This document shows, one piece after another, positions 1-64,000 of a DNA stretch of 64,000 bases. The number at the start of each line of letters is the position of its first letter. Position 1 is the first letter of the stretch. A program made the translations under genes and the position numbers. Below the pieces are notes generated by a model that saw nothing but the letters and a program-made list of their open reading frames with translations, did no database searches and was not told the DNA's origin. Source of the stretch: Sphaerisporangium fuscum (GTDB taxonomy: Bacteria > Actinomycetota > Actinomycetes > Streptosporangiales > Streptosporangiaceae); assembly GCF_018531465.1 (NCBI RefSeq), contig NZ_JAHDTF010000002.1:248001-312000 (forward strand), written 5' to 3'.

Positions 1-755
1 ACATAGGCCGCGAGGCGCCCGAGCTTGGCACTCCCGTCGGAGGACACCTGGATGTCGTCGATGATGCGCACGCCGTGCCCGAGACGGTCGGCGCCGCACC
101 ACTGGATGGCCTGCCAGATCGACGGCAGACCGAACCCCTCGCCCGCGTGGATCGTGAAGTGGGCGTTCTCGCGCTGGAGGTACTCGAAGGCGTCGAGGTG
201 GCGGGTGGGAGGGTACCCCGCCTCGGCGCCGGCGATGTCGAAGCCGACCACGCCCACGTCGCGGTAGCGCACGGCCAGCTCGGCGATCTCCATCGAGCGG
301 GCCTGGTGGCGCATCGCCGTCAGCAGCGCGCCCACGCGGATGCCGCGCCCCTCGGAGCCCAGGCGGAAGCCCTCCAGCACCGCCTCGACCACCTCGTCGA
401 GCGAAAGCCCCGCGGAGGTGTGCAGCTCGGGGGCGTACCGCACCTCGGCGTACACGACTCCGTCGGCGGCGAGGTCTTCGGCGCACTCGGCGGCCACGCG
501 GACCAGGGACTCCCTGGTCTGCATGACGCCGACCGTGTGGTCGAAGGTCTCGAGGTAACGCTCCAGCGAGCCGGAGTCGGACGCCTCGCGGAACCAGGTG
601 CGCAGCTCGCCCGCGTCGGTGGTCGGGAGCCGGTCGTACCCCGTCTCGCGCGCCAGATCGATGATCGTCTCAGGTCGCAGGCCACCGTCGAGATGGTCGT
701 GGAGAAGAACTTTCGGCGCCTTGCGGATCTCGTCGTATGTGGGCTGCTCACTCAT
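1..755 (-). CDS. add: Adenosine deaminase (C-terminus cut by window edge)
   Basis: Zinc hydrolase that deaminates adenosine and deoxyadenosine to inosine and deoxyinosine in cytoplasmic purine salvage. About 251 residues are visible. The N-terminal metal motif HDHLDG is at residues 19-24, HAGEG lies near residue 200, and RLGHGVRI follows; these are diagnostic of the ADA family. The last part, which should carry the SxDDP metal-binding loop, lies beyond base 1. The start is the ATG at 753-755. It has no ribosome-binding site, but a TAGGAT box ends 6 nt upstream, so a leaderless transcript is likely. Nucleoside uptake, cytidine deaminase and thymidine phosphorylase genes lie 7 kb away, which fits a purine/pyrimidine salvage role. 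Identification is firm; only the 3' end is unknown. Confidence 0.95.
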
Positions 756-761
756 CGGAAC

Positions 762-767
762 ATCCTA
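762..767 (-). promoter_or_regulatory. -10 box of a probable leaderless adenosine deaminase transcript
   Basis: TAGGAT read on the minus strand, followed by six bases (GTTCCG) and then the ATG. This spacing would put the transcription start at or next to the A of the ATG. No clear -35 hexamer was identified. Confidence 0.5.
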
Positions 768-783
768 GAACGGCCCTCTGGTC

Positions 784-886
784 TCACTCGTCACGGTCGG
801 CCGTGTCGGGGGAAGGTCACTCGTCACGGTCGGCCGTGTCGGGAGCGAAGGTCACTCGTCGCGGTTGGCCGTGTCGGGGGAGAAGG
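784..886. repeat. Three tandem copies of the 3' end of the cupin gene
   Basis: Three copies of a 33-35 bp unit begin at 784, 817 and 852. Each copy, read on the minus strand, ends in codons for a D-T-A-(N/D)-R-D-E tail and a TGA stop. The copy at 852 is the real end of the cupin gene. The other two lie downstream, the middle one with a slightly different left junction. They differ by only a few substitutions (for example ANRDE against ADRDE), so the duplication is fairly recent or kept homogeneous. No function is evident. Confidence 0.8.
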
Positions 887-1205
887 CGGGCAGGCACACG
901 GCGACGTATTCGGCGCCATCGGGGCCGACGCTGTAGCGGATCTTCTCGCCCGGAAGGCTGACGAACGCCTCGCCCTCCCCCACCTCGGTCACACCCTCGT
1001 CGTGCTCGACCACGACCGTGCCGCGCAGCACGAGGGTGTACTCGGTGAACTCCGGCGTCTGGGCGGGCTCCTCCCAGCCGGCCGGCGCGACCATGTGCGC
1101 GATCGACACCTGGTCGTCGCCGCTGTTCACGCGGCCGATGTACTCGTCGATGACCTTGCCACCGGGGACAGGGATACGGGTCGCCCCCGCAATTTTGCGT
1201 ACCAC
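852..1205 (-). CDS. Cupin-domain protein
   Basis: A 117-residue single-domain cupin. The central part (residues about 35-105) has the alternating hydrophobic strands and glycine turns of a small beta barrel, including a TLVLRGTVVVEHD stretch and a later GEAFVSLPGEKIRYS stretch. Substrate and reaction cannot be told from sequence, because cupins include isomerases, dioxygenases and storage or signalling proteins. The GTG start at 1205 follows a TAGACT box by 6 nt and has no ribosome-binding site, suggesting a leaderless mRNA. The gene stands alone between adenosine deaminase and a secreted protein, all on the minus strand. Its last codons and stop are reiterated twice just downstream. Family call is good; function is unknown. 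Confidence 0.85.
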   Translation of the reverse strand: MVRKIAGATRIPVPGGKVIDEYIGRVNSGDDQVSIAHMVAPAGWEEPAQTPEFTEYTLVLRGTVVVEHDEGVTEVGEGEAFVSLPGEKIRYSVGPDGAEYVAVCLPAFSPDTANRDE

Positions 1206-1211
1206 GCGGAC

Positions 1212-1217
1212 AGTCTA
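1212..1217 (-). promoter_or_regulatory. -10 box of a probable leaderless cupin transcript
   Basis: TAGACT on the minus strand, then GTCCGC and the GTG start. The same hexamer and spacing recur before the MarR gene at 50067. Confidence 0.5.
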
Positions 1218-1358
1218 GTGAGCGGCCCAGGAATCGGGCGCCCCACCACATCTCGCCATCTCCCCACAGGAGCGGCCCGCCGCACCCCCGTCTCTCCCCG
1301 CAGACCGCCACATCCCCGACATCTCCCCAACACAGCGGCCCGCGGCGTGCTCCTGGGG

Positions 1359-2342
1359 TCAGTCCTCGTCGGCCGCGGTGGCCTCGCGCAGCGGGTCCGG
1401 TACCGTCACGACGGTGTACGGCGGGGTGCCGGGCGCGTGGTCGAGCTGGCCGTTCACCACGTACACACGGCCGTTGCGCACCGCCAGAGTGGTGGGTGAG
1501 TCGAAGCTCGGGTCGATCACCTTGGCCACCACCTCCCCGGCGCTCAGGTCGTCGCCGAGCCGCGCCACGTACACGCCCTGACCCGCGGGCGCGGCGTAGT
1601 TCAGCACGGCGTACACCGTCGTACCGCGCAGCACGAGGCCGTCGGGACCGAAGCTCGCGCCACCGAGATCGACGAGGCGGGCCTCCCGGGTGGCGACGTC
1701 GACGCGGATCAGGGCCTCCAGCCCCTGGGAGGAGACGATCAGCGTCTTACCGTCAGGCGTGGCGTCGATGCCGTTCAGGAAGAAATACTGCGCCGGCATC
1801 TGCGGCACCAGCGGGCGTACGTCCAGCCACCGCTGGAGCTGTCCGATGCGTCCACCTTCGAGCGTGGCCCGCCATACGACGGCGTTGGTGGAGTCGGTGA
1901 CGTAGACGGCGTCCCGGGTGATCACCAGGTCGTTGAGGAACGGGTCGCCGACCGGGCCGGCCGTGGCCGGACGGTGCGCGATCAGCCTGCCGTCGCGGCC
2001 GTGGACGTCGAGCGCCGCGCGGGTGGCGACGAAGACGCGGCCCCGGCGGTCGGGATGAATGCCGGCGGCGTAGCCGCGACCCGCCGCCCTTCCGGAGGCG
2101 AAGGTGCGGAGCCGGTCCTGGGAGACGTGGCCGCGGTATATGTCTCCGGTGCCGGTGCTGGTGACGTACATGGTGCCGTCGGGCGCGATGCCGATCCCCT
2201 CCGGCAGGACACCGGGCTCCTCGGAAACGACGTATCTGGACGGCAGCCGGCTGTCGGCGTAGGTCACCGCTGCCGTACCGAACTGACCCACGGCGAGTGC
2301 GGCGACAACGGTGACAGTGGCGGCGAGACGGCGAAGACTCAC
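1359..2342 (-). CDS. Secreted SMP-30/NHL-like beta-propeller protein
   Basis: A 327-residue exported protein. The first about 30 residues form a signal peptide (RRL, a hydrophobic core, then a TYADS-like cleavage region). The rest repeats strand-rich units typical of a six-bladed propeller: GVLPEGIGIAPDGTMYV, GIHPDRRGRVFVA, LNGIDATPDGKTLIV, FGPDGLVLRGTTVYAV. This matches the SMP-30/gluconolactonase/strictosidine-synthase-like superfamily, which includes lactonases and non-enzymatic binding proteins; the real substrate is not evident. I chose the GTG at 2342 because GAGGAG sits 7 nt upstream and the signal peptide begins there. A longer frame runs to 2405 but would bury the signal peptide. The MarR gene lies upstream on the same strand and may control it. 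Confidence 0.8.
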   Translation of the reverse strand: MSLRRLAATVTVVAALAVGQFGTAAVTYADSRLPSRYVVSEEPGVLPEGIGIAPDGTMYVTSTGTGDIYRGHVSQDRLRTFASGRAAGRGYAAGIHPDRRGRVFVATRAALDVHGRDGRLIAHRPATAGPVGDPFLNDLVITRDAVYVTDSTNAVVWRATLEGGRIGQLQRWLDVRPLVPQMPAQYFFLNGIDATPDGKTLIVSSQGLEALIRVDVATREARLVDLGGASFGPDGLVLRGTTVYAVLNYAAPAGQGVYVARLGDDLSAGEVVAKVIDPSFDSPTTLAVRNGRVYVVNGQLDHAPGTPPYTVVTVPDPLREATAADED

Positions 2343-2390
2343 GATCAACTCCTCGGCCCTTAACGGGATCCGCCGGTGCGGCACCCGGCG

Positions 2391-2414
2391 AACTACTTCG
2401 AACACGAAGTACTT
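2391..2414. promoter_or_regulatory. Imperfect inverted repeat upstream of the propeller gene
   Basis: AACTACTTCG, four bases, then CGAAGTACTT; nine of the ten positions in each arm pair. It lies between the propeller gene start and the end of the MarR gene, so it is a reasonable MarR operator candidate. It could also be a chance hairpin. Confidence 0.4.
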
Positions 2415-2466
2415 TGCCGCAGGGCGGGACCGAAAGATAGTTCGGATTCGAATTGTTATCCGGAAC

Positions 2467-2916
2467 CTAACCCGCCGCCTCGACGGTGCGGTCGAGCGCG
2501 TTGGCGAGGTCGTTCAGCACGCCGCGCACCTGCTCCACCGGATTGCTCAGCTCGGTCTGCAACCGCACCATGTGCCGCTTCACCTGGGCGACCGCATCCC
2601 GTTGGAGCCGCTGCCCCTCCTCGGTGAGCTCCAGCAACGCCGAGCGTCCGTCCACCGGGGCTCGTTCGCGCTGGATCACCCCGCGCCGGGTCAGGGCGGC
2701 GAGGTGGCCGGAGAGGGTGGACGGGCGCATTCCGATGCCTTTCGCCATCTGTGAGGGAGTGGTCGGGCCGAGGGTGGCGAGCAGACTGGTCACCGCGTAC
2801 TCCATCGGCTTGAGACCCGTCTCGGCGAGTGCCAGCCGCAGCAGCTGGCCCACCCGCTCCTCGACCGCCAGGACGTCGAACAGGAGCCCGATCGGCTGTT
2901 CCGGCCTGCGGCCCAT
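2467..2916 (-). CDS. MarR-family transcriptional regulator
   Basis: A 149-residue winged-helix DNA-binding protein. The helix-turn-helix lies around residues 50-75 (TPSQMAKGIGMRPSTLSGHLAALTRRG) and the wing follows (VIQRERAPVDGRSALLELTEEG), with terminal helices for dimerisation. MarR proteins usually repress nearby genes until a small ligand binds. The ATG at 2916 has AGGAGG 7 nt upstream. The secreted propeller gene is immediately downstream on the same strand and is the likeliest target. The ligand is unknown. Confidence 0.88.
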   Translation of the reverse strand: MGRRPEQPIGLLFDVLAVEERVGQLLRLALAETGLKPMEYAVTSLLATLGPTTPSQMAKGIGMRPSTLSGHLAALTRRGVIQRERAPVDGRSALLELTEEGQRLQRDAVAQVKRHMVRLQTELSNPVEQVRGVLNDLANALDRTVEAAG

Positions 2917-3143
2917 CGCACGCCCTCCTCTACCTGAATCCGGTCACTCCACCGCGAAGCGCGCAGAGGCCGGCCACCCTCTGGCCAGGCCACCGGCAGC
3001 CAGACCACCGACGGGCAAGGATCCGCCGTCCACAGAGGGTCGCCTCCGCGGCGGTCCCCTTCGCCAGCGAAGACGAATACCATGCCGGCGACCACGGCGC
3101 CACCTGGACTCAGGCCCCGCAAGCGGGCCGTTCGCGGTTCGCT

Positions 3144-4025
3144 CTAGAAGACGCCATATCCCTCCGGCGCCTCGGTGGCCTGCTCGGCGGCCCGGCTCGT
3201 CTCCTCCCACGCCGCCCAGGTGGCCATGCGGCGTCGCGAGATGTCGAACGCCAGGTCGTAGGCGGCGCCGCCGAGCAGCAGCCGCAGCGGCGGATCTTCG
3301 CTGCCGACGAGCTTCATGAGCGCCTCGGCGGCGAGGTGCGGCATGCTGTCCACCGACCCCTCGGCGAACTGTTTCTCCAATTCGGCCCGCAGCGGTGCAT
3401 AGGCCTCCATCGGCTCGGTGGTCACCAGGCCGGTGGTGTAGAGGTCGGTCCAGTAGCCGCCGGGCTCCACCATGGTGAGCTTGACGCCGAAGCCCGCGAC
3501 CTCCGCCGCCAGCGCTTCGCTCATCCCTTCCAGGGCGAACTTGCCGGCGCTGTACATGCCCGTGAGCGGATGCCCGCCCAGTGCGCCGATGCTGGAGATC
3601 TGGACGATGTGCCCGCTCCTCTGGGCTCGCAGATAGGGCAGCACGGCCTGGCTGACCCACATGGTTCCGAAGAAGTTGGTCTCCATCTGGGCGCGGGCTT
3701 CGGCCTCGCCGAACTCCTCGATCATCCCCATCGCGAGGTACCCGGCGTTGTTCACCACGACGTCCAGGCGGCCGAAGTGGCGCACCGCCTGCTCGACGGT
3801 GGCGAACACCGCCTCCCGGTCGGTGACGTCAAGCGGGAGCGCGAGCAGGCGGTCGCCGTGCTCATGGGCCAGGTCTTCGAGCGTGGTCAGCGTGCGGGCC
3901 ACACCGACGACGCTGTCACCGGCGCGTAGCGCAGCCTCGGTGAAGGCCCGGCCGAGGCCTCGGCTCGCCCCGGTGATGAACCAGACCCGGGCGGAGGACG
4001 CACTGCTGGTGGGGGTGGCGGTCAT
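3144..4025 (-). CDS. Short-chain dehydrogenase/reductase (classical SDR)
   Basis: A 293-residue NAD(P)-dependent oxidoreductase of the classical SDR family. The Rossmann glycine motif TGASRGLG is at about residues 18-25, NNAG is at about 90, and the catalytic Ser (ISSIG) and Tyr/Lys (YSAGK) follow at about 145-163. A PGGYWT segment after the active site is usual. The ATG at 4025 has AGGAGA upstream at good spacing; an upstream in-frame ATG lacks this. The gene is divergent from a TetR regulator, and each of the two genes has its own 13-bp palindrome in the shared intergenic region, so TetR control is likely. Substrate unknown. Confidence 0.88.
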   Translation of the reverse strand: MTATPTSSASSARVWFITGASRGLGRAFTEAALRAGDSVVGVARTLTTLEDLAHEHGDRLLALPLDVTDREAVFATVEQAVRHFGRLDVVVNNAGYLAMGMIEEFGEAEARAQMETNFFGTMWVSQAVLPYLRAQRSGHIVQISSIGALGGHPLTGMYSAGKFALEGMSEALAAEVAGFGVKLTMVEPGGYWTDLYTTGLVTTEPMEAYAPLRAELEKQFAEGSVDSMPHLAAEALMKLVGSEDPPLRLLLGGAAYDLAFDISRRRMATWAAWEETSRAAEQATEAPEGYGVF

Positions 4026-4051
4026 CAGATCTCCTGACATTGAGAACGACA

Positions 4052-4064
4052 AGACGAGTCGTCT
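4052..4064. promoter_or_regulatory. TetR operator candidate 1 (SDR side)
   Basis: A perfect palindrome with a single central base: AGACGA-G-TCGTCT. It is located 27 bp upstream of the SDR start, over its likely promoter. Its arms closely resemble those of the second site at 4105. Confidence 0.65.
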
Positions 4065-4104
4065 CGTCTCGCAGGGACATTAGCAGGACTTGGGAGCAGC
4101 CGCA

Positions 4105-4117
4105 AGACGGTCCGTCT
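4105..4117. promoter_or_regulatory. TetR operator candidate 2 (regulator side)
   Basis: A perfect palindrome, AGACGG-T-CCGTCT, 53 bp from the first site. It covers the place where the -35 of the TetR gene should lie (its -10 box, TAGGAT, is at 4132-4137). This is a classical autoregulation layout. Confidence 0.65.
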
Positions 4118-4131
4118 CGTCTCCCGTTCGG

Positions 4132-4137
4132 TAGGAT
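4132..4137 (+). promoter_or_regulatory. -10 box of a probable leaderless TetR transcript
   Basis: TAGGAT followed by seven bases and the GTG start at 4145. No ribosome-binding site competes with this reading. Confidence 0.5.
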
Positions 4138-4144
4138 TCGCCCT

Positions 4145-4813
4145 GTGGCGATACAGCGCAAAGCCCCAGATGCCGCTCGACGCAGCCCGGCCACCCGTCG
4201 CGCGATCCTCACCGCCGCCCTCGAGCTCGTCGGAGAGATGGGATACAGCAGGGTGAGCATCGAGGCGATCGCCGCCAGAGCCGGGGCGGGCAAGCAGACG
4301 ATCTATCGCTGGTGGCCGTCCAAAGGCGCGGTGCTGTTCGACGCACTGCTCATGCTCAGCGAAGGCGAAGGCGAAGGCGAGCAACTCGCCGAGCTCCCCG
4401 ACACGGGCGACCTCGAAGCCGACCTCAAGACGGTGCTGCGCGCCACCGTCGACGAACTGAACGACCCGCGCTACAGCGAACCGATGCGCGCCCTGGCCGT
4501 CGAGATCCTTCTCGACCCGTCCCTCGCGGAGGACTACACCGAACGCCTGGACAAGCCGATCAAAGAGCTCAAGCGTCGCCGTCTCCGCAAAGCCCAGCAG
4601 GCCGGGCAGCTGGCTCCTGAGGTCGACCTCGACGTGGCCGTCGACATGCTCTGGGGGCCGCTGCGCAGTCGCTGGCTGCACCGCGAGGGCCCGCTCACGG
4701 CCGAGTTCGCCGACATGGTGGTCGAGGCCGCCCTGAACGGACTGCGTACGCACCACGGCGCCGCGTCCCCAGCCTCACAGGAGGAGGGGACGATCGGAGC
4801 GAGGGGACGCTAG
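4145..4813 (+). CDS. TetR-family transcriptional regulator
   Basis: A 222-residue TetR repressor. The N-terminal helix-turn-helix is around residues 15-60, with RRAILTAALELVGEMGYSRV leading in and AIAARAGAGKQTIYRWWPSKGAVLFDAL forming the recognition part. The C-terminal helices form the ligand-binding dimer. A short EGEGEGE run at about residues 75-82 comes from a reiterated GGCGAA hexamer. The GTG at 4145 is preferred because the recognisable domain begins shortly after it and a -10-like box lies 7 nt upstream. It is divergent from an SDR gene, with twin palindromic operators between them, so it probably represses both. Confidence 0.9.
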   Translation: MAIQRKAPDAARRSPATRRAILTAALELVGEMGYSRVSIEAIAARAGAGKQTIYRWWPSKGAVLFDALLMLSEGEGEGEQLAELPDTGDLEADLKTVLRATVDELNDPRYSEPMRALAVEILLDPSLAEDYTERLDKPIKELKRRRLRKAQQAGQLAPEVDLDVAVDMLWGPLRSRWLHREGPLTAEFADMVVEAALNGLRTHHGAASPASQEEGTIGARGR

Positions 4814-4849
4814 AAGGCTGCCGACCGCCGGCGCCAGGAGCGGGGCACC

Positions 4850-5062
4850 TCAACGCGCCACCCTGTTCGCCGCGGTGCTGGTGCCGCTGCAGTCCTCCAG
4901 GCGGCATCCGGGGACGAAATGGTCCACCGCGTCCCGCAGTCCCCGGCTCTGGCGTGCCGTCAGGCGGAGACCGATCAGCACCGCCGCGTCGAGGAGCTTT
5001 CCGGGGACGCCGATCTGCCGGCGCCACCAGTTGCCGGCCGGGGCGGCCTCCGCGGCGTACAC
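4850..5062 (-). CDS. Small hypothetical protein
   Basis: A 70-residue frame starting at GTG 5062 that I do not recognise. It reads as coding because almost every codon ends in G or C, unlike the other frames here. The sequence contains a TARQSRGLRDAVDHF segment and two cysteines. The open frame continues upstream for about 30 codons without a usable start, into the 3' end of the lipoprotein gene, so it could be a gene with an unseen start or the remnant of a longer protein. There is no convincing ribosome-binding site. It lies downstream of the AMIN-like lipoprotein gene on the same strand. Confidence 0.4.
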   Translation of the reverse strand: MYAAEAAPAGNWWRRQIGVPGKLLDAAVLIGLRLTARQSRGLRDAVDHFVPGCRLEDCSGTSTAANRVAR

Positions 5063-5123
5063 GCGCCGGCGGCGGTGGCCGAGGCCGTGGAGAAGAGACC
5101 GGAGCGAGAAGGCTCGCGCGAGG

Positions 5124-5807
5124 TCAGTGGGCCACGTCGACGACGAGGCGGGAGGGGGCCGACTGTTCGATGACCCGGAAGCCGGCCTGGTGGCCGAGGA
5201 CGAGCGCGAGGCTCACGGTGCCTTCGAAGTCGCCGGTCCGCACCACACTGCGCACGTTGCCGAGCCCCGCAGGAAGCACCCGGTTCCCGCCGAGCGTCGG
5301 CTTACCGTCCTTCGTGTGCGCCTCGGCGGGGCGCAGAGTGACCGCGAGATAGGCCCCGCCCTTGATCGCGATGGGATCCCCGGAGCCGTCCTCGACCAGC
5401 TGCTTCACCCAGTCGACGCTGTAACCGGCCATCGCCCCCGTGAGGTCGAGGACCACCCGGTCGTACCCCTCGTGCCGCGCGAACCGCACACCGGTCACCA
5501 GGGGCGGCCGGGCGGGCGTGTGCGACACCTCGACCGGCTTGGTCCCGGTGGGCGGAGCCAGTTCGGACGCCCCCGTGGAAGGCGCGCCGGACGTCCGGGG
5601 GCCACCGGTAGCGGACGGCGTTCCCGGCAGCGCGGTGGCCGAGCTCGGCGCCGGCGAGGGCGTGGCGGGCGACTCGGTGCCGGTTGAGGAAGGGGGCGCC
5701 GAGGTGATGATCGGACTGGTCGTCGCACCAGAGTCGTCCCGCGCGGTCCCGCACGCGGCGAGGAGCGCGAGAGGCACGAGGGCGCTTGCGATGGCGATCT
5801 TCTTCAT
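5124..5807 (-). CDS. AMIN-like domain lipoprotein
   Basis: A 227-residue lipoprotein. The signal peptide ends in the lipobox LLAAC with the lipidated Cys at residue 19. It is followed by a long Pro/Ser/Thr/Ala-rich linker (residues about 25-95) that would span the cell wall. The C-terminal half (about 100-227), with a VRFARHEGYDRVVLDLTG strand pair and an IEQSAPSRLVVDV end, resembles the AMIN-like domain of actinobacterial lipoproteins. AMIN domains of other envelope proteins bind peptidoglycan or localise amidases; this role is inferred here. Its ATG start is standard. No operon partner is obvious other than the small frame downstream. Confidence 0.85.
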   Translation of the reverse strand: MKKIAIASALVPLALLAACGTARDDSGATTSPIITSAPPSSTGTESPATPSPAPSSATALPGTPSATGGPRTSGAPSTGASELAPPTGTKPVEVSHTPARPPLVTGVRFARHEGYDRVVLDLTGAMAGYSVDWVKQLVEDGSGDPIAIKGGAYLAVTLRPAEAHTKDGKPTLGGNRVLPAGLGNVRSVVRTGDFEGTVSLALVLGHQAGFRVIEQSAPSRLVVDVAH

Positions 5808-6124
5808 GGGCCTCGGCTTCCTCGAACGAAGTCACCAACTCCTACAACGCCGAGAATGCCTCACCGGTTCACCCGGAAACCCCTGATCCCGAAATTGTGT
5901 CCGAAACACCCCGATCTCCAAGCCGACACCCGCACCCGACCACGCGAAACACGTCCTTCCCCTCGTCGCATGCCCAGGCCGGCGCGAGACACCTCTCCCC
6001 GCGGTTGTCCGGGCCGGCGAGACAGGTCTCCCCCTCGCATGTCCGGCGAGCACGTGGCTTCCCCTCGCATGTCCGGAGCGCTCACTGGCGCCGCGACGGC
6101 GGGGAGGAGTACGGCGGGGGATGG
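5808..6124. other. Gene-free spacer with degenerate tandem repeats
   Basis: No coding frame is supported here. The right part (5951-6076) is a four-copy degenerate tandem repeat described separately. The left part contains the promoter region of the lipoprotein gene, without clear hexamers. Confidence 0.6.
5951..6076. repeat. Four degenerate copies of a ~30 bp tandem repeat
   Basis: Units of 29-34 bp begin near 5951, 5984, 6018 and 6047. The last two share the block CCCCTCGCATGTCCGG exactly; the first two are more diverged. It is a minisatellite-like array between the lipoprotein start and the MarR stop. It encodes nothing convincing. Confidence 0.7.
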
Positions 6125-6535
6125 TCAGCGGATGGGGGTGGGGTCGCGGGGCCAGGTTTGGATGCGGGACAGGGACGCGGCGAGGACGGCACGGTGGGTG
6201 GGGAGGGCCTGGCGGTGGCGTTCGAGGCCGGCCGAGGTGATCTGGACGAAGACCCCGCGCCGGTCGTCGAGGCACATGTTGCGGCAGACCAGACCGGCCT
6301 TCTCCAGGCGGGAGATCAGGCGCGACAGCGCGCTCTGGCTGAGATGGACGGCGTCGGCGAGCTCCTGCACGCGGTACTGCCCGTGCTCGGACTCCGCCAT
6401 GTGATCGAGGACCTCGAAGTCACTGACGCCCAAGTCGTGCTTCTCGCCGAGCTCGCGTTCGAGCGCGCACCACGTCATGGCCTTTTGGGCCATCAGGTCG
6501 CGCCACCAGCGCACGACTTCGCGGTCGTCCTCCAT
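6125..6535 (-). CDS. MarR-family transcriptional regulator
   Basis: A 136-residue MarR protein with the winged helix around residues 45-95: an LADAVHLSQSALSRLISRLEKAGLV recognition segment, then a CLDDRRGVFVQITSAG wing. It starts at ATG 6535, which has no ribosome-binding site but lies exactly 6 nt after a TATAGT box, so the transcript is probably leaderless. It is divergent from a DHA2-type MFS pump, with a TGCATT/AATGCA palindrome between them, the usual arrangement for a MarR repressor of a drug-efflux gene. Confidence 0.9.
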   Translation of the reverse strand: MEDDREVVRWWRDLMAQKAMTWCALERELGEKHDLGVSDFEVLDHMAESEHGQYRVQELADAVHLSQSALSRLISRLEKAGLVCRNMCLDDRRGVFVQITSAGLERHRQALPTHRAVLAASLSRIQTWPRDPTPIR

Positions 6536-6541
6536 GGCCGG

Positions 6542-6547
6542 ACTATA
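6542..6547 (-). promoter_or_regulatory. -10 box of the leaderless MarR transcript
   Basis: TATAGT on the minus strand, then CCGGCC and the ATG at 6535. Confidence 0.6.
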
Positions 6548-6586
6548 GCATGCAGGCGCAATAGATGCACGCGAATTATTTGCTTG

Positions 6587-6599
6587 TGCATTGAATGCA
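6587..6599. promoter_or_regulatory. MarR operator candidate
   Basis: Perfect palindrome TGCATT-G-AATGCA between the divergent MarR and MFS genes. Further TGCAT half-sites lie on both sides (near 6549, 6564 and 6602), so several dimers could bind. Confidence 0.6.
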
Positions 6600-6609
6600 T
6601 GTGCATGTA

Positions 6610-8076
6610 ATGTCCTACGCCATGAACTCCTCCGCGCATGACCAACGATGGGACGCACGACTGTGGGGAGCCCTGACCGTGCTCTGCGCCGTCGTGTTCC
6701 TCGACGCCCTTGATGTCTCGATGGTCGGGGTCGCCCTGCCGTCCATCCAGTCCAGCCTCGGCCTGTCGACCTCCTCCCTTCAGTGGGTCGTCAGCGGCTA
6801 CGTGCTCGGCTACGGCGGGCTGCTGCTGCTCGGCGGCCGGACGGCCGACCTTCTCGGCCGCCGGCGGGTCTTCCTCACCGCCCTGGTCGTCTTCGCCGTG
6901 GCCTCGCTGCTCGGTGGCGTGGTGAACGACGGCACCCTGCTCATCGCCGCCCGGTTCATCAAGGGCATCAGCGCCGCCTTCACCGCCCCCGCCGCGCTGT
7001 CCATCATCACCACCACCTTCGCCGAGGGGCCGGCCCGTAACCGGGCGCTCAGCATCTTCACCGCCTGTGGCGCCAGCGGCTTCTCGCTCGGCCTCGTGCT
7101 GTCGGGCTTCCTCACCGAGCTCGGCTGGCGGTACACCTTCCTGATGCCGGTGCCGGTCGCGATCATCGCGCTGGTGGCGGGCCTGAAGCTGCTTCCGCGC
7201 CACTCCGGCGAGGAGCGCGCCACCGGCGGCTACGACCTCATCGGCGCCGCCACCATCACCGGCTCGATGCTGCTGTTCGTCTTCGCCGTGGTCCAGGCCC
7301 CCGAGGCCGGGTGGGCTTCGCTTCGCACGCTGGGCAGCATCGGGGGCGCCATCGCCCTGTTCGCCCTGTTCATCGTCGCCGAGCTGCGCGTCAAGCACCC
7401 GCTCGTGCGCCTGTCCATCCTGCGCTCCGGGCACCTCGTCCGGGCCAACCTCGGACTTGTGATCCTGTTCGGCTCCTACGTCGGGTTCCAGTTCGTCGGG
7501 ATGCAGTACTTCCAGAACCTCCTGCACTGGTCGGCCCTGCAGACCGCCCTGGCCTTCCTCCCCGCGGGCCTGCTCGTGGCCGTCACCTCGACGAAGATGG
7601 GTGACCTCGCCGACCGGTTCGGCACCACCCGCCTGATCACGATCGGCTCGTTCGCGCTGGCCGCCGGGTACGCCGTGTTCCTGAACGTCAGCGAGCACCC
7701 CAGCCTCACCACCATGATCATCCCGGGCATGGTGCTGCTGGGCATCGCGTTCGCGCTGTCGTTCCCCTCGCTGAACATCCAGGCCACCAGCGGTGTCGCC
7801 GACGACGAGCAGGGGCTGGCCTCAGGCCTGCTGAACACCTCCGGGCAGGTCGGCGGCGCGCTGGTCCTGGCGATCGTCACCGCCGTGGCGACCTCCCACG
7901 GGGGCACGGTCACCATCGGCACCATCCGGTCCTCCTTCGCCCTGTGCGCGGCGATCGCCCTGCTGGGCCTCGCCATCGCCGTCGTCGGCCTCGTCCGGGG
8001 CCGCGCGACCGTCCAGACCCCGGCGCTCGCCGAGGAGGCGGGCGGGGACGACGTGAAGGTCCTCGAGGCGATCTGA
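6610..8076 (+). CDS. MFS multidrug efflux transporter (DHA2-type, 14 TM)
   Basis: A 488-residue inner-membrane proton antiporter of the DHA2 class (EmrB/QacA-like). The first helix carries the LDALDVSMVGVALPSIQ motif. Loop 2-3 has GRTADLLGRRRVF (motif A), and about 14 hydrophobic segments follow, with a large central loop around residue 195. The start is either ATG 6610 or ATG 6622; neither has a good ribosome-binding site, and the -10-like boxes nearby do not decide. It is divergent from a MarR repressor and ends at a bidirectional terminator. Substrates are probably amphipathic drugs or an endogenous metabolite; the sequence does not say which. Confidence 0.9.
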   Translation: MSYAMNSSAHDQRWDARLWGALTVLCAVVFLDALDVSMVGVALPSIQSSLGLSTSSLQWVVSGYVLGYGGLLLLGGRTADLLGRRRVFLTALVVFAVASLLGGVVNDGTLLIAARFIKGISAAFTAPAALSIITTTFAEGPARNRALSIFTACGASGFSLGLVLSGFLTELGWRYTFLMPVPVAIIALVAGLKLLPRHSGEERATGGYDLIGAATITGSMLLFVFAVVQAPEAGWASLRTLGSIGGAIALFALFIVAELRVKHPLVRLSILRSGHLVRANLGLVILFGSYVGFQFVGMQYFQNLLHWSALQTALAFLPAGLLVAVTSTKMGDLADRFGTTRLITIGSFALAAGYAVFLNVSEHPSLTTMIIPGMVLLGIAFALSFPSLNIQATSGVADDEQGLASGLLNTSGQVGGALVLAIVTAVATSHGGTVTIGTIRSSFALCAAIALLGLAIAVVGLVRGRATVQTPALAEEAGGDDVKVLEAI

Positions 8077-8114
8077 CCCGGTCCAGGGCGTCTCGCCCAT
8101 CAGCCCGGACGACC

Positions 8115-8147
8115 GAGCCCCCCGCGCGTACACACGCCGGGGGGCTC
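8115..8147. terminator. Bidirectional terminator between MFS and deoA
   Basis: A 9-bp stem, GAGCCCCCC with GGGGGGCTC, and a 15-base loop, followed by CTTG. It lies between two convergent genes and can serve both. Confidence 0.75.
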
Positions 8148-8164
8148 TTGCGTTCGGTGGCCTT

Positions 8165-9451
8165 TCAGGCGGTGAGGCGGTCGATCACCAACGGGAGGAG
8201 GGACGGGCCGGAGGTGCCGGCCACCTCGTAGGCGCCGTCCAGAGCCTGCAGGGCGCGGGTGAAGCGATCCGGGTCGTCGGCGTGCAGGGTCATCAGGGGC
8301 TGTCCCTCGCGGACGGTGTCGCCGGGCTTGGCGTGCAGGGTGACGCCCGCGCCGAACGACACCGAGTCCTCCTTGCGGGCCCGGCCCGCGCCGAGGCGCC
8401 AGGCCGCCAGCCCGACGCCGTACGCGTCGAGCCTGGCGAGCACGCCGGAGGACGGCGCGGTGATCTCGAGCGTCTCCGGGGCCTTGGGCAGCTTGGCGTC
8501 CGGGTCGCCGCCCTGCGCCGTGATCATGCGGCGCCAGGCGTCCATGGCGGAGCCGTCCTTGAGGGCGGCCTCGGGGTCCTTGCCCGACACGCCGGCCGCG
8601 GCGAGCATCTCGCGCGCGAGCCGTACGGTGAGCTCCACCACGTCGGACGGGCCACCGCCGGACAGGACCTCGATCGACTCCTCGACCTCCAGGGCGTTGC
8701 CCACGGCGAGCCCGAGGGGACGGTCCATGGCGGTCAGCAGCGCCACGGTGGTGACCCCGTGGTCGGTGCCGAGGTCGACCATCGTGCGGGCCAGCTCGCG
8801 GGCGGCGTCGACGTCCTTCATGAACGCCCCCGAGCCGACCTTCACGTCGAGCACCAGCGCGCCGGTGCCCTCGGCGATCTTCTTGGACATGATCGACGAC
8901 GCGATCAGCGGGATCGACTCGACCGTGCCGGTGACGTCGCGCAGCGCGTACAGCTTCTTGTCGGCGGGGGCGAGCCCGTCGCCCGCCGCGCAGATGACCG
9001 CGCCCGCCTCGCGCAGGACGGCCAGCATCTCGTCGTTCGACAGCGACGCCCGCCACCCCGGGATGGACTCCAGCTTGTCCAGGGTGCCCCCGGTGTGGCC
9101 GAGGCCGCGTCCGGACAGCTGCGGGACGTACGCCCCGCAGGCGGCCACCAGCGGCGCCAGCGGCAGGGTGATCTTGTCGCCGACCCCGCCCGTGGAGTGC
9201 TTGTCGGTGGTCGGCCGGTCGAGCACCGACCAGTCCATGCGCGAGCCCGAGCGGATCATCGCCTCGGTCCACCGGCCGATCTCGCGGCGGCCCATGCCGT
9301 TGAGCAGGATGGCCATCGCCAGCGACGACATCTGCTCGTCGGCGACCTCTCCCCGCGTGTAGGCGTCGACCACCCACGCGATCTGCTCGTCCGAAAGCTC
9401 GCGGCCGTCCCGCTTGGCGCGGATCACCTCGATGGCGTCCATGGAACTCAT
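8165..9451 (-). CDS. deoA: Thymidine phosphorylase
   Basis: A 428-residue enzyme that splits thymidine (and deoxyuridine) with phosphate into the base and deoxyribose-1-phosphate in pyrimidine salvage. The family signature SGRGLGHTGGTLDKLE is present at about residues 112-127. The phosphate-loop region around KHSTGGVGDK and the C-terminal GAGVTLHAKPGDTVREG pyrimidine-nucleoside-phosphorylase domain are also visible. The ATG at 9451 overlaps the TGA of cdd as ATGA, suggesting translational coupling; a second ATG at 9442 is an alternative. It is the last gene of the nucleoside uptake operon, so imported thymidine would be degraded directly. Confidence 0.95.
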   Translation of the reverse strand: MSSMDAIEVIRAKRDGRELSDEQIAWVVDAYTRGEVADEQMSSLAMAILLNGMGRREIGRWTEAMIRSGSRMDWSVLDRPTTDKHSTGGVGDKITLPLAPLVAACGAYVPQLSGRGLGHTGGTLDKLESIPGWRASLSNDEMLAVLREAGAVICAAGDGLAPADKKLYALRDVTGTVESIPLIASSIMSKKIAEGTGALVLDVKVGSGAFMKDVDAARELARTMVDLGTDHGVTTVALLTAMDRPLGLAVGNALEVEESIEVLSGGGPSDVVELTVRLAREMLAAAGVSGKDPEAALKDGSAMDAWRRMITAQGGDPDAKLPKAPETLEITAPSSGVLARLDAYGVGLAAWRLGAGRARKEDSVSFGAGVTLHAKPGDTVREGQPLMTLHADDPDRFTRALQALDGAYEVAGTSGPSLLPLVIDRLTA

Positions 9452-9849
9452 GCTCCCCGGGAGAGGTCGTCGGGCCCGAACGCGAAGGGCAGGAAGTCGG
9501 ACATCCGCCACGGACCCTCCGGCGTCTCCACCAGCAGCTCGGGGCCACCGTGCTCGAACAGCAGCTGGCGGCACCGCCCGCACGGCATCAGCAGGTCGCC
9601 GTGCCCGTCGACGCAGGTGAACGCCACCAGCCGGCCGCCGCCGGAGGCGTGCAGAGCCGAGACCAGGCCGCACTCGGCGCACAGGCCCACACCGTAGGAG
9701 GCGTTCTCGACGTTGCAGCCGGTCACGACGCGGCCGTCGTCGACCAGGGCGGCGGCCCCCACGGGGAACTTGGAGTACGGAGCGTAGGCGTTCGCCATCG
9801 CCTCGGTGGCGCGCTCCCGCAGCATCTCCCAGTCGACGTCGTCGCTCAT
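9448..9849 (-). CDS. cdd: Cytidine deaminase
   Basis: A 133-residue zinc enzyme converting cytidine and deoxycytidine to uridine and deoxyuridine. The zinc ligands and catalytic glutamate are in CAE (about residue 57) and PCGRC (about 89-93), and the substrate-binding NVENASYG precedes them. This is the small homotetrameric form. It overlaps the upstream permease gene and the downstream deoA gene by four bases each (ATGA), so all three are translated as a unit. Imported cytidine would pass to uridine here. Confidence 0.95.
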   Translation of the reverse strand: MSDDVDWEMLRERATEAMANAYAPYSKFPVGAAALVDDGRVVTGCNVENASYGVGLCAECGLVSALHASGGGRLVAFTCVDGHGDLLMPCGRCRQLLFEHGGPELLVETPEGPWRMSDFLPFAFGPDDLSRGA

Positions 9850-11114
9850 TTCGCCTGTCCCTTGCGATACGGAAGACCGTTGGCCGCCGGCGCGCGCAGC
9901 CGCTGGGAGGCCAGCGACAGCACCAGCAGCGTGGTGAGGTGGGGGGTGAAGGAGGTGAACTGCTCGGGCACCGTGTCGGTCACAGCGAACAGCGCGAAGA
10001 CCAGCAGCGCGAAGACGCCCGTCAGCAGCGCGGCGCGGTTACGACGCTGCGCGACGAGCTGGTAGACCGCGAAGGCGGCCAGCAGCAGCGCCACGACCAG
10101 CAGCAGCGCGTGCACGGACGTGCCGCCCTGGCGCAGCTGCAGCGCGTCGGTGTACCCGAACAGCAGGGCGCCGCCCGCGAGCCCGCCCGGCCGCCAGTTA
10201 CCGAAGATCATGGCGGCGAGGCCGATGAAGCCGCGCCCGCCGGTCTGGCCCTCGCGGTAGATACCGGCGGCGACGATCGACAGGTAGGCGCCGCCGAGGC
10301 CGGCCAGGGCGCCGGAGACCACCACGGCGATGTACTTGTACAGGTAGACGTTGACGCCGAGCGACTCGGCCGCGACGGGCCGCTCGCCGCAGGCGCGCAG
10401 GCGCAGGCCGAAGGCCGTGCGCCAGAGCAGGTAGAAGCTGAGCGGCACGAGCAGGATGGCCACGATCGTGAACAGCGAGACGCCGTGGAACAGGCCGTGC
10501 AGGACGCCCGCGAGGTCCGACAGCAGGAAGATCCGGGTCTTCTCGAGGGCCTGCAGCGGGTCCCCGATGCCGGGGATGCTCACGTCGGCGATGGTCGGGA
10601 TGTGCGGCGACTGGGTCTCGCCGCCGCCCTTCATGCCGACGAAGAGGAGCTTGGAGAGGTACTGGGTGACGCCCTGGCCGAGAAGGGTGATCGCCACACC
10701 GGAGATGATGTGGTCCACGCCGAACGTCACCGTGGCGATCGCGTGCAGCAGCCCGCCTACGGCGCCCCCGACCGCACCGGCGATCACGCCGGCCCACGGC
10801 GAGCCGAACGACAGGGACGCCCACGCGCCGCACCAGGTGCCGGCGATCATCATGCCTTCGAGGCCGATGTTGACCACACCGGCCCGCTCGGACCACAGGC
10901 CGCCGAGGCCGGCCAGTCCGATGGGGACCGCGAAGCTGATCGCCGTGCGGATCGTGCCGTCGGAGGTGATGTCGTTGGCGCCGGTGATGACCCGGGTGAG
11001 CGACAACATGACGAGCAGGCCGAAGACGGCGAGCAGCGCCGTCTGCCAGGTCACCTCGAAGCGGCGGGTCTTCGGCGGCGCCGGGGGCGCCACCGTCACG
11101 TCGGAGACCGTCAC
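9846..11114 (-). CDS. Nucleoside ABC transporter permease (second subunit)
   Basis: A 422-residue membrane protein of the BPD_transp_2 (RbsC/BmpC) family, with roughly ten or more hydrophobic segments. Characteristic stretches are the GLWSERAGVVNIGLEGMM region and the conserved cytoplasmic loop GEGPVAAESLGVNVYLYKY-like segment (here GERPVAAESLGVNV). It pairs with the upstream permease, the duplex ATPase and the BMP lipoprotein, the composition of actinobacterial and streptococcal nucleoside importers. It overlaps both neighbours by four bases. The C-terminal region after about residue 340 has extra hydrophobic helices. Confidence 0.9.
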   Translation of the reverse strand: MTVSDVTVAPPAPPKTRRFEVTWQTALLAVFGLLVMLSLTRVITGANDITSDGTIRTAISFAVPIGLAGLGGLWSERAGVVNIGLEGMMIAGTWCGAWASLSFGSPWAGVIAGAVGGAVGGLLHAIATVTFGVDHIISGVAITLLGQGVTQYLSKLLFVGMKGGGETQSPHIPTIADVSIPGIGDPLQALEKTRIFLLSDLAGVLHGLFHGVSLFTIVAILLVPLSFYLLWRTAFGLRLRACGERPVAAESLGVNVYLYKYIAVVVSGALAGLGGAYLSIVAAGIYREGQTGGRGFIGLAAMIFGNWRPGGLAGGALLFGYTDALQLRQGGTSVHALLLVVALLLAAFAVYQLVAQRRNRAALLTGVFALLVFALFAVTDTVPEQFTSFTPHLTTLLVLSLASQRLRAPAANGLPYRKGQAK

Positions 11115-12253
11115 GCCGCCGCTCCTTCCATCTCGGGGGACTTGCCCGCGGAGAGCTCACGGCTCACCCGGCGCTGCTCCGCCACCTGGCGGTAGCGGTG
11201 CACCAGCTCGTAGGCGACGATCACCGAGAGCACGATGGTGCCCTGCATGATGAGCACGATCTCCGTCGGAACGCTGTTGAAGTCGAGGATCACGCTGGAG
11301 TTGTCCAGGAAGCTCCACAGCAGGGCGCCGACGGCGATGCCGATCGGGTTGTTGCGGCCCATGAGCGCGATCGCGATGCCGGTGAAGCCGAGCCCCGGCG
11401 GGAAGTCGAGGCTGTAGGAGTACGAGGCGCCGAGCAGCTGCGGCATGCCGACCAGTCCCGCGACGGCACCGGAAAGGATCATCGTCGCGAGCACCATCTT
11501 CTTGACGTTCACGCCGCTGGCCACGGCCGCCGACTCCGACCGTCCGGTGGCCCGCAGGTTGAACCCGAACCGCGTCCAGTTGAGCAGGACGTAGTAGCCG
11601 ATCGCGAGCAGGACCGCCACCACGATCATGCCGTACACCTTGAGCGGCGTGCCGGAGATGAGCGCCAGCCCCGGGAACTGACCCGACGGCGGGATCGGCT
11701 TGGTGCCGATGTTGTTGCTGCCCGCCACGGGGACGGCGAGCCGCTCCGGGGTGAGCAGCCACGCGCCGAGGCCGGTGGCGATGGCGTTCAGCATGATCGT
11801 GGAGATGACCTCGCTGACCCCGCGCCTGGTCTTCAGCAGGGCCGCGATGGAGGCCCACAGCCCGCCCACCGCGATCGCGACGACCATGATGAGGCCCACG
11901 TGCAGCGGCGCCGGGAGCACCACCGCGCCGCCGACGGCCGCCGCGACGAGGGCGGCGAGGCGGTACTGGCCGTCGACCCCGATGTTGAAGAGGTTCATCC
12001 GGAACCCGATCGCGACGGCCAGGGCGGAGATGTAGTAGGTGACGGCGGTGTTGATGATCACGGCCTGCGTACGAGGAGTCGCACTGTAGCTCAGCAGGCT
12101 GCTGAACGCCTCGATCGGCTGGCTGCCGTTCAGGAGCAGGATGATCGAGGTGACGATGGCGGCGAACACCACGGCCAGGATCGGGGCGGCCAGCCCCAGC
12201 AGGCCGGTGAGCCTCACCCTGCCGAGCAACCGGTCGGAGAACGACGAACTCAT
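11111..12253 (-). CDS. Nucleoside ABC transporter permease (first subunit)
   Basis: A 380-residue RbsC/BmpC-type permease. Hydrophobic helices are spaced through the whole length. The FRMNLFNIGVDGQYRL segment matches the family core, and RATGRSESAAVASGVNVKKM is the loop expected to touch the ATPase. It overlaps the ATPase gene (12250-12253) and the second permease gene (11111-11114) by four bases each. It forms the transmembrane heterodimer with the second permease. Confidence 0.9.
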   Translation of the reverse strand: MSSSFSDRLLGRVRLTGLLGLAAPILAVVFAAIVTSIILLLNGSQPIEAFSSLLSYSATPRTQAVIINTAVTYYISALAVAIGFRMNLFNIGVDGQYRLAALVAAAVGGAVVLPAPLHVGLIMVVAIAVGGLWASIAALLKTRRGVSEVISTIMLNAIATGLGAWLLTPERLAVPVAGSNNIGTKPIPPSGQFPGLALISGTPLKVYGMIVVAVLLAIGYYVLLNWTRFGFNLRATGRSESAAVASGVNVKKMVLATMILSGAVAGLVGMPQLLGASYSYSLDFPPGLGFTGIAIALMGRNNPIGIAVGALLWSFLDNSSVILDFNSVPTEIVLIMQGTIVLSVIVAYELVHRYRQVAEQRRVSRELSAGKSPEMEGAAA

Positions 12254-13794
12254 GCTTCCTCCCCGGCGCCGGTCATGGCCGAGCCGAGCTGTTCGGGGGT
12301 GACGGTGGCCGGGTCGACGTCGGCCACCATGCGCCCGCGCAGGATGACCTTGAGGCTGTCGGACAGGCCGATCAGCTCGTCGAGGTCGGCCGAGATCAGC
12401 AGGACGGCGAGTCCGGCCGCGCGGGCGGCCCGCAGGTGGTCCCAGATGGCGGCCTGCGCGCCGACGTCGACGCCGCGGGTCGGGTGGGAGGCGATGAGGA
12501 CGACGGGGTCGTCGCTCATCTCACGGCCGACGATCAGCTTCTGCTGGTTGCCGCCGGACAGCGCGGCGGCGTCCACGTCGATGCCGGGGGTGCGCACGTC
12601 GTACTCCTTGACGATGCGCGATGTGTCGGCGCGGGCGCCCGCCCGGTCGATCCACGGCCCCTTGACGTTCGGCTTGCGGGTCTGGTGGCCGAGGATGCGG
12701 TTCTCCCACAGCGGGGCCTCCAGCAGCAGGCCGTGCCGGTGGCGGTCCTCGGGGATGTAGCCGATGCCGCCCTCGCGCCTGCGCAAGGTGGACCAGTCGG
12801 AGATGTCGGCGTCGTCCAGCTTGATCACGCCGTCGGCCTGGCGCATGCCCATGATGGCCTCGACCAGTTCGGCCTGCCCGTTGCCCTCGACTCCGGCGAT
12901 GCCGAGCACCTCGCCCTTGCGGATGTCGAACGAGACGCCCGACACCACCTCGCGCCCGTCGGTGTCGCGCATGGTGAGGCCGCGTACGGACAGGGCGACC
13001 TGGTCGGTGACCGTCGACTCGCGGGTCTCGGGGCTCGGCAGCTCGCTGCCGACCATGAGCTCGGCCAGCTGCCGGGCGGTGACGTCCTTGGGGTCGACGC
13101 TGGCCACGGTGGTGCCGCGACGGATCACCGTGATGGCGTCGGCGACCGACAGCACCTCGTCGAGCTTGTGGGAGATGAAGATGATGGTGAGGCCCTGGCG
13201 GACGAGGTCGCGCAGGTTGTCGAAGAGCTCGTCGACCTCCTGGGGCACCAGCACGGCGGTCGGCTCGTCGAGGATCAGGATGCGCGCGCCCCGGTAGAGC
13301 ACCTTGAGGATCTCCACGCGCTGCCGGGCGCCGACGCCGAGGTCCTCGACCAGGACGTCGGGGCTGATCCCCAGGCCGTACGCGTCGGAGATCTCCTTGA
13401 TCTTGCGGCGTGCGGTGGAGAAGTCGATGCCGACCCCGCCCTTGCGCGGCTCGCTGCCGAGGATGATGTTCTCGAGGACGGTGAGGTTGTCGGCGAGCAT
13501 GAAGTGCTGGTGCACCATGCCGATCCCGGCGGCGATGGCGTCGGCCGGGCGCTTGAAGACGATGGGCTTGCCGTCGACGCGGATCTCGCCCTCGTCCGGC
13601 CGCTGCATGCCGTAGAGGATCTTCATGAGCGTGGACTTGCCCGCGCCGTTCTCGCCGACGATGGCGTGCACGTGCCCGCGGCCCACGCTGAGGCGGATGT
13701 CGCGGTTGGCGACCACGCCGGGAAATCTCTTGGTGATCCCCTCGAGTTCGACGGCGGGCTCGGTCGCGGTGGCCGAAGGTGTCGAAGTGCTGAT
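12250..13794 (-). CDS. Nucleoside ABC transporter ATPase (duplex), apparent ATC start
   Basis: A 514-residue double ATPase energising the importer. The first domain has GENGAGKSTLMK, ARQRVEILK and ILILDEPTAVL. The second has the usual degenerate Walker A region (AGVEGNGQAELVEAI) and an intact LSGGNQQKLIVGREM signature. The homologous N-terminal strand VELEGITKRFPGVVANRDIRL is in frame upstream of the first GTG (13716), so a GTG start would remove part of the ATP-binding fold. Between an in-frame stop near 13880 and that GTG there is no ATG, GTG or TTG. The best start is ATC at 13792-13794, 6 nt after GGAGGAG; a CTG just inside that site is worse placed. A sequencing error (ATG read as ATC) is possible. 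The gene lies between the BMP lipoprotein and the permeases. Confidence 0.88.
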   Translation of the reverse strand: MSTSTPSATATEPAVELEGITKRFPGVVANRDIRLSVGRGHVHAIVGENGAGKSTLMKILYGMQRPDEGEIRVDGKPIVFKRPADAIAAGIGMVHQHFMLADNLTVLENIILGSEPRKGGVGIDFSTARRKIKEISDAYGLGISPDVLVEDLGVGARQRVEILKVLYRGARILILDEPTAVLVPQEVDELFDNLRDLVRQGLTIIFISHKLDEVLSVADAITVIRRGTTVASVDPKDVTARQLAELMVGSELPSPETRESTVTDQVALSVRGLTMRDTDGREVVSGVSFDIRKGEVLGIAGVEGNGQAELVEAIMGMRQADGVIKLDDADISDWSTLRRREGGIGYIPEDRHRHGLLLEAPLWENRILGHQTRKPNVKGPWIDRAGARADTSRIVKEYDVRTPGIDVDAAALSGGNQQKLIVGREMSDDPVVLIASHPTRGVDVGAQAAIWDHLRAARAAGLAVLLISADLDELIGLSDSLKVILRGRMVADVDPATVTPEQLGSAMTGAGEEA

Positions 13795-14106
13795 GGCGGC
13801 CTCCTCCAGGCGGGTGGCCTCGGTGGCGGGGACGGGTGCGCCTCGTGGGCGTGGCGGCCGGCTGGCCTTGAGGCGTCAGGGCCTCGGGGAGGGCCCGCCT
13901 CTCGGCACGCGGCGAGCCTGGTGGGCGTGCCGTTCGTGCCTCGCCGGCGAGACGCTACCCGACAGTAGTGCAAGGGGTCCGATGGTCGGGCCCCGGGGCT
14001 GAGCTTGCCCTGCCTCGCTGCGCTCGGCGGCTCGGTGCGCCCCTCGCGGTACCGGCTCAGCAGGCGAGGGGCGCTCCCCAGGAGCGCCCCTCGGGGGATC
14101 AGTGGA
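13795..14106. other. Spacer between BMP and ATPase genes
   Basis: About 310 bp without a supported gene, inside an operon whose other genes overlap. It holds the hairpin at 14065-14093 and the GGAGGAG ribosome-binding site at about 13801-13807. It has no clear promoter. Such a spacer is typical where the binding protein must be made in excess over the membrane subunits. Confidence 0.6.
14065..14093 (-). terminator. Hairpin after the BMP gene (terminator or attenuator)
   Basis: A 13-bp perfect stem, CGAGGGGCGCTCC with GGAGCGCCCCTCG, and a 3-base loop, 13 bases after the BMP stop. It has no T-run. It could stop most transcripts after the binding-protein gene or protect its 3' end, giving more lipoprotein than transporter. 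Confidence 0.7.
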
Positions 14107-15183
14107 TCACTCGGTCGGGACCTTGATCTCGCCGTTGATGATCTTCTGCTTGTACTCGTCGAGCTTGTTCTTGATGTCGTCGACCTTGCCACCGGTGGTG
14201 GAGAAGTCGACGCCGCCCGCCTTGAGGTCGTACCGCACCGGACCGGACTTGACGGTGCCCTCGGTGTAGCTCTTCAGGAAGTCGAAGACCGCGACGTCGA
14301 CCTTCTTGAGCATGGAGGTCATGATGACGTCGCGCACGCTCTGGTCGGCGGTGAGGGCCTGGTCGGAGTCGACGCCGATCGCCAGGGCCTTCGCCGCCTT
14401 GGCCGCCTCGAAGACACCGCCGCCCGAGCCGCCCGCCGCCTGGTAGACGATGTCGGCACCGGCGTCGTACATGCCCTGGGCCGCGGCCTTGCCCTTGGCC
14501 GGGTCGTTGAAGCCACCGAAGTCCGGCGGCTGCGTGAGGTACTTGACGTCGATCTTGATGTCGGGCTTGACCGCCTGGGCGCCCCGGGTGAAGCCGGCCT
14601 CGAACTTCTTGATCAGCGGCACCTGGACGCCGCCGACGAAGCCGATGTGCTCCTTCTTGGTCTTCAGGGCGGCGGCGGCGCCGACCAGGAACGAGCCCTC
14701 GTTCTCGGCGAAGACCAGGTTGGTGATGTTCGGGCCCTGGGCCTCGTCGTCGACGATGGCGAACTTGGTGTCGGGGAACTCCGCCGCGACCTTCTTCAGC
14801 GCCGCCGAGTAGGCGAAGCCCACGCCGATGACGGGGTTGTAACCGCTCTGGGCGAGCAGGCGGAGCCGCTGCTCCTTCTGGGCGTCCGTCTCGCCGGCGG
14901 TCGCAGCGAGCTCCTTGGTCTCAGCCAGCTTCAGCTCGCTCTTGGCCTTCTCGAGGCCCGCGGCGGCGGCGTCGTTGAACGACTGGTCGCCCCGGCCGCC
15001 GACGTCGAACGCCAGGCCGACCTTGGCGGCGGAGGGAGCCGCCGAGGAGGCGCCGGCCGACGCCCCGGTCGAGGTCTGGGCGGAGGTGCCCGAGTCGCTA
15101 CCCCCACCACATGCCGCGACGCCCATGAGCATGGCGCCCACAGCCGTCGTGGCGGCCAACTTGCTTGCACTGATGCGGAGCAA
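14107..15183 (-). CDS. BMP-family nucleoside-binding lipoprotein
   Basis: A 358-residue substrate-binding lipoprotein of the basic-membrane-protein/PnrA family. A signal peptide leads to the lipobox GVAAC, then a Ser/Thr/Gly-rich linker and the periplasmic-binding fold from about residue 50, with FDVGGRGDQSFNDAAAAG, YSAALKKVAAEFPDTKFAIVDD and GVDSDQAL as family landmarks. Relatives bind purine or pyrimidine nucleosides. The TTG at 15183 is the likely start: AAGGAG lies 5 nt upstream and the signal peptide begins there. Longer in-frame starts at 15213 and 15237 have no such site. It is the first gene of the operon and has its own promoter. Confidence 0.9.
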   Translation of the reverse strand: MLRISASKLAATTAVGAMLMGVAACGGGSDSGTSAQTSTGASAGASSAAPSAAKVGLAFDVGGRGDQSFNDAAAAGLEKAKSELKLAETKELAATAGETDAQKEQRLRLLAQSGYNPVIGVGFAYSAALKKVAAEFPDTKFAIVDDEAQGPNITNLVFAENEGSFLVGAAAALKTKKEHIGFVGGVQVPLIKKFEAGFTRGAQAVKPDIKIDVKYLTQPPDFGGFNDPAKGKAAAQGMYDAGADIVYQAAGGSGGGVFEAAKAAKALAIGVDSDQALTADQSVRDVIMTSMLKKVDVAVFDFLKSYTEGTVKSGPVRYDLKAGGVDFSTTGGKVDDIKNKLDEYKQKIINGEIKVPTE

Positions 15184-15252
15184 GATGACTCCTTCCGTGT
15201 CTTCGCGGTCCATGTGTGCACGCGCGAAGGAACGCACGGCAACCCTGCACGG

Positions 15253-15281
15253 AAGATAGTTGTTGTACCAACGTTGGCCAA
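15253..15281 (-). promoter_or_regulatory. Promoter of the nucleoside uptake operon with palindromic site
   Basis: On the minus strand, TTGGCC, 17 bases, TATCTT: a good housekeeping-type promoter. The 10-bp palindrome CCAACGTTGG (15268-15277) overlaps the -35 and spacer, so a repressor of LacI or similar type could bind there. No regulator gene is adjacent. Confidence 0.65.
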
Positions 15282-15366
15282 ACCGCCACCCGGCTCCGAA
15301 ATAGGTCCGTTATGCAGCTCACGCCGGCCTGTGACCTGCGAAACCTCCCCCGAGCGCCGCCGGTCG

Positions 15367-16608
15367 TCAGGCGGTGACAGGCTGCGCCTGAGCCTGGTCG
15401 GCCGAGGCGCGGCAGCCGTCCCACAGCGCGGTGAGCGCCGTCGCGGCCAGCACCCGCACGCCGGCGCCGATGCAGCGCTCGTCGACGTCGAAGGTGCCCT
15501 GGTGGATGTCGACGTGGTCGGTGCTGCCGGGGGTGCGCACGCCGAGCCGGGCGTACGCGCCGGGCACCGACTCGAGGTACCAGCCGAAGTCCTCACCGCC
15601 GAGGGACTGCGGGGTGGGGACCGCGGCCTCGACGCCGAGCACCTGGCCCGCGGCGTCGCGGAGCATGTCGACGCTGGTCTCCTCGTTGATGGTGGGCGGC
15701 ACGCCGCGGACGTAGTTCATCTCGGCCTCGACGCCGTAGGCCATGGCCACCGAGTCGAGCAGCGACTTGAACAGATCGGGGGCCTCGTGCCAGGCCTGCT
15801 CGTCGAGGCAGCGGATCGTGCCCTCGGCGACGCCGTCGTCGGGGATGGCGTTGGCGACCGAGCCGGCCTGGACCCTGCCCCACACCAGCGACAGCGACGA
15901 GCGCGGGTCGACGCGCCGGCTGAGCGCGGCGGGAAGCTCGGTGACGATCTTGGCGAGGGCGAAGACGAGGTCGGCGGTCAGGTGGGGACGGGCGGTGTGG
16001 CCGCCGGGCCCCGCGACACGGACGCTCACCTTGTCGCAGGCCCCGGTGATCGGGCCGACGCGCAGGCCGAGCTGACCGACCTCCAGGCGCGGATCGCAGT
16101 GCAGGCCGAAGATGCGGTCGACGCCGCTGATGCCGCCGGCCTCCAGCACCTTCAGGGCGCCGCCCGGCATGACCTCCTCGGCGGGCTGGAAGATCAGGCG
16201 GACACGCCCGGGGAGCAGCCCCGCCGCGGCCTGCCCGGCGAGGAACAGGCCGGTGCCGAGGACGATGGTGGTGTGGACGTCGTGGCCGCACGCGTGGCAC
16301 ACACCGGGGACGGTCGAACGGTAGGGGACGTCCTTCTCGTCGGGCAGGGGCAGCGCGTCGATGTCGGCCCGCAGCGCGACGGTGGGGCCGTCACCGCTGC
16401 CGATGTCGCAGATCAGGCCGGTGCCGCGCGGCAGGGTCGTGGGGACGAGCCCGGCCCGCGTGAGGCGCTCGGCGATGCGCTCGGTCGTGCGGTGCTCCAC
16501 GAAGCCCAGCTCGGGGTGGGCGTGCAGATCGCGGCGGAAGCCGATCAGTGACTCGTCGTGGACCCCCAGGAAAGCGTCGAGTTCCCCCCGCAGATCACGT
16601 GCCGGCAT
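15367..16608 (-). CDS. M20-family amidohydrolase/peptidase
   Basis: A 413-residue metal hydrolase of the M20D type (hippurate hydrolase, IAA-amino-acid hydrolase, carboxypeptidase Ss1 relatives). Metal ligands and the catalytic glutamate are seen in HACGHD (about residue 107), PAEEVMPGG (about 143), a GLHCDP segment, and GGEDF near residue 345. The small dimerisation domain lies between (about 185-300). Expected reaction: hydrolysis of an N-acyl amino acid or similar amide; the exact substrate is not deducible. The ATG at 16608 lies 14 bases inside the end of the upstream ligase gene, so the two are cotranscribed. Confidence 0.88.
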   Translation of the reverse strand: MPARDLRGELDAFLGVHDESLIGFRRDLHAHPELGFVEHRTTERIAERLTRAGLVPTTLPRGTGLICDIGSGDGPTVALRADIDALPLPDEKDVPYRSTVPGVCHACGHDVHTTIVLGTGLFLAGQAAAGLLPGRVRLIFQPAEEVMPGGALKVLEAGGISGVDRIFGLHCDPRLEVGQLGLRVGPITGACDKVSVRVAGPGGHTARPHLTADLVFALAKIVTELPAALSRRVDPRSSLSLVWGRVQAGSVANAIPDDGVAEGTIRCLDEQAWHEAPDLFKSLLDSVAMAYGVEAEMNYVRGVPPTINEETSVDMLRDAAGQVLGVEAAVPTPQSLGGEDFGWYLESVPGAYARLGVRTPGSTDHVDIHQGTFDVDERCIGAGVRVLAATALTALWDGCRASADQAQAQPVTA

Positions 16609-17779
16609 GGCCTATCGCCCCGTTCGACGTCGTTCTCAAAGTTGTGGTTATGAAGCGGTCGTCCGCCAGCTCGGCGATCGTCGCGTCCACGACGTCGTCG
16701 AGGGTGCCGCCTCCGGAAACGATCGCCCGCTGGCGTTCGCAGGAGTTGCCCTGCTCCACCACGTCGGACACGACCGCCAGCTCGTCGGCACAGCCGAGCC
16801 GCTCGGCCATCGGCGCGAGCTCGCGCGTCAGCTCGTACAGCAGGTCACGCATGGGCGCGGTCGAACCGTGGTCGTCGGTGATGACCATGGCGTCCAGCCC
16901 GTACCGCGTGGCCCGCCACTTGTTGTCGCGTACGACCCACGGCGCGGGGTGCGGCAGCCGGTACCCGCGGTCCAGCTGCTGGTCGAACTGCTGCACCAGG
17001 CACTGCGACAACGCCGTCACCATCCCGACCTCCCGTAGGGTCGGTATACCGTCGAACATTCGAATCTCAATCGTGCCGAAGTCGGGGTGGGGTCGAATGT
17101 CCCACCACACCTCTTTGATGCTCTTGATGGTCCCCGCGCGCTTCAGGGTGTCCATGTACTCCTCGAACTCCGCCCAGTCGGCCAGCATCTGCGGTGGTCC
17201 CGCGGTCGGCAGGGCGCCGAAGACGACGGCCCGGCTGGAGGCGAGCCCTGTGTCTTGGCCGCCCCAGTACGGGCTGGAGGCCGTCAGCGCGAGGAAATGC
17301 GGCAGGTAGGCCGCAAGTGCGTTGACGATGGGGATGACTTTATCCCTATGGCGGACCCCGACGTGGACATGTACGCCAAATGTTTGGATACGCCATGCCA
17401 GCCACTGCATTTGCTCGACCAGCTCGGTGTACCTCTGGACGGGCGCGTAGACGGCCTCGCGCCAGTCGCTGATGGCGTGGGTGCCCGTACAGGCCAGGGC
17501 CATGCCGCGCGGCTCCACCGCCTCGCGCAGGCGGTCGATGGTGCGCTTGAGGTCCTGGACGGCCTCGTCCGCCGTGTGGCAGACGTCGGTGATTATCTCG
17601 AGCTGGGACTGCATCAACTCGTGCATGACCTTCGGCCGCGGGACCTCGCTCAGCTCGGGAACGTCCTCGAGCACGTAGCGTGCGTCCTGCCGGAGCCGGC
17701 GTGTGCGCGTGTCGACAAGCTGGAGTTCCCATTCGACGCCCAGTGTCGGGCCGCGCGAAGGATTGAACTCGATTGTCAC
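16595..17779 (-). CDS. Carboxylate-amine ligase, glutamate-cysteine ligase 2 family (YbdK/EgtA type)
   Basis: A 394-residue ATP-dependent ligase of the GCS2 family. Landmarks are GVEWELQLVD near the N-terminus, TFGVHVHVG around residue 133 and GTIEIRMFDG around 230. Family members join glutamate to cysteine (in ergothioneine biosynthesis, EgtA) or have weak glutamate-cysteine ligase activity (YbdK). No other ergothioneine genes are nearby, so I keep the general name. GTG 17779 is chosen for GGAGG 6 nt upstream and because the conserved region begins within 15 residues. It overlaps the M20 hydrolase gene by 14 bases. Confidence 0.88.
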   Translation of the reverse strand: MTIEFNPSRGPTLGVEWELQLVDTRTRRLRQDARYVLEDVPELSEVPRPKVMHELMQSQLEIITDVCHTADEAVQDLKRTIDRLREAVEPRGMALACTGTHAISDWREAVYAPVQRYTELVEQMQWLAWRIQTFGVHVHVGVRHRDKVIPIVNALAAYLPHFLALTASSPYWGGQDTGLASSRAVVFGALPTAGPPQMLADWAEFEEYMDTLKRAGTIKSIKEVWWDIRPHPDFGTIEIRMFDGIPTLREVGMVTALSQCLVQQFDQQLDRGYRLPHPAPWVVRDNKWRATRYGLDAMVITDDHGSTAPMRDLLYELTRELAPMAERLGCADELAVVSDVVEQGNSCERQRAIVSGGGTLDDVVDATIAELADDRFITTTLRTTSNGAIGHAGT

Positions 17780-17968
17780 AGCACGCCTCCAAGGCAATGG
17801 TCTCAGGCTGAGTTTCCGCCCATAGGCGGAATCAGCCAACCCGTACGGTCACCCCTGTACGCCCTGACTTACGGCTGTTCGCGGCCGCCAGCAACCAGGA
17901 GATGCCTCCCACACCTGCATGCTCAACCGCAAAACGGTCGTTTACCGTCTCTGCCCGGGAAGGGCGCG

Positions 17969-18181
17969 TTATATGCGACCTTCGCGGCCGGCTCCGCGCC
18001 ACGCACGCCACCCCAGGGCCCCCAGCACCAGGGCGAGGATCAGGTTGACGGCGATCAGGATGCCGTGGACCACGTAGAAGGACGTGGGATGCCCGTCGGC
18101 CAGGTTGAAGCCGAGGTTGATCCACTCAAAGACCATGAAGGCGGCCAGGACCAGGAGGAACCCGGCGACGCGTCGTGTCAT
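17969..18181 (-). CDS. Small membrane protein (SCO4848-like)
   Basis: A 70-residue protein with two hydrophobic segments (about residues 5-25 and 37-60) separated by a short loop (NLGFNLADGHPTSFY). It resembles the SCO4848 family of actinobacterial membrane proteins, whose gene neighbours a D-alanyl-D-alanine carboxypeptidase in Streptomyces, as it does here. The function is unknown. The ATG at 18181 has GGAGG 8 nt upstream; an in-frame ATG at 18196 is possible. It is divergent from the carboxypeptidase gene. Confidence 0.75.
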   Translation of the reverse strand: MTRRVAGFLLVLAAFMVFEWINLGFNLADGHPTSFYVVHGILIAVNLILALVLGALGWRAWRGAGREGRI

Positions 18182-18284
18182 CTTCACCGCCTCCATCGTA
18201 CCGCCGCTTCCTGACCGGCCCCTTCGTGATCTTTGTCGCGTCTTGCCCCACATGAAAACCGACAAAAGCTACGCTGAGTGCCCT

Positions 18285-19409
18285 ATGGGTAAGTACCTGA
18301 CAGCAGCCGGCGCGATCGCGCTGGCCGGAGGACTCACGCTGGTGACCCCGGCGCACGCCCGGGCCGCCGCCGACGACAACACGACGATCGGCGGAGCGCT
18401 GCTGGGACAGCACGGTGTCATCGTCGACGCGGGCGCCAAGAAGCTGCCCAAGACCGAGTCGTCGGCCTTCGTGGTCGCCGACGCCGACACCGGGGAGATC
18501 CTGGCCGCCAAGGACCCCCACGGACGCTTCCTGCCGGCCAGCACGCTGAAGACGCTGACGGCGCTGACCCTCATCCCCCGGCTCGACAAGCGCAAGACCA
18601 TCAAGCCGTCCCTTGACGCCTGCAACGTCGAGGGAAGCGCCGTGGGGCTGACGCAACACAAGATCTACAAGGTCGCCGACCTGTTCCGCGCGCTGATGAT
18701 GGTCTCCGGCAACGACGCCGCCGTGGCGCTGGCCGAGGTCAACGGCGGCCTCGCCCGCACCCTGGCCGACATGAACGCCGAGGCCAAGCGGCTACAGGCG
18801 CTCGACACGGTCGCCAAGACCCCGAACGGCCTGGACAAGCCCGGCCAGAGCAGCTCGGCCTACGACCTGGCGCTGATCGCCCGCGCCGGGCTCGCCAACC
18901 GCGACTTCCGGGAGTACGTGAGCACCAAGCTCGCCGACTTCCCCGCCCCCGAGGGCAAGCACTACCAGATCCAGAACCACAACCGGCTCCTGGGCCGCTA
19001 CCCCGGCATGATCGGGATCAAGAACGGCTGGACCACCAAGGCACTCGGCAGCTTCGTCGGCGCCGCCCGGCGCGACGGGCACACGATGATCGTGGTGGTG
19101 ATGCGGCACGAGGGCTCGTTCTGGCACGAGGTCGAGGACCTGCTCGACTGGGGGTTCGCCGCCCGCGGCCACGTGACGCCGGTCGGCACCCTGGTCAGCC
19201 CGGTCCCCGAGGTCAAGCCCACCAAGCCCGTCGGCGGCCCGCCGTCGGGCGCCCCCGCCGCCCCGGTCAAGCCGGTGGAGGCCGCCCACGACTCTCCGCT
19301 GGTCGGCGTCGGCGCGGGCGTGGTCGCCGTGGCCATGCTCGGCGGCGCCGCCTGGATCGTGTACGGCGTCCGCCGCCGCTCCCGCTCCAACCCGGAGGCC
19401 CAGGCCTAG
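18285..19409 (+). CDS. D-alanyl-D-alanine carboxypeptidase
   Basis: A 374-residue penicillin-binding protein of the S11 type that trims the terminal D-Ala from peptidoglycan stem peptides outside the membrane. A signal peptide ends near residue 27 (PAHARA). The catalytic motifs are STLK (SxxK, about residue 86), SGN (about 142) and KNG in place of the usual KTG (about 246). A Pro/Lys-rich linker and a C-terminal membrane helix followed by RRRSRS anchor it. ATG 18285 begins the signal peptide directly; an ATG at 18252 is an alternative. A terminator follows. Confidence 0.92.
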   Translation: MGKYLTAAGAIALAGGLTLVTPAHARAAADDNTTIGGALLGQHGVIVDAGAKKLPKTESSAFVVADADTGEILAAKDPHGRFLPASTLKTLTALTLIPRLDKRKTIKPSLDACNVEGSAVGLTQHKIYKVADLFRALMMVSGNDAAVALAEVNGGLARTLADMNAEAKRLQALDTVAKTPNGLDKPGQSSSAYDLALIARAGLANRDFREYVSTKLADFPAPEGKHYQIQNHNRLLGRYPGMIGIKNGWTTKALGSFVGAARRDGHTMIVVVMRHEGSFWHEVEDLLDWGFAARGHVTPVGTLVSPVPEVKPTKPVGGPPSGAPAAPVKPVEAAHDSPLVGVGAGVVAVAMLGGAAWIVYGVRRRSRSNPEAQA

Positions 19410-19448
19410 CCTGCTCCCCGGAGGGCCGGAGACCCGGAGGCGCAGGCC

Positions 19449-19480
19449 TGCTCCCCCGGGGCCGGAGTCCCGGGGGAGCA
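19449..19480. terminator. Bidirectional terminator between carboxypeptidase and subtilase genes
   Basis: A 12-bp stem, TGCTCCCCCGGG with CCCGGGGGAGCA, and an 8-base loop. It lies between convergent genes. Confidence 0.75.
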
Positions 19481-19485
19481 CGCGG

Positions 19486-22400
19486 TCAGCGGGCGATCCG
19501 GTAGGCCCGGATGATCGTCTGGTCGACGGTGTTGCCCGAGGTGTCGGTCGACCGGGCACGCAGGGACACGAAACCGTCCGACGATGGATGCCGCAGGAGG
19601 AGCGTGCCCTTACCGCCGGCGCGCACCAGGTTCGCCGGCTGCCAGGTGGCGCCGTCGTCGTAGGACACCTCCACCGAGAGGTCCCGCACCGGGCCGGCGG
19701 CCGAGCCAGGCTGAACGTCCACGGTCAGCGGTACGGCGAAGGTCCTGCCCGCCGGCGCGGTGTTGTTCCGGTCGAGGTCGGGGGTGAACCGGACCACCGA
19801 CAACGGCAGGGCCGTCCTCGTACCGTCCCGGCCCGCGGCGGAGCGGAACGTCCAGGCGACCGAGGTGCGGGTGGACAGCGGAAAACCGGCTCCGCGTTCG
19901 GCCTCGGCCACCAGGCGGTAGGCCGCGTCCTCAGGCGGCACTTCCGTCAACACGAACGAGAACGGCTGGTCGGTCACGAGCTTGCCGTCACGGTAGAGGG
20001 CGACGTGCTCTTTCGTCGTCGTCGAGATTCCGGTGTGCCCGGCCCTGTCGCCGTAAAGTGCCGGCTGAGCTGTGATCACGTTCCCGGTGCGGGTGACGGC
20101 AGGGGCGTCCAGACCGACGACGAGGGACGGTCCGAAGACCCCGCGGTTCCACTTCTCGGTGTAGGTTCGCCCCGCGTCGTACCGGGTCGCCGACGATTCC
20201 AGGATCGCCATGTCGTCGGGGCCGGACTCGAAGAATCCGCTCTTCCAGCGGATCCCGCCGTCGGTGTTGACGTACTCCGTGTGCGTGAAGGGCGGATGGA
20301 AATCCGTCAGGTACTCGTTGCCGAAGAACCAGTCGTCGGCAGGCCACGCGAAGCTCCCCACCTCGCCGAGCGCGCCGGCCTGGTGCACGGCGTAGTCCCT
20401 GCGTACCGTCGCCAGTTCCTTCCGGTCGACGTTCTTGGTGAAGCCCGCCGGCAGCCCGCCGGGGAGGAACCATGCCAGCCTGTAGGCGGACGGGCTGCCG
20501 TCCTGGCCGCCGTCCGGCGCGGGCGTGAACCACTGCCCGCCGATCTTGGTGACGACGTCGTACTTGCGGGCAGGGCCGAGTTGCGCGATGAAGCGCCGGT
20601 CGAACGAATCGGCGGTGAAGCCGTTGAAGAACTTGAGGCCGTCGAGGAACTCACCGCCGTATGTCAACTCGCTGAACAAGGAGAGCGCGGACGTGTCGGG
20701 TGCGCCAACGGACACCGGGCGGCCGAGGCGCGTGTCGAGCACCACCGTTTGCGAGGAGTTCAGGTCCAGGCCCGGATGGACGAGCATGGTGGTCCCCTGG
20801 TCGTCGACGGTCCTGCTGTCGATCACGTACTTCCCCTTGGGGAGCCGAAGGGTGATCGTGCTGTCGCCGCTCTCGACGTCCACGGCGTAGGCGTCCCGCC
20901 ATTTCACGTCGGTCCTGAGGACAGAGATGAGATCGCCAGGTGACGGCTTACCCGAACGGTCGAGGTGCTCCAGCGTCAGGTCGTAGCTCTCCACCTCCTG
21001 CTCGACCCCCAGCGGCGTCGCGACGGACGCTCCGCCGTCCCCTGTCGCCTCCAGGTAGCCGCCGATGAATCCCTCCGGGATGTTCCCGCGGGTGTCGGCG
21101 GTGACGGACGCCTCGGCCTCGCCGCCGGCCGGCACGGTCACCGTGTCCGGGGTCACCGAAAACAGCGACGCCGGCAGCGGCTTGCCGTTCCCGTCGATCG
21201 CCCGCGTCGTCAGCCGGAGCGTCACCGGGGCGGAGCCCGCGTTGCGGTAGGTCACCTTCCTGGTGATCGGCTGGTCGTCGGTGTGCGGCCACGCCTGGCG
21301 GCCGAAGCTCAGCCCGCCCGGTTCGGCCGTCACCGACTGGGTGATCGCGCGCGCCACGTCCACCCGGCCCGATCCCTGGGCGAAGACGCCGATGGCCGGG
21401 TTGGGCCGCGCGCTCGCCATCAGCGCCGACTTCAGGGCGCCCGGCTTCCAGTCGGGGTGCTCCCCCGCGAGGATCGCGGCCGATCCGCTGACATGCGGGG
21501 TGGCCATCGAGGTGCCGGACATGACCGTGTAGGACCCTTCACCCTCGGAGTCCTTGCCGCGCGCCGCCTGGATGTCCACGCCCGGCGCGGTGATGTCGGG
21601 CTTCAGCCCCGAGTCCCCGGCGCGGGGGCCTCGGCTGGAGAAGACCGCGAGGGCGTCGGACTTGTCCACGGCGCCCACCGTCAGCGCCGCGTCGGCGCTT
21701 CCGGGCGAGGAAATGGTCCGATCCTGGCCGTTGTTGCCTGCGGCGACCACGAAGAGGGTGCCGTACCGCTCGGTCAGCGTCTGGACGGCCTCCTCCAGCG
21801 GGTCGAGGCCGGGGGTGTCGTCGTGGCCCAGGCTGAGGTTGACCACCTTGGCCCCCTGCTCGGCGGCCCACTGCATCCCGGCCAGGATCGACGAGTCCGC
21901 ACACGAGCGCGACGCGCACACCTTGCCGTCCAGCAGCGTGGCGTCGGGGGCGACGCCGCGGTACCTGCCGCCGGAGGCCGCGCCGCTGCCCGCGATCGTC
22001 GATGCCACGTGCGTGCCGTGCCCGACCACGTCGCGCGCGTCGGGGGCGTCGGTGAAGTTCGCCCGCGCGGCCACCTTGCCGGCCAGGTCGGGATGGGTGT
22101 CGTCCACGCCGGTGTCCAGGACCGCGACCTTGACCCCCGTGCCGGTGTATCCCTTCGCCCAGGCTTCGGGCGCGCCGATCTGCTTGACGCTGACGTCCAG
22201 CGACAGCTCGGCCTTTCCGTCCAGCCAGACCTTCGCCGACGGCGCGGCCAGGGCTCGGGAGGCCGAGCCGCCCGTGAGGTCCTTCCAGAAGCGGGCGCCG
22301 TCGGCCTTGTTCTCCCGTACGGCGACGCCGTCGACGGCGGGCAGGTCCCGGGCGACCTGCGCGGTCAGCTGCGACCGCAGCTTTGCCGCCCCGCCGGCAC

Positions 22401-22812
22401 CGGTCATGATCAGCGGCAGGTCCGCCCGCCGGTCGTCGTAGCCGGACTCCAGCAGCGTGGTCACGTCGAACAGCCGCGGGTCCAGGCGGTCCTGGCGTAA
22501 CAGCGGGAGCGCGTCGCCGGGCACCACGCGCAGCCGTCCGGCGATCTCCCGGACGGCGAAGGTGACGCCCTCCCGCCCCTTGGCCGGGGTCACCTGGGCG
22601 CCGTGCCCGAAGACCGTCACCCGGTCCCCCGTGATCAGCGTGACGGTGCGCCTCTGCCCGGCCGCCGGCGTGTCCACGGGGCCTGCGATCCGTACGGGAC
22701 CCGGCGATGCCGTCCGGGCGGCGCCGGCCGTAGCGGGTGTGTGCTCGGTGCCGGCGACCAGCAGCGCGGCGGCGAGCAGGACGGTGGCGGAGCCCCGTCG
22801 CGTGGCGGTCAC
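19486..22812 (-). CDS. Secreted subtilisin-like serine protease (S8)
   Basis: A 1108-residue exported protease. A signal peptide covers about residues 1-30 and a propeptide runs to about 210. The S8 catalytic domain has the Asp in VAVLDTGVDDTHPDL (about 233), the His in GHGTHVAS (about 265) and the Ser in SGTSMATPHVSG (about 432). The long C-terminal region (about 490-1108) is beta-rich, with Ig/fibronectin-like stretches, and may bind substrate or the cell wall. It overlaps the preceding membrane-protein gene by four bases (ATGA), placing it third in an ECF sigma operon. Hence it is probably induced by envelope or nutrient signals. Confidence 0.92.
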   Translation of the reverse strand: MTATRRGSATVLLAAALLVAGTEHTPATAGAARTASPGPVRIAGPVDTPAAGQRRTVTLITGDRVTVFGHGAQVTPAKGREGVTFAVREIAGRLRVVPGDALPLLRQDRLDPRLFDVTTLLESGYDDRRADLPLIMTGAGGAAKLRSQLTAQVARDLPAVDGVAVRENKADGARFWKDLTGGSASRALAAPSAKVWLDGKAELSLDVSVKQIGAPEAWAKGYTGTGVKVAVLDTGVDDTHPDLAGKVAARANFTDAPDARDVVGHGTHVASTIAGSGAASGGRYRGVAPDATLLDGKVCASRSCADSSILAGMQWAAEQGAKVVNLSLGHDDTPGLDPLEEAVQTLTERYGTLFVVAAGNNGQDRTISSPGSADAALTVGAVDKSDALAVFSSRGPRAGDSGLKPDITAPGVDIQAARGKDSEGEGSYTVMSGTSMATPHVSGSAAILAGEHPDWKPGALKSALMASARPNPAIGVFAQGSGRVDVARAITQSVTAEPGGLSFGRQAWPHTDDQPITRKVTYRNAGSAPVTLRLTTRAIDGNGKPLPASLFSVTPDTVTVPAGGEAEASVTADTRGNIPEGFIGGYLEATGDGGASVATPLGVEQEVESYDLTLEHLDRSGKPSPGDLISVLRTDVKWRDAYAVDVESGDSTITLRLPKGKYVIDSRTVDDQGTTMLVHPGLDLNSSQTVVLDTRLGRPVSVGAPDTSALSLFSELTYGGEFLDGLKFFNGFTADSFDRRFIAQLGPARKYDVVTKIGGQWFTPAPDGGQDGSPSAYRLAWFLPGGLPAGFTKNVDRKELATVRRDYAVHQAGALGEVGSFAWPADDWFFGNEYLTDFHPPFTHTEYVNTDGGIRWKSGFFESGPDDMAILESSATRYDAGRTYTEKWNRGVFGPSLVVGLDAPAVTRTGNVITAQPALYGDRAGHTGISTTTKEHVALYRDGKLVTDQPFSFVLTEVPPEDAAYRLVAEAERGAGFPLSTRTSVAWTFRSAAGRDGTRTALPLSVVRFTPDLDRNNTAPAGRTFAVPLTVDVQPGSAAGPVRDLSVEVSYDDGATWQPANLVRAGGKGTLLLRHPSSDGFVSLRARSTDTSGNTVDQTIIRAYRIAR

Positions 22813-23762
22813 GGGGTCTCCCCCGGCTTGTCGACGATGCCGGAGGCCAGGACGGAGAAGCCGAAGGTCCTGTCGGCCGTCACGGTTTTCATACCGAGGT
22901 AGTGGTAGTCGCCGGGGTCCAAGATCGTGTAAATCCTGCCCGCCGCTCCCGCGTCGAACACGACGCCGATCCCCTTACGGCCCTCCATCGTCGTCGCGTT
23001 CTCATCGATCTGGATGTTCGGGATCTTCGCCATCGCCCGGTACATCACCGCGGCCTTGTCCGGCGGAATGATCGGACCGTACTCCATGTACCACTGGAGG
23101 GCCGCGTACGCTTCGACGTCCTTTTCGCTGCCCTCGGGGCAGGGCGTCTGCTCCCCGCAGATGACGCGGCCGAATCGCATGCCGTCCGCGTCGTCCCGGA
23201 AGTAGTCCAGCATCGCGTCCGGGTCCGAGGGAAGGTCTTCTATCCTCCGCTGGGTCTTGGCCGGGTTCATCGGCCCCTTCTCCCCCGGTCCGATCTTGAG
23301 CTTGCCGTGCCACTCCCGGACGGCCTCCCGGCTGCCGTCCATCCGGATCCACTGCTCCCAGACCGGATTGATCGGGAGGTCCTGCGTCTGCTTGACGTAG
23401 TACCACTGGTCCGGCCGCCACTTGACGATCTTGGTTTGCTCGGCGACCAGAGCCGCCTTCTCCAGCACCGACGCGGCGCTGACCGCCGCGGTGGTCGCGG
23501 GAGGCCGGGGCACGGCCGGTGTCCCCGCCCCACCGTCCAGCCGGGTCAGGGTGACGGTCACGGCGGCCGCCAAGCCGAGAGCCCCGGCCAGGGTCAGTCC
23601 CCAGCGCAGCCGGGCCATCGGGCGCACCGGCCTCAGCCGGACGGCGGCGGGTGCGCCGGACCCGCCGCGGATCTCGGCGAGCAGCCGGTTCCTTTCCGCG
23701 TCCAGGTCCGTCTGCGGAGGGACACCCTCTCGCAGCCGGTTGAGCATGGTCATCTCATCCAC
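22809..23762 (-). CDS. CU044_5270-family membrane-anchored protein
   Basis: A 317-residue protein with an N-terminal cytoplasmic stretch of about 50 residues (MLNRLREGVPPQTDLDAERNRLLAEI-like), one membrane helix at about 53-75 (WGLTLAGALGLAAAVTVTL), and an extracellular domain of about 230 residues with WYYVKQTQ and YHYLGMKT segments. This is the layout of CU044_5270-type proteins that follow ECF sigma genes in Streptosporangiales. Position and topology suggest an anti-sigma-like sensor, but no zinc motif is present and that role is only inferred. Its start lies 8 bases inside the sigma gene and its stop overlaps the protease gene. Confidence 0.75.
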   Translation of the reverse strand: MDEMTMLNRLREGVPPQTDLDAERNRLLAEIRGGSGAPAAVRLRPVRPMARLRWGLTLAGALGLAAAVTVTLTRLDGGAGTPAVPRPPATTAAVSAASVLEKAALVAEQTKIVKWRPDQWYYVKQTQDLPINPVWEQWIRMDGSREAVREWHGKLKIGPGEKGPMNPAKTQRRIEDLPSDPDAMLDYFRDDADGMRFGRVICGEQTPCPEGSEKDVEAYAALQWYMEYGPIIPPDKAAVMYRAMAKIPNIQIDENATTMEGRKGIGVVFDAGAAGRIYTILDPGDYHYLGMKTVTADRTFGFSVLASGIVDKPGETP

Positions 23763-24378
23763 GGTCGAACTCCTCGTTCACGGCGGTCGGATCCATGTCG
23801 CCGAGCGCCCGGCGCAGCTTCTTCCGAGCCCGGTTCACCCGCGAGCGCACCGTCCCCACGGCCACGCCCAGCGATCGGGCCGCGTCCTCGTAGGTGAGCT
23901 CGCCCCAGGTGACCAGCAGCAGCGCGTCGCGGTGCCCGTCGGGCAGGCCGGCGAGGGCGGTGGCGAGCCTGCCGCGCGCCGCGCCCACGGCCACCCGCTG
24001 GTCGACCCGGTCGGTGAACGGCTCCATGACGGGGTCGGCACCGGTGCGGCTGAGTGCGCGGTACTGGTTGATCTCGTCGCGGCGGTGCCTGCCGATGAGG
24101 TTGGTCGCGATGCCGTACAACCATGGCCGCGCGTCACCGTAGGCCAGGTCGTACGACGCCCGCCGGCGGAACGCCACGACGAAGGTCTCCGCCACGATGT
24201 CCTCGGCCGGCTCGATCCCGAGCCGGCGGACGACGTACCGCTTCAGCGCGGAGGCGTGGCGGGTGAACAGCGCGGCGAACTCTTCGGGCTCGTGCCGGGA
24301 ACGTGCGATCACCTCGGCGTCGTCGGCCGCCGCGGCGGCCACGGGCGCGGCGAACGCAGGCCGGCTCTGTTGTCGCAT
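23755..24378 (-). CDS. ECF RNA polymerase sigma factor
   Basis: A 207-residue sigma-70 family protein. Region 2 is at about 30-95 (FTRHASALKRYVVRRLGIEPAEDIVAETFVVAFRR, then WLYGIATNLIGRHRR). Region 4 is at about 140-190, with an ALLLVTWGELTYEDAARSLGVAVGTVRSRVNRAR helix-turn-helix. It would direct RNA polymerase to its own regulon, probably including this operon. The ATG at 24378 has AAAGG 7 nt upstream. The next gene, a membrane-anchored protein, overlaps by 8 bases and the secreted protease follows. Confidence 0.92.
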   Translation of the reverse strand: MRQQSRPAFAAPVAAAAADDAEVIARSRHEPEEFAALFTRHASALKRYVVRRLGIEPAEDIVAETFVVAFRRRASYDLAYGDARPWLYGIATNLIGRHRRDEINQYRALSRTGADPVMEPFTDRVDQRVAVGAARGRLATALAGLPDGHRDALLLVTWGELTYEDAARSLGVAVGTVRSRVNRARKKLRRALGDMDPTAVNEEFDRG

Positions 24379-24496
24379 CTACATGCCTTTCGGGTGTCGG
24401 CAGTGACGCGTGTGATTGCCGCGAGTCCGGTGCGCGGTTCCCGCTTGGAGCGGAAATCTTCCCGCGGGCGCCCGGCGGACCGGCGAGCCGGGAGGG

Positions 24497-25438
24497 TCAG
24501 ACGTACTCGCTGGCGGGGACCGGGGTGGGTTCGGGGGGTGGGGCGCCGTCGGCGGTGGAGGTCCAGGCCGCGACGTACAGCGCCCAGCGGGCCGAGAGGT
24601 TGATCCAGATCAGCAGGCCGACGACCACGGCGAACGCCCCGTAGATGGGGTTGCCCAGGGTGTGGGACAGCAGCAGGGTGGCGACCTGCTTCAGCACGCC
24701 GAACCCGACGGCGCCGAGCAGCGCCCCCTTGAACAGCACGCGCGGCGGCTTGCCCACACGGGCCAGCCAGCCGAGGATGACCAGGAACACCAGCATGTCG
24801 GCGCCGACGCTGATCAGTACGCCCGCGACGCGCACCAGCACCGTGGCCAGCACGGACTCACCGAGGCCGAGCCAGCCGAGGATCGTGCCGGTGGCCTGCA
24901 CGGCGAAGCCTCCAACCAGTACCGAGATCACCAGTGTGAGCCCGATCATCAACAGGGCCACCAGGTCGCGCAGCTTGCCGACGAACCAGTTCAGCGGCGG
25001 CTCGCAGCTGACGCAGATCTCGTGCAGCGCGTCGCGCAGGGCGTCCACGGCGCCGATGCCGGCGTACAGCAGGCCGAGCAGGCCGATGAGGCCCGCGCTG
25101 CGGCGCGCCTCGGCGAGCTGTTCGATGTGCAGTTGCCCGGCGAGGCCGGGCAACTGCTGGTTGACGGCCTGGACCAGGGTCTTCAGCGCGTTCGGGTTGA
25201 CGCTGAGGACATAGCCGAACAGCGCGAAGGCCAGGGCCATCAGCGGGAAGAACGACAGGAACGCGAAGTAGGTCACCGCCCCGGCCAGCCGGTCGCCCCG
25301 CTGCGACTGGTAGCGGTGCACCATCCGGATGAGGTGGTCGAACCACGGCCAGCGCACGCGGTAGTGCTCCAGCGTGCCCCTGCCCCGCTCCTTGACGGCG
25401 TCGATCCGCCGCAGGAGTGCGGCCCAAACGCTTCCCAT
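24497..25438 (-). CDS. YihY/BrkB-family inner-membrane protein
   Basis: A 313-residue integral membrane protein with about six hydrophobic segments between residues 45 and 285. The family hallmarks QRGDRLAGAVTYFAFLSFFPLMAL and NPIYGAFAVVVGLLIWINLSARWALYVAAW are visible. The family was once called ribonuclease BN, but members are membrane proteins of unsettled function. The N-terminal 30 residues are basic and cytoplasmic; the C-terminus ends in a Pro/Glu-rich tail. It lies downstream of trpS on the same strand, 57 bp apart. No transport substrate can be assigned. Confidence 0.88.
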   Translation of the reverse strand: MGSVWAALLRRIDAVKERGRGTLEHYRVRWPWFDHLIRMVHRYQSQRGDRLAGAVTYFAFLSFFPLMALAFALFGYVLSVNPNALKTLVQAVNQQLPGLAGQLHIEQLAEARRSAGLIGLLGLLYAGIGAVDALRDALHEICVSCEPPLNWFVGKLRDLVALLMIGLTLVISVLVGGFAVQATGTILGWLGLGESVLATVLVRVAGVLISVGADMLVFLVILGWLARVGKPPRVLFKGALLGAVGFGVLKQVATLLLSHTLGNPIYGAFAVVVGLLIWINLSARWALYVAAWTSTADGAPPPEPTPVPASEYV

Positions 25439-25495
25439 CTCCGGGATCTACCCGGGAGCCGTGCGGTATGCGCGGCGGAGCAGGGGTTCCGGTGC

Positions 25496-26500
25496 TCAGA
25501 CCTTCGGCAGGAAGCCGACACGGTCGCGGACGACCTCCATGGTCTCCCGGGCGACGGCCTCCGCGCGCCGGGTGCCGACCGCGAGCAGCCGGTCGAGCTC
25601 GGCCTCGTCGGCCAGGAGCTTCTCGGTGCGCTCCCTGATCGGGGCGAAGGCGTCGACGACGACCTCGGCGACCTCCTTCTTGAAGGTGCCGTAGCCCTGG
25701 CCGGCGTAGCGCGCCTCCAGTTCGGGGATCGGGGTGCCGGTGAGCGCCGACTGGATGCGCAGGAGGTTGGTGACGCCCGGCTTGTTCTCGGGGTCGGCGA
25801 CGACCTCCGAGCCGGTGTCGGTCACCGCGCGCATGATCTTCTTACGCAGCGGGCCCGGCTCCTCGAGCACTTCCAGGATGCCCTGCGGGCTGGAGGACGA
25901 CTTGGACATCTTGGCCAGAGGGTCCTGCAGGTCGGAGATCTTCTCGACCTCCTTGGGGATGAACGGCGAGGGCACCCTGAAGGTCTCGCCGTAACGGCTG
26001 TTGAACCGCTGGGCCAGGTCGCGGGTGAGCTCGAGGTGCTGCTTCTGGTCGGCGCCCACCGGGACCTGGTCGGCCTGGTACATGAGGATGTCGGCCGCCT
26101 GCAGGATCGGGTAGGTGAACAGGCCGACCCCGGCCGAGCTCTCGCCGTACTTGGACGCCTTGTCCTTGAACTGCGTCATGCGGGCGGCCTCGCCCATGCC
26201 GGTGTTGCAGATCAGGATCCAGGCCAGCTCGCTGTGCTCGCGGACCTGGCTCTGCACGAAGAGCGTGCTGCGCTCGGGATCGATGCCCGCGCCGAACAGC
26301 TGGGCGGCGGAGACCCGCGTGCGGCGCCGGAGCTCGGCGGCCGAGGGGTTCACCGTGATGGCGTGCAGGTCGGCGATGAAGTAGAAGGCGTCGTGCGTCT
26401 CCTGCATGTCGACCCACTGGCGGACCGCGCCCAGGTAGTTGCCGAGGTGGAAGGAGTCGGCGGTGGGCTGGATGCCGGAGAGAACACGAGGTCTGGCCAT
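25496..26500 (-). CDS. trpS: Tryptophanyl-tRNA synthetase
   Basis: A 334-residue class I aminoacyl-tRNA synthetase that charges tRNA-Trp. The HIGH-like motif is in SFHLGNYLG near residue 15, and KMSKS is near 195. The family DLHAIT and [22 protein letters not shown] segments are also present. The ATG at 26500 starts directly at [13 protein letters not shown]; an upstream in-frame start would add a non-conserved 31-residue extension. Ribosome binding is weak (GGGTG). No T-box leader is evident upstream. Confidence 0.95.
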
Positions 26501-26591
26501 AGCACCCAATTGTGTCAGGAGTGCGACCGGGTCTGCGACTTCGACGGCGCTCTCACCCCACCTGTAACCGGCAGCTCCGATAAGACGGCTC

Positions 26592-26614
26592 ATTAGGAAC
26601 GAATCTCTCCTAAT
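26592..26614. promoter_or_regulatory. Inverted repeat between trpS and the TIGR03086 gene
   Basis: ATTAGGA, nine bases, TCCTAAT, lying about 80 bp before the TIGR03086 gene. Two small hairpins follow (CTGTTG/CAACAG at 26624-26638; GGGGCCG/CGGCCCC at 26645-26664). The AT-rich repeat looks like an operator; the second hairpin would lie in the leader of the downstream mRNA. Confidence 0.45.
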
Positions 26615-26690
26615 GGCCTTCTACTGTTGTCTCAACAGCACGACGGGGCCGGAGGATCGGCCCCGCACCGCCGTAGAGAAAGAGGAACCC

Positions 26691-27287
26691 ATGAACGCGA
26701 TCGACGGACTCAAGCTCGTGGCCGACGCACACAGCTACCTGCGGACCGTCGTCGCGGGCGTGTCGGAGGAGCGCTGGGCCGGCCGCACCCCGTGCACCGA
26801 GTGGACCGTCCGCCAGGTGCTCAACCACGCCCGGCTCGACCAGCAGGCCTACCGGGTGGCCATCACCGGCGAGGGCGGACCCGAGTCCGACCCGTTCGCG
26901 CCGGCGGACGCGCTGGACGCCGACCCGGTCCGCCGGCTCGACGAGGTGCTCTCGCCGGTCTCGGCCGCCTGGTCGACGGTCGACCCCGGCGCCGAGAGCG
27001 TGCCGACGCCCCTCGGGCCGATGCCGGTGTGGCTGGGTGCCGGGGCCTGCGCCCTCGACGCGGGCGTGCACGCCTGGGACATCGCCGTCGCCACCGGGCA
27101 GGACCTGCCGATGACCGAGGACCTGGCCGAGGGGCTCACGGCGGTGGCCGAGCAGATCGTCGACCACCTGCGCGACTCGTTCGGGGTCTTCGCCCCCGCT
27201 CTTCCCGATCCCCACGGCGAGGAGGACCACCGCGCCGCGGCGCTGCTGCGCTTCCTCGGCCGCGACCCGCACTGGAGCCGGGCGTAG
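26691..27287 (+). CDS. TIGR03086-family DinB-like metal-binding protein
   Basis: A 198-residue four-helix-bundle protein of the mycothiol maleylpyruvate isomerase N-terminal/DinB-like superfamily. The metal-binding residues are expected at the His in VLNHARLDQQ (about 47) and in LDAGVHAWDIAVATG (about 125-140); PCTEWTVRQVLNH is characteristic. Relatives in actinomycetes may be mycothiol-dependent enzymes, but the reaction of this one is unknown. ATG 26691 has AGAGGA upstream. It is convergent with the CNNM gene, 13 bp apart. Confidence 0.82.
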   Translation: MNAIDGLKLVADAHSYLRTVVAGVSEERWAGRTPCTEWTVRQVLNHARLDQQAYRVAITGEGGPESDPFAPADALDADPVRRLDEVLSPVSAAWSTVDPGAESVPTPLGPMPVWLGAGACALDAGVHAWDIAVATGQDLPMTEDLAEGLTAVAEQIVDHLRDSFGVFAPALPDPHGEEDHRAAALLRFLGRDPHWSRA

Positions 27288-27300
27288 CACGCCCTCCCGG

Positions 27301-28623
27301 TCAGGGCGTCTCCGGCTCGGGTGAGGGCGGAGGGTCGGCCGGGACCACCCGGCGGATCACGCGGACGCGGGCGACCCTGCGGCCGTCGAGCTCGGTGACG
27401 ATCAGGGAGTAGGGGGGCCGGTCGACCCGTTCCCCCGTCTGCGGCAGGTGGCCGAGCGCCGCCATGACGTAGCCGCCGACGGTCTCGTACGGCCCCTCCT
27501 CCAGCCGGATGCCGGTCTCGCCCGCGAACTCGTCGAGGGTGACCAGCCCGTCGATCTCGATCTCGCCCGCCACCAGGCGGACGGCCTGGCCGGCGGCGTC
27601 GTACTCGTCGCGGATGTCGCCGGTCAGCTGCTCGACCAGGTCCTCCATGGTGACGATGCCGGCGGTGCCGCCGTACTCGTCGACCACGATGGCGAGGTGC
27701 TGGCCGTCGTCGCGCATCTCGGTCAGCGTTGGGAGCACCCGCTTGCTGGCGGGCAGCAGCTTGACGGGCCTGATGGGCACCAGCTCGCTGATCGGCTCGA
27801 TGCGCCCGGTGAGCACCGGGTCCAGCAGATCGCGGACGTGGACGAACCCGATGATGTCGTCGTAGGAGTCGCGGTACACCGGGAAGCGGGAGTGGGGCAT
27901 CGCCGCGGCCAGGATCGCCGCCTCGGCGAGGGGCGTGTCGGCGGCCATGAACTCCACTTCCGTGCGCGGCAGCATGACCTCTCTGAGCTGGCGCTTCCCG
28001 GCGGTGAACACCTCGTCGATCAGCTCGCGCTCGTCCTTGGTCAGCTCCTGGTGCCCGACGACCATGTCGCGCAGCTCTTCGGTGGTCATCGCGGCCCGGT
28101 CGGCGTGGGGGTTGCCGCCGAGCAGCCGGACCACCCCGTCGGTCGACTTCGACAGCACCCAGATCACCGGCCGCGACAGCGACGCCAGCCGGTCGAGGAA
28201 CGGCGCGACCACCAGCGACAGCCCTTCGGCCCGCTGCCGGGCGAAGCGCTTGGGCGCGAGCTCGCCGAGCACGAGGGTGACGTAGGAGATCGCGAGGGTG
28301 ACGACCACGAGGGAGAGCGGACGGGCGGACGGGGCCGGCAGGCCGGCCCGGGTGATCAGCGGCTCCATCTGGCCCGCCAGGGTGTCGGCGCCGAAGGCGG
28401 CCGACAGCACGGTCGCCACGGTCATGCCGATCTGAACGGCCGACAGGAAGCGGTTGGGGTCACGGGCCAGCTTGGCCACACGTGCGCCGCGCCGGCCCTC
28501 CTGGGCCAGTCTGCGGATCTGGCTTTCGCGCAGCGAGACCATGGCCATCTCGGCAGCCGCGAAGAACCCGCCGATCAGCACGAAAATCAGGACGAGGACG
28601 ATGTTCGCCGCGACGTTGTGCAC
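27301..28623 (-). CDS. CNNM/CorC-type transmembrane protein with CBS domains (hemolysin family)
   Basis: A 440-residue protein with an N-terminal CNNM (DUF21) membrane domain (about 1-190, three or four helices, GGFFAAAEMAMVSLRESQIRRLA). It is followed by a CBS-domain pair (about 210-335, including PLAEAAILAAAMPHSRFPVYRDSYDDIIGFVHVRDLL and IVVDEYGGTAGIVTMEDLVEQLTGDI) and a C-terminal CorC_HlyC domain (about 350-425). Relatives act in magnesium export or sensing; older names call them hemolysins. It starts at GTG 28623 without a clear ribosome-binding site and is divergent from galE. Confidence 0.9.
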   Translation of the reverse strand: MHNVAANIVLVLIFVLIGGFFAAAEMAMVSLRESQIRRLAQEGRRGARVAKLARDPNRFLSAVQIGMTVATVLSAAFGADTLAGQMEPLITRAGLPAPSARPLSLVVVTLAISYVTLVLGELAPKRFARQRAEGLSLVVAPFLDRLASLSRPVIWVLSKSTDGVVRLLGGNPHADRAAMTTEELRDMVVGHQELTKDERELIDEVFTAGKRQLREVMLPRTEVEFMAADTPLAEAAILAAAMPHSRFPVYRDSYDDIIGFVHVRDLLDPVLTGRIEPISELVPIRPVKLLPASKRVLPTLTEMRDDGQHLAIVVDEYGGTAGIVTMEDLVEQLTGDIRDEYDAAGQAVRLVAGEIEIDGLVTLDEFAGETGIRLEEGPYETVGGYVMAALGHLPQTGERVDRPPYSLIVTELDGRRVARVRVIRRVVPADPPPSPEPETP

Positions 28624-28776
28624 GTCGATCGATATCCGTTCGGATGAGCCTCACACGATGATCTGCCAGCGTACCCGGTGTGCTTTACAACACCAGTGCG
28701 TGGCGGCGCGTAAGCTGGAGGCGCACCTTACAAATCCAAACACAATCGCACACGATCCAACGGAGGGGCGGCGAAA

Positions 28777-29739
28777 GTGAGGCTGCTGGTCACCGGCGGC
28801 GCGGGCTACATCGGAAGCGCCGTGGCCGCACAGCTAATCGAGGCAGGTCACGAGGTCACAGTTCTCGACGATCTCTCCACGGGCCACGCGGACGCGGTGC
28901 CGCCCGGCGCGTCCTTCGTCGAGGGCTCGATCACCCAGGCGGCGGACATCCTCGATCGCGGCTTCGACGGCGTGCTCCACTTCGCCGCGCGTTCGCTCGT
29001 CGGCGAGTCGGTGGAGAAGCCGGGGCTCTACTGGGAGAACAACCTCGGCGGCACGCTGGCGCTGCTGGAGGCGATGCGAGGGGCGGGCGTGCCCCGCATC
29101 GTGTTCTCCTCCACCGCCGCCACCTACGGGGAGCCCGAGAACACCCCGATCCTCGAGACGGACCCGACCCGTCCAACCAACCCCTACGGCGCGTCCAAGC
29201 TCGCGGTCGACACCGCGCTGACCGCCTTCGCCGGGCTGCACGGCCTCGGCGCGGTCAGCCTGCGCTACTTCAACGTGGCCGGCGCCTACACCGCCGCCGA
29301 CGGCCGGGTGTACGGCGAGCGCCACACCGTGGAGACCCACCTCATCCCGAACGTCCTCGCCGTCGCCCTCGGCCGCCGCGAGTCGGTGAGCGTCTTCGGC
29401 ACCGACTACCCGACGCCCGACGGCACCTGCGTCCGCGACTACATCCACGTCGCCGACCTGGCCCGGGCCCACCTGCTGGCCCTGGAGTCCTGCGCCCCGG
29501 GCGCGCACAAGATCTACAACCTGGGCAGCGGCACGGGCTTCTCCGTGCAGGAGGTCATCTCGGTGTGCCGCGAGGTCACCGGGCACCCGATCCCGACGGT
29601 CGTGGCCGAACGCCGCGCCGGCGACCCGGCGGTGCTGGTGGCCTCCTCCGAGCGCATCCAGCGCGAGCTCGGCTGGAAGGCCGAGCACGTCGACCTGCGC
29701 GGCATCGTCACGGACGCCTGGGCCGCCCTCCCCCGCTGA
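28777..29739 (+). CDS. galE: UDP-glucose 4-epimerase
   Basis: A 320-residue extended SDR enzyme interconverting UDP-glucose and UDP-galactose for Leloir metabolism and cell-wall or exopolysaccharide precursors. The NAD-binding GGAGYIGS motif is at residues 7-14. The catalytic pair is in YGASK (about 145-149) with the Ser/Thr in SSTAATYG upstream. [10 protein letters not shown] and [13 protein letters not shown] complete the family pattern. GTG 28777 has GGAGG upstream at an acceptable spacing. It stands alone, with no galT or galK nearby. Confidence 0.93.
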
Positions 29740-29808
29740 CGGACGACGACCGCCGGCACGCCGTCCGACGGGGCGAAGCGAGTCACGTTCCGCGAAAGCG
29801 ACATCTCG

Positions 29809-30552
29809 CTACGTCAGCTGTGGTGAGATCTTCCCGTGAGGAAAGCCGGCGACCTTCCGCCCTTCGCGCTGAAGCTTGCGCTCGCCGCGCTGATCGTGGC
29901 CTGCGCCACGCTCAGCGCGGCCGGCGCGGTCTTCGCCACGTCGGTTCCGGCCCGTCATCACCCGGGAGGGGTGTGCGGCACGCACCCCTGAAGAGTGCCG
30001 CACCCGCGACCGACCGGGCCCCGCGCCCGCCACGGAAGGGGCCAGGCGCGCGGCGAGGCCCGCGGTCGCGTCCACGCGGGTGACCACCTCGGCCCGGTTG
30101 TCGGCCTCGTTGTCGTCGGCCACCTCCGAGGTGAGCCCGGCGACGGCGCGAAGCGGGCCCCGCGCCCCCTCGCGCACCATTCCGACCACGGTCACGCCCC
30201 CGCTGTCACCGGCCGGGATGTCCACCGACGACGGGCACACGACCTCGTTCCTCACCGCGCCGGGCCGGCAGCTCGCGACGTTCACCATGGTGATGTCGAC
30301 CTCTTCGGGCACCCTGATCTTCAGCACCGGCAGCACGGCGTCGCCGGGGCCCGCGTTGCGCACCTTGACCTCGTAGGCCAGCCACTGGCCCGGACGGACC
30401 GTCTTCGGTGAGACGGTGAGGCCGACCGACAGGTCCGCCCCTCCCCACAGCAGCCTCGGCGAGTGCCGGGAGGACGCGTTCACCACCGACGGGACTCCCG
30501 TGACGACGAACAAGACGAGACCGGCGGCGACTCCCGCCGAGAACAGACCCAT
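29809..30552 (-). CDS. Exported DUF11-like domain protein, unusual tail
   Basis: A 247-residue frame. The first about 25 residues are a signal or anchor helix (GLFSAGVAAGLVLFVVTG). Residues about 38-160 form a DUF11/CARDB-like beta domain (LTVSPKTVRPGQWLAYEVKVRNAGPGDAVLPVLKIRVPEEVD, ending EADNRAEVVTRV), usual in surface proteins. The last about 80 residues are Arg/Gly-rich with poor coding character. They overlap a small opposite-strand gene at 29836-29991. The original stop may have been lost by frameshift, or the two genes overlap tail to tail. No adhesin or enzymatic role can be assigned. Confidence 0.65.
   Translation of the reverse strand: MGLFSAGVAAGLVLFVVTGVPSVVNASSRHSPRLLWGGADLSVGLTVSPKTVRPGQWLAYEVKVRNAGPGDAVLPVLKIRVPEEVDITMVNVASCRPGAVRNEVVCPSSVDIPAGDSGGVTVVGMVREGARGPLRAVAGLTSEVADDNEADNRAEVVTRVDATAGLAARLAPSVAGAGPGRSRVRHSSGVRAAHPSRVMTGRNRRGEDRAGRAERGAGHDQRGERKLQREGRKVAGFPHGKISPQLT
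29836..29991 (+). CDS. Small membrane or secreted protein (51 aa)
   Basis: A short frame from GTG 29836 with strongly GC-biased third codon positions. It encodes a basic start (RKAGDLPP), a hydrophobic helix (about residues 10-35: LKLALAALIVACATLSAAGAVF) and a short His/Gly-rich end with one Cys. This is the shape of a small secreted or single-pass membrane protein. A GGTGAG site lies 7 nt upstream. It sits fully within the odd 3' part of the opposite-strand DUF11 gene. I do not recognise it. Confidence 0.5.
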   Translation: MRKAGDLPPFALKLALAALIVACATLSAAGAVFATSVPARHHPGGVCGTHP

Positions 30553-30763
30553 TGATGTGCGACCCCCATGCGTTCGGGATCAATTGAACGCCGTACGGCT
30601 CACGCGACGCCGCCCCGACACGCACCGGCCGGTGAAGGCGAACCCCAGAATCGGCAAACCTACTCTGTGCTGGTCTGCCTCGCCTTCGCTCGGCGGCGAG
30701 GGGCGCTGCTTGAGGCGGCGGGCTTCGTCGTCGTCCGGGCTCGTTCCTCGCCCTCCCTCCTCC

Positions 30764-32242
30764 TCAGACCACCGCCGCGCCCCTCGCGTCACCGGGGGCG
30801 GTGCGGGCGTCCGGGCGGATGACGGTGCCGCCGGGGAGGAAGACCAGGGCCACCAGGGCGATGGCCGCGCCCGCGACGGCGAGCCAGGGGACGACCGTGG
30901 CGGTGGCCGCCGCGTGGGCCTGGGTGATGCCGTGGACGGACGCCTGGTCGCGCGCGATCGTGGCGTACGCCGGCCCGGCGGCCGCCAGTGCCACCGACCC
31001 GCCGATCTGCCGGAAGAACGTGAGGTTCGCGCTCGCCGTCCCGATGTATCTCGGCGGCACGGAGAACTGCACGGCGACCGTCAGGCCGGAGAGCATCGGC
31101 CCGATGCCGAGCCCCATGAGCACCATCCAGCCGGTGAGCGCCCAGGTGGAGGTGCCGGCCGTCAGCCCGGAGCAGAGCACCGCACCCACCGCGATCAGGA
31201 AGGGCCCGGCGATCAGCCATGGCTTGTAGCGGCGGGTCCGGCCCATCAACATGCCCGTCAGCATGCTGCCGGCCAGCATGCCGAGCATCAGCGGGTAGAT
31301 GTGCAGCCCCGAGGAGGTGGCGCTCAGGCCCTGCGCCTGCTGGAAGTACCGCGGCAGGAACACCACCCCCGCGTACAGGCAGGCAGCGGTGAAGAACGAG
31401 GCGAGGTTGACGATCGTGTAGGTGGGGACCCGGAACAGGTGCATCGGCATGATCGGCTGCTGGGCACGCAGTTCGACCAGCACGAACGCCCCGAAGAGCA
31501 CGACCGCGGCGATCAGCGGTCCGGCGACCCGCGCACTGGTCCAGGTGTTGCCGTCGAGCCCGTTCTCCGTCAGGCCCACCAGCAGGAGGGTGATCGCCGC
31601 GGTGAACACCGCGATGCCGAGATAGTCGGGCCGCCCGCCGCCGCTGCCGGCCACCCTGGGCAGGCGGGTGGCGATGATCGCCAGGAGCACGATGCCGATG
31701 GGCAGGTTCACGTAGAACGCCCACCGCCAGCTCGCGTGGTCGGTGAAGAACCCGCCGAGGAACGGCCCGGCGATGTAGCTCGCCGCCATGATGCCGCCCA
31801 GCACGCCCTGCACCCTGCCGCTCTTGTCGGGCGGGAACATGTCGGCCACCAGGGCCAGCGAGAGCGGCATGAGCGCCCCCGCGCCGAGCCCCTGGACACC
31901 GCGGAAGGCGATGAGCTGCCCCATGTCCTGGGCGAGGCCGCACAGCACCGACCCCAGCAGGAAGACCGTCACACCGATGATCAGCAGGGGCTTGCGGCCG
32001 TAGATGTCCGAGAGCCGCCCGTACAGGGGGACCGTGATCGTCGAGGTCAGAAGGTAGGCCGTCACCACCCAGGTGTAGAGGCCGGCGCCGCCCAGTTCGG
32101 TCACGATGCGCGGCAACGCGGTGCCGACGATCGTCTGGTCCAGCATCGCGAGGAACATCCCGCCGACCACGCCGAACAGCAACAGGCCGCTGCCCCGCGT
32201 CCTGGGCTCCGCCTCGGCGGGAGCCGTCGTCATCGCCGTCAT
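30764..32242 (-). CDS. MFS multidrug efflux transporter (DHA2-type)
   Basis: A 492-residue 14-helix proton-driven exporter of the EmrB/QacA class. The first helix has MFLAMLDQTIVGTALPRIV and loop 2-3 has GRLSDIYGRKPLL (motif A). RGVQGLGAGALMPLSLALVADMFPP and a GPFLGGFF motif C region follow. ATG 32242 has AAAGGA 6 nt upstream. It is divergent from a PadR repressor with two overlapping ATGT-N8-ACAT operators between them, so it is very probably controlled by that repressor. Substrate unknown. Confidence 0.92.
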   Translation of the reverse strand: MTAMTTAPAEAEPRTRGSGLLLFGVVGGMFLAMLDQTIVGTALPRIVTELGGAGLYTWVVTAYLLTSTITVPLYGRLSDIYGRKPLLIIGVTVFLLGSVLCGLAQDMGQLIAFRGVQGLGAGALMPLSLALVADMFPPDKSGRVQGVLGGIMAASYIAGPFLGGFFTDHASWRWAFYVNLPIGIVLLAIIATRLPRVAGSGGGRPDYLGIAVFTAAITLLLVGLTENGLDGNTWTSARVAGPLIAAVVLFGAFVLVELRAQQPIMPMHLFRVPTYTIVNLASFFTAACLYAGVVFLPRYFQQAQGLSATSSGLHIYPLMLGMLAGSMLTGMLMGRTRRYKPWLIAGPFLIAVGAVLCSGLTAGTSTWALTGWMVLMGLGIGPMLSGLTVAVQFSVPPRYIGTASANLTFFRQIGGSVALAAAGPAYATIARDQASVHGITQAHAAATATVVPWLAVAGAAIALVALVFLPGGTVIRPDARTAPGDARGAAVV

Positions 32243-32303
32243 GAGTCGTCCTTTCACCGTCGTGGGCCGGGACCGCGCCGCGCGGTCCGGGAGGGTGTCA
32301 GCC

Positions 32304-32342
32304 CAGACATGTAAAAGGTGACATGTCTGTATTTACATGTCA
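32304..32342. promoter_or_regulatory. Two overlapping PadR-type operators
   Basis: CAGACATGT, eight bases, ACATGTCTG (32304-32329), and TGACATGT, eight bases, ACATGTCA (32319-32342). Both fit the ATGT-N8-ACAT pattern known for PadR-family operators and share the middle ACATGT. They cover the region upstream of the PadR -10 box and the MFS promoter. Confidence 0.8.
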
Positions 32343-32351
32343 ATCCATAGA

Positions 32352-32357
32352 TATGAT
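32352..32357 (+). promoter_or_regulatory. -10 box of the leaderless PadR transcript
   Basis: TATGAT, then GACGGC and the ATG at 32364. A -35 at normal spacing would fall inside the second operator. Confidence 0.6.
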
Positions 32358-32363
32358 GACGGC

Positions 32364-32903
32364 ATGTCGCTGCGGATCGCCCTTCTCGGGCTCCTGTCGT
32401 TCTTCGGCCCCGCGAGCGGATACGACCTGACGAAGAAGTTCGAGCTGTCGATCAACCACGTGTGGCAGGCCGGGCACAGCCAGATCTATCCGGAGCTGGG
32501 CAAGATGGCCACCGACGGCCTGATCACCGTCGAGGCCGAAGGGCCGCGCGGGCGCAAGATCTACACGATCACGCCCGAAGGCACGGCCGAGGTGCACCGC
32601 TGGATGGTGGAGCACGTCCCTGCCGAGCCGATGCGCAGCGAAGGGGCCCTGCAGGCCTTCCTGCTCCCCGTCCTGGAGCCACAGGAGGCGCTCGCCGTGC
32701 TCGCCAGGCTGAGAGCCTCGACGCAGGCCAAGCTCGAAGGCCTGGAAGCGCTACAGCAGGTCCACCACCGCCGCCGCGCCGAGACCGGCCACGTCAACCT
32801 CGGCCACTATTCGCTCGAGCTCGGCATCATGCACACCCGGACGACCCTGGCGTGGCTCGAGAACACCATGGCGGAGATCGAGTCGGAGCCGGCCGCCCGC
32901 TGA
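32364..32903 (+). CDS. PadR-family transcriptional regulator
   Basis: A 179-residue repressor. The winged helix is at about residues 5-80: LRIALLGLLSFFGPASGYDL, IYPELGKMATDGLITVE, then a GRKIYTITPEG wing. The helical C-terminal Vir_act_alpha_C-type domain (about 90-175) provides dimerisation. Ligand binding relieves repression in this family. The ATG at 32364 lacks a ribosome-binding site and follows TATGAT by 6 nt, so a leaderless mRNA is expected. Two PadR-type operators lie just upstream. It is divergent from the MFS exporter and ends 16 bp from the convergent kinase gene. Confidence 0.92.
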   Translation: MSLRIALLGLLSFFGPASGYDLTKKFELSINHVWQAGHSQIYPELGKMATDGLITVEAEGPRGRKIYTITPEGTAEVHRWMVEHVPAEPMRSEGALQAFLLPVLEPQEALAVLARLRASTQAKLEGLEALQQVHHRRRAETGHVNLGHYSLELGIMHTRTTLAWLENTMAEIESEPAAR

Positions 32904-32919
32904 CGGCCGCACGGGACGG

Positions 32920-34833
32920 TCAGGCACACCTTGCGGCCGGCGGCATGTCCTCTTCCCCGTCGAAGACCACCTTCGAGAAGTGCTTCCTGAACAGCGCCTT
33001 GATCGTCCCGCTGCTGTACGCGTGGGCGATGGCGCCGTTCACCGCCCGGCAGGTGCGGACGTCGCCCTTCTTCAGCGCCACGGCGTACCGCTCGTCGGTC
33101 AGCTTGGCCCCGAGGACGCGGTAGCGCTGGTTCTCGCGGTCGGCGAAGCCCGCGAGCACCATGTCGTCACCGGGGACGGCGTCGACCTTCCCCGTGCGCA
33201 GCAGGTCCATGCAGGCAGCGTAGTTGCCGGCGTAGATCGGCTTCATCTTCACGGCCCGCTGCACGACGCCGACCGAGGCGCTGGTGCCCGGCGTGCACAG
33301 CCGGCGCCCCTGCAGGTCGTCGATCTTGTCGTACGGGTCGCCGTCGCGGACCAGCACGTCGACATGGGCCAGGTAGTACGGCCCGGCGAAGGTCACCTGG
33401 TCGCGGTCGTCGTCCTTGATGGAGTAGGTGGCGATGACCATGTCGGCCTGGCCGCGCTCCAGCATGGACACCCGCTCTGCCATGCCGGAGGCGACGAACG
33501 TGACCCCGCTGCGGGGGACGCCGAGCTGCCTGGCGATGTAGGCGCCGAGCTCCACCTCGAACCCGCTCCACTCGCCGTCGTCGATGGCGACGCCGGGCAG
33601 GCCGTCGCGCATGGCGATTGTGATCTTGTGTGTGGCCGCGGCCTTGTCCACCACCGTGGAGAACCCCTCCGTCGGAGAGGACGGCATTCCAGCCGTCGAC
33701 GTCCTGGCAGGGGCGCCCCCGAGGCCGTCCAGCAGCTGGGGCGCCCACTGCCGGACGGCGAAGGCGCCGCCGGCCAGCGTCACCAGGGCGATCGCCGCGG
33801 CGAGCCACCGGCCCCGGCGCGCCTTGCGGGGCCGGGCGGGCGGCGGGACGGAGGTCTGCAGCCGGGGAATCGACGTGCGCGACGGCTCGGCGAGGCCCCC
33901 GGTGGGGACGGACGGAAGGGACGGCCCGCCCTGCCCAGGACTCCACGTGCCGCGGACGCCGGTGGTCTCCCTGCCCGCGAGCTCCGCCCCCTGGCTGAGC
34001 ACGGCCGTCGAGGCTCCGGCGGTCTCGGCGTGACCGAGCAGGCGCAGCAGCACCTGGTCGGCGGTCGGCCGCATGTGGGGGGCCTTGGCCAGGCACGACT
34101 GCACGACCCGGCGCAACGGCTCGGGGAGCCCGCTGACGTCCACCTCGTGGTTCAGGACACGGTTGAGCACCACCGCGATCGAGTTGCCGCCGAACGGCAC
34201 GGTCCCGGTCGCGGCGAAGGCGATCGTGGACGCCCACGCGAACACGTCGGCGGCGGGCCCCACCTCGCCGCCGGAGATCTGCTCGGGCGCCATGTAGGCC
34301 GGCGTGCCGACCGCCTTGCTGGTGATCGTGCCGGTCGAGTCGAGGATTCGGGCGATCCCGAAGTCGACCACCCTCGGCCCGTCGGCCGCCATCAGCACGT
34401 TGTCGGGCTTGAAGTCGCGATGCACGATGCCGGCGTGGTGGATGGCGGTGAGCGCGGTGGCCGTGCCGACGGAAAGGCGCTGCAGGGCGCTGTCCGACAA
34501 TGGTCCGCCGGTCTCGACGGTCTCGCGCAGCGACCTGCCCTCGATGTACTCGCTGGCGATGTACGGCGTGTCGCCTTCGAGGTCGGCGGCCAGGACGCGT
34601 GCCGTGCAGAACGACGCGACGCGCTCGGCCGCCTTCAGCTCGCGCCCGAACCGCGAGCGCGCCGTCTGGTCGCCACTGAACTTGACGTGCAGCAACTTGA
34701 CCGCGGCGAGCTCTCCGGCGTCGTTGCGGCCGAGGTAGACCACCCCCTGGCCGCCCTCGCCGATGCGCCCGTCGAGTCTGAAGGGGCCAAGCTGCTGGGG
34801 ATCCCCCCGTCCGAGCGGCCCGAGCTCCGGCAT
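32920..34833 (-). CDS. Ser/Thr protein kinase with extracellular amino-acid-binding-like domain
   Basis: A 637-residue receptor-like kinase. The kinase domain (about 15-270) has GEGGQGVVYLG, a VKLL lysine, HRDFKPDN, DFGIAR and a MAPEQ loop, so all catalytic residues are present. A Pro/Ser-rich linker, one membrane helix (about 342-362, WLAAAIALVTLAGGAFAV) and an extracellular SBP_bac_3 domain (about 400-637, with WSGFEVELGAYIARQLG, ADMVIATYSIKDDDRDQVTFAGPYY and CMDLLRTGKVDAVPGDD) follow. The plan implies that an amino acid or similar solute outside controls the kinase inside. ATG 34833 is preceded by GGGGA. No transporter genes are adjacent. Confidence 0.9.
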   Translation of the reverse strand: MPELGPLGRGDPQQLGPFRLDGRIGEGGQGVVYLGRNDAGELAAVKLLHVKFSGDQTARSRFGRELKAAERVASFCTARVLAADLEGDTPYIASEYIEGRSLRETVETGGPLSDSALQRLSVGTATALTAIHHAGIVHRDFKPDNVLMAADGPRVVDFGIARILDSTGTITSKAVGTPAYMAPEQISGGEVGPAADVFAWASTIAFAATGTVPFGGNSIAVVLNRVLNHEVDVSGLPEPLRRVVQSCLAKAPHMRPTADQVLLRLLGHAETAGASTAVLSQGAELAGRETTGVRGTWSPGQGGPSLPSVPTGGLAEPSRTSIPRLQTSVPPPARPRKARRGRWLAAAIALVTLAGGAFAVRQWAPQLLDGLGGAPARTSTAGMPSSPTEGFSTVVDKAAATHKITIAMRDGLPGVAIDDGEWSGFEVELGAYIARQLGVPRSGVTFVASGMAERVSMLERGQADMVIATYSIKDDDRDQVTFAGPYYLAHVDVLVRDGDPYDKIDDLQGRRLCTPGTSASVGVVQRAVKMKPIYAGNYAACMDLLRTGKVDAVPGDDMVLAGFADRENQRYRVLGAKLTDERYAVALKKGDVRTCRAVNGAIAHAYSSGTIKALFRKHFSKVVFDGEEDMPPAARCA

Positions 34834-34954
34834 TCCCCGTCCCCGTGATTCCTCAACTGTCGACCATGAGAACTTTACGGCCCCTTGGTGTCCTTTACAG
34901 CCGCCCGAGACCACGCCGTAACCTCACAGGTCCGCCATGACCGGACATGCGTGA

Positions 34955-34990
34955 GGGGCCGCCCGGCCGGAAGATTCGGCGGGCGGCCCC
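34955..34990 (-). terminator. Terminator of the isocitrate dehydrogenase gene
   Basis: An 11-bp stem, GGGGCCGCCCG with CGGGCGGCCCC, and a 14-base loop, 25 bp after the icd stop. No T-run, as is common in GC-rich actinomycetes. Confidence 0.7.
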
Positions 34991-35014
34991 CGGGAAGAGC
35001 GGTGGATCGTCCGG

Positions 35015-36232
35015 TCAGACGGCCATCTTCTTCTTGAGGTTCTCGTCGATGGCGGCCAGGAAGTCCTGGGTGGTCAGCCACTTGGCGTCGCCGCCGACGA
35101 TGAGGGCGAGGTCCTTGGTCATCTGACCGCTCTCGACGGTCTCGATGCAGACCTGCTCCAGGGTCTGGGCGAACTGGGTCACCTCGGGGGTGTTGTCGAG
35201 CTTGCCGCGGTGGGCGAGACCCCGGGTCCACGCGAAGATCGAGGCGATCGGGTTGGTGGAGGTCGGGTTGCCCTTCTGGTGCTCGCGGTAGTGGCGGGTG
35301 ACCGTGCCGTGCGCGGCCTCCGCCTCGACGGTGCGGCCGTCGGGGGACATGAGCACGGAGGTCATCAGGCCGAGCGAGCCGAAGCCCTGGGCCACGGTGT
35401 CGGACTGCACGTCACCGTCGTAGTTCTTGCAGGCCCAGACGTAGCCGCCCTCCCACTTCAGCGAGGCGGCGACCATGTCGTCGATCAGACGGTGCTCGTA
35501 GGTGAGGCCGTTCTTCTCGAACTCCTCCTTGAACTCGGTCTCGTACACCTCGGCGAAGAGGTCCTTGAACCGGCCGTCGTAGGCCTTGAGGATGGTGTTC
35601 TTCGTCGACAGGTAGACCGGGTAGCCACGGTCGAGGCCGTAGCGCATGGAGGCGCGGGCGAAGTCGCGGATCGACTCGTCCAGGTTGTACATGGCCAGGG
35701 CGACACCGGAGCCGGGGAAGTCGAAGACGTTGAGCTCGATGGGCTCCGAGCCGTCCTTGGGGGTGAAGGTCAGGGTCAGCGTGCCCTCGCCCGGCACCTT
35801 GAGGTCGGTGGCGCGGTACTGGTCACCGAAGGCGTGACGGCCGACGACGATCGGCTTGGTCCAGCCGGGGACGAGCCTCGGCACGTTGGACATGATGATC
35901 GGCTCGCGGAAGATCACACCGCCGAGGATGTTGCGGATGGTCCCGTTGGGGGACTTCCACATCTTCTTCAGGCCGAACTCCTCGACCCGGGCCTCGTCCG
36001 GCGTGATCGTGGCGCACTTGACGCCGACGCCGTGCTCCTTGATGGCGTTGGCCGCGTCGATCGTCACCTGGTCGTCGGTGGCGTCGCGGTTCTCGATCCC
36101 CAGGTCGTAGTACTTGAGGTCGACGTCGAGGTAGGGCAGGATCAGCTGGTCCTTGATGAACTTCCAGATGATCCGGGTCATCTCGTCGCCGTCGAGCTCG
36201 ACGACAGGACCCTCTACCTTGATCTTGGGCAT
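35015..36232 (-). CDS. icd: NADP-dependent isocitrate dehydrogenase
   Basis: A 405-residue TCA-cycle enzyme converting isocitrate to 2-oxoglutarate with NADP. It is the homodimeric eukaryote-like form: [14 protein letters not shown] at the start, [27 protein letters not shown] (substrate binding), and [26 protein letters not shown] (metal site and NADP region). ATG 36232 is preceded by a GGGGAA ribosome-binding site; an upstream in-frame start adds 16 non-conserved residues. It sits downstream of the citrate synthase and DUF3017 genes on the same strand. Confidence 0.95.
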
Positions 36233-36332
36233 GCTTGGGGTTCCCCTTTTACTTGTACTTCTAGCGACTAGGCTGACCAACCGGTCTTTTCATGTGCAAC
36301 CGCCGTGAGGGTACCGGACCGGGTATGTGGGG

Positions 36333-36617
36333 CTATTGCCTACCCATGATCCACTGCACGGCCACACTCAGGGCGATCACGGCGAGGGCGCCGCCGAGAA
36401 CGCCGTAGGTGACGGCGTCGGTGCGCTTGCTGCGCACCGCGAGCATGCTGTCGCCGTCACCGGGAACGAGCAGCCGCAGCACGGCGCCGGACAGCACCGA
36501 CGCGGCCACGATCAACGAGCCCGCCCATGCGGGCAGGCCCATCGCGATCGTCCCGAGGCCGACGGCCGCGCCCGCCAGAGTCAGCAGGTACGGCCACCAG
36601 GCCTTAGCGTTCGTCAA
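36333..36617 (-). CDS. DUF3017 membrane protein
   Basis: A 94-residue protein with three hydrophobic segments (about 8-26, 29-50 and 68-90) and a short charged loop (VPGDGDSMLAVRSKRTDAVTYG) characteristic of DUF3017, a small actinobacterial membrane family of unknown function. It overlaps the end of the citrate synthase gene by 14 bases and so is translated from the same message. Confidence 0.82.
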   Translation of the reverse strand: MTNAKAWWPYLLTLAGAAVGLGTIAMGLPAWAGSLIVAASVLSGAVLRLLVPGDGDSMLAVRSKRTDAVTYGVLGGALAVIALSVAVQWIMGRQ

Positions 36618-37725
36618 TCGGTGTCCACTTCTGGTCGCGCTCCCCGATGTACTCGCTGTCCGGACGGATCAGCCGGTTGTCGGCGTGCTGCTCGATCACG
36701 TGGGCGGTCCAGCCGGACATCCGGCTCACCGAGAACACCGGGGTGAACAGGTCGGTCGGAATGCCGAGGTAGTGGTAGACCGTCGCGGCGTAGAAGTCGA
36801 CGTTCGGGTAGAGCCCCTTCTCCGCGAAGACGACCTCCTCCATCTCCTTCGACATCCGATAGTAGGTGTCGTCCCCGCTCGCCTCGGCCAACTCCCGCGA
36901 CATCTTGCGCAGGTGAGTCGCCCGGGGGTCCTCGGTCTTGTAGACCCGGTGACCGAATCCCATGATCTTCTCACCGCGCGCGAGCTTGTCCCGTACGGCC
37001 TGGGCGACGCCGTCGGACGGGATGCTCTGCAGCGTACGCATCACCTGCTCGTTCGCACCGCCGTGCAGCGGGCCCTTGAGGGTGCCGATGGCGGCCACGA
37101 TCGCCGAGTGCATGTCCGACAGGGTCGCCGCGCAGACGCGGGCGGCGAAGGTCGAGGCGTTCATGGTGTGGTCGGCGTGCAGCACGAGGCAGGCGTCGAA
37201 GATGTCGATCTCATGCTTGTCGGGGACGCGCCCGGTGATCTGCATGAGGAAGTTCGCGGCGATGCTGAGCGACGGGTCGGGCTCGCTCGGGGTCTTGCCG
37301 CTGCGCGCCGCGTGGTAGTGCGCGACGAGGATCGGCTGCTGCGCGGTCAGGCGCGCGGCCTTGCGCCGGTTGGCGTCGGCCTCGTTGGAGTCCTTGTCGG
37401 GGTCCTCGGCTCCGGCCAGGGAGACCAGGGAGCGCAGGGCCTCCATGGGGGCCTGCTTGTCGGCGATCTCGGCGATGTTCGATTCGACGAGGACGCCGAG
37501 GGTACGGCCGCGGACGAGCTCGGCTCCGTAGTCGGCAAGCTCCTGACGCGTGGGGAGCGTGCCGTGCTGCAGCAGGTGCGCGGTCTCTTCGAAGGTGGTG
37601 CGGCCGGCCAGATCATGAATGTCGTAACCGCGATAGAAGAGGCGACCGGCTTTGCCATCGATGTCGCTCAGCGCTGTAGACGCGGCGACGACATCGGCGA
37701 GGCCTTTGGTGGGGTTGTCCGCCAT
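36604..37725 (-). CDS. Citrate synthase (type I/2-methylcitrate synthase-like)
   Basis: A 373-residue enzyme condensing acetyl-CoA (or propionyl-CoA) with oxaloacetate. The catalytic histidines are in LHADHTMNAST (about 180) and GGANEQV (about 219), and the GFGHRVYKTEDPRATHLR signature is at about 255-272. Its length and N-terminus (GKLFYRGYDIHDLA-like) match the short Gram-positive form, which includes both citrate and methylcitrate synthases; with icd next to it, citrate synthesis is likely. ATG 37725 has GGAGG upstream. It is divergent from the FHA gene. Confidence 0.92.
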   Translation of the reverse strand: MADNPTKGLADVVAASTALSDIDGKAGRLFYRGYDIHDLAGRTTFEETAHLLQHGTLPTRQELADYGAELVRGRTLGVLVESNIAEIADKQAPMEALRSLVSLAGAEDPDKDSNEADANRRKAARLTAQQPILVAHYHAARSGKTPSEPDPSLSIAANFLMQITGRVPDKHEIDIFDACLVLHADHTMNASTFAARVCAATLSDMHSAIVAAIGTLKGPLHGGANEQVMRTLQSIPSDGVAQAVRDKLARGEKIMGFGHRVYKTEDPRATHLRKMSRELAEASGDDTYYRMSKEMEEVVFAEKGLYPNVDFYAATVYHYLGIPTDLFTPVFSVSRMSGWTAHVIEQHADNRLIRPDSEYIGERDQKWTPIDER

Positions 37726-37759
37726 GTGTTGTTTCCTCCGCTTATCTTCCTTCGGAGTC

Positions 37760-37775
37760 TACCTGTGAGCAGGTA
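37760..37775. promoter_or_regulatory. Palindrome upstream of citrate synthase
   Basis: TACCTG, four bases, CAGGTA, 35 bp upstream of the citrate synthase start, in the intergenic region shared with the FHA gene. Plausible operator, regulator unknown. Confidence 0.4.
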
Positions 37776-37907
37776 AAACCGGCCTCGGAGGTCCAGACCA
37801 ATTTCTGTAGTGATTCTCGTTATGGCAAAGGCGATTCCCCAACCCCTCGTTTGGGTAAGCCGGAGGTGTAGCGGAAGTAACGGCGGGCTACCTGGGGAGG
37901 AACTGCC

Positions 37908-38555
37908 GTGGAGGGGCCGTTCATACGCGTGGAGGACACCGGCGAGGTCGTCCCGCTGCGCCCCGAGATCACGACGATCGGCCGGGGCCGAGGCGTCGAC
38001 ATCAGGCTGGGCGATCCGAGCGTGTCACGACTGCACGCCGAGTTCGTCCGCCGTGGACCCTACCTGTACGTCGTTGATCTGGGCCTGTCCCGCAACGGCA
38101 CACGGGTGAACGGCAGGCCGATCGCCCGGAGGGTCCTTGACGACGGCGACGTCGTGTCCTTCGGGGCGGCCCGGTGCAGGGTCGGCGGCCTGCCGCGGGA
38201 GGACTTCACCCCCGAGGTCGAGCTGCGCCGGGCGGCGGCGCCGGAACTGACCAGGCGCGAGGTCGACGTGCTGACCTCGCTGTGCCGGCCGGCGCTGTCC
38301 GACGAGGCCTTCGTGGCGCCCGCCACGGCACGGGAGATCGCCGACGACCTGGTGGTGACCGAGGCGGCGGTCAAGCAGCACCTGCTGCGGCTGTACCAGA
38401 AGTTCCGCATCCCCGAGGGCATCAACCGCCGCACCCGTCTGGCCAACGAGGTCGTCGCGCTCGGCCTGGTCCGCCCGACCCCGGTCGTCCCCCCGCAGCG
38501 CACGTCGGGGCCGGGCGAGTCACCGCCGCAGACGGCGGGCCGTCGCGCGTCCTGA
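37908..38555 (+). CDS. FHA-domain protein with C-terminal HTH-like region
   Basis: A 215-residue cytoplasmic protein. The FHA domain spans about 5-95, with the phosphothreonine-binding pattern GRGRGVDIRLGDPSVSRLHAEF and GLSRNGTRVNGRPI. Residues about 110-185 look like a winged or LuxR-type helix-turn-helix (LTRREVDVLTSLC, then REIADDLVVTEAAVKQHLLRLYQKF, ending RRTRLANEVVALGLV). Such proteins could read Ser/Thr-kinase phosphorylation and act on DNA. The nearest Ser/Thr kinase here is 3 kb away. GTG 37908 is preceded by GGGGAGG. The C-terminal 30 residues are Pro/Gly/Ser-rich. Confidence 0.8.
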   Translation: MEGPFIRVEDTGEVVPLRPEITTIGRGRGVDIRLGDPSVSRLHAEFVRRGPYLYVVDLGLSRNGTRVNGRPIARRVLDDGDVVSFGAARCRVGGLPREDFTPEVELRRAAAPELTRREVDVLTSLCRPALSDEAFVAPATAREIADDLVVTEAAVKQHLLRLYQKFRIPEGINRRTRLANEVVALGLVRPTPVVPPQRTSGPGESPPQTAGRRAS

Positions 38556-38631
38556 CGGCGCCGTTCAGCCGGCGATCCGGGCCGTGTTTCACAGTAACAG
38601 CGCCCCGTCGCGGCTCTCGGCCGGGCGGCTT

Positions 38632-39237
38632 TCAGAGCCAGCCGTTCTCCTCGGCGATCAGCGCGGCCTCGGCCCGGGTGGCGGCGCCCGTCTTGCCGAT
38701 CGCGGACGACAGGTGGTTGCGCACGGTGCCGTTCGACAGGTGCAGGGCCCTGGCGATCTCGGCCACGGTGCCGCCCTGGCGCGCCTGGCGCAGCACGTCA
38801 CGCTCGCGGGCGGTCAGCGGGCCGACGCCGCTCGTCAGCGACTCGGCGGCGAGGGCCGGGTCGACCACACGGAGCCCGGCGTGCACCCGGCGCACCGTGT
38901 CGACCAGGTGCTCCGGGGAGGAGTCCTTGACCACGAACCCGGCGGCGCCGTTCTCCATCGCACGGGCGAAGTAGCCAGGTCGCCCGAAGGTGGTGCATAT
39001 GACCACCCGGCAGGAGGGCAGAACCGCACGCAACTCGGCGGCGACGGTGAGCCCGTCCGTCCCCGGCATCTGCACGTCGAGCAGGGCCACGTCGGGCCGG
39101 GTGCGCCGAGCCTCCACCACCGCCTCCTCCCCCGACCCGACCTGGGCGACCACCTCGATGTCGGGCTCCAGGGCGAGCATCGCGGCGAGCGCGCCGCGGA
39201 CGAGCGCCTGATCGTCGGCGAGAAGCACCCTGATCAT
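38632..39237 (-). CDS. LuxR/NarL-type response regulator
   Basis: A 201-residue response regulator. The receiver domain (1-120) has DD near residue 9, the phosphorylated Asp in VALLDVQMPGTDG (about 54) and the Lys in VVKDSS (about 104). The C-terminal LuxR helix-turn-helix (about 138-195) has LTARERDVLRQARQGGTVAEIARALHLSNGTVRNHLSSAIGKTGAATRAEA. Its ATG overlaps the stop of the histidine kinase gene (ATGA), so they form a coupled pair. The likely target is the ABC exporter operon next to it. Confidence 0.93.
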   Translation of the reverse strand: MIRVLLADDQALVRGALAAMLALEPDIEVVAQVGSGEEAVVEARRTRPDVALLDVQMPGTDGLTVAAELRAVLPSCRVVICTTFGRPGYFARAMENGAAGFVVKDSSPEHLVDTVRRVHAGLRVVDPALAAESLTSGVGPLTARERDVLRQARQGGTVAEIARALHLSNGTVRNHLSSAIGKTGAATRAEAALIAEENGWL

Positions 39238-40370
39238 GCGCGGCTCGCCCGCAGCCGGAACCCGCCCTGAGGGAGCGGCCCCGCCTCGATCCGCCCACCG
39301 ACGGCGTCCAGTCGTTCGGCGAGCCCGGTGAGGCCGTTCCCCGCCGCGTACGCGCCGGGATGTGCCCGGCCGTCGTCGCGCACCTCCAGCGACGACTCCG
39401 CGAGCCGTACCTCGCAGCGGGTGGCACCGCTGTGCCGGATGACGTTGGTGACACCCTCGCGCAGTACGTACGCGAAAGGTTCGCGCAGGTCGGCGGGCAC
39501 GTGGTCGACGGCGGCGGGGAGCGTGGCGGTGATCCCCGCCGCCCGCAGCGCCGCGCGGGCCCCCGCCAGCTCGACCGCGAGGGAGGGCCGCCGCTGCCCG
39601 GAAACGGTGGCGCGGACCTCGGCGTGCGCCTGCCGCGACAGCCGTTCGACGTCGCGGAGCTCGTCCAGCGCGCGTTCGAGGTCCGGACCGCGTTCGAGCA
39701 GCCGCCGGGCCAGGCCCGCCTTGGCGCTGATCGCGGTGAGGCTGTGCCCGAGGACGTCGTGCAGGTCCCTGGCCAGGCGGGCCCGCTCGGCCGCGACCGC
39801 CAGCGCCTCGATCTCCTCGCGCGCCTGGCTCAGCTGGATGGCCACCCGGATCAGCAGGCTGACGGCCACCGGGGTCACGGTGTGCGGCAGGACCTCGACC
39901 ACCGTGCTCGACCGCACGACGCCGGTGGCCGCCCAGGTCGCGGCGACCTCCGCCACCCAGACGGCGAGGGCGAGCAGCAGCCCCCAGCGGGCGGGCAGCA
40001 GCCACACCGCGGCCATCAGGGCGTAGGCGAGGTGACCGAGGTCGAACGGGTCGGCGCGGAGCAGGGCGACCGCGACGGCCAGGGCGAACAGCCAGCCGAG
40101 CAGCAGCAGCCGGTCCCTGGGCGGCCGGGCGACGCCGTGGACCATCGCGAGGATCCAGCTCGCGCCGTAGACGGCCATGACGGCGAGCGTGACGACCGGC
40201 AGGGCTCCGGCGTGCGGCCGGAGAGCGGCTTCCACTGCGCCTTTGAGCGGCCAGACCAGGAACAGGGCGAGCACCACGACGCCGCGTGCCGTCGCGAACC
40301 GGACGGAGCCTCTGCGGAAGGCGCTCAACTCCGGCCACGCCGTCGCGCCGAAAAGGTCCTGCCCTCGCAT
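39234..40370 (-). CDS. DesK-type sensor histidine kinase
   Basis: A 378-residue membrane kinase with about five or six hydrophobic segments in the first 180 residues. The H-box LARDLHDVLGHSLTAISAKAGLA follows (His about 208), then the dimerisation helices. The HATPase_c domain has REGVTNVIRHSGATRCEVRL, RDDGRA and GNGLTGLAERLDAVGG. It lacks a large extracellular domain, so it probably senses the membrane. The start is ATG 40370 with AGGG upstream; GTG 40379 is an alternative. It is downstream of an ABC exporter on the same strand, as in DesK/LiaS-like detoxification modules. Confidence 0.9.
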   Translation of the reverse strand: MRGQDLFGATAWPELSAFRRGSVRFATARGVVVLALFLVWPLKGAVEAALRPHAGALPVVTLAVMAVYGASWILAMVHGVARPPRDRLLLLGWLFALAVAVALLRADPFDLGHLAYALMAAVWLLPARWGLLLALAVWVAEVAATWAATGVVRSSTVVEVLPHTVTPVAVSLLIRVAIQLSQAREEIEALAVAAERARLARDLHDVLGHSLTAISAKAGLARRLLERGPDLERALDELRDVERLSRQAHAEVRATVSGQRRPSLAVELAGARAALRAAGITATLPAAVDHVPADLREPFAYVLREGVTNVIRHSGATRCEVRLAESSLEVRDDGRAHPGAYAAGNGLTGLAERLDAVGGRIEAGPLPQGGFRLRASRA

Positions 40371-40421
40371 ATCCGTCACCCTAATCCCGCCTCTCCTCGC
40401 GGCCGGCACGTCGCGGCGCCG

Positions 40422-41141
40422 TCAGACCCTGGCGCCGTCGCGCCGGTAGCGGACGACGACGGCCGCGCCCAGCGCGAGCGTGTACAGCCCCAGGACGAGG
40501 GCCGCCTGCCCGAAGCGCGCACCGCCGACGGCCGCGGCGTGGGCCACCTCCGCCAGCCAGTAGCTCGGCAGCACCCGGGCGACGGTCGCCAGAACCCCCG
40601 GGAAGAGGCTCACCGGGATGAACAGCCCACCGACGAAGCTGAGCACGAGCGTGACGCCCCCGTGGAAGACCTGCACGTTCTGCGGCGTGAGGACCTGACC
40701 GAGCAGCAGACCGAGCAGGGCGAACGGCACCGAGCCCGCCCAGACCCCGAGCACCGCCGCCCACCAGCCGCCCGAAGACAGGTGCACACCGGACAGCGCC
40801 CCCGCGAGCGCCACGCCCACCACGGGCGGAAAGGCGACGAGCAGGGCCACCGTCCCCTTCGCCGCCAGGTACCCGGCGCCGGTGAGCGGGGTCAGGCGCA
40901 ACTGCCGCTGCCAGCCCATCCCGCGCTCCACGGCCGTACGGGCGCCGGTGTCCAGCGCGGCCTTGAACGCCCCGAAGGCGGCCAGGCTGCCCATGACGTA
41001 CGAGGCGGGGACCCCCTCGCGGCCGTGGTACAGGTCGGCCTGCAACAGGAAGAGGCCGACGGGCAGGGCGACGGCGAAGAGCAGGAACTTCGGGTCGCGG
41101 AGCATCCGCCTGATCTCGAACATCAGGTATCCGGTCTTCAT
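40422..41141 (-). CDS. ABC-2 type exporter permease
   Basis: A 239-residue membrane protein with six hydrophobic segments, beginning with a cytoplasmic EIRRMLRDPKFLLFAVALPV segment typical of ABC-2 permeases. It overlaps the ATPase gene by four bases (ATGA). With the downstream kinase and regulator it forms a four-gene membrane-stress or drug-export unit. No substrate can be inferred. Confidence 0.88.
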   Translation of the reverse strand: MKTGYLMFEIRRMLRDPKFLLFAVALPVGLFLLQADLYHGREGVPASYVMGSLAAFGAFKAALDTGARTAVERGMGWQRQLRLTPLTGAGYLAAKGTVALLVAFPPVVGVALAGALSGVHLSSGGWWAAVLGVWAGSVPFALLGLLLGQVLTPQNVQVFHGGVTLVLSFVGGLFIPVSLFPGVLATVARVLPSYWLAEVAHAAAVGGARFGQAALVLGLYTLALGAAVVVRYRRDGARV

Positions 41142-42037
41142 CGCGCCGCCTCCGCCGTCAGTCGCAGGAAGGCCTCTTCCAGGCCCGGCGCGACCACCTC
41201 GATGTCACGTGCCGCGGGGAAGACGGTCAGAAGTTCCCGTACGACGGCGTCGGCGTCCGAGCACTGCAGTTCGGCCCGATCGCCGCGCAGCCGCGCCTCG
41301 GCCACCCCCGGCAGCCGCCGTAGTTCCTCCAGGCCGGCGCCCGGGACGCGGGCGCGGACCGTACGGCCGGTGGCCTGGGCCATGACCTCGGCCACCGGGC
41401 CGTCCGCCACGATCCTCCCGCCGCTCATCAGCACGACCCGGTCGGCGTACGCCTCGGCCTCCTCCAGATAGTGGGTGGCGAACAGGACGGTACGGCCGGT
41501 GGTGGTGAAGGCGTGCATCGAGCGCCAGAAGTCGCGGCGACTGCCCACGTCCATCGCCGAGGTCGGCTCGTCGAGCACCAGCAGGTCCGGGTCGGACGCC
41601 AGCGCCAGCGCGAACCGGACCCGCTGCTTCTCGCCGCCGGACAGCCGGGCCGAGCGGCGGGAGGCGAGACCCTCCACACCGGCCCGCCGCAGCGCCTCCT
41701 CCACGGGCAGGGACGTGCGGTGCAGGGACGCGATCAACGCCACCGTCTCACGGACGGTGACGTCGTCCAGCAGCGCCGCCTCCTGCAGCATCACCCCGAC
41801 CAGGCCCTCGCGCACGGCCTGCCCGGGCGGGAGGCCGAACAGCGTGATCTCCCCCGCGCCGGGGCGGGTCAGGCCGAGGAGCATGTCCACTGTGGTGGAC
41901 TTGCCGGCGCCGTTCGGGCCGAGCAGCGCGACCACCTCGCCGCGTCCGATCACCAGGTCGACCCCGTCGACGGCGCGGACCTCGCCGTACTGCTTGCGCA
42001 GGCCGCTCGCGGCCACCGCATGCTGTGTCGTCTTCAT
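41138..42037 (-). CDS. ABC exporter ATP-binding protein
   Basis: A 299-residue ATPase of the drug/antibiotic exporter class. It has GPNGAGKST (Walker A, about 38-46), LSGGEKQRV (signature) and LLVLDEPTSAMD (Walker B), with a switch His in LFATHYLEEAEAYAD. The C-terminal about 70 residues are an accessory domain (VRARVPGAGLEELRRLPGV...). It pairs with the ABC-2 permease whose gene overlaps it. First gene of the four-gene unit running left to the response regulator. Confidence 0.9.
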   Translation of the reverse strand: MKTTQHAVAASGLRKQYGEVRAVDGVDLVIGRGEVVALLGPNGAGKSTTVDMLLGLTRPGAGEITLFGLPPGQAVREGLVGVMLQEAALLDDVTVRETVALIASLHRTSLPVEEALRRAGVEGLASRRSARLSGGEKQRVRFALALASDPDLLVLDEPTSAMDVGSRRDFWRSMHAFTTTGRTVLFATHYLEEAEAYADRVVLMSGGRIVADGPVAEVMAQATGRTVRARVPGAGLEELRRLPGVAEARLRGDRAELQCSDADAVVRELLTVFPAARDIEVVAPGLEEAFLRLTAEAAR

Positions 42038-42121
42038 GGGACCAGCATTCGCCCGCCGCGCCGGGCGCTCCCCCGCCGTTTGTCACGACCCGTCCACGAC
42101 AGATGTCACGGGTCGGCCCGG

Positions 42122-43123
42122 CTAGGTGGACTCGCGGATCACGAGCTCGTTGGGCATGATCACCGGCTCCTTCGGGCCGCCTTCGAACAGGCCGAGCAGC
42201 AGCCGCACCGTCGCGACGGCCTGGTCGGCCATGGGGCTGCGGATGGTGGTCAGCGGCGGCGCGGTGTAGCAGGCGGCCTCGATGTCGTCGAAGCCGACCA
42301 CCGCCACGTCGTCCGGCACCCGCCGCCCCGCCTCCCGCAGGGTGCGCAGCGCGCCGATGGCCATCAGGTCGTTGGCGGCGAACACCGCGTCCAGCTCGGG
42401 GTCGTCCTCCAGCAGCTGGCGCATGGCCTCGGCCCCCGAGATCCGGGTGAAGTCGCCGATGGCCACGATGGAGCGGCGGCCGGTGTCGCGGAGCGTCTCG
42501 CGGTAGCCGGTGAGCCGGTCCTGCGAGGCGATCATGTCGAGCGGCCCCGAGATGGTCGCGATGCGCCGCCTCCCCTGTTCCAGCAGGTAGCGCACGGCCT
42601 TCGCGGCGCCGCCGACGTTGTCGTTCTCGGCGTACGGCACGGGGGCCGGCCCGGACTCGGCGGGCTTGCCGTTGGACACCAGGGGGATGCCCATTCGTGC
42701 CAGCGCGGCGGGCAGCGGATCGGAGCCGTGCAGCGACACCAGCATGACCCCGTCCACGTGCCCGGCCGCGACGTACTGCTCGACCCGCTGCCGGCTCTCG
42801 TCGGACCCGGCGAGCATGAGGACCACGCGCTTGCCCGCCGCCTCCAGCTCGCGGCTCGCGGCGCGGACCACCGCGGAGAACATCGGGTCGTCGGAGGTGA
42901 GCCCCTTGGGCGGGTCGGAGACGACCACCGCCACCGCGTTGGTGCGGCGGGTGACAAGGTTGCGGGCCGCGGCGTTGGGGACGTATCCCAGCTCGCGCAC
43001 GGCCTGCAGCACCACCTCGCGGATCCCGGGCGCGACGGTGGTCTCACCGTTGATCACGCGGGAGACGCTCGACTTCGACACCCCCGCCCGGGCGGCGACC
43101 GCCTCCAACGTGGGTCGTTTCAT
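42122..43123 (-). CDS. LacI-family repressor, CebR-like
   Basis: A 333-residue repressor. The LacI helix-turn-helix is at residues 4-50 (TLEAVAARAGVSKSSVSRVINGETTV, then a hinge NAAARNLVTRRT). The periplasmic-binding-like ligand domain follows, with an AVFAANDLMAIGALR segment near 245 and VVGFDDIEAACYTAPPLTT near 283. It resembles CebR, which represses cellobiose uptake and beta-glucosidase genes and releases DNA on binding cellobiose. Its ATG overlaps the stop of the chimeric remnant upstream (ATGA), so it is read from the same message. Four CebR-type boxes lie 0.9-1.2 kb upstream. Confidence 0.85.
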   Translation of the reverse strand: MKRPTLEAVAARAGVSKSSVSRVINGETTVAPGIREVVLQAVRELGYVPNAAARNLVTRRTNAVAVVVSDPPKGLTSDDPMFSAVVRAASRELEAAGKRVVLMLAGSDESRQRVEQYVAAGHVDGVMLVSLHGSDPLPAALARMGIPLVSNGKPAESGPAPVPYAENDNVGGAAKAVRYLLEQGRRRIATISGPLDMIASQDRLTGYRETLRDTGRRSIVAIGDFTRISGAEAMRQLLEDDPELDAVFAANDLMAIGALRTLREAGRRVPDDVAVVGFDDIEAACYTAPPLTTIRSPMADQAVATVRLLLGLFEGGPKEPVIMPNELVIREST

Positions 43124-43542
43124 ACCAGTCCGTTCCGTTCGATGACGCCGCGGTACCACAGCGCGCTGTTCTTGGGCAGCCGCCGTTGGGTGGCGTAATC
43201 GACGTGCACGATGCCGAACCTCTTGCGGTACCCCTCAGCCCACTCGAAATTGTCCAGAAGCGACCATACGAGATAGCCGCGCAGGTCCGCGCCGGCCGCG
43301 ATCGCCGCGTGCGCCGCGCGCAGGTGGGCGTCGAGGTAGGCGACGCGTTCGGCGTCGTGCACGCGACCGTCGGCGACGACGTCGTCGAACGCGGCGCCGT
43401 TCTCGGTGACCAGCAGTCCGACCTGCGGGTAGTCGCGCGACAGCCGCACCAGGAGCCGGGTCAGCCCGTCGGGCGCGATGGGCCGGCCCATCGCCGTGGT
43501 GGGCTCGCCGGGGTCGACGAACGCGACGCCCTCGCCGCCCGT
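43120..43542 (-). pseudogene. C-terminal remnant of a GH1 beta-glucosidase
   Basis: About 140 residues matching the last third of a family 1 glucosidase: the catalytic nucleophile motif LLVTENGAAF, then SLLDNFEWAEGYRKRFGIVHVDY and the usual end RLPKNSALWYRGVIERNG. The N-terminal two thirds, including the NEP acid/base motif, are missing. The reading frame continues without interruption from the permease fragment upstream (junction near 43542, within a GGEGV segment). It cannot be catalytically competent. The stop overlaps the repressor start. Confidence 0.85.
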
Positions 43543-43815
43543 GGCCGCCATGAAGGTCAGCATGCCGAGCACGGCGGCGGCGGGCCGGGCGACGGGCAGG
43601 ACCACGTGCCAGTACAGCCCCCAGGTGGTGCAGCCGTCCACCCGGCCGGCCTCCAGCAGTTCGGTGGGCAGCGCCCGCGAGAGGAACCGGGTCATGAAGA
43701 ACACGCCGAACGCGTTGACCAGCGCGGGCACGACCAGGGCGTACAGGGTGCCGGTCCACTCCGGCTTCACCATCAGCAGGTACAGCGGGATGATCCCGAG
43801 CTGGGTGGGCACCAC
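43543..43815 (-). pseudogene. Fragment of a sugar ABC transporter permease (MalG/CebG-type)
   Basis: About 90 residues match the middle of a MalG-type permease: PTQLGIIPLYLLM, NAFGVFFMTRFLSRALPTELLEAGRVDGCTTWGLYWHVVLP (the EAA-like loop), and PAAAVLGMLTFMAA. The N-terminal half and the last about 60 residues are absent. It begins just after the truncated lipoprotein piece and is fused in frame to the glucosidase tail. It cannot form a working permease. Confidence 0.85.
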
Positions 43816-43985
43816 AGGGGCGCGAAGTGGAAGTCACTGAACAGCGCCACCGTGACTTTGATCTTCTCGGCCGGTTCGCCTGAGGCGCCCGGCGTGCTCG
43901 CGCCGCCGCCACCGCAGGCGGCCGCGCTCATCGCCAGGACGGCCGTCAGCACCGGGGCGACGAGCCGGGGGCGGAGCTTGCCCAT
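43816..43985 (-). pseudogene. N-terminal remnant of a sugar ABC solute-binding lipoprotein
   Basis: A strong ribosome-binding site (AAGGAGG) and ATG 43985 start a lipoprotein signal peptide (VLTAVLAMSAAAC), then a Gly/Ser linker and the first strand of a CebE-like binding protein (KIKVTVALFSDFHFAPL). After about 57 residues the sequence jumps to the permease piece; the lipoprotein frame then runs out of family sequence and stops at 43773. About 370 residues of binding protein and the entire first permease are missing. A CebR-type box lies 33 bp upstream. Confidence 0.85.
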
Positions 43986-44017
43986 AGAACCCTCCTTGGG
44001 CTCTTAATGATCATGTG

Positions 44018-44029
44018 GGGAGCGCTCCC
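44018..44029. promoter_or_regulatory. CebR-type box A
   Basis: GGGAGCGCTCCC, perfect 12-bp palindrome matching the core of the CebR operator TGGGAGCGCTCCCA known in Streptomyces. It lies 33 bp upstream of the remnant lipoprotein start. Confidence 0.8.
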
Positions 44030-44109
44030 TGAACGAGGTTCGTGCCGTCGCCGCATCGACGTCAAGGGGGCCGGCGATAACGATGCCCGTTACCTGAAGG
44101 TGAATTTCC

Positions 44110-44121
44110 GGGAACGCTCCC
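44110..44121. promoter_or_regulatory. CebR-type box B
   Basis: GGGAACGCTCCC, one mismatch to the palindrome core. Confidence 0.65.
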
Positions 44122-44172
44122 TGGCAGTACATGAGTCTCAACCTGCTCAATCACTTCGCAGGTCGAGATTCT

Positions 44173-44184
44173 GGGAGCGCTCTC
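44173..44184. promoter_or_regulatory. CebR-type box C
   Basis: GGGAGCGCTCTC preceded by T; one mismatch in the right arm. Confidence 0.65.
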
Positions 44185-44284
44185 TCAATGTTGCCGAATG
44201 GGGGCGGGAGGATGTCGGGGAGGTTTCCAACGCGTTGATTAGGGCCTTGACAGACCTTTCGGACAGGGGTGACGCTCAGCTTCC

Positions 44285-44296
44285 GGGAGCGCTCCC
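44285..44296. promoter_or_regulatory. CebR-type box D
   Basis: GGGAGCGCTCCC, perfect palindrome core, 29 bp before the GTG start of the glucanase gene. It would block that gene's transcription or its start region. Confidence 0.8.
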
Positions 44297-44325
44297 CGAA
44301 CACCCCCGCCATCCGAGGAGCCGTT

Positions 44326-46470
44326 GTGAGTCCATCTCGCGGCCCCGGCCCCCGCCGCCTGGGCCTGCTCGTCACCATCGTGATCACCTTGATGGTTTCC
44401 TGTCTCAACGCCCTTCCCGCCCGAGCCGCCGACGCGCTGCTCTCCCAGGGCAAGCCCGTCACCGCGTCCTCCTCCGAGAACGCCGCCCTCGCCCCCGCCA
44501 ACGTCGCCGACGGCGACACGGGCACCCGCTGGGCCAGCGCGTTCAGCGACCCCCAGTGGATCCAGATCGACCTCGGCGCCACCGCGACCGTCTCCCAGGT
44601 CGTACTGCGCTGGGAGGCCGCCTACGCCAAGGCCTTCCAGATCCAGGTCTCCGGCGACGGCGGCGACTGGACCCCCATCTACTCCACCACCACCGGCACC
44701 GGCGGCACCCAGACGCTCGACGTCTCCGGCACCGGCCGGTACGTGCGCATGTACGGCACCCAGCGGGCCACCGCCTACGGCTACTCGTTGTGGGAGTTCC
44801 AGGTGTACGGCAGCGCCGGCTCCGGCTCCGGCTGCGGGACCACCAACGCCGCCCAGGGCCGTCCGGCCACCGCCTCCTCCGCCGAGAACGCGGCGACGGG
44901 CGCGGAGAAGGCCGTCGACGGCGACCCCGCCACCCGCTGGTCCAGCCAGTTCGCCGACCCCTCCTGGCTGCGCGTGGACCTCGGCGCGCCCCGGTCGATC
45001 TGCGGGGTGACCCTCAACTGGGAGGCCGCCTACGCCACCGCGTTCCAGATCCAGGTGTCGGACAACGGCGGCGACTGGACCCCCATCTACTCCACGACCA
45101 CCGGCACCGGCGGCACCCAGCGGCTGACCGTCTCCGGGACCGGCCGGTACGTGCGCGTGTACGGCACCGCCCGGGCCACCGCCTACGGCTACTCCCTCTG
45201 GGAGTTCGCCGTGCAGGTCACCGGCTCGGGCCCCGGCCCGGATCCGGGCGGCGACAAGCTGCTGTCGTACAACAAGCCCGCCGTGGCCTCCAGCTCCCAG
45301 AGCGACGCGAACTGCTGGGAGTGCACCCCCGCCAGGGCCTTCGACCTGGACCCGGCCTCCCGATGGGCGACCAGCTCCACCACCGGCTGGGTCGACCCTG
45401 GCTGGATCTACGTCGACCTCGGCGCCACCGCGCAGATCAGCAAGGTCGTCCTCCAGTGGGACCCGGCCTACGCCAAGGCCTTCCAGATCCAGGTCTCCGA
45501 CAACGCCTCCACCTGGACGCCGATCTACTCCACCACCACGGGGACCGGGTTCAAGCAGGTCCTGACGGTGAGCGGCACCGGCCGCTACGTGCGGATGTAC
45601 GGCACGCAGCGCGCCACCGCCTACGGCTACTCTCTGTGGGAGTTCCAGGTGTACGGCACCGGCGGCAACCCGACGCCGCCCCCGCCGCTCCCGCCCGACC
45701 CCGCCGACCCGCCCAAACTCGTGTGGAGCGACGAGTTCAACGGCGCCGCCGGGACCAAGCCCGACGCCGCCAAGTGGACCGCCGACCCGGGCACCGGCCC
45801 GAACGCCGAACTGGAGTACTACACCAACAACGACAACGCCGCCATGGACGGCGCGGGCAACCTGGTGCTGGAGGCCCGCAAGCAGGCCACCCCCGGCTCC
45901 GCCTGCCCCACCGACCCGCTGACCGGCAGCACCGCCTGCCAGTACACCTCGGCGCGGATCAACACCGGCAACAAGTTCCACTTCACCTATGGCCGTGTCG
46001 AGGCCCGGATCAAGGTGCCCAAGGGCGCCGGGTTCTGGCCGGCGTTCTGGATGATGGGCGCCGACTTCCTCACCGGCCGCCCGTGGCCGTACAACGGTGA
46101 GGTCGACATCATGGAGATCCTGGGCAAGGACGTGAAGACGGCCTACTCCACGATCCACGCGCCCGCCTACAACGGCGGCGGCGGGATCGGCTCGCCGTAC
46201 ACGCTGCCCGGCGGCGCCGACTTCTCCGACGACTTCCACGTCTGGGCCGCCAACTGGAACAGCAAGGGCATCACCTTCACCCTGGACGGCCGGACCGTCT
46301 TCACCGCCGACAAGGCGCAGGTCGAGCAGACCCGCGGTCCATGGATCTACGACCACCCCTTCTACATCATCCTCAACCTCGCCGTCGGCGGCGACTGGCC
46401 CGGACCGCCGAACGCCGCCACCCCGTTCCCGTCCCGGATGCTCGTCGACTACGTCCGCGTCTACCAGTGA
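44326..46470 (+). CDS. Secreted GH16 beta-glucanase with three discoidin (F5/8 type C) domains
   Basis: A 714-residue exported enzyme. A signal peptide (about 1-34) is followed by three F5/8 type C/CBM32-like domains (about 35-165, 170-300, 312-445). Each has an AFQIQVSxx...TWTPIYSTTTGTG block and an RYVRMYGTQRATAYGYSLWEFQV-like end; the repeats are nearly identical. A Pro linker leads to a GH16 domain (about 465-714) with the catalytic EVDIMEILG motif (nucleophile and acid/base Glu). GH16 enzymes cleave beta-1,3 or mixed beta-glucans, agar or carrageenan; beta-glucan fits CebR control. GTG 44326 has GAGGAG 5 nt upstream, and box D lies just before it. Confidence 0.93.
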   Translation: MSPSRGPGPRRLGLLVTIVITLMVSCLNALPARAADALLSQGKPVTASSSENAALAPANVADGDTGTRWASAFSDPQWIQIDLGATATVSQVVLRWEAAYAKAFQIQVSGDGGDWTPIYSTTTGTGGTQTLDVSGTGRYVRMYGTQRATAYGYSLWEFQVYGSAGSGSGCGTTNAAQGRPATASSAENAATGAEKAVDGDPATRWSSQFADPSWLRVDLGAPRSICGVTLNWEAAYATAFQIQVSDNGGDWTPIYSTTTGTGGTQRLTVSGTGRYVRVYGTARATAYGYSLWEFAVQVTGSGPGPDPGGDKLLSYNKPAVASSSQSDANCWECTPARAFDLDPASRWATSSTTGWVDPGWIYVDLGATAQISKVVLQWDPAYAKAFQIQVSDNASTWTPIYSTTTGTGFKQVLTVSGTGRYVRMYGTQRATAYGYSLWEFQVYGTGGNPTPPPPLPPDPADPPKLVWSDEFNGAAGTKPDAAKWTADPGTGPNAELEYYTNNDNAAMDGAGNLVLEARKQATPGSACPTDPLTGSTACQYTSARINTGNKFHFTYGRVEARIKVPKGAGFWPAFWMMGADFLTGRPWPYNGEVDIMEILGKDVKTAYSTIHAPAYNGGGGIGSPYTLPGGADFSDDFHVWAANWNSKGITFTLDGRTVFTADKAQVEQTRGPWIYDHPFYIILNLAVGGDWPGPPNAATPFPSRMLVDYVRVYQ

Positions 46471-46475
46471 GCCCT

Positions 46476-46511
46476 CGCCGGGCGGCCCGGACCGTCCCGG
46501 TCCGCCCGGCG
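46476..46511 (+). terminator. Terminator after the GH16 gene
   Basis: A 10-bp stem, CGCCGGGCGG with CCGCCCGGCG, and a GC-rich 16-base loop that can fold further. It begins 6 bases after the stop. Confidence 0.65.
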
Positions 46512-46582
46512 GGTCCCACCCCCGTTCACGACCCGCCCCCCTCCCGCGTCCGGCGTCCGCTACTCACCCCCGAAGGATCGCC

Positions 46583-47971
46583 ATGCGCTCATCCCTGATC
46601 CCATCCCTTTCACCCGGCCGAGGCCGCCTGCGCGTCCTGCTCGGCGCCGTGCTCGCGGCCACGGTCGCCGCCGGCGGCACCGCGCACCTGTTCGCCCGGG
46701 CCGCCGCGGCCGCTCCGGTCGTCGTCCAGGCCGAGTCGTACGCCGCGCAGTCCGGCGTGCGGCTGGAGACGACCGCCGACACGGGCGGCGGGCAGAACGC
46801 CGCCTACCTGGCCGACGGCGACTGGATGCGCTACGACGGCGTCGACCTCGGCCCGGCGGGCGACCTCACCATCAGCGCGCGGGTCGCCTCCGCCGTCGGC
46901 GGCGGCGCCGTCGAACTGCACACCGGCTCGCTGACCGGGCCGCTGCTCGCCCGGTTCGCCGTCACCGCGACCGGCGGCTGGCAGAGCTGGGTGACGCAGA
47001 CGGCCACGGCCACCAGCCACCCCGCCGGGGCTCAGACGGTGTTCGCGGTCATGCGCGGCACCGGAGCCGGCGACTTCGCCAACATCAACTGGTTCTCCTT
47101 CGGCAGCGGCTCCTCGGGAGCCGGGTGGGTCGACATGGACCAGGCCAAGTGGAAGGCCCAGCTCGACGCGTTCGCCAAGATGACCCCCGCCCCTGTTCCC
47201 GACGGGATCGTGCGCGTCCCGGAGTTCAACGCCACCTGCGCCTACAGCCACTCCAAGCCGGACGACCCGATCGTCTTCCCGAACCAGGCCGGCGCCTCGC
47301 ACATGCACACCTTCCTCGGCAACACCGGCACCAACGCGTTCACCACGACCCAGACCCTGCTCGCCAACGCCGGGACCAGCTGCAAGCCGGCCGAGGACCT
47401 GTCGGCGTACTGGATCCCGACCCTCTACGAGCACGGCCAGGCGATCCAGCCGAAGGACGTCGTCGTCTACTACGGCTCGCGCCTGGCGGACCCGACCACG
47501 ACCGTGCCGTTCCCGCAGGGCTTCCGCATGATCGCCGGTGACGCGCGGTCGCAGGTGCCGACACCGAGGGGCACTCCCAACCAGTTCTACTGCGCCGGTC
47601 CGGGCGGGGAGATCGGCCGCAGCGCCGACGGCAACTGGCCGGTGTGCGCGCCGACCGCCAACCTGATGTACCAGCTGCTCTTCCCCGACTGCTGGGACGG
47701 CGTCCACCTCGACAGCCCGGACCACAAGTCACACGTGGCCTATATGCACGACGGCAGGTGCGACGGGAACTTCCCGATCGCCATCCCGTCGATCTCGTTC
47801 GTCATCTCCTACCCGACGAGCGGCACCGCCGACGGCTTCCGGCTGGCCTCCATGATGGCCTCCTCGATGCACGGCGACGTCTTCCTGGCCTGGGACGACA
47901 CGGCCCTCGGCCGGCGGGTCAGGAGCTGCGTCGTCCAGAAGGCCAAGTGCAACACCGCCGGCACCTTCTGA
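46583..47971 (+). CDS. Secreted DUF1996 protein with CBM6-like module
   Basis: A 462-residue exported protein. A long signal peptide (about 1-44) precedes a CBM6-like carbohydrate-binding module (about 47-172: VQAESYAAQSGV..., GGGQNAAYLADGDWMRYDGVDLG, INWFSFG). The DUF1996 domain follows (about 215-455), with SHMHTFLGNTGTNAFTT, a CWDGVHLDSPDHKSHVAY segment and conserved cysteines. DUF1996 is common in secreted fungal and actinomycete proteins near polysaccharide-degrading enzymes; its activity is not established to my knowledge. AAGGA lies upstream of ATG 46583. It follows the glucanase gene after a terminator. Confidence 0.88.
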   Translation: MRSSLIPSLSPGRGRLRVLLGAVLAATVAAGGTAHLFARAAAAAPVVVQAESYAAQSGVRLETTADTGGGQNAAYLADGDWMRYDGVDLGPAGDLTISARVASAVGGGAVELHTGSLTGPLLARFAVTATGGWQSWVTQTATATSHPAGAQTVFAVMRGTGAGDFANINWFSFGSGSSGAGWVDMDQAKWKAQLDAFAKMTPAPVPDGIVRVPEFNATCAYSHSKPDDPIVFPNQAGASHMHTFLGNTGTNAFTTTQTLLANAGTSCKPAEDLSAYWIPTLYEHGQAIQPKDVVVYYGSRLADPTTTVPFPQGFRMIAGDARSQVPTPRGTPNQFYCAGPGGEIGRSADGNWPVCAPTANLMYQLLFPDCWDGVHLDSPDHKSHVAYMHDGRCDGNFPIAIPSISFVISYPTSGTADGFRLASMMASSMHGDVFLAWDDTALGRRVRSCVVQKAKCNTAGTF

Positions 47972-47976
47972 CCGGC

Positions 47977-47982
47977 TATCGT
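47977..47982 (+). promoter_or_regulatory. -10 box of a probable leaderless transcript
   Basis: TATCGT, seven bases, then GTG 47990. Confidence 0.5.
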
Positions 47983-47989
47983 CGTCGAG

Positions 47990-48553
47990 GTGGACGGACA
48001 CCGAGTGCTGATCGCCGGGATCTCCGGTTCCGGGAAGACGACCCTGGCGCGCAGGCTCGGATCCCGGCTCGGCATTCCGCACCACGAACTCGACGCGCTC
48101 CACCACGGTCCGAACTGGCGGAAGAGACCGGAATTCGACGCCGACGTCGAAGCCTTTTCCGCTGGTTCGTCCTGGGTCACCGAGGACCAGTACCACTCCG
48201 CGCTCGGCGACCTGCTGTGGGAGCGGGCGGACACCCTGGTCTGGCTCGACCTGCCCCGCCGCACGGTGATGCGGCAGGTGCTGCGGCGCTCGTTCGTGCG
48301 GGCCGCGACCGGCAGGGAGCTGTGGAACGGCAACCGGGAGAGCTTCCGCGACTGGACCGGCCCCGACCACCCGATCCGCTGGGCCTGGTCGCAGTACGAC
48401 CGCAAGCGCGATCAGACCGCGGCCCGCGTCCTCCACCACCGCCACCTGACGGTCATCCGCCTCACCTCCCCCGAAGCCGCCACCCGCTGGTCCCGTTCTC
48501 CGGTGCTCGCCGGCAGGAGGGAGAAGGGGATATATGCCACCTATAGCGACTGA
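47990..48553 (+). CDS. P-loop NTPase/adenylate-kinase-like protein
   Basis: A 187-residue protein with a Walker A motif (GISGSGKTTLARRL, residues 9-22), an IPHHELDALHHGPNWRKRPEF segment, and LVWLDLPRR (Walker B-like) near 85. It matches the small AAA/adenylate-kinase-like family sometimes annotated as topology-modulation (FlaR-like) proteins. These are probable small-molecule kinases; the substrate is unknown. GTG 47990 has no ribosome-binding site, but a TATCGT box lies 7 nt before it. Its 3' end overlaps the region upstream of the Uma2 gene. Confidence 0.82.
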   Translation: MDGHRVLIAGISGSGKTTLARRLGSRLGIPHHELDALHHGPNWRKRPEFDADVEAFSAGSSWVTEDQYHSALGDLLWERADTLVWLDLPRRTVMRQVLRRSFVRAATGRELWNGNRESFRDWTGPDHPIRWAWSQYDRKRDQTAARVLHHRHLTVIRLTSPEAATRWSRSPVLAGRREKGIYATYSD

Positions 48554-48611
48554 CATGGCAATGCATCCCACACCTTCGGCGAGAACCACGCAGCGTACAT
48601 GGATGGATTGC

Positions 48612-48617
48612 TACCGT
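48612..48617 (+). promoter_or_regulatory. -10 box of a probable leaderless Uma2 transcript
   Basis: TACCGT, then GAGGGC and ATG 48624. A second start with a normal ribosome-binding site lies at 48663, so this reading is not certain. Confidence 0.45.
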
Positions 48618-48623
48618 GAGGGC

Positions 48624-49241
48624 ATGACAGTCGAGGTCCGGATCGAAACCCGGAGCGAAATCATGACAGACCCACGTCTTCCCGACTGGGCGGTTCCGCC
48701 GCAAGACGGTTTCACCGCCGAAAGCCTCGATCACATTCCGGATTTGCCTGCACACACAGAGTTGATCGATGGAAGCTTGGTCCTTGTGAGCCCCCAAGCC
48801 TCCTTCCACACGGTGACCACCTTCGTGCTCGAATACGGGCTACGCAAGCACGCACCCGAAGAGCTCCGCATCCGTCGCGAGATGAGCATCATCCTCGACC
48901 CGCGTCAGCGTCCGGAGCCCGACATCATCGCCATCAAGGCGACGGCCGACCTCGGTCCCGACACCACCGCCTACCAGGCGTCCGACGTCGTGCTGGCGGT
49001 CGAGGTGGTGAGCCCCGACTCCGAGACGCGCGACCGGGAGCGGAAGCCGCAGCTGTACGCCGCCGCCGGCATCCCTCACTTCTGGCGGGTCGAGCAGAGC
49101 CACGGCAAGGCGACGGTGTACGTCTACGAGCTGGACCCGGCCACCAAGGCGTACGCGCTCATGGGGATCCACCACGACAAGCTGCAGCTCTCGCTGCCGT
49201 TCGAGATCGACATCGACCTGACGGAGGTCGAGAAGCTCTGA
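48624..49241 (+). CDS. Uma2-family protein (PD-(D/E)XK nuclease fold)
   Basis: A 205-residue protein of the Uma2/DUF820 family, widely expanded in actinomycetes and cyanobacteria. Residues about 60-175 carry the restriction-endonuclease-like core: HTELIDGSLVLVSPQ, RPEPDIIAI (the catalytic Asp), VLAVEVVSPDSETRDRERKPQLYAAAGIPHFWRV. Biological function is not settled. The start is either leaderless ATG 48624 or ATG 48663, which has GGAG 7 nt upstream. A terminator follows the stop. It lies downstream of the P-loop protein on the same strand. Confidence 0.85.
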   Translation: MTVEVRIETRSEIMTDPRLPDWAVPPQDGFTAESLDHIPDLPAHTELIDGSLVLVSPQASFHTVTTFVLEYGLRKHAPEELRIRREMSIILDPRQRPEPDIIAIKATADLGPDTTAYQASDVVLAVEVVSPDSETRDRERKPQLYAAAGIPHFWRVEQSHGKATVYVYELDPATKAYALMGIHHDKLQLSLPFEIDIDLTEVEKL

Positions 49242-49259
49242 GGCGGGTTCACACGCACA

Positions 49260-49299
49260 GGAAAGTCCCCGGTCGGCGAGGCCCGGCCGGGGACCTTCC
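49260..49299. terminator. Terminator after the Uma2 gene
   Basis: A 13-bp stem with one mismatch, GGAAAGTCCCCGG with CCGGGGACCTTCC, and a 14-base loop. It lies between the convergent Uma2 and azoreductase genes and may serve both. Confidence 0.7.
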
Positions 49300-49335
49300 G
49301 TTTCAGGATGCCGCCGAGGCCGTCGACTTTCGCTT

Positions 49336-49983
49336 TCAGGCCGCGACCGAGGCCGAGGACCAGAGGCGGTCGATCTCGCGTTCGGCGGCCGCGAGGCTCT
49401 CCTCGGCCAGCGGGATGAGCTCGGACATCGCGGGGTTCACCTTGGCGAGCGTCAGCTCGGCCGTGATGAAACGCGGCGTCAGGCCCGTCAGGGACAGGCC
49501 GTGCGGGAGCCACGCCTCGGCGTGGTCCCAGCCCTCGCGCGGGGTGCCGGGGCCGTAACCGCCGCCCCTGGACTTCAGCACGATGAACTCGCGCCCGCCG
49601 AGGAGCCCCTCGTTCGTCACCGGGTCGATGGACAGGCCGACGGCGATGAGGTGGTCGACCCAGGCCTTGACGCTGCTGGGCGCGCCGAAGTTGTACAGCG
49701 GGAGCCCCAGCAGGACCGTGTCGGCCTGCTTCACCTCGTTCACCAGCTGCTCGGTGAGCGCCCAGGAGGCCGCCTGCCCCGGGGTGTGGTGCTCCGCGGG
49801 CACCATACGCGCGAGGCCGCCGACGTGGTCGAGGTGGGGCAGCGGATCCTTGCCCAGGTCACGGTAGGTGACCGTGCCGCCGGGGTGCGCGGCACGCCAG
49901 ACGGCGGCGGCGCGGGCGGTGAGCCTGCGGCTGGTGGAGCCGTCGCCCTGGATGCTCGAGTCGATGTGCAGCAGGTGAGCCAT
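49336..49983 (-). CDS. FMN-dependent NADH-azoreductase (AzoR/AcpD type)
   Basis: A 215-residue flavodoxin-fold quinone/azo reductase using NADH and FMN. The FMN-phosphate loop is at HIDSSIQGDGSTSRRLT (residues 6-22). LPLYNFGAPSSVKAWVDHL (about 93-111) and KSRGGGYGPGTPREGWDHAEAWL (about 137-160) contact the flavin. Relatives detoxify quinones. The ATG at 49983 has AGGGAG upstream. It is divergent from a MarR regulator with a long palindrome between them, a well-known pairing in which MarR senses quinones or aromatics. Confidence 0.92.
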   Translation of the reverse strand: MAHLLHIDSSIQGDGSTSRRLTARAAAVWRAAHPGGTVTYRDLGKDPLPHLDHVGGLARMVPAEHHTPGQAASWALTEQLVNEVKQADTVLLGLPLYNFGAPSSVKAWVDHLIAVGLSIDPVTNEGLLGGREFIVLKSRGGGYGPGTPREGWDHAEAWLPHGLSLTGLTPRFITAELTLAKVNPAMSELIPLAEESLAAAEREIDRLWSSASVAA

Positions 49984-49999
49984 GTCGCTCCCTCTCCAT

Positions 50000-50026
50000 A
50001 AATGATTGACCTAACGCCAATCATTT
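50000..50026. promoter_or_regulatory. MarR operator between azoreductase and MarR genes
   Basis: AAATGATTG, nine bases, CAATCATTT: perfect 9-bp arms. It lies just upstream of the azoreductase gene, where it would cover that promoter. Confidence 0.75.
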
Positions 50027-50054
50027 GTACCACATCGATTAGAAGCCGCCGCCG

Positions 50055-50060
50055 TAGACT
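50055..50060 (+). promoter_or_regulatory. -10 box of the leaderless MarR transcript
   Basis: TAGACT, then TGGGAC and ATG 50067; same hexamer as for the cupin gene. Confidence 0.55.
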
Positions 50061-50066
50061 TGGGAC

Positions 50067-50561
50067 ATGGCCTCCCTGCCCGCCGTGAACGAGTCCGCGC
50101 TCCCCCTCGCCGACCAGCCGGTGCACCGTTGCGGCGCGCTCATCGACCACCTCGCACGCCGCCTGCGCCTGCGGTCGGAGTCGGTGCTGGCCCCCCTCGG
50201 CCTGCGGCCGCGCCACCTGATCACGCTCACGCTGCTGCGCGACCAAGGGCCCCGCACACAGCAGGCGCTGGCCACCACGCTGTCCATGGACGGCACGAAC
50301 GTCGTCGGGCTGCTCAACGACCTCGAAGCCAAAGATCTGATCGAGCGCCGGCGCTCACCCGAGGACCGCCGCCGCCACGTCGTCGAGCTGACCGACGAGG
50401 GTGGCAGGGTCCTCGCCAAGGCAGAGTTCGCCCTCACCGCCGTCGAGGACGAACTGCTCGGCGCGCTCGGCCACGACCAGCGCGAGACGCTCTACAACCT
50501 GCTCCAGCTCGCGGTCGGCGGCGGCCCGGAGATCTACTCCGAGGCCGCCGCCGAGTGCTGA
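50067..50561 (+). CDS. MarR-family transcriptional regulator
   Basis: A 164-residue MarR protein. The winged helix is at about 60-120: TQQALATTLSMDGTNVVGLLNDLEAKDLIERRRSPEDRRRHVVELTDEG, with the DRR wing arginines. It is leaderless by the same criteria as other regulators here. It is divergent from azoreductase across a 9+9 palindrome and so probably represses both genes until a quinone or aromatic ligand or thiol oxidation releases it. No Cys is obvious in the DNA-binding part. Confidence 0.92.
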   Translation: MASLPAVNESALPLADQPVHRCGALIDHLARRLRLRSESVLAPLGLRPRHLITLTLLRDQGPRTQQALATTLSMDGTNVVGLLNDLEAKDLIERRRSPEDRRRHVVELTDEGGRVLAKAEFALTAVEDELLGALGHDQRETLYNLLQLAVGGGPEIYSEAAAEC

Positions 50562-50582
50562 GCCGGTCACCGTCACGGGCCG

Positions 50583-51560
50583 TCATCCCGTCTTCGAGGT
50601 CTGCTCCTCGTCCTTGCCCCTGCCGTCACGGCGGACGGTGGCCGCCACCACACTGAGCATGATGAGCACGCATCCGGCGAGCTGGAGCGGGGTCGGGCGC
50701 TCACCGAGCACCACCGCCCCGAGCACCACCGCCCCGACCGGCGTCAGCAGGAGCAACACGGCGCCGGACTGACTCGGCAGCCGGGGCGAGGAGACGGCCA
50801 CCAGCAGCCACCCGAGCACCTGCCCCGACAGCGCGACGAGCATCAGCCATCCCACGGCCGCCCAGCCGGGCGTCAGGTCGACCCCCGTCCACACCCATCC
50901 GGCGAGCAGCGAGAACACCGCCGCGGACAGGGTGACCCAGAAGTACGACCGCAGGATCCGCCCGCCGTCGTCGCTCCGGCGCAGCAGGAAGAGAAACCCC
51001 GAATAGCAGATCGCGGCGAGCACCGCGTGCACCGTACCCGCCAGCGGATCGCTCCCCTTCACCCCGCCGCCGACGACCCCGCCCGCCAGCACGACGCCGC
51101 ACAGCAGGAAGGGGATCGCCAGGAGGAACCTGCGGGTGATCGGCTCCCGGTCGACCGCCAGGGCGAGCAGCGGCACGATGACGACCTGGACGTTGACCAG
51201 CACGGTCGAGAGCCCGGCGCCCACCTCGGCGATGGCCTGGGTCCACAGCAGCATGTCTCCGGCGAACAGGGCGCCCGCCACCACGGCGGTCACCAGCCGG
51301 CCCGGCGGTGTCGCGCCCGCGCGGCGGCGTTCCCGAATCGCGAGCACCGCCAGGAAGGGCAGGGCGAGCGCGCAGCGGTAGAACGAGGCCGTACCCGCCG
51401 AGGTGTGGGACAGGTCGATGAGCACCGCGGAGGCCGAGACGAACAGCGCCCCGGCCCCGAGCAGCCACGCGGGATGCGCGGCCGTCCACCGCGCCAGGCC
51501 GCCTAACGGCCGCGGGACTTCCTCCTGCCGGGCCCGCGTACCGGTGTCCGAGTGAGCCAC
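50583..51560 (-). CDS. EamA/DMT-family transporter
   Basis: A 325-residue membrane protein with ten hydrophobic helices and two EamA repeats (about 30-160 and 175-310), a member of the drug/metabolite transporter superfamily. Near its end a 15-base direct repeat gives GAVVLGAVVLGE; the duplicated GAVVL lies in the last helices. The GTG at 51560 follows a G-rich ribosome-binding site. Exported or imported solute unknown. It is convergent with the MarR gene. Confidence 0.88.
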   Translation of the reverse strand: MAHSDTGTRARQEEVPRPLGGLARWTAAHPAWLLGAGALFVSASAVLIDLSHTSAGTASFYRCALALPFLAVLAIRERRRAGATPPGRLVTAVVAGALFAGDMLLWTQAIAEVGAGLSTVLVNVQVVIVPLLALAVDREPITRRFLLAIPFLLCGVVLAGGVVGGGVKGSDPLAGTVHAVLAAICYSGFLFLLRRSDDGGRILRSYFWVTLSAAVFSLLAGWVWTGVDLTPGWAAVGWLMLVALSGQVLGWLLVAVSSPRLPSQSGAVLLLLTPVGAVVLGAVVLGERPTPLQLAGCVLIMLSVVAATVRRDGRGKDEEQTSKTG

Positions 51561-51629
51561 CAGGTCACCCCCCTAAGATCCGAATCACCCCCTCCCCCTA
51601 CCTCGACGGCACGGAGGCACACCTCACGG

Positions 51630-53291
51630 TCAGGCCGTCCGGAGCGGGCAGTAGACCGGCTGCCACATCGCGTCACGCACCTGCTGGGAGGTCTCCTTGA
51701 GGTCGGCGCGGGCGAGCCCCTCCTTGGCCGCTTGCTCGGCCACGGCCACCGCGACCGCCGCCGACACCTCCCGCAGGTCCTCGGCCTGGGGAAGCAGCGA
51801 GGCCCCCGGCGCCGAGACGTCGACCAGCCCGGCGACGGCCTCGGCCGCCGCGCGCAGCATGCCGTCGCTGACCCGCCGCGCCCGCGCGACGATCGTGCCG
51901 AGGCCCAGCCCCGGGTACAGCAGGGCGTTGTTGGCCTGGCCGATGGCGTGCGTGACGCGGTCGTAGGTGATCGGCTGGACGGGGATGCCGGTGGCCACCA
52001 GGGCGCGGCCCGCGGTCCAGCGCAGCAGGTCGGCCGGCATCGCCTCGATGCGCTCGGTCGGGTTGGAGAGCGGGAAGATGATCGGCCGGTCCACGGCGGC
52101 CGCCATCGCCCGTACGATCTGCTCGGTGAAGGCACGATGGACGGTCGAGGTGCCGATCAGCACCGTCGGCTCGACGTGCCGGACGACCTCGGCGAGGCCC
52201 GTCGGCCGCCCTCGCGTCTCCCCGGCGGGCCGGGCGTATGGGGCCTGGTAGTCCCGCAGGTCGTCCATGTCGTCGGTCAGCAGGCCCTGCCTGTCGATCG
52301 GCCAGATCCGGCGGACGGCCTCCTCGTGCCCCAGGCCGTCGGCGACCATCGCGTCGCGCAACTGGTCGGCGATGCCCATGCCCGCGGTGCCCGCGCCGAA
52401 GACGACGACGCGCTGGTCGCGCATCGAGGTCCCGGACGCGCGCAGGGCGCCGAGCATCGCGGCCAGCACGATCGCGCCGGTGCCCTGCATGTCGTCGTTG
52501 AAGGTGGGGATCACGCGCGTGTAGCGCTCCAGGATCCGGCGGCCGTTGGAGGGGCCGAAGTCCTCCCAGTGCAGCATCGCCCTCCGGAACAGCCGGGTCG
52601 CCGTCCTGACGTAGGCGTCGACGAAGGCGTCGTAGGCCTCCCCGCGCACGCGCCGGTGCCGGTTGCCGACGTACGCCGGGTCGTCGAGCAGTTTCTCGTT
52701 GTCGGTGCCCACGTCGAGGGCGACCGGGATGACGCGGCCGGGGTGGACGCCCGCGGCGGCCGTGTAGACCGCGAGCTTCCCGGCGGTGATCCCGGCGCCG
52801 CCGTTGACGCCCCAGTCGCCGATGCCCAGGATCTGCTCGGCGTCGGAGGCCACGATCAGGTCGACGTCGTCGGGCCCGAGACCGGTGTTGCGCAACGCCC
52901 GCTCGATGCCGTCCACGTCGTCGATCGACAGGTACACCCCGCGCGGCCGGCGGTAGTCGGCGCTGTAGGCCTCGATGGCCTGGGCCACGGTCGGGTCGTA
53001 GACGATCGGCAGCATCTCGCGCAGATGGTCGCCGAGCAGCCGGTAGTACAGCACCTCGTTGCGGTCCCGCAGACCCTCCAGGTAGATGTTCTTCATCAGG
53101 TCGGTGGGCTGGGCGTGGTACTGCGTGTACGCACGCCGGGCCTGCTGGTCGAGCGTCTCCACGGCGGGCGGGATCAGTCCCTCGATGCCGAGCTTGACGC
53201 GTTCCTCAGGTGAGAACGCCGTCCCCTTGTTCAGCAGGGGGTCCTGCAGCACCTTGCGCCCCCGGGGCCGGGCGCCCGCGCGAGCGGTCAT
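51630..53291 (-). CDS. NAD-dependent malic enzyme
   Basis: A 553-residue oxidative decarboxylase converting malate to pyruvate and CO2 with NAD. It is the long eukaryote-like form: LLNKGTAFSPEERVKLGIEGLIPP near the N-terminus, YRRPRGVYLSIDD, DVDLIVASDAEQILGIGDWGVNG (about 150), FNDDMQGTGAIVLAAMLGAL (metal binding), FGAGTAGMGIAD (NAD-binding) and FPLSNPTERIEAMPADLL. The ATG has AGGAGG upstream. It links the TCA cycle to pyruvate for gluconeogenesis or NADH. Confidence 0.94.
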   Translation of the reverse strand: MTARAGARPRGRKVLQDPLLNKGTAFSPEERVKLGIEGLIPPAVETLDQQARRAYTQYHAQPTDLMKNIYLEGLRDRNEVLYYRLLGDHLREMLPIVYDPTVAQAIEAYSADYRRPRGVYLSIDDVDGIERALRNTGLGPDDVDLIVASDAEQILGIGDWGVNGGAGITAGKLAVYTAAAGVHPGRVIPVALDVGTDNEKLLDDPAYVGNRHRRVRGEAYDAFVDAYVRTATRLFRRAMLHWEDFGPSNGRRILERYTRVIPTFNDDMQGTGAIVLAAMLGALRASGTSMRDQRVVVFGAGTAGMGIADQLRDAMVADGLGHEEAVRRIWPIDRQGLLTDDMDDLRDYQAPYARPAGETRGRPTGLAEVVRHVEPTVLIGTSTVHRAFTEQIVRAMAAAVDRPIIFPLSNPTERIEAMPADLLRWTAGRALVATGIPVQPITYDRVTHAIGQANNALLYPGLGLGTIVARARRVSDGMLRAAAEAVAGLVDVSAPGASLLPQAEDLREVSAAVAVAVAEQAAKEGLARADLKETSQQVRDAMWQPVYCPLRTA

Positions 53292-53382
53292 GGTCCGCCC
53301 TCCTCCCGCGCCTGTCGGAGGTGGCCCTGCCCGCCCGCGCGCAATCCCGCGTCCTGTCAGCGGTCAAAAGTCGGGAGGATGA

Positions 53383-53577
53383 TCACTCCTCGATCTGGAT
53401 GGCCAGCGCCGGGCACAGTGCCGCCGCCTGCCGGACGTCGTCGGCCTGCTCGGCCGGCGGAGCGGGGTTGAGCAGGACGACGATGCCGTCCTCGTCGCGC
53501 TGGTCGAACACCTCCGCGGCGGCCACCACGCACTGCCCGGAGGCGACGCACTTGTCCTGATCGATGATCACCTTCAT
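53383..53577 (-). CDS. [3Fe-4S]-type ferredoxin
   Basis: A 64-residue small ferredoxin. The cluster residues are Cys in DKCVASGQC (about 10-16) and the final Cys in ALCPALAI (about 56), the pattern of actinobacterial P450 ferredoxins with one Cys of the usual four replaced. The ATG at 53577 is preceded by AAGGGG; a longer frame upstream has no ferredoxin features. It sits 29 bp downstream of the P450 gene and supplies it with electrons. Confidence 0.92.
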   Translation of the reverse strand: MKVIIDQDKCVASGQCVVAAAEVFDQRDEDGIVVLLNPAPPAEQADDVRQAAALCPALAIQIEE

Positions 53578-53606
53578 GAGATCCCCTTCGTGCTTGTGTC
53601 GGTATG

Positions 53607-54821
53607 TCACCAGGTCACGGGCAGTTCGTAGACGCCGTAGACCGACCCGTCGTGCTTGAACGGGATCCGCTCCAGCTCGGTGGCCAGCCGCAGGGTGGGG
53701 ATGCGCCGGTAGAGGGTGCTGTAGACGACCTGCAGCTCCATCCGGGCCAGCGGCTGCCCCAGGCACTGGTGCACCCCGAAGCCGAACGCGACGTGGTGGC
53801 GGGCGTCGCGGGTCAGGTCGAGCCGGTCGGGCTCGGGGAACGCCTCGGGGTCGCGGTTGGCGATGTCGTTGGCCATGATCAGCCCCTCGCCGGCGCGGAT
53901 CACCTGCCCGGCGATCTCGATGTCCTCAACGGCCACCCGGCGCCGTCCGTTGTGCGTGATGTGCAGGTAGCGCAGCAGCTCCTCCACCGCCGAGACGACC
54001 AGCTTCGGGTCGCCGGAGTCGCGCAGGAGTGCCAGCTGGCCGGGGTTCTCCAGCAGGGCGAGCGTCCCGAGCGCGATCATGTTCGCGGTGGTCTCGTGGC
54101 CGGCGATCAGCAGCAGCACGCCCATCCCGGCGGCGTCCTTGCGGGTGAGCTCGCCCGCCTCGACGCGCGCCGCCAGCGTGGACAGCAGGTCGTCGGCGGG
54201 GGCGGCGATCTTCTCGCCCACCAGGCCGTCCAGGTAGGCGGACAGCTTCCCGAACGCGGCCATCCGCTCCTCGGGCGTCGCGTCCCGCCGGATGATGATC
54301 TTGCTGTTCTCCTGGAAGAAGTCGTGGTCGGCGTAGGGCACCCCGAGCAGCCGGCAGATGACCAGCGAGGGCACCGGCAGGGCGAACGCCTCCACCAGGT
54401 CGACGGGCTTGGGGCCGGCGAGCATGTCGTCGATCAGCTCGTCCACGATCTTCTGCACACCCGGGCGCATCGCCTCCACCCGCTTGATGGCGAACGGCGC
54501 CGTCACCATCCGCCGCAGGCGGGCGTGCTCCGGGTCGTCCATCAGGATGAAGCTGATGGGCGAGCTGTCGGTGATCCGGGCCGGGCTCGGATAGCCGGGC
54601 CGGGTCACGTCGGCGCTGACCCTGGGGTCGGCCAGCAGGGCGCGCTGGTCGGCGTACCGGGTGACCAGCCACGGCGTGCTGCCGTCCCACAGGCGGACCC
54701 TGGCGAGCGGGCCCTCCTGCTGCTTCTCCTTCAGGGCCGGGGGCGGGTCGAACGGGCAACCGGCCGCCCTGGCCATCGGGAACTCGGGGATCGCGACCTG
54801 GTCGTTCAAGGTGCTCGTCAT
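53607..54821 (-). CDS. Cytochrome P450
   Basis: A 404-residue bacterial P450. The I-helix oxygen-activation motif is AGHETTANMI (about 240), the K-helix ExxR is EELLR (about 278), and the haem Cys loop is FGFGVHQCLGQPLAR (about 343-357). It has the length and features of the CYP105/107-like class, which hydroxylates xenobiotics or natural-product intermediates; the substrate is not deducible. ATG 54821 has GGAGG 5 nt upstream. Reductase upstream and ferredoxin downstream make a complete electron-transfer chain. Confidence 0.93.
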   Translation of the reverse strand: MTSTLNDQVAIPEFPMARAAGCPFDPPPALKEKQQEGPLARVRLWDGSTPWLVTRYADQRALLADPRVSADVTRPGYPSPARITDSSPISFILMDDPEHARLRRMVTAPFAIKRVEAMRPGVQKIVDELIDDMLAGPKPVDLVEAFALPVPSLVICRLLGVPYADHDFFQENSKIIIRRDATPEERMAAFGKLSAYLDGLVGEKIAAPADDLLSTLAARVEAGELTRKDAAGMGVLLLIAGHETTANMIALGTLALLENPGQLALLRDSGDPKLVVSAVEELLRYLHITHNGRRRVAVEDIEIAGQVIRAGEGLIMANDIANRDPEAFPEPDRLDLTRDARHHVAFGFGVHQCLGQPLARMELQVVYSTLYRRIPTLRLATELERIPFKHDGSVYGVYELPVTW

Positions 54822-54849
54822 CCATTCCTCCACTAGGTTCTGGCCTCGG

Positions 54850-56064
54850 TCAGCCCAGGGCGGGCGCGAGGCCGGGCAGTGCGTCCACGACCTCCTGGCG
54901 GCGGAGGCGGGTCTGTTTGGGCATGTTCCAGCCGAGTACGCCGGTCACCCTGCCGCCGCGGCGGTAGAGCGCGACGAAGCGGCGGCCCTCCCGGTCGCCG
55001 TCCACCACGGTCACCTCCGCGTCGGCGGACGGCACGCCGTGCACCTGGATCTTGGCGTCGAACTGATCGGTCCAGAAGTACGGAACGGGGTTGTACGGCC
55101 GGTCCTCGCCCAGGATGTTGGCCGCGACGGTGAGGGCCTGCTCGGTGGCGTTGGTCCGGTTCTCCAGCCGCATGGGGACACCGAGCCGCTCGTGGTGCCA
55201 GCGGGCCACGTCGCCGACCGCGTAGATCCCCTCCGCCGCCCGGCAGCGGGAGTCGCACACCACCCCGTTGTCCAGGCGCAGACCGCTGCCGGCGAGCCAG
55301 TCGGTCACCGGATCGGCCCCGATGGCCACCACGACCACGTCCGCCGGCAGCACCTCGCCGGTGTCCAGGGACACGCCCGTCACCCGTCCGTCCCGGCCGG
55401 TCAGGCCGGTGACCCCGGCGCCGGGCCGCAGGCGTACCCCGCGCTCGGCGTGCAGTCCGGCCAGCGATTCCGCCACCGACGGCCCGAACTGGAGCGCCAT
55501 CGGCGCCTGCTGGGGACCGGCCAGCGTGACGTCCAGGCCCATGTCCCGCGCGGTGGCGGCGACCTCGGCCCCGAGCACGCCGTCCCCCACGACGACCAGC
55601 CGGGAGGCGGCCAGCAGGCCGGCCCGCAGCGCCAGAGCGTCCTCCAGCGTGCGCAGCACGTGGACCCCGGCCAGGCCGGCCTGCCCCGGCAGCGTCCTCG
55701 GCCGCAGTCCCGTCGCGATGACGACGGCGTCGGCCCGCAGGGCACGCCCGGAGGCGGTGTGGACCGTGCGCGCAGCCACGTCCAGGCCGACGGCCGGGTC
55801 GGCGAGCACGAACTCCGCCCGCAGCGCGTCCAGGATCTCCTGCGGCCGCAGCCGTGCCCGGTCCGGGTCCCAGGTGCCGGAGAGGACCTGCTTGGACAGC
55901 GGGGGCCGGTCGTACGGCAGGTGCGGCTCGGCGCCGAGCACGGTCAGCCCGCCCTCGTAGCCCTGGCGGCGGAGCGCTTCGGCGGTGGCGAGCCCGGCGG
56001 CGGAGGCGCCGACCACCAGAACGCCGCCGCCATGGCTCTTGTCCTCGTCGGCGGTCACTTTCAT
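54850..56064 (-). CDS. FAD-dependent ferredoxin reductase
   Basis: A 404-residue NAD(P)H-dependent reductase of the putidaredoxin/rhodocoxin reductase type. The FAD-binding VVGASAAGLATAEALRRQGY motif is near residue 18. LPYDRPPLSKQ follows, the NAD-binding VVVGDGVLGAEVAATARDMG is near 150, and EGIYAVGDVARW precedes the C-terminal interface domain. ATG 56064 has GAGGAG upstream; a longer frame on the 5' side is non-conserved. It reduces the ferredoxin for the P450 encoded next. Confidence 0.92.
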   Translation of the reverse strand: MKVTADEDKSHGGGVLVVGASAAGLATAEALRRQGYEGGLTVLGAEPHLPYDRPPLSKQVLSGTWDPDRARLRPQEILDALRAEFVLADPAVGLDVAARTVHTASGRALRADAVVIATGLRPRTLPGQAGLAGVHVLRTLEDALALRAGLLAASRLVVVGDGVLGAEVAATARDMGLDVTLAGPQQAPMALQFGPSVAESLAGLHAERGVRLRPGAGVTGLTGRDGRVTGVSLDTGEVLPADVVVVAIGADPVTDWLAGSGLRLDNGVVCDSRCRAAEGIYAVGDVARWHHERLGVPMRLENRTNATEQALTVAANILGEDRPYNPVPYFWTDQFDAKIQVHGVPSADAEVTVVDGDREGRRFVALYRRGGRVTGVLGWNMPKQTRLRRQEVVDALPGLAPALG

Positions 56065-56215
56065 CGTCGGTTCTCCTCTTGCCTGCGCTCGGTGGCGCCG
56101 CGACGACGCGGAGGCGTCCCTGCTTGGAGGCGGTCCGCGGTGGTGGTGGAAAGATCCGCTTCTCGTCAGCGGAAGGATTCGGGTCCGGCGGCGGCAGGAC
56201 GCTCCGCCGCCCCCG

Positions 56216-56866
56216 TCACCGGTCGCTGGTGACGGGCGCCAGCCACAGCCCGACGATCGCGTCGACCAGGCCGGTGGCGGCGTCGTGCCAGCTGGAACGG
56301 GGAGTGGGGGTGTCCTCGGCCAGGGCGCGCTCACGCTCGGCGAACATGTGCACCATCAGCTGACGGGCCATGTCGTTGCGTTCGGCGCGGACCTCCGGCG
56401 GCAGGTCCGAAAGGCACCGGTTCAACCCCACCACGATCTGCTGCAGCGAGGGAGAGCTCAGCGCCTCCTCGGCCATGATCTGACGCAGGCCCGGGTCGGT
56501 CATCACCTGGGCGCCGAATCGCGCGTACCAGGTGGGGCTGCCCAGGGCCGCCAGGTGCTCGGCGAGCGGGCGCACCAGGCACTCCACCCAGTCGCGCAGG
56601 TCGCCGGAGTCGCCGATCTCGGCGAGCATCCGCATCCGTACGTGCTCGATGTGCTCGCTGTGCTTGCGCGCGATCGCCCGCACCAGATCGGCCTTGGTGC
56701 CGAAGTGGTACCCCACGGCGGCGTTGTTGCCCTGCCCCGCGGCCTCGCTGACCTGACGGTTGGAGACGGCGTACACCCCGTGCTCGGCGAACAGCCGCTC
56801 GGCGGCCGACAGGATGAGCTCACGGGTCGCGCTGACCCTTTCGGCCCGTACGGTCCTGCCCGCCAT
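56216..56866 (-). CDS. TetR-family regulator of the P450 cluster
   Basis: A 216-residue TetR protein. The N-terminal helix-turn-helix is ELILSAAERLFAEHGVYAVSNRQVSEAAGQGNNAAVGYHFGTKADLVRAI (about 15-60), followed by a helical ligand domain. ATG 56866 lies 7 nt after TACGGT and has no ribosome-binding site, so it is probably leaderless; a GTG 9 bases upstream is an alternative. It precedes the P450 genes on the same strand and is divergent from an MFS pump, either or both of which could be its targets. Confidence 0.9.
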   Translation of the reverse strand: MAGRTVRAERVSATRELILSAAERLFAEHGVYAVSNRQVSEAAGQGNNAAVGYHFGTKADLVRAIARKHSEHIEHVRMRMLAEIGDSGDLRDWVECLVRPLAEHLAALGSPTWYARFGAQVMTDPGLRQIMAEEALSSPSLQQIVVGLNRCLSDLPPEVRAERNDMARQLMVHMFAERERALAEDTPTPRSSWHDAATGLVDAIVGLWLAPVTSDR

Positions 56867-56873
56867 GGTCACC

Positions 56874-56879
56874 ACCGTA
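56874..56879 (-). promoter_or_regulatory. -10 box of the leaderless TetR transcript
   Basis: TACGGT on the minus strand, seven bases (GGTGACC), then ATG 56866. Confidence 0.5.
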
Positions 56880-57105
56880 CAGGGACTTCCCGCAGGCCAC
56901 CGACGGCAAGCCTCTCGGCCTGGGGTGCCGGCGCCGCGTCGCCGGGGATCGGCCGGTTCAGCACCTGCGTGTCCTCACTGTGCCCACTGGAGTCCTCCTT
57001 CGTTCCCACCCAGGCCGGCATGAGGGTTGACGCACGGTCTGTACGCCTATGTCCGACTCGCGGCTTGACGGCTTCGGGTGGTGCCCAGTTAACGCGCCTC
57101 GGTAT

Positions 57106-57131
57106 CTTTAAGTCAAGCGACTGATTTAAAG
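57106..57131. promoter_or_regulatory. Inverted repeat upstream of the MFS gene
   Basis: CTTTAAGTCA, six bases, TGATTTAAAG; one mismatch in ten per arm. It is AT-rich in a GC-rich region and 59 bp before the MFS start. Candidate operator, possibly for the divergent TetR protein. Confidence 0.5.
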
Positions 57132-57189
57132 TTCTTCCGTCGCCGTCCGGCGCATTCCACCGCTTCCCCGCAACAGTCGGAGGTTCACC

Positions 57190-58656
57190 GTGCCCGATGT
57201 TCCTGCTCACCCCGCCGGCGCGTCCGGCCCGCCCAGGGCGAACACCGTCGTGGTCGTCCTGGCCATGGCAGGGATCGTGGTCTCACTGATGCAGACCCTG
57301 GTGATCCCGCTGATCCCCGCACTCCCCAAGCTCCTGCACGCCCCGGCGGCGGACACCGCGTGGGCGATCACCGCCACGCTGCTCGCGGCCGCCGTCGCCA
57401 CCCCGACGGTCGGCCGGCTCGGAGACATGTACGGCAAGCGGCGCATGCTCCTGATCAGCCTGGTCATGCTGGTCGCGGGATCGGCCGTCGGCGGCCTCAG
57501 CGACTCCCTGACCCCCATGATCGTCGGGCGGGCCCTGCAGGGGCTCGCGTCCGGCGTCATCCCGCTGGGCATCAGCATCATGCGGGACGAACTGCCCGCC
57601 GAACGGCTCCCCGGGGCGACCGCGCTGATGAGCGCCTCCCTGGGCGTGGGCGGCGCGCTGGGCCTGCCCGCGGCCGCCCTGCTGGCCGAGTACGCCGACT
57701 GGCACATGCTGTTCTGGACCGCGGCGGCCCTCGGCGTCGTCGCGACCGTGCTGGTCATGAGGCTCGTACCGGAATCCCAGGTGCGAACGGGCGGGCGTTT
57801 CGACGCGGTGGGCGCGGCCGGGCTGTCGGTCGCGCTGGCGTGCCTGCTGCTGGCGATCTCCAAGGGCGCCGACTGGGGCTGGGCCGACGGCCTGACCCTG
57901 GGGCTGTCCGGTGGGGCCGTCGTCGTGCTGGCCCTGTGGGGCTGGTGGGAGCTGCGCACCACCGAGCCGCTGGTGGACCTGCGCACCACCGCGCGCCGCC
58001 AGGTACTGCTCACCAACATCGCCTCTGCAGTGTTCGGCTTCGCGATGTTCGCGATGTCCCTGGTGCTTCCGCAGCTGCTGCAGCTGCCGAAGGCCACCGG
58101 ATACGGCCTCGGGCAGACGATGCTGGCCGCCGGCCTGGTCATGGGACCGTCCGGCCTGGTGATGATGGCGATGGCGCCGCTGTCGGCGCGCATCTCCAAG
58201 ACCAGAGGCCCCAAGGTGACCCTGATGCTCGGCGCCCTCGTGGTCGCCGCCGGCTACGCCCTGAGCCTCGCGCTGATGTCCGCCATCTGGCACCTCGTCC
58301 TCGTCTCCGCCGTGATCAGCGCCGGCATCGGCCTGGCGTACGGCGCGATGCCCGCACTCGTCATGGGTGCCGTGCCCGTGTCCGAGACCGCCGCCGCCAA
58401 CAGCCTCAACACGCTCATGCGGTCGATCGGCACCTCGGTGTCCAGCGCGGTGTCCGGCGTCGTCCTGTCCCAGATGACCATCGCCTTCGGCCCGGCCACC
58501 CTCCCTTCGCAGGACGGCTTCCGCGTGGTCATGGCCATCGGCGCGGCCGCCGCCCTCGTGGCCCTGGCCTTCGCCGCCTTTCTGCCCGGCCGCCGCCCCA
58601 CGCCCCTCACCCCGGCTCCCGGCCGCGACCTCCGCCAGGCCCGCTCCGCGCCCTGA
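57190..58656 (+). CDS. MFS transporter (DHA2-type)
   Basis: A 488-residue exporter with about 14 hydrophobic segments. Helix 1 is VVVLAMAGIVVSLMQTLVIPLIPALP, loop 2-3 is GRLGDMYGKRRMLL (motif A), and ALQGLASGVIPLGISIMRDELP follows. GTG 57190 has GGAGG 6 nt upstream. It is divergent from the TetR gene and follows the P450 cluster. It could export the product of that cluster or a drug; nothing in the sequence decides. Confidence 0.9.
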   Translation: MPDVPAHPAGASGPPRANTVVVVLAMAGIVVSLMQTLVIPLIPALPKLLHAPAADTAWAITATLLAAAVATPTVGRLGDMYGKRRMLLISLVMLVAGSAVGGLSDSLTPMIVGRALQGLASGVIPLGISIMRDELPAERLPGATALMSASLGVGGALGLPAAALLAEYADWHMLFWTAAALGVVATVLVMRLVPESQVRTGGRFDAVGAAGLSVALACLLLAISKGADWGWADGLTLGLSGGAVVVLALWGWWELRTTEPLVDLRTTARRQVLLTNIASAVFGFAMFAMSLVLPQLLQLPKATGYGLGQTMLAAGLVMGPSGLVMMAMAPLSARISKTRGPKVTLMLGALVVAAGYALSLALMSAIWHLVLVSAVISAGIGLAYGAMPALVMGAVPVSETAAANSLNTLMRSIGTSVSSAVSGVVLSQMTIAFGPATLPSQDGFRVVMAIGAAAALVALAFAAFLPGRRPTPLTPAPGRDLRQARSAP

Positions 58657-58705
58657 CTCTGTGACCAGGGGATTCACATCGAAGCAAACAGCCGTTTACT
58701 AAATC

Positions 58706-58735
58706 TTGACGTCCTACATACATGTTATGTATAAC
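58706..58735 (+). promoter_or_regulatory. Promoter of the YbaB/WXG100-like cluster with palindrome
   Basis: TTGACG (58706-58711), 18 bases, TATAAC (58730-58735): a strong consensus-like promoter, 95 bp before the first gene. The palindrome ATACAT-GTT-ATGTAT (58718-58732) overlaps the -10, so repression by a dimeric regulator is likely. Confidence 0.65.
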
Positions 58736-58830
58736 TGGCAGCCCAATGATCACGCGGCTGCGTGCGCAGGCAACGGCCACACCTCGCCGCCACGTGATCC
58801 AGATTTCCGGAAGTGCTCTGGAGGTTGGGC

Positions 58831-59184
58831 GTGGCCGACGACCAGGAAGCCGAAGACCTTCGCGGTCAAGGAGAATCCGCCGCGGGGCAGATCGTCGCCG
58901 TGGTCGGGGTCGACGGGCTTCTGGAGGACCTACGCCTGAACCCCCGATCACTGCGAATGGGCTCCGAGGAACTGGCGGAGCACATCGTCTCGGCCGTGCG
59001 GGCGGCACAGCAGGACCGGCTTTCGCGTACCGGGGAGTCCGAACCCGACGCGGAGGCGGCCGCCATCGACCCGGCCGAGCTGATGCGGCGCCTGGACGAC
59101 CTCGAGGTCCAGGCGCTCCGCGATTTCGGCTCGTTGAACGCGACGCTGGACGAGATGCTGCGTCGGATGGAAGGAGACAGGTGA
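58831..59184 (+). CDS. YbaB/EbfC-like protein
   Basis: A 117-residue protein. The central part (about 18-60: GQIVAVVGVDGLLEDLRLNPRSLRMGSEELAEHIVSAVRAAQQDR) matches the beta strands and helix of the YbaB/EbfC DNA-binding fold found as paralogues in actinomycetes. The C-terminus forms a coiled-coil-like helix (AELMRRLDDLEVQALRDFGSLNATLDEML). Such paralogues usually precede WXG100-like genes, as here. GTG 58831 has GGAGG 6 nt upstream. It overlaps the next gene by four bases (GTGA). Confidence 0.72.
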   Translation: MADDQEAEDLRGQGESAAGQIVAVVGVDGLLEDLRLNPRSLRMGSEELAEHIVSAVRAAQQDRLSRTGESEPDAEAAAIDPAELMRRLDDLEVQALRDFGSLNATLDEMLRRMEGDR

Positions 59185-59510
59185 CCGGCATGCCGTACAA
59201 CCGTGACCAACTGTCGGCAAGCCTCGGCGGCCGGGAGGCCTCAGGGCGGAACTACCGGGCTCTGGCCGACGAATACGCCGAGTTCACCGGGAGCCTGCGG
59301 AGCAGCCTGGGCGGCAACCTGCTGGACCTCCCGGAGATCAGCGGCCCCTACGGCGAGCTGGTCTCGAACCTCCATGAACGGTGCCGGCAGGTGGAGATGC
59401 AGCTGCGTCACGCCGGCGACGGCCAGATCAAGGCCGCCGCCAACTTCAGGGAGGTCGAACTGGCCACGGCCTACACCGGCGGCCGCATCCGGCAGGCGCT
59501 GGAGGCGTGA
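59181..59510 (+). CDS. WXG100/ESX-like small helical protein
   Basis: A 109-residue mostly helical protein with no signal peptide. It contains NYRALADEYAEFTGSLRSSLGG, and LHERCRQVEMQLRHAGDGQIKAAANFREVE near the C-terminus. Length and helix-turn-helix hairpin shape agree with type VII-secretion targets of the WXG100/EspC type, although a WXG motif is not present. GTG 59181 has AAGGAG 4 nt upstream and overlaps the stop of the YbaB-like gene. It lies 16 bp before the next gene. Confidence 0.6.
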   Translation: MTGMPYNRDQLSASLGGREASGRNYRALADEYAEFTGSLRSSLGGNLLDLPEISGPYGELVSNLHERCRQVEMQLRHAGDGQIKAAANFREVELATAYTGGRIRQALEA

Positions 59511-59526
59511 GCAGAATGGGCGCGCG

Positions 59527-60696
59527 ATGACGAACATCGACTTCGGCCTCCTCGGGATCGATCCGCTCCCGGACACCAGCGGGGTGGACGGTCACGCCGA
59601 CGCACTCGGCAAGGCCTCCCAGTACCACGGGCAGCTCCAGGGGGACGGCGTGGCGGCCTTCCGCCCCGCCGGCGACGACCAGGGCGAGAGCGCCGACGCG
59701 ACGCGCACCTACCTGGCCGGCCAAGGAGGCGTACTACCGGAGGCAGGCCATCTGTCCCACCACGCGGCGATCGCCTCCGGCGGCGTGAGCGCCGCGGGCA
59801 AGACCATCGCATGGACCGCGGGAAGCCTCACCGCCGTCTCCCTGGTCGCCGCCGTGGCGGTCAGGGTCGGCGTGATGAACCCCGAAGCGCTGGCCGTCCT
59901 GGCCCGCGCCCGAGCAGTGGCCGCCCAGATGTCCAAGAACATGCGCGTCATCACCCAGAAAGTGGGCCGCGTCCTGAAACTCACCGCCGACGAGGTGAAA
60001 CCCCAGGGAGTGAACCTCACCAAGGCGGACCCGTACGGCATCTCGCGGAGCACGAGCCCGGCGATCAACTTCCGCCTGGACCGGGCGCACACCATTCTGT
60101 CGAGGACGGCACGCCGACTGGACATCCGCGAGAGGCGCATCGGCACGATCAACGACAGCCTGGCGGAAGCTCGCTACAACGAGCAGATGAGGATAGAGCT
60201 GAAAGGCGGCCTCGACGGACACGACTACGGCGACTACACGAACGGCGTGTACAGGTACCAGCCGCAGCTCAACCCCTACCTCACGCGGGAGGAGCAGGCG
60301 CTGCTGGATCGGCACGCCCGGACCGTGTACAACGAGATGCCTCCGATCGGCGACGCCGTGTCGGCCTCCACAGAGGAGGCCCGCATGCATCTCGCGGCCG
60401 TCAGGAACCTGGCCAAGGACCACCCGGATTTCGACCTCGCCGAGGTGAGCAGGGCCCATCAGTGGGCCCGCGACCTCGAAGAGCGCGCCAAGCAGGTGGA
60501 TCGCGACCTGGCCTACCTGAAGCACGATTTCGCACCCAAGATGACCGTGCACCTGAACCCCGAGGGCGGGTGGGCCGACGTGCAACCGCACTACTTCCCG
60601 AGCGGCCGCGTGTGGACGGGTCCGAACACGCCACCTGCGTACCGCGACGTACCCCCGGTCGGCGATATCCCGGGAATGGGAATGCCCAAGAGGTAG
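59527..60696 (+). CDS. Membrane-associated protein of unknown function in a type VII-like cluster
   Basis: A 389-residue protein I do not recognise. Its N-terminal about 90 residues are acidic and helical. A hydrophobic segment at about 95-117 (KTIAWTAGSLTAVSLVAAVAVRVGV) could cross the membrane. The C-terminal 270 residues are charged, with RLDIRERRIGTINDSLAEARYNEQM and YRYQPQLNPYLTREEQALLDRHARTVYNEMPPIGDAV. The Pro/Gly-rich end (PPAYRDVPPVGDIPGMGM) is disordered. The neighbours (YbaB-like and WXG100-like) suggest a T7SS-associated effector or partner, but no toxin domain or immunity gene was found. Confidence 0.65.
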   Translation: MTNIDFGLLGIDPLPDTSGVDGHADALGKASQYHGQLQGDGVAAFRPAGDDQGESADATRTYLAGQGGVLPEAGHLSHHAAIASGGVSAAGKTIAWTAGSLTAVSLVAAVAVRVGVMNPEALAVLARARAVAAQMSKNMRVITQKVGRVLKLTADEVKPQGVNLTKADPYGISRSTSPAINFRLDRAHTILSRTARRLDIRERRIGTINDSLAEARYNEQMRIELKGGLDGHDYGDYTNGVYRYQPQLNPYLTREEQALLDRHARTVYNEMPPIGDAVSASTEEARMHLAAVRNLAKDHPDFDLAEVSRAHQWARDLEERAKQVDRDLAYLKHDFAPKMTVHLNPEGGWADVQPHYFPSGRVWTGPNTPPAYRDVPPVGDIPGMGMPKR

Positions 60697-61077
60697 AGCT
60701 GGAGGCCCCAAGGCTCCACCTGGGAAACCCGGTGACGGACGCGCATGAACCCCAGGCCGGTTCACCCGATCTCGCCGGGGCCGCCATCTCCCGCCCCGGA
60801 TTGCCTGCTTCCATCGGCGCTGGACGATGAGGGCAGGTGAGGGCAAGGAGGAGAACCCACCCGTCCCACACCTCCCTGGCACAGACCGGCCGCCCACCCA
60901 AACCCACCCCGCCCCAACATTGGAGCGGAGGCCGTCCGGGCGAACCCGGCGCCGCCGTACGGTGGCCGGGCGGTCGGCTGCTGTCCGCGCGCCGGGCGAG
61001 GAATGCCGGGCCGGTGGTGATCCATGGCGTGACCGGCCGATCGGCCGTCATCCGGCCGGCTCCAGGTACGCCGGCGG
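60697..61077. other. Gene-free spacer
   Basis: 381 bp between convergent genes. No frame has the strong third-position bias of real genes. A 14-bp perfect palindrome, CGGCCGATCGGCCG, is at 61034-61047 with flanking GC-rich inverted repeats; it could act as a terminator. Confidence 0.55.
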
Positions 61078-61512
61078 TCACTTGGCCGGGACCTGGAACC
61101 ACACCACGTTTCCTCTCCTGTCCCTGCGCCAGCCCCACGACGAGGCCAGCTCTCCGACCAGCCACAGCCCACGACCGTTCTCGGCGTTCTCGCTCGGGTC
61201 CCGCCGGGGACGAGGACGGCCGTCCGATCCCTGGTCGATGACGTCGACCTGGATCGTCTTGCCGCAGTCCGCGACCAGGACCGTGAGCAGCCCGTCCCGC
61301 CGCCATCCGGAATCGGAGTGCTGTACCGCGTTCCCAACGAGCTCGCTGACCATCAGGATCGCGTCGTCCGCATCCGGGCAGCCGGCCACGCGCAGGATCT
61401 CTCGTACGAACGCCCGCGCGACCGAGGCCGAAGTGGCCGTACCCGGCAACTCGGCCCTGCCCAGGAGCGCCCCTTCCCCGGCCAAAGCGCTGCTTCCTCC
61501 ACGCATCGCCAT
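61078..61512 (-). CDS. ATP-binding protein (RsbW/SpoIIAB-like HATPase)
   Basis: A 144-residue single-domain protein. The GHKL ATPase motifs are MVSELVGNAVQHS (N-box, about 57-69), VIDQGSDGRP (about 90) and GRGLWLVGELASSWG (G-box, about 112-126). These are typical of anti-sigma or anti-sigma-like kinases expanded in Streptomyces and relatives. It may sequester a sigma factor or regulator, but the partner is not evident. ATG 61512 has GGAGGGG 8 nt upstream. It is divergent from the XRE/DUF397 pair, the usual WhiJ-like locus arrangement. Confidence 0.88.
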   Translation of the reverse strand: MAMRGGSSALAGEGALLGRAELPGTATSASVARAFVREILRVAGCPDADDAILMVSELVGNAVQHSDSGWRRDGLLTVLVADCGKTIQVDVIDQGSDGRPRPRRDPSENAENGRGLWLVGELASSWGWRRDRRGNVVWFQVPAK

Positions 61513-61763
61513 GAATTCCACCCCTCCAGACACCATCGAATGACGAGCGACGGACGCTGAAAACCCCTAGCTGTGATCACGGGCCGCCCGCTGCGCTTCG
61601 AGTTGAATGCGCAGATTGCTTGACTTTGCTCCTCGACGCCGAGGAGCCGGATAGAGGGATTCTGCTGACGAGAGGGAATCCGGTAAGCGAAACCGCAGGC
61701 CAGAGCGCACCGGACAATGTCGATTCCGAGATTCCGGAGACGGTGGCGTGGTATGACGACTGC

Positions 61764-62645
61764 ATGGAATCCCCCATTCCTCCCGAGCCGCCGGAGCATG
61801 CCATGGACGAGCACTCCAAGAGCCCTGAGCCGACCGTCTCCCCCGGATCCGCCCACGTACGCTTCGGCACGGAAATGCGTCGCCTTCGAGAAGCGGCCCA
61901 ATGGTCACAGGCGGCCGTAGCCGCACGGCTGGGTTGTACTCAGACGCAGGTGAGCCGACTGGAGATGGCGAAGCGAACCCCATCGAAGTCCGATGCCGAG
62001 AAGCTCGACCTTATCTTCGGATCTGACGAAAGAAGGTATTTTGTAGGGCTGTATCGCCGTATAAAGGCTCGACCTGGTGGGCCACTCTGGTTCGCGGACT
62101 GGGCAGACCAGATCGAGCCATACGCGGTCACCCTCCGGTCCTGGGACCCTCTCCTGATTCCCGGCCTGCTGCAGACGGAGGCCTACGCCCGGCACATCTT
62201 CAGCGCCGAGCCCAGGATCACCGCCAAAGAGGTGGAAGACCGAGTCCAGGCACGGATGCAGCGCCAGCAGATCCTGCAGAGGGATGATCCCCCTGCCCTC
62301 TTGGTCATGATCGAGGAAAGTGTGCCACGTCGCCTGATCGGCGGCACCGACGTGATGAGAGAGCAGCTCGACCACCTACTGGAGATCGCTCAACGCCCCA
62401 ATGTCTCCATACAGCTGGTCGACGCACGATGCATTCCTGGCATGCTAGGACCATTCATGATCGCCGAACTCCCCAATGGAGAGCCCGACACCGTCCAGGC
62501 AGGCTCTTCTATCGACGGTCAGGTTTCTGACGATCCCGACCAAGTGGCGTCCATCTGGAACCGCTATGAAGCGATACGACTGTGGGCCTATCCTGAGCAC
62601 GTATCCATCAAAATGATCAGGGAAGTGAGGCAGGAATGGACCTGA
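61764..62645 (+). CDS. XRE-family regulator with DUF5753 (WhiJ-like)
   Basis: A 293-residue protein. The helix-turn-helix at about 27-80 is FGTEMRRLREAAQWSQAAVAARLGCTQTQVSRLEMAKRTPS. The DUF5753 domain follows (about 110-285: YAVTLRSWDPLLIPGLLQTEAYAR, RMQRQQILQRDDPPALLVMIEES, MREQLDHLLEIAQRPNVSIQLV). WhiJ-like proteins in Streptomyces work with a small DUF397 partner in development control. ATG 61764 follows TATGAC by 6 nt, a weaker leaderless signal; ATG 61803 is possible. Codon use is less GC-biased than elsewhere, as is common for this family. It overlaps the DUF397 gene by 10 bp. Confidence 0.88.
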   Translation: MESPIPPEPPEHAMDEHSKSPEPTVSPGSAHVRFGTEMRRLREAAQWSQAAVAARLGCTQTQVSRLEMAKRTPSKSDAEKLDLIFGSDERRYFVGLYRRIKARPGGPLWFADWADQIEPYAVTLRSWDPLLIPGLLQTEAYARHIFSAEPRITAKEVEDRVQARMQRQQILQRDDPPALLVMIEESVPRRLIGGTDVMREQLDHLLEIAQRPNVSIQLVDARCIPGMLGPFMIAELPNGEPDTVQAGSSIDGQVSDDPDQVASIWNRYEAIRLWAYPEHVSIKMIREVRQEWT

Positions 62646-62836
62646 ACAGCGCTGCATGGCGGAAGTCCTCACACTCTGGTGGCGACGGAGCCCAGTGTGT
62701 AGAAGTCGCCGTCAACCTGCCCCGGGCAGTAGCCGTACGAGACAGCAAGAACCCCGACGGCCCAGTTCTTTTCACCACTCCCACTCAATGGAAGAACTTC
62801 ATCAGCAGCATCAAGAGGCAAAGCTTCAACTACTGA
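62636..62836 (+). CDS. DUF397 small protein
   Basis: A 66-residue DUF397 protein: AAWRKSSHSGGDGAQCVEVAV, then VAVRDSKNPDGPVLFTTPTQWKNFISSIK. These small partners bind or antagonise the cognate XRE protein encoded just upstream; translation is coupled by the 10-bp overlap. ATG 62636. Confidence 0.9.
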   Translation: MDLNSAAWRKSSHSGGDGAQCVEVAVNLPRAVAVRDSKNPDGPVLFTTPTQWKNFISSIKRQSFNY

Positions 62837-62961
62837 ACCACCAATACGACAACTAACGGACTTCACCCGGTCACCCGCCGTACAACGACGCCGAATTCGC
62901 CGCACTCCACCCCACCGCGTCGGCGCCGTACGAGACGCCACCACAACGACGCCAAGGAGGC

Positions 62962-63006
62962 GGCGAGGGCTGCCGGTCGGACGGTGGTGGCGAGGGCTGC
63001 CGGTCG
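62962..63006. repeat. Short direct repeat
   Basis: The 18-bp block GGCGAGGGCTGCCGGTCG occurs at 62962-62979 and 62989-63006 with unit length 27 bp. It lies in the spacer between DUF397 and TPR genes. No role evident. Confidence 0.6.
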
Positions 63007-63047
63007 CACGGCAGGGGCCGTAGGGCGGGCGCCGCGTGGGTGGTGGT

Positions 63048-64000
63048 CTATGTGGTGGGTTGTTGTGGCTGGGGCTCGCTGCCGGTGCGGGCCAGTGACT
63101 CGGCGGCGCGGCGCCAGATCTCCGCGGCCAGGTCGAAGTTGGCGCGCTCCTGCGCCTGCTCGGCCAGCGCTCGAAGGCCCTGCATGCCTTCGTCCTGCTT
63201 GCCGTCGAGCAGCAGGAGCTGGTTGCGCAGCACGTCCAAGCGGATCTGTTCCTGGTAGCCCAGGTGGTCGTGCGCGTTGGCGAGCTGGTCGAGCAGGGCG
63301 CGGGCCTCGTCGGTGTGCCCGGTGTGGAAGGCCAGGGCGGCGCGCAGCGCGAGCAGTTCCTGCTCGACCGTGGGAGTGCCGGCGAACGGCAGACACGCCT
63401 CGACCTCCTCGATATGGCGCGCCGCGGGTTCGGTATCGGGCGGGGTGAGGTTGAGGTTGAGGCGGGCGGCGACGATTCGCAGTCGCACCCACATGGCCGG
63501 GTCGAGGCGACCTTGGAGTTGCTTCAGGGCGTCGTCGACCAGCTTCAGCGCGACCTGGGGCTCGCCCTGCCGGAGCCGGACGCCGGCCACGGTCCACACC
63601 GCCTCCGCCAGGACCCTGCCGGCGGGCAGGCCCGTGACCAGGGTGAGGAGTTCGTCGGCGTGCTGCCGGGCCTCGGCCATCCGGCCCGCCTCGGCCAGCG
63701 AGGACACCAGCGCCAGGAGAGTGTCGGCCACGATGCGTGGCGGCAGGCCCTCGTCGACCGCCAGGCGGTAGGCGCCGATCGCGGTCTCGACCGCGGCCGG
63801 TACCTGGCCCGCCCCGCGTTGAGCGCGCGCCAGTCGCGCCCGTGCTCGGGCGCGCAACTCGGGCAGGCCGAGTTCTTCGGCGAGTGCCACCAATTCATCC
63901 AGGCAGGTGTGCTCCTCGGAGTGCTCCTCGTTGTGGCGTCGCCAGTCGGCGACTTGCCAGAGTGCTTGCCAGCGCAGCAGGGGGTCCTCGCCGCCCGCCG
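63048..64000 (-). CDS. Tetratricopeptide-repeat protein (N-terminus beyond window)
   Basis: At least 316 residues, open to the right edge. The visible part consists of helical repeats of about 35-40 residues, for example ARARARLARAQRGAGQVPAAVETAIGAYRLA, ALVSSLAEAGRMAEARQHADELLTLV and LRAALAFHTGHTDEARALLDQLANAHDHLG, typical TPR hairpins. The unseen N-terminus may carry an XRE, LuxR or STAND-type regulator domain, as is common for such C-terminal arrays in actinomycetes. The end at residue Thr is Gln/Pro-rich. Function undetermined. Confidence 0.8.
   Translation of the reverse strand, partial: AGGEDPLLRWQALWQVADWRRHNEEHSEEHTCLDELVALAEELGLPELRARARARLARAQRGAGQVPAAVETAIGAYRLAVDEGLPPRIVADTLLALVSSLAEAGRMAEARQHADELLTLVTGLPAGRVLAEAVWTVAGVRLRQGEPQVALKLVDDALKQLQGRLDPAMWVRLRIVAARLNLNLTPPDTEPAARHIEEVEACLPFAGTPTVEQELLALRAALAFHTGHTDEARALLDQLANAHDHLGYQEQIRLDVLRNQLLLLDGKQDEGMQGLRALAEQAQERANFDLAAEIWRRAAESLARTGSEPQPQQPTT

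What the first reader, a model, noticed from the sequence alone, without database searches (positions are those of the whole stretch)
43120..43985. A cebEFG-bglC-like operon collapsed to a three-part chimera
In 866 bp, in the order expected for a CebR-controlled operon, lie the first about 57 residues of a solute-binding lipoprotein, about 90 residues from the middle of a MalG-type permease, and the last about 140 residues of a GH1 glucosidase. One deletion removed the rest of the lipoprotein, the first permease and half of the second; the other removed the permease end and two thirds of the glucosidase. The second junction is in frame. The ribosome-binding site, signal peptide and repressor gene remain intact. 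The deletions may be recent, or the locus may be kept for the repressor's own expression, since the repressor start overlaps the chimera's stop.
Basis: partly seen in the sequence, partly recalled or inferred. Interest (0 to 1): 0.75.

Follow-up and report, generated by a model that had tools for sequence, protein, structure and literature searches.

The report
Decayed sugar-uptake operon beside its repressor
A soil actinobacterium appears to have lost most of a sugar-uptake operon through two internal deletions, leaving three gene scraps next to a full-length repressor gene; it looks like ordinary gene loss, not a new fused protein.

Summary
On the minus strand of 43120-43985 lie the first 56 codons of a sugar-binding lipoprotein, 90 codons from the middle of a MalG-type permease and the last ~140 codons of a GH1 glycosidase, followed by a full-length LacI-family repressor whose start overlaps the GH1 stop. 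Intact operons with the same order and the orthologous repressor exist in five genomes of the genus (Sphaerisporangium, inferred). Against intact operons the first junction lacks 2.52-2.62 kb (out of frame), the second 1.21 kb (in frame). The chimera was found in none of 10 genus relatives and none of the 80 best loci from named genomes. The lost segments were found elsewhere in the assembly only as paralogs (long matches at 76% or less). This is operon decay. Four CebR-type operators and a divergent GH16 gene remain, a reason to keep the repressor. That the scraps serve repressor expression is unlikely: the lead frame ends 650 nt before it, and a Shine-Dalgarno-like word of the relatives is changed. 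The repressor has more unique amino-acid changes than its orthologs, so it may be decaying too. No reads were available; an assembly error is unlikely but not excluded.

The parts
43818..43985 (-). first 56 codons of a CebE-like solute-binding lipoprotein (frame runs on out of frame to a stop at 43773)
   Evidence: 60-72% identical over codons 1-56 to lipoprotein starts in seven relatives
43814..43817 (-). first deletion junction; 2.52-2.62 kb missing against seven intact operons
   Evidence: one shared base at the junction
43546..43815 (-). 90 codons from the middle of a MalG-type permease
   Evidence: BPD_transp_1; 86.7-92.2% identical to the permease in eight other-genome loci, 79.8% to the own paralog on C11
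43540..43545 (-). second deletion junction, in frame; 1214 bp missing against six of seven intact operons, 1211 against one
43120..43542 (-). last ~140 codons of a GH1 glycosidase (TENG motif kept, about two thirds of the domain gone)
   Evidence: profile 319-452 of 453
42122..43123 (-). full-length LacI-family repressor, orthologous to the repressor behind the intact operons
   Evidence: clade support 100/98; closest solved chain 5ysz_A, E 1.3e-85
44018..44296 (.). four CebR-type operators (44018-44029, 44110-44121, 44173-44184, 44285-44296)
   Evidence: the only matches to GGGAGCGCTCCC with at most one mismatch in the window; similar arrays in seven relatives
44326..46470 (+). divergent secreted-type protein with three F5/8 type C domains and a GH16 domain, open frame
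   Evidence: a GH16 relative adjoins the operon in three of the nine loci searched

Best explanation
The locus is the remnant of a CebEFG-BglC-like sugar-uptake operon that lost about 3.8 kb through two internal deletions without long repeats at their ends. No complete transporter or glucosidase is left there. The LacI-family repressor and its operators stay, perhaps because the repressor still controls the divergent GH16 enzyme. Paralogous operons elsewhere in the genome can take over uptake and hydrolysis. Shown: the missing stretches relative to intact orthologs, the full-length repressor frame, the operators, the paralogs. Inferred: end joining as the way the deletions arose, continued control of GH16, and redundancy as the reason the loss was tolerated.
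For: Intact operons in the same order with the orthologous repressor in G002, G003, G005, G006 and G008; operon without that repressor in the fetched stretch in G010 and G025. The repressor groups with the five at 100/98. The second deletion has the same size, 1214 bp, against six of seven relatives. The deleted segments of G008 find in the own genome only paralogs: long matches at 67-76%, and short ones (41-94 nt listed) up to 88%. A paralogous operon on contig C11 matches over lipoprotein, both permeases, GH1 and LacI; seven full-length GH1 matches, that one included, exist in the genome. Operators are kept, the GH16 frame is open, and a Ku gene is present (LigD not searched).
Against: The GH1 tail does not group with the syntenic GH1 genes. 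It lacks their four-residue insertion, as do three less related GH1 genes (C11, C22, G013), and holding it in the syntenic clade is weakly rejected (p-AU 0.047, group named after seeing the data); a clade with the C11 pair is not rejected (p-AU 0.28). The GH1 part may have another history, for instance conversion from a paralog. Against 'repressor kept': it has 17 unique amino-acid and 8 unique synonymous changes, the five orthologs 3-10 and 6-14, so it may be under weaker selection or simply on a longer branch. No raw reads.
Confidence: 0.85

Rival explanations
1. Assembly error: the operon is intact in the cell and the assembler dropped two stretches.
For: Draft assembly of 93 contigs with 6.95% estimated contamination; reads not available.
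Against: Repeat collapse needs shared words at the ends. The longest words shared within 20 nt of the ends in five relatives are 4 nt at the first junction and 4-7 nt at the second, within the range of random pairs of windows. The dropped segments were found on no other contig except as paralogs. A split GH1 match on contig C57 proved to be one continuous 407-codon frame with both catalytic motifs, so no second collapse was seen among the GH1 genes.
Confidence: 0.1
2. Real fusion protein: the permease-GH1 frame (231 codons from GTG 43815) is translated and has a function.
For: The second junction is in frame and the frame is open through both parts.
Against: The first junction breaks the frame that has the ribosome-binding site. 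The GH1 part lacks profile positions 1-318. No fusion was seen in 10 genus relatives or in the 80 best loci. An in-frame junction happens by chance once in three.
Confidence: 0.02
3. The remnant is kept as a leader so that the repressor is translated by coupling to the GH1 stop.
For: ATGA at the repressor start here and in five of five relatives.
Against: After the first junction the lead frame ends at 43773, 650 nt before the repressor start; AGGAG or GGGAG upstream of the repressor ATG in five of five relatives is AACGG at the aligned bases here. Constraint on the scraps was not shown: 9 unique amino-acid and 9 unique synonymous changes over 278 codons, against 0-5 and 1-13 in the other seven lineages.
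Confidence: 0.07

Closest known systems
cebEFG-bglC operon with cebR of Streptomyces
   Same: Lipoprotein, two permeases and GH1 with a LacI-family repressor (order in Streptomyces recalled); operator core GGGAGCGCTCCC (CebR consensus TGGGAGCGCTCCCA in PMC5332605, passages seen). The lipoprotein of an intact relative hits 5ixp_A (E 1.7e-98, family-1 solute-binding protein) and the cellobiose-binding chain 8bfy_A (E 4.7e-82)
   Different: Here the transporter and glucosidase genes are reduced to scraps; the repressor lies behind GH1, and a divergent GH16 gene shares the operator region
Intact syntenic operons of the same genus (G002, G003, G005, G006, G008)
   Same: Same order, orthologous repressor, operator array
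   Different: Complete genes; four of the five have a second LacI gene in tandem that the window lacks
LacI-family regulator chain 5ysz_A (CelR of Thermobifida, name recalled)
   Same: Match over residues 2-332, E 1.3e-85
   Different: Inducer and DNA binding of the window's repressor untested

Membership tests
Pseudogenised operon | Intact orthologs at the same place in relatives | tested here: met
Pseudogenised operon | Genes truncated so that no complete product remains | tested here: met
Pseudogenised operon | Relaxed selection on the remnants | tested here: inconclusive
   9 unique amino-acid and 9 synonymous changes on the window lineage, the highest amino-acid count of eight lineages, but counts are small and the window branch may be longer
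Pseudogenised operon | Loss present in the cell, not only in the assembly | not testable with these tools
   no reads
CebR/CelR-type LacI repressor | LacI helix-turn-helix and sugar-binding domain, full length | tested here: met
CebR/CelR-type LacI repressor | TGGGAGCGCTCCCA-type operators at the controlled genes | tested here: met
   12-base core matched with 0-1 mismatch at four sites; the outer T/A of the 14-mer are not all kept
CebR/CelR-type LacI repressor | Release by cellobiose or related sugar | not testable with these tools
   bench assay needed
GH1 glycosidase | Complete barrel with both catalytic glutamates | tested here: not met
   profile 319-452 of 453 only; TENG present, the acid/base half (NEP motif, recalled) gone

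The most novel reading that the evidence does not exclude
The species has turned a sugar-uptake operon into a pure sensor-effector unit: the repressor and operator array survive only to control the secreted GH16 enzyme, while uptake is delegated to a paralogous operon; and the GH1 scrap may carry a tract converted from a paralog.
Probability: 0.2. Interest if true: 0.35.

Novelty: new member of a known kind. Interest (0 to 1): 0.22.

Why it matters
It shows operon decay caught midway, with both breakpoints placed by intact relatives and with regulator and operators outliving the genes they served. It is a tidy case for studying how redundant sugar-uptake operons are lost in actinobacteria. It also warns annotators: the open permease-GH1 frame could be listed as a 231-aa protein.

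Tried and rejected
Second collapse: a split GH1 match on contig C57 looked like another deletion, but it is one continuous frame with both catalytic motifs and a shorter, diverged middle. Other fused copies: 41 alignments reach across residue 91 of the chimera in the 80 loci; all are one-sided, ending by residue 129, or starting at residue 40 or later with at most 14 of 51 matching residues before the junction (one search had given one start at 33). Of the 13 loci of the second kind, 11 were checked and all hold a full-length GH1 gene there. Permease tree: the window row could not be placed. Promoter and terminator consensus scan of 41900-44400: 0 found, 0.1 and 0.7 expected. Selection test: counts too small. 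Orphan LacI in G001 as a parallel case: only the LacI matched in the 14 kb around it; not pursued.

Literature: search listings only for (8 papers; 5 papers); passages of PMC5332605; the search for Sphaerisporangium with LacI and pseudogene gave none. No claim is made that such a decay is absent from print.

Full report
What is there. On the minus strand, an ATG at 43985 with AAGGAGGG upstream opens a frame with a signal-peptide-like start and lipobox that ends at 43773. From 43815 a second frame runs to 43120; its product matches the middle of a binding-protein-dependent permease and the last third of GH1. Its stop overlaps the ATG of a 333-codon LacI-family repressor. The reading frame therefore breaks at the first junction and holds at the second.

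Intact relatives. The window lies in a genome of 10.1 Mb in 93 contigs. One genus relative, G002, has a contig of the same length (150,106) as NZ_JARWAC010000013.1, Sphaerisporangium sp. TRM90804, so the genus is inferred to be Sphaerisporangium. DNA searches with the 866 bases over 60 relatives (eight candidates scored per genome, listing cut) and with 421 of them over the genus gave separate matches for the parts, at the spacing of a full operon, in G002, G003, G005, G006 and G008, with the orthologous repressor behind. G010 and G025 have the operon without that repressor in the fetched stretch. G013 and the own contig C11 carry operons whose repressor is 69% identical. The other four genus relatives (G001, G004, G007, G009) show only less similar permeases (69-81%) and no repressor of this clade among the listed rows (best listed 69% or less).

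Breakpoints. Codon-level matches place the end of lipoprotein codon 56 and the start of the permease scrap 2 nt apart in the window and 2522-2625 nt apart in seven relatives, so 2.52-2.62 kb are missing. The permease scrap and codon 2 of the GH1 scrap are 6 nt apart in the window and 1220 nt apart in six relatives (1217 in the seventh), so 1214 (1211) are missing (arithmetic mine). Base-level alignments show a single shared base at the first junction, and at the second no in-register repeat beyond a few bases. The longest words shared within 20 nt of the ends, 4 nt and 4-7 nt in five relatives, lie within the 3-11 nt of 494 random pairs (most often 5). That fits end joining, and a Ku gene is present, but the mechanism is inferred.

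Is it an assembly error? The lost segments of G008, searched against the own genome, found paralogs only: for the first segment C11 at 76% and C23 at 67-68%; for the second C11 at 73%, C22 at 75%, C92 at 76% and others lower; some short matches reach 79-88%. No long repeat at the junctions could have misled an assembler. Reads are not held, so the question stays open at about one in ten.

Is it a real fusion? In the genus, 10 of 10 relatives match some part of the 421-base query and none matches it through: matches start or end within about 9 bases of the junctions or lie inside one part, except two short weak ones (50 and 66 query bases, E 1.5e-4 and 1.3e-4) that cross the second junction and look like chance (11 genomes, own included, 40 candidates scored each). 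The scan of named genomes found 587 relatives (pattern list cut off) and kept the best 80. Of these 80, 55 have the permease within 3 kb upstream of the GH1 match, 54 at 1140-1305 nt as in an intact operon and one at 2556 nt; the other 25 have no such permease match. None holds both halves in one alignment, and 11 of the 13 loci with a GH1-side alignment leaking into the permease part were checked and hold a full-length GH1. The own genome may be left out of that scan by the tool's own note.

Origin of the parts. The repressor falls with the five syntenic repressors at 100/98. The permease scrap is closest to G008 (92%), but its tree is unresolved. The GH1 scrap is odd: 81% identical to the C11 and G013 genes, 67-74% to the syntenic and operon-only relatives, and without the four-residue insertion of six of those seven (G025 has one residue there). 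Holding it with six syntenic rows costs 17.5 log-likelihood units, p-AU 0.047; holding it with the C11 pair costs 2.1, p-AU 0.28; both groups were named after seeing the data. A DNA identity profile shows no sharp switch within the scrap. Either the window lineage has the old form without the insertion, or the GH1 gene was partly converted from a paralog before or after the deletions. Not settled.

What is kept. Four matches to GGGAGCGCTCCC with at most one mismatch lie between the scraps and the divergent gene and are the only ones in the window; seven relatives have three or four at similar spacing, counted at up to two mismatches, also where no GH16 gene adjoins. The genome holds 15 exact places, two of them here; the reversed control finds none. 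PMC5332605 gives TGGGAGCGCTCCCA as the CebR consensus, upstream of secreted cellulase genes and of cebE (passages). The divergent gene encodes three F5/8 type C domains and a GH16 domain in an open frame; a GH16 relative adjoins the operon in G003, G006 and G008, and not in the other loci searched but for a 31% match at C11. The repressor keeps 46-51 of its first 60 residues against the five orthologs. It is plausible, not shown, that it still controls the GH16 gene.

What is weakened. All five relatives have AGGAG or GGGAG before the repressor ATG, inside the GH1 end; the aligned bases here are AACGG. With the lead frame ending at 43773, coupling from the lipoprotein start is also cut. So the repressor may be made at a lower level, and the scraps hardly serve its translation. 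The count of changes unique to the window lineage in the three scraps (2+3+4 amino-acid, 2+3+4 synonymous over 278 codons) is the highest amino-acid count of eight lineages (others 0-5), but too small to date the deletions; the repressor too has the most unique amino-acid changes (17 against 3-10). That speaks for a longer branch or for relaxed selection on the repressor as well, and is counted against the reading that the repressor is firmly kept.

Verdict. A well-placed example of ordinary operon decay with regulator and operators left over.

Noticed in passing
window 40422-42122: Synteny with the relatives ends at the repressor stop: four of five relatives have a second LacI gene in tandem there, the window has an ABC-2 exporter pair (40422-42037) not found in the nine fetched loci apart from weak ABC ATPase hits in one.
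   Followed up: partly
L154 (G001:C36), about 6671-7720: In a genus relative a LacI of the second type stands alone: no other part of the uptake operon matched in the 14 kb around it, a possible second case of a regulator outliving its operon.
   Followed up: partly
window 43120-43542: The GH1 scrap lacks the loop insertion of the syntenic GH1 genes and resembles the paralog on contig C11; possible gene conversion.
   Followed up: partly
G000:C57:164934-166157 (L058 4935-6158): A GH1 gene of 407 codons with a shorter, diverged middle, directly behind a permease gene; the Pfam match is split in two although the frame is continuous.
   Followed up: partly
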